A stretch of DNA of 6,851 bases, taken from assembly GCA_016650135.1 (NCBI GenBank), contig JAENWH010000102.1:1-6851 (forward strand), given 5' to 3'. The notes below the pieces were generated by a model that saw only the letters and a list, made by a program, of their open reading frames with translations, made no database searches and was not told the DNA's origin. Position numbers and translations under genes: made by a program. Each line of letters begins with the position of its first letter. Within the stretch, counting starts at the first letter, position 1. Positions 1 to 6,851 of this stretch are shown here, one piece after another. The stretch is from Peptostreptococcaceae bacterium. GTDB lineage: Bacteria > Bacillota_A > Clostridia > Peptostreptococcales > Anaerovoracaceae.

Positions 1-1496
1 AACTGCTCCACTTCATCAATGAATCCCGTACCCTGATAATAAAAAACATCATAATCATAGAAGGATTTTGTTTTTTTGTGCTCCGCATACCGGAAAGAAG
101 GATCCATCACAGACAGTAATCTTACCGCAGAAGAATGGGACTGCTCAGACGGAATCAGGTTAATTGTTTCATTCTGTCTCCATAGGGTGTTGCTATAACT
201 TTTTTCTAAAAGATTCAAAGCTTTCGTCTTGTAATTTGCTGAACTATCGAATTTACGGTCTATTTCGACTCCATAAATAATAGGTCTGGCAAAAGGAGGA
301 GCATCACTTTTCAGATGGTACGGTGGTATAACAGCTTTTACCTTGTTCCCTCTGATTTCTACCTCCACATTGTCTTTCAGCTCTACGTCGCCATCAATAA
401 GGGCAAGGCCTATCGCTCTCATCACTTTATCATCGGTAATTTTGCCTTCGAGACCATTACCTTCCGTCTTTAAATATGGCACCATTGTAGCACTAGTTAC
501 GTAACCTACTTCCTTGCCACCTTTGAAAACCTTGCAGCCTGCCCTAGCAACACCCTTATCAAGTAATGCTATTGGCCTTATTATTTTAGGCAAATCTGAC
601 AGATTGGAAAAATCTCTTTCCATTATCTTTTTAAAGCCTTCATACTGCTTAACCAAAGCTTTTCTTCCGATATAATCCCCTTTGGCATTTGCGAAGCTGA
701 CGGCAAATTTTGCTAAAGGACAAGAGAAAATTGGAATTTCGCTGCCGTAAATATCAATACCCAATTCATGACCATATAGAGGCAGTCCGGCTTCCAGTCT
801 TAATGTGTCTCTGGCACCAAGGCCTATGGCCATAGCGCCATGCTCAAGCAGCCATTCCCAAATTTCTGACGCATCAGAGGCTTTCATAAACAGTTCAAAT
901 CCCAATGGCTCTCCAGTATAGCCAGTCCTTGCAGCAAGCACTTCTTTCCCTTTAAAATCGAGAAAACCCAAAGCATTTTTTACAGGTTCTGTAAAATATA
1001 TGCTGCCGGTCAGTTTGCTGAGCACGTTCTTCGAATCCGGTCCCTGAACTGCAATCATCGCAAGCTCTTCAGATTTATTTATAATCGTTGCATCGAATTT
1101 CTCTATTACTTTGTTTAAATACTCCCAATCCTTTTCTATGTTGGAAGCATTAACAACAAGTAAATACTCATCTTCATAAAAGCGATAAAGATAAGCGTCA
1201 TCCACAGCCCCACCATTTTCATTCGGAATCATGGTATACTGTGCCTGCATAACATCAAGAGCAAAAACGTTATTAGTTAGGACATATTGCAGGAATTTTA
1301 CGGCTTCTCTACCAGATATAACGAATCTTCCCATGTGCGAAACATCAAATATCCCTGTCTTTTTCCTGGTGTAAATATGTTCTTCTACTATTCCAGAATT
1401 ATAATTGACCGGCATTTCCCATCCACCAAAATCCACTAGGTTTGCACCTGATTTTACGTGATTTTCATAAAGTATTGTTCTTTTTAGAACTTCCAT
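1..1496 (-). CDS. gcvT: GcvT-SHMT fusion: glycine cleavage T-protein joined to serine hydroxymethyltransferase (3' end beyond window)
   Basis: The frame is open from ATG at 1496 to the window edge (498 whole codons) with no stop, so the gene is cut by the window. Residues 1 to about 392 are a full GcvT: acidic pair D99-D100 after NENGG (the folate-site aspartate region), TGYTGE at 191-196, GLGARDTLRLEAG at 225-237, then the C-terminal barrel domain. T-protein releases ammonia from aminomethyl-lipoyl-GcvH and makes 5,10-methylene-THF. Instead of stopping, the frame continues into an SHMT N-terminus: RQNETINLIPSE (ending E451), YAEH at 470-473 and FYYQGTGFIDEVE at 485-497, matching the RQRETIELIASE, YAEG and YYGGxEYVDxVE blocks of GlyA. 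SHMT makes serine from glycine and methylene-THF. The SHMT part is divergent: YAEH replaces YAEG, and about 7 extra residues lie before the YY pair. AAGGAGG lies 8 nt before the ATG. It follows gcvH by 42 nt. The PLP-lysine region is outside the window. Confidence 0.9.
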   Translation of the reverse strand, partial: MEVLKRTILYENHVKSGANLVDFGGWEMPVNYNSGIVEEHIYTRKKTGIFDVSHMGRFVISGREAVKFLQYVLTNNVFALDVMQAQYTMIPNENGGAVDDAYLYRFYEDEYLLVVNASNIEKDWEYLNKVIEKFDATIINKSEELAMIAVQGPDSKNVLSKLTGSIYFTEPVKNALGFLDFKGKEVLAARTGYTGEPLGFELFMKASDASEIWEWLLEHGAMAIGLGARDTLRLEAGLPLYGHELGIDIYGSEIPIFSCPLAKFAVSFANAKGDYIGRKALVKQYEGFKKIMERDFSNLSDLPKIIRPIALLDKGVARAGCKVFKGGKEVGYVTSATMVPYLKTEGNGLEGKITDDKVMRAIGLALIDGDVELKDNVEVEIRGNKVKAVIPPYHLKSDAPPFARPIIYGVEIDRKFDSSANYKTKALNLLEKSYSNTLWRQNETINLIPSEQSHSSAVRLLSVMDPSFRYAEHKKTKSFYDYDVFYYQGTGFIDEVEQ

Positions 1497-1538
1497 ATAT
1501 TAAACCTCCTTAAATCTCCTTAGTAATCCAGCTTATAC

Positions 1539-1916
1539 CTATTCTTTGCAAAGCTCTATATATTCTGCTGCACTCTTAAGCAGCTTCAATTCATCCGGAT
1601 TGTCCATTTCAATATAGACCATCCAGTTTTCAAACGAATCCTTGTTCAAAAGCGCTGGATCGTCAACAATTGCTTCATTAATCTTTACAATTGTCCCTGA
1701 TACAGGCAGAAAAATATCGGAAGCTGCTTTTACAGATTCAACAACTCCTAAAGCCTCATCTTTATTTAGTTTAGAACCAATCTCTGGTAATTCAACATAA
1801 ACGATATCGCCCAAAGAATGCTGTGCATAATCAGTGATTCCTATATAAGCCATTTTACCCTCAACTTTAACCCACTCATGATTATTTGAATATTTCTGAT
1901 CTTCAATAATTTTCAT
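1539..1916 (-). CDS. gcvH: Glycine cleavage system H protein
   Basis: This 125-residue protein has the normal GcvH length. H-protein is the lipoylated shuttle that carries the aminomethyl group from glycine decarboxylase (GcvP) to T-protein in the cytoplasm. Visible family marks are the N-terminal HEW (13-15), the GITDYAQHSLGDIVYVELPE block (26-45) and the lipoylation site GVVESVKAASD, with K63 as the modified lysine. The start is supported by GGGAGG about 9 nt upstream. It lies 25 nt after serC and 42 nt before the gcvT-SHMT fusion, its direct partner. No gcvP or lipoate ligase gene is in the window. The protein appears complete and ordinary. Confidence 0.97.
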   Translation of the reverse strand: MKIIEDQKYSNNHEWVKVEGKMAYIGITDYAQHSLGDIVYVELPEIGSKLNKDEALGVVESVKAASDIFLPVSGTIVKINEAIVDDPALLNKDSFENWMVYIEMDNPDELKLLKSAAEYIELCKE

Positions 1917-1941
1917 TTAAGTAATCCTCCCTAAATATAAT

Positions 1942-3021
1942 TTAATTCTCTGCTTCGAACTTCTTCATGAAATTCGCAAGTTTAATTACACCTTCTGTCG
2001 GCATTGCATTATATATACTTGCTCTCATACCGCCAACAAGACGATGCCCCTTAAGTTCTACAAAATCGTTGGAAGCTGCTTCCTTTATGAATTTTGCATC
2101 CAATTCCTTATTGAGGGATACGAATGGTATATTCATTAAGGAGCGGTCTTTTTTTTCTACTGTTCCTCTGAACATCTTTGATTCGTCCAAGTAGTCATAC
2201 AATATACGTGCCTTTTCTTCGTTTATCTTTTGAAGTGCTGCCACACCTCCCATTTCCTTGACCCATTCAAATACAAGCTTGCATATGTATATACCGAATG
2301 CAGGAGGAGTATTGAACATGGAGTTCTCATCCGCATGGGTCTTGTAATTGAACATGGTAGGCGTTATATCCAAGGCTTTGCCAATCAGGTCTTTTCTGAT
2401 TACCGCCAGAGTAACCCCTGCAGGACCCATATTCTTTTGTGCGCCTGCGTATATCAAACCGAATTCGGATACATCATATACCTCAGATAGGATATTTGAG
2501 GACATATCAGCAACGATTGGTACATCTCCTGTGTCAGGAATCGCTGTAAATCTAGTACCTTCGATTGTATTGTTTGTGGTTATGTGAAAGTAATCCGCTT
2601 TAGGATTGAACTTGCTTTTGTCAAGAGCGGGTATACGGTTGTAGTTGGTATCTTCGGATGTTGCAACCACATTCACTGTGCCGTAACGTTTTGCTTCTTT
2701 GATTGCTTTGATTGCCCATGTGCCGGTATTTACATAATCCGCTGTTTTGTTTTCACTGTAAAGATTTAGTGGAACCATAGCAAACTGGCTCGATGCCCCA
2801 CCTTGCAGGAAAAGGACACTGTAATTCTCTGGTATAGCCATTATATCTCTGAGTACACTTTCAGCACCGTTGATTATTTCTTCATAAACCTTTGAACGGT
2901 GACTCATTTCCATTACCGACATTCCTGAATTATTGTAGTTCAGCATTTGCTTTTGCGCCTCTTTTAACACACTTACTGGTAGCATTGACGGTCCCGCCGA
3001 AAAATTGTAAATTCTTTCCAT
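1942..3021 (-). CDS. serC: Phosphoserine aminotransferase
   Basis: This 359-residue class V PLP aminotransferase has the full SerC length (about 360). It interconverts 3-phosphohydroxypyruvate plus glutamate and O-phosphoserine plus 2-oxoglutarate. Visible marks are NFSAGPSMLP near the N-terminus (6-15), SHRSK (40-44), QGGASSQF (73-80), the AD(M)SSN segment (171-176), the PLP lysine K196 in YAGAQKNMGPAG, and the C-terminal GHRLVGGMRASIYNAMP (325-341). AAGGAGA lies 8 nt before the ATG. It follows the DUF1015 gene by 47 nt and precedes gcvH by 25 nt, with no terminator in either gap, so it belongs to the glycine-riboswitch operon. Its usual role is serine biosynthesis. Placement under a predicted glycine-ON switch leaves open a reverse, catabolic role (inference). 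Neither serA nor serB is in the window. Confidence 0.97.
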   Translation of the reverse strand: MERIYNFSAGPSMLPVSVLKEAQKQMLNYNNSGMSVMEMSHRSKVYEEIINGAESVLRDIMAIPENYSVLFLQGGASSQFAMVPLNLYSENKTADYVNTGTWAIKAIKEAKRYGTVNVVATSEDTNYNRIPALDKSKFNPKADYFHITTNNTIEGTRFTAIPDTGDVPIVADMSSNILSEVYDVSEFGLIYAGAQKNMGPAGVTLAVIRKDLIGKALDITPTMFNYKTHADENSMFNTPPAFGIYICKLVFEWVKEMGGVAALQKINEEKARILYDYLDESKMFRGTVEKKDRSLMNIPFVSLNKELDAKFIKEAASNDFVELKGHRLVGGMRASIYNAMPTEGVIKLANFMKKFEAEN

Positions 3022-3068
3022 AATAAAAGTCTCCTTCGCTTATCCATAATTATTAATAATGTTGTTTC

Positions 3069-4310
3069 TCAGAAAAACCTATGTACAAACAACCCACTTC
3101 TTAGTTTAGGTTCAAACCATGTTGATTTAGGTGGCATTATCATTCCTGCATCAGCAACTGAAATTAAATCTTCTATAGTCGTGGGATACATGGCAAATGC
3201 CACTTTCATGTCCTGATCAACCCTTTTTTTCAGTTCCTCAAGCCCCCTTATCCCGCCAACAAAATCGATTCTTTTATCTGTCCTTGGATCTTGTATTCCT
3301 AAAATCGGGCCAAGCAAATTATTCTGCAGTATGGATGCATCAAGCCTTTCAATAACGTTATCGCAATCATAAGTCCCCCGTTTAGCAGTGAGTTTATACC
3401 ATTTTCCTTCAAGATACATGCCATATGAGTGCTTTTCCTTCGGCTTATACTGTCCAACTGATTCCTCGGCACTGAAGTTCTCTCGTATCTTCGTTAAGAA
3501 CTGTTCCGTTGTATAACCGTTCAGATCCGTGACTAAACGGTTATAGTCCATGATATAAAGGTCTTCATCCGGGAAGGCAACAGCTAAAAAGTAATTAAAT
3601 TCTTCGCAACCGCTGTAATGACCCGCGTCTTCTCTTCTTTTCAGGCCTACCTTTACAGAAGAAGCCGATCTATGGTGTCCATCTGCAATATAGAGATAAT
3701 CCATTGATTCAAATATTTCTTCAATTGTTTTAATTACAGAAGCATCGTTGATGTCCCAAACAATATGCGTTATACCGTCATCAGTTGTGAAATTGTAAAC
3801 TGGCTTGTTAAATTTGACCCAGTTATTTATTGTACTGTTTATTTGTTCGTTTTTACGGTATGTCAGCAAAACAGGTTCTGTATGCGCATCACAATAATCA
3901 AAATTGTTTATCCTGTCTATTTCTTTCTCTACTCTTGTAAGCTCATGCTTTCTGATAATATCATTTAGATAGTCATCAATGGAGGTACAGCCTACGATAC
4001 CCGTCTGGACCCGTCCCCACATTATTTGCCTGTATATATAGAGCTTTGGCTCTTTGTCCTGAATAAGGATTCCACTTTCAAGCATGGAATCAAGATTTTT
4101 TCTTGCCGTCTTATATACGATCTCATCATATGGATCGACCGAATCATCCAAATCGATTTCCGACCTTGCAATGTGAAGGAAAGAATATTCGTTTCCTTCT
4201 GCCATCTTCTTTGCTTCTTTCCGGTTCATAACATCATATGGTAAAGTTGCCACTTTATCTGCCAGCCCAACCTTGGGTCTTACACCTTTAAAAGGTTTGA
4301 ATCGTGCCAT
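3069..4310 (-). CDS. DUF1015 family protein (COG4198), possible amino-acid-metabolism enzyme
   Basis: This 413-residue cytoplasmic protein has no signal peptide or membrane segment. It is recognised as DUF1015 from the N-terminal FKPFKGVRP (4-12) and PYDVMN (24-29), the middle KHELTRVEKEIDRI (121-134), the DGHHRSAS motif (210-217) and the C-terminal MPPKSTWFEPKLRSGL (392-407). To my knowledge the family has no assigned function. The DGHHR motif resembles the ParB/sulfiredoxin-fold signature of ADP- or ATP-dependent free-serine kinases (SerK, SbnI). Together with serC immediately downstream, this suggests a role in phosphoserine metabolism, but that is inference. AGGAGG lies 6 nt before the ATG and overlaps the stop codon of the small ORF upstream. 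It is the first long gene after the glycine riboswitch. The family call is firm; the function is open. Confidence 0.85.
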   Translation of the reverse strand: MARFKPFKGVRPKVGLADKVATLPYDVMNRKEAKKMAEGNEYSFLHIARSEIDLDDSVDPYDEIVYKTARKNLDSMLESGILIQDKEPKLYIYRQIMWGRVQTGIVGCTSIDDYLNDIIRKHELTRVEKEIDRINNFDYCDAHTEPVLLTYRKNEQINSTINNWVKFNKPVYNFTTDDGITHIVWDINDASVIKTIEEIFESMDYLYIADGHHRSASSVKVGLKRREDAGHYSGCEEFNYFLAVAFPDEDLYIMDYNRLVTDLNGYTTEQFLTKIRENFSAEESVGQYKPKEKHSYGMYLEGKWYKLTAKRGTYDCDNVIERLDASILQNNLLGPILGIQDPRTDKRIDFVGGIRGLEELKKRVDQDMKVAFAMYPTTIEDLISVADAGMIMPPKSTWFEPKLRSGLFVHRFF

Positions 4311-4320
4311 AATAATCCTC

Positions 4321-4407
4321 CTAATTCAACTGTTTCTTTATTATTTCAACAATTTCCTTGCCAATCTTTTCCTGCCTCCCTCGAGATCTCAGCAACATTT
4401 TCCCCAT
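4321..4407 (-). CDS. Small ORF, 28 codons, unknown function, first in the riboswitch operon
   Basis: ATG at 4407 begins MGKMLLRSRGRQ and the frame stops at TAG (4321-4323). A good Shine-Dalgarno (GGAGGG) lies 6 nt upstream, and an in-frame TAA lies just before it, so this is the natural start. The peptide is strongly basic (Lys/Arg-rich) and probably helical in its second half (EKIGKEIVEIIKKQLN). Its stop sits inside the ribosome-binding site of the DUF1015 gene, 10 nt before that start, an arrangement typical of translational coupling. It begins 42 nt after the riboswitch terminator. It could be a true small protein, a leader peptide that raises DUF1015 translation, or a chance ORF. I recognise no family. 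Confidence 0.5.
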   Translation of the reverse strand: MGKMLLRSRGRQEKIGKEIVEIIKKQLN

Positions 4408-4449
4408 CTTAATCCCTCCATTTACATGTTAAAAATTGTTTAGCGCACC

Positions 4450-4478
4450 AAAAAAGCAGAAAGCTATTGCCTTCTGCT
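4450..4478 (-). terminator. Riboswitch expression-platform intrinsic terminator
   Basis: On the minus strand a 10-bp stem (AGCAGAAGGC with GCTTTCTGCT, including one G-T wobble) closes a 4-nt AATA loop and is followed directly by six T residues. The first two bases of the stem (4477-4478) are also the last bases of the P1 helix of aptamer II. P1 and the terminator therefore compete, and glycine binding should favour read-through. This is the attenuator that controls the downstream operon. Confidence 0.85.
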
Positions 4479-4650
4479 CTGTTATTAACCTGAGAGATTC
4501 GTTCAGCTTTCTGAAGTTGCCCCTTCGGTGCTACGCTTTCCAGAGTTATGTCCGATTACGGTCCATTTTACCTGAGATCATCACTGATATTATGGCTTAA
4601 CATCAGTTTCTTCCTTCGGTGCCACATAATATGTAGACTCTCCCGTAATC
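4477..4650 (-). promoter_or_regulatory. Tandem glycine riboswitch (two aptamers)
   Basis: Aptamer I spans about 4554-4650. Its P1 is an exact 8-bp pairing of GATTACGG (4643-4650) with CCGTAATC (4554-4561), and inside it lie GGGAGAGTC, GGCACCGAAGG and ATCTCAGGTAAAATGGAC. Aptamer II spans about 4477-4545. Its P1 pairs CTCTG (4541-4545) with CAGAG (4477-4481), and inside it lie GCACCGAAGGGGCAA and AATCTCTCAGGT. The linker is very short (about 8 nt between the P1 helices), as in classical tandem glycine riboswitches. These are the conserved core sequences of the gcvT-motif RNA. The element directly precedes an operon with gcvH and gcvT, the classical target. The overlap with the following terminator predicts activation by glycine. 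Confidence 0.95.
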
Positions 4651-4674
4651 ATCATCCATCCTTTTTATTTTTTT

Positions 4675-4703
4675 AGTATAACATATCCAAAATACTAATG
4701 CAA
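4675..4703 (-). promoter_or_regulatory. Sigma-A promoter for the glycine riboswitch operon
   Basis: On the minus strand, TTGCAT (4698-4703) and TATACT (4675-4680) are separated by exactly 17 nt, a near-consensus sigma-A promoter. Transcription should begin near 4668, about 20 nt before aptamer I, so the whole tandem riboswitch is in the leader. The -35 box shares three bases with the 20-bp palindrome at 4701-4720. Confidence 0.8.
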
Positions 4704-4720
4704 GCATATTAATATGCTTG
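4701..4720. repeat. Perfect 20-bp palindrome at the -35 box, candidate operator
   Basis: CAAGCATATTAATATGCTTG is identical to its own reverse complement over all 20 bases. It lies immediately upstream of, and overlaps by 3 bp, the -35 element of the riboswitch operon promoter. No T-run follows on either strand, which argues against a terminator. A dimeric transcription factor binding here could block or help RNA polymerase, adding a second control layer above the riboswitch. The factor is unknown. Confidence 0.6.
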
Positions 4721-4763
4721 AAAGGACAAGGAAGTTCACATATTTCATTGATATAAAACATCG

Positions 4764-4822
4764 GGAATGCAGGGTATAAAAGGTATGTCTACACTAAAAA
4801 CTTGAGGAATTCAGGGTATAAA
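4764..4822. repeat. Pair of 17-bp direct repeats 42 bp apart
   Basis: GGAATGCAGGGTATAAA (4764-4780) and GGAATTCAGGGTATAAA (4806-4822) match at 16 of 17 bases. Their starts are 42 bp apart, about four helical turns. Weaker similarity extends about 10 bases beyond the GGAAT side. They fill the non-coding stretch between the sda terminator and the riboswitch promoter. They could be paired protein-binding sites or a small degenerate duplication. No gene is evident in this stretch. Confidence 0.5.
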
Positions 4823-4863
4823 GTAAAAGCCGACTGATTAAATATATCAGCCGGCTTTTACTT
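4821..4863 (-). terminator. Intrinsic terminator after sdaAA (likely bidirectional)
   Basis: Arms 4821-4838 and 4846-4863 pair over 18 bp with one mismatch around a 7-nt loop (4839-4845). The GC-rich core (GCCGGCTGAT) is flanked by A-rich and T-rich tracts, giving GGCTTTTACTTT on the minus strand. The hairpin overlaps the sdaAA stop codon by two bases. Its near-symmetry means it could stop transcription from either side. It separates the sda unit from the riboswitch operon. Confidence 0.85.
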
Positions 4864-5731
4864 AACATTTCATCTTCTTAGTTATATCCTCTGCAAATGG
4901 CGTTGTTGCTAACCCTTCTTTGCTTGTTTCTTTAAGGCAGGTTGGAATCAATTTACCAATTCTTTTCATGGCATCTATTACCTGATCAGGCGGAACAACA
5001 CTTTTAATTCCAGCAAGTGCCATTTGAGAAGACACAACTGCATTAACGGCTCCTGCTACATTTCTTTTTATACAAGGCACTTCTACCAATCCTGCGACGG
5101 GATCACATGTTAGACCAAGCATATTTTTAATAGCCATGGCTGCTGCATTAACAATGCTTTCATTATCTCCACCTTCCAGATATGTTAACCCTCCAGCTGC
5201 CATTGCACTAGCAGAACCGATTTCAGCCTGACATCCACCCTCAGCACCAGAAATACTGGCATTATTTGCTAAAATTTCACCAATACCAGCTGAAACAAAT
5301 AGAGCTTCAATTATCTTGTCTTCGTCTACTTTATTTTGCTCCTCATAAGTAATATATATGGAGGGAATTACTCCACATGATCCAGCGGTAGGTGCGGCAA
5401 CTATACGTTTCATGCACGCGTTTGATTCTCCCATTTTTATAGCTTTTTCAATAGTATTTGGCAAAAATTTCCCGATAAGACGTTCGGATTTAGGTTTATA
5501 CAGTTTGAATTTTTCTCCGTCACCACCCGCCATTCCGCTAGCCGAACTCAGTTTTGCATCATAACAACTGTCTGCCTTTTTCATAGTTCTATACATGCAT
5601 CTCATATTTTCAAAGGTTTCCTCTCTTGAAACCATTCTTTCTTGCATATCATCTTCCATAATAATTTCCCAAAACTTTTTATTATCATCTTCTGCCTTTT
5701 TAATAATTTCTTCCAAAGATTTAAAACTCAT
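4862..5731 (-). CDS. sdaAA: L-serine dehydratase, iron-sulfur dependent, alpha subunit
   Basis: This 289-residue catalytic subunit of the oxygen-sensitive [4Fe-4S] L-serine dehydratase converts L-serine to pyruvate and ammonia. Visible marks are TAGSCGVIPS (115-124), SGAEGGCQAEIGSASAMAAGG with C167, and TCDPVAGLVEVPC with C209 and C220; C167, C209 and C220 are the likely cluster ligands. The protein ends in cysteine (C289). In the Legionella enzyme a C-terminal cysteine binds the cluster as an internal inhibitor, so the same may apply here. Length is near the B. subtilis SdaAA (about 300). The ATG overlaps the sdaAB stop as ATGA, so the two are translationally coupled. The upstream Shine-Dalgarno is an unusual run of seven G residues (complement of 5740-5746). 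A terminator follows at once. Confidence 0.96.
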   Translation of the reverse strand: MSFKSLEEIIKKAEDDNKKFWEIIMEDDMQERMVSREETFENMRCMYRTMKKADSCYDAKLSSASGMAGGDGEKFKLYKPKSERLIGKFLPNTIEKAIKMGESNACMKRIVAAPTAGSCGVIPSIYITYEEQNKVDEDKIIEALFVSAGIGEILANNASISGAEGGCQAEIGSASAMAAGGLTYLEGGDNESIVNAAAMAIKNMLGLTCDPVAGLVEVPCIKRNVAGAVNAVVSSQMALAGIKSVVPPDQVIDAMKRIGKLIPTCLKETSKEGLATTPFAEDITKKMKC

Positions 5732-6402
5732 AAGCTAGTCCCCCCCTTCACATTTAGACAAATCACTTTACTAATTCCTTCCAAACGCTCTAATCTTTCT
5801 ACATATTTTTTTGGTATGTCATGATCACATTCGAGTACCATTACAGCGTTACCACTTCGTTTTTCACGGTGTAGTTCCATTTTTGCAACGTTAATTGATT
5901 TATTGGCTAATATTGCAGTAACTTCAGAAATATAGCCTGGTTCATCATGATTACGAATTACCAAAGTTGAATGCTCGCCTGAAAAATTTGTTGGCAATCC
6001 ATCAATCTGGGCTATATTAATTCGACCCCCACCAAGAGATTCACCTATTAATTCTAACTTCTTACCACTGACACCTTTCAAACTTAGCATCACCGAATTC
6101 GGATGTCCGTCCTTAATTTCTGCCTCTCCAAAAATAAGTTGCATTCCCGATTCCTTTGCTATATCAAAACTACTTGGAATATCATCATTATCAGGTTTCA
6201 TTCCAAGTAATCCTGCTACTAATGCTTTTGAAGTTCCATGCCCTTTTCCAGTTGCCAAAAACGAACCATAAAGATATATACCTGCTTCAGCAATATTTTC
6301 AGCCATAAGCTTTCTAGCGATATATCCGATTTTTACGGCTCCTGCAGTATGAGAACTGGATGGGCCAATCATTATAGGCCCGATAATATCATATATATTC
6401 AT
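5728..6402 (-). CDS. sdaAB: L-serine dehydratase, iron-sulfur dependent, beta subunit
   Basis: This is the partner subunit of SdaAA, about 224-226 residues, the usual length. The N-terminal domain carries IIGPIMIGPSSSHTAGA, the signature of the family. The C-terminal third (about residues 146-215, STLVIRNHDEPGYISEV onward) is an ACT domain, a small-molecule-binding fold that in this family may sense serine. Two in-frame ATGs are available, at 6408 and 6402. GGAG lies only 2 nt before the first but 8 nt before the second, so 6402 is preferred, giving MNIYDIIGP. The first would add two residues (226 total). It overlaps sdaAA by 4 nt. A transposon end lies about 150 bp upstream. Confidence 0.95.
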   Translation of the reverse strand: MNIYDIIGPIMIGPSSSHTAGAVKIGYIARKLMAENIAEAGIYLYGSFLATGKGHGTSKALVAGLLGMKPDNDDIPSSFDIAKESGMQLIFGEAEIKDGHPNSVMLSLKGVSGKKLELIGESLGGGRINIAQIDGLPTNFSGEHSTLVIRNHDEPGYISEVTAILANKSINVAKMELHREKRSGNAVMVLECDHDIPKKYVERLERLEGISKVICLNVKGGTSL

Positions 6403-6513
6403 ATTCATTGCTCCAATTTAACTTTCAATCATAATTTTAAGTATTTATTTGTTTGTTTAAGCTATTTCTTTTTTATTTTCACTACTTTTGTGACTTAATA
6501 AGTGAATTTTAAC

Positions 6514-6541
6514 ATAATAACATATTCTTTGTCTTAGTCTA
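6514..6541 (-). promoter_or_regulatory. Candidate sda promoter (weak)
   Basis: On the minus strand, TAGACT (6536-6541) and TATTAT (6514-6519) are separated by 16 nt in an AT-rich stretch about 110 bp before sdaAB. The match is only moderate. An alternative is AAGACA followed 17 nt later by TTAAAA. No riboswitch or strong operator is visible in the 6409-6554 leader. Confidence 0.3.
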
Positions 6542-6554
6542 AATAACAAAATAG

Positions 6555-6595
6555 GGGTTGCTGAACAAAAGCGGTTATGCGCTGATCAGCAACCC
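6555..6595 (-). terminator. IS-end hairpin, probable transposase terminator and terminal repeat
   Basis: GGGTTGCTGA (6555-6564) pairs exactly with TCAGCAACCC (6586-6595) across a 21-nt loop that contains the transposase stop codon (TAA, 6575-6577). The outer copy GGGTTGCTGAACAAAA probably marks the IS terminus at about 6555. Such subterminal hairpins stop transcription at the end of many insertion sequences. The T-tract after it on the minus strand is broken (CTATTTTGTTATTT), so termination may be leaky. The opposite terminus is outside the window, so the inverted repeat cannot be confirmed here. Confidence 0.55.
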
Positions 6596-6851
6596 TTTTA
6601 TCATAATCCTGAACATGAAAATGATGTTTTTACATGTTTCTAAAATTGGCAGCAAAAAGACGCGCAGTCTTTTTTCCAGATTCATCACGATAAACGTTAG
6701 ATGAATGCTGGTTTCACTTGTTTCCTTCATTTTGGCATATATCCGGCCAAGGCCGTAAGTTCGTTTGCTTTTTCCAAACTTGCTTTCAACCGCGTTACGT
6801 TCACCTGCTTCCATCTTTTCCTGCAGGCACTGTGTTCTATACACTTGTTTG
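6575..6851 (-). CDS. Transposase, C-terminal fragment (IS5/IS1182-type), cut by window edge
   Basis: The open frame continues to the window edge without a stop, so the apparent GTG start at 6844 is probably internal. About 91 residues are visible. The stretch ERNAVESKFGKSKRTYGLGRI fits the last catalytic block of IS4/IS5-superfamily DDE transposases: the glutamate of NAVESKFG is the expected third catalytic acid, and the lysine and YGL follow at the usual spacing. Next comes the conserved SETSIHLTFIVMNLEKRLR tail, then a short hydrophobic end (RVFLLPILETCKNIIFMF). The visible part shows no frameshift or internal stop. Whether the whole transposase is intact cannot be judged. Confidence 0.85.
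   Translation of the reverse strand, partial: KQVYRTQCLQEKMEAGERNAVESKFGKSKRTYGLGRIYAKMKETSETSIHLTFIVMNLEKRLRVFLLPILETCKNIIFMFRIMIKGLLISA

Follow-up and report, generated by a model that had tools for sequence, protein, structure and literature searches.

Does the reading frame that runs off the end of this contig join the T-protein of the glycine cleavage system (GcvT) to a serine hydroxymethyltransferase (SHMT) in a single polypeptide and, if so, what would such a protein do? We analysed a stretch of 6,851 nucleotides from a Peptostreptococcaceae bacterium, referred to here as the window. It seems to be an entire contig, since the longest contig listed for its DUF1015 protein also measures 6851 bases. 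The gene lies on the minus strand (3..1496), starts 42 bases downstream of gcvH and is represented by its 5' part. Frame analysis gave 498 amino acids from an ATG, stop-free up to the window edge, with 41 and 43 stops in the other two minus-strand frames over the same stretch. GcvT occupies residues 1 to about 393, a linker about 394 to 430, and the N-terminus of SHMT begins at about residue 432, the window edge falling at residue 498. Residues 4-390 exceeded the cut-offs of two GcvT models (NF001567, 342 bits, cut-off 300; TIGR00528, 283 bits, cut-off 236) and this half was also matched by Pfam PF01571 and PF08669. For residues 432-498 the match was to the beginning of NF000586, an SHMT model, at 24.2 bits (E 1.2e-5); with just 67 residues of the domain present, this score falls far short of the 335 bits set as the cut-off for a whole protein. 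The Pfam SHMT model did not report this stub at E 0.001, and the stub alone passed no cut-off; the SHMT-start motifs quoted in the first-pass annotation are all present in the window protein. Across the junction (44 codons, 394-437), pN/pS between the window and five relatives was 0.18-0.27, compared to 0.13-0.19 for the whole fusion frame. These low values indicate that the junction is a translated linker constrained by purifying selection. Thus the open frame, the model matches and the junction pN/pS together confirm that the frame passes unbroken from a complete GcvT into an SHMT N-terminus, and that the GcvT-SHMT fusion is genuine. A separate SHMT made from an internal start was considered and rejected, since ATG, GTG or TTG codons occur within residues 381-470 only at 427, 463 and 464. 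TTG427 precedes the SHMT start and, by eye, has no strong ribosome-binding site, so that a minor second product from it seems unlikely.

The first-pass annotation had expected the frame to continue through SHMT with its PLP lysine. The window itself is visible only to residue 498, and it is in the relatives that the expectation was borne out, with about 380 more codons and the lysine kept. In 24 other genomes the fusion frame runs into a full SHMT, giving about 880 amino acids in all, and complete-frame relatives scored 105-153 bits against PF00464 (cut-off 27). This set comprises 13 loci from a contig scan, supplemented by genomes from searches with the SHMT half; at one locus (L012) the sequence starts inside the T-protein at a contig edge. 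The contig scan, which took one genome per species, found 16 loci with a relative of the window protein, 13 of them with a frame of 865-891 amino acids from the matching start. In the metagenome-assembled genome CTSoil_079 (L010) the frame is broken at the T-protein/SHMT junction (5990-6200), soon before the contig end, and in the other two (L014 and L015) the match is confined to the GcvT half (at most 37% identity, query residues 5-394). Named Sporomusa, Acetobacterium and Clostridium genomes are among the fusion hosts, and six of the 24 carry the gene on contigs of 3.4-5.2 Mb. In one further genome (G797) the fusion gene is divided between two contig ends. One scanned contig (L009, JAJGRE010000001.1) is titled Calditrichales bacterium MX18-03 and was drawn within the class of a Clostridium thailandense genome; its name looks wrong or outdated.

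How widespread is the fusion? Two broad genome draws searched with the Sporomusa SHMT half, each counting its centre genome, yielded the fused type in 2 of 398 and 6 of 391 genomes, four of the latter six being already known from earlier searches. This agrees with the claim that GcvT and SHMT are separate in most organisms. Further searches gave 4/12, 9/40, 5/198 and 11/67 genomes (the 11/67 draw overlapping the 9/40); since the draws were centred on, and included, known fusion genomes, these are not unbiased frequencies. Every full-length SHMT-half match at E 1e-60 sat in a frame of 878-959 amino acids, that is, in a fusion. The database search proposed in the first-pass annotation was likewise positive: among the best 120 of 7997 proteins scored, 91 carried both the T-protein and the SHMT Pfam domains (counted from the list). 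Source names among these best 120 included Clostridia, Family XIII, Desulfobacterota-type, Planctomycetes-type and others, and many of the entries were partial. Fused proteins are usually labelled glycine cleavage system aminomethyltransferase GcvT; the architecture is thus already in the databases, under the name GcvT. A full-text literature search, with subscription journals mostly outside its reach, returned no description of a GcvT-SHMT fusion, although one may exist elsewhere, and the accessible parts of PMC10327494, PMC8407422, PMC12827605, PMC6436200, PMC12674515, PMC3519856, PMC12704722 and PMC5120207 mention none.

Conservation of the catalytic residues was followed in 54 aligned rows including the window, whose SHMT is visible only before residue 498. 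On the T-protein side, Asp99, Asp100, Asn116, Tyr193, Glu196, Arg229 and Arg233 were present in 54/54 rows, and all but one of the 23 columns checked were invariant. We take the conserved aspartate to be catalytic (compare the D97N entry 3a8k). On the SHMT side, the E. coli GlyA residues examined presumably have active-site or folate-site roles. The equivalents of Tyr55, Glu57, Tyr64 and Tyr65 were found in every one of the 54 rows, those of Asp200 and His203 in 53 (one gap), the PLP lysine (Lys229 equivalent) in 51 (two gaps, one Arg) and that of Arg363 in 49 (four gaps, one His); Gly125 and His126 were kept wherever the residue aligned. Several positions differ from E. coli: Arg235 is replaced by Gln in 51/54 rows, Arg372 by Phe in 45/54 and Asn347, in the folate site, by Gln in 49/54, the last of which leaves the use of THF by the SHMT half less than certain. 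Relative to E. coli GlyA, the fused half also carries inserts of 7, 12 and 14 residues beside the active site. The 880-residue Sporomusa protein was modelled with AlphaFold2 (mean pLDDT 84, pTM 0.82), and the weakest stretches (466-488, 555-565, 708-713 and 805-807) fell on the SHMT insert loops. Foldseek matched this model to the T-protein 1woo (TM 0.91) and to the SHMT 4uqv_A (TM 0.84), both normalised by the target. In common with solved T-proteins (e.g. 1woo, 1yx2), the fusion has a whole T-protein with its fold, conserved aspartate and folate-site residues; unlike them, it has a C-terminal extension and a linker leading into SHMT, and its GCV_T_C domain is matched only partly.

Searches against solved structures separated the SHMT half from bacterial GlyA. 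The Sporomusa fused half scored 181 bits with 4uqv and 4bhd, identified in the Foldseek search as SHMT of Methanocaldococcus (Methanococcus) jannaschii, and no more than 106 bits with the remaining SHMTs, whereas GlyA of the same Sporomusa genome scored 611 bits with bacterial SHMTs and did not have 4uqv among its best 60 of 98 matches. The M. jannaschii enzyme, with about 31-33% identity and an aligned PLP-lysine motif, is the best solved relative of the C-terminal half, which differs from it in being bacterial, joined to GcvT and provided with inserts near the active site. This methanogen enzyme uses H4MPT. Bacterial GlyA (from E. coli or the same Sporomusa) shares with the fused half the SHMT fold and most active-site residues, at about 29% identity. 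In a 50-row tree the GlyA side of a 100/100 branch consisted of E. coli and one Sporomusa row only; the tree was built without archaeal SHMT rows, so the description as methanogen-like rests on the structure searches. By these comparisons the SHMT half is placed in a separate, methanogen-like SHMT lineage, which the first-pass annotation had not foreseen; the search scores and the tree rule out that it is an ordinary GlyA. In the same tree, nine SHMT-only proteins were intermixed with 39 fused ones, implying 8 changes of state, at least 5 of them forced by supported branches. This suggests that the link has been lost or gained repeatedly, unless some of the SHMT-only proteins are pieces produced by gene calling. 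Several members of the fused lineage that consist of SHMT only have their own methionine (P0161, P0208, P0207, P0216, P0232 and others), and P0161 stands for 51 sequences, the longest contig among them being 193 kb. These are possibly natural splits, or else gene-calling pieces. Since standalone SHMT-type proteins of the fused lineage exist, the fusion is not strictly required. Two genomes (G860 and G853; loci L099 and L100) hold a third SHMT-like gene in frames of 418-435 amino acids, matched at 184-190 bits and 28-30% like either GlyA or the fused half.

The neighbours in the window, all on the minus strand, belong largely to glycine and serine metabolism. Next to the fusion lies gcvH (1539..1916), encoding the lipoyl H-protein of the glycine cleavage system (NF002270, 153 bits, cut-off 117), and beyond it serC (1942..3021), encoding phosphoserine transaminase (NF003764, 554 bits, cut-off 253; TIGR01364, 523 bits, cut-off 444). 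A gene for a DUF1015 protein (3069..4310) follows, and then a glycine riboswitch, probably tandem (4475..4659). Its first aptamer (4549-4655) matched RF00504 with 54.8 bits (cut-off 32), on the same strand as the fusion and upstream of it; the two-aptamer model RF03166, spanning 4475-4659, fell short of its cut-off (73.5 bits against 110). Upstream of the riboswitch, domain and family models identified the alpha and beta subunits of an iron-sulfur L-serine dehydratase, sdaAA (4862..5731) and sdaAB (5728..6408), and, at the contig end, the C-terminal remnant of an IS5-type transposase (6575..6850). Between the riboswitch and the DUF1015 gene (about 4311-4420, minus strand) there is a frame of about 28 codons with, by eye, a good ribosome-binding site, which may be a leader peptide or may have arisen by chance. 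A promoter and terminator scan of the window found nothing beyond chance (24 against 21.3 expected, and 4 against 4.3); its list lacks the terminators that can be made out by eye behind sdaAA and behind the riboswitch.

The DUF1015 protein gave a confident model (pLDDT 91.8), with a predicted fold closest to the free serine kinases SerK and SbnI. The nine Foldseek matches at E <=0.001 were five SerK entries, three SbnI entries and a conserved hypothetical protein of Pyrococcus furiosus (1vk1), with TM 0.51-0.64 by target and 10-14% identity; an ADGHHR motif is conserved in the protein. According to the accessible parts of two papers, SerK and SbnI convert serine to O-phosphoserine (PMC5120207, PMC12704722), and 'DU1015' is named among proteins of the ParB-CTPase fold (PMC12704722). 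The predicted fold suggests that the DUF1015 protein may interconvert serine and phosphoserine beside serC. If it is a serine kinase, the window would hold a second exit, from serine through phosphoserine to phosphohydroxypyruvate, or the reverse route. Because none of the 24 other loci showed a DUF1015 gene near the fusion in the stretches retrieved, we do not regard this gene as a conserved partner.

We then compared these surroundings with the 24 other loci. Either or both of gcvH and gcvP flank the fusion in 15 of them; sdaAB and sdaAA both follow in seven and sdaAA alone in one more. Acetobacterium and its relatives have the order gcvH, fusion, gcvPA, gcvPB, sdaAB, sdaAA. In 8/24 loci the fusion lies away from gcv genes, and L012 has no recognised neighbour. 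A glycine riboswitch on the same strand, upstream of the fusion or of its operon, was found in the window and in 15/24 loci, and was not detected in the remaining nine (L001-L004, L012, L096, L097, L098 and L103). It directly precedes the fusion gene in L091, L092, L101 and L102, and in the first two of these the fusion is a lone gene. We asked also which other copies of the two enzymes the hosts possess. A T-protein domain search of 17 genomes found a second, normal T-protein (>300 bits) in seven, the fusion only in seven, and in the remaining three the fusion with weak matches (<=116 bits) in frames of 455-506 residues, so that 10/17 genomes have no strong T-protein match besides the fusion, none of the others exceeding 116 bits. 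An SHMT search of 25 genomes (the 24 with an intact fusion, and G010) found a separate GlyA in 21, 20 of them among the 24; in four (G011, G012, G1009 and G1010, all drafts that may be incomplete) the fusion was the only SHMT match. The presence of a normal GlyA in 20 of the 24 fusion genomes indicates that housekeeping does not depend on the SHMT half.

What reaction, then, might the fusion carry out? Lipoyl-GcvH, the product of the neighbouring gene, would be loaded by GcvP and pass its aminomethyl group to the T domain, which would release ammonia and form 5,10-methylene-THF; the C-terminal, PLP-dependent SHMT would then use this with a second glycine to make serine. With GcvP and Lpd, the sum would be 2 glycine + NAD+ -> serine + CO2 + NH3 + NADH. 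Plentiful glycine would turn the gene set on through the riboswitch, and serine would leave by way of serine dehydratase as pyruvate. The same sequence of glycine cleavage, SHMT and serine dehydratase forms the glycine-serine-pyruvate pathway of Clostridium acidurici, there with separate enzymes, gcvT and glyA being the distinct genes Curi_c00740 and Curi_c17240 in the accessible part of PMC3519856. We assign a probability of about 0.7 to the reading that the fusion is a bifunctional enzyme of a glycine-to-serine route, with serine passing on to pyruvate, the activities, the direction of flux and the kinetic coupling being those we infer. That both halves are active, and mainly from glycine to serine, seems likely. 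The fold and family of both halves, the residues kept, the constrained junction, the gcv and sda neighbours and the glycine riboswitch support the bifunctional reading; counted against it are GlyA in 20/24 genomes, a standard T-protein in 7/17, the substitutions and inserts in SHMT, the 9/24 loci without a riboswitch, the 8/24 away from gcv genes and the standalone relatives.

A bifunctional enzyme need not channel its intermediate. The fusion may only fix equal amounts of the two enzymes, with methylene-THF travelling through the bulk pool; this is compatible with the bifunctional reading and has, in our estimate, slightly better than even odds. Separate SHMT-type members are mixed with the fused ones on the tree, as if the link were convenient rather than essential, and the linker varies in length and sequence among relatives; however, long retention across distant hosts suggests a benefit beyond dosage. 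True channelling of methylene-THF between the halves is doubtful. A little more doubtful is the specific proposal of a 'two glycines to serine' enzyme, in which methylene-THF would be handed directly to a dedicated SHMT domain of methanogen type, off the common one-carbon pool, with the additional loops next to its active site, at about 466-488 and 540-565, shaping the hand-over.

Alternatively, the fusion could run chiefly in the reductive sense: CO2, ammonia and two methylene-THF would yield first glycine and then serine, as they do when acetogens use their glycine synthase routes. Sporomusa and Acetobacterium, whose species are the named hosts that favour this idea, are acetogens, which obtain methylene-THF through the Wood-Ljungdahl pathway. 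At the Sporomusa and C. thailandense loci (together L001-L004) and at L096, moreover, the fusion is a lone gene with no glycine riboswitch detected, and the reactions are reversible (PMC3519856, accessible part). Nevertheless, the regulation that can be read, in the window and 15/24 loci, is a glycine riboswitch, an element by which glycine cleavage is switched on in Streptomyces griseus (cited in the accessible part of PMC12674515), and a serine dehydratase lies beside the fusion in seven of the 24 loci as well as in the window. We consider a mainly reductive role improbable. It is more improbable still that the C-terminal half is some other PLP enzyme of the SHMT fold, such as an aldolase or transaldolase joining glycine to a different carbonyl partner. 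Its identity to E. coli GlyA is just 28-30%, with the three inserts of 7, 12 and 14 residues and with Gln at the Asn347 and Arg235 equivalents, the hosts usually keep a normal GlyA, and the matches include an L-threonine transaldolase (7k34; 95 bits, Foldseek rank 36). Yet its top match in both sequence and structure is the methanogen SHMT 4uqv, at 181 bits, the equivalents of Glu57, Tyr64, Tyr65, His126 and Gly125 are kept wherever aligned, and its place after a T-protein, whose product is methylene-THF, favours a folate substrate. Finally, a chimaera of assembly or a frame error joining two genes, to which the ending of the 6851-base record inside the gene and the broken frame of L010 might point, has practically no chance and is ruled out by the same open frame in 24 further genomes, six on contigs of 3.4-5.2 Mb, and by purifying selection at the junction. 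With the PLP lysine kept as well, the protein is no remnant either.

Both glycine fermentation and the reductive glycine pathway are built around glycine cleavage and SHMT, and it has long been asked whether the T-protein and SHMT cooperate physically. As a natural fusion that is often its host's only strong T-protein match, the protein offers a direct test object for methylene-THF channelling and a ready-made part for one-carbon engineering. If methylene-THF were indeed handed directly to the SHMT domain, glycine breakdown in acetogens, whose energy-yielding pathway also runs through methylene-THF, would be insulated from carbon fixation, and such insulation would account for the retention of a second SHMT alongside GlyA. 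The plain GcvT label on these 880-residue proteins conceals a second enzyme, and metabolic models of Sporomusa and Acetobacterium may therefore assign serine synthesis to the wrong gene.
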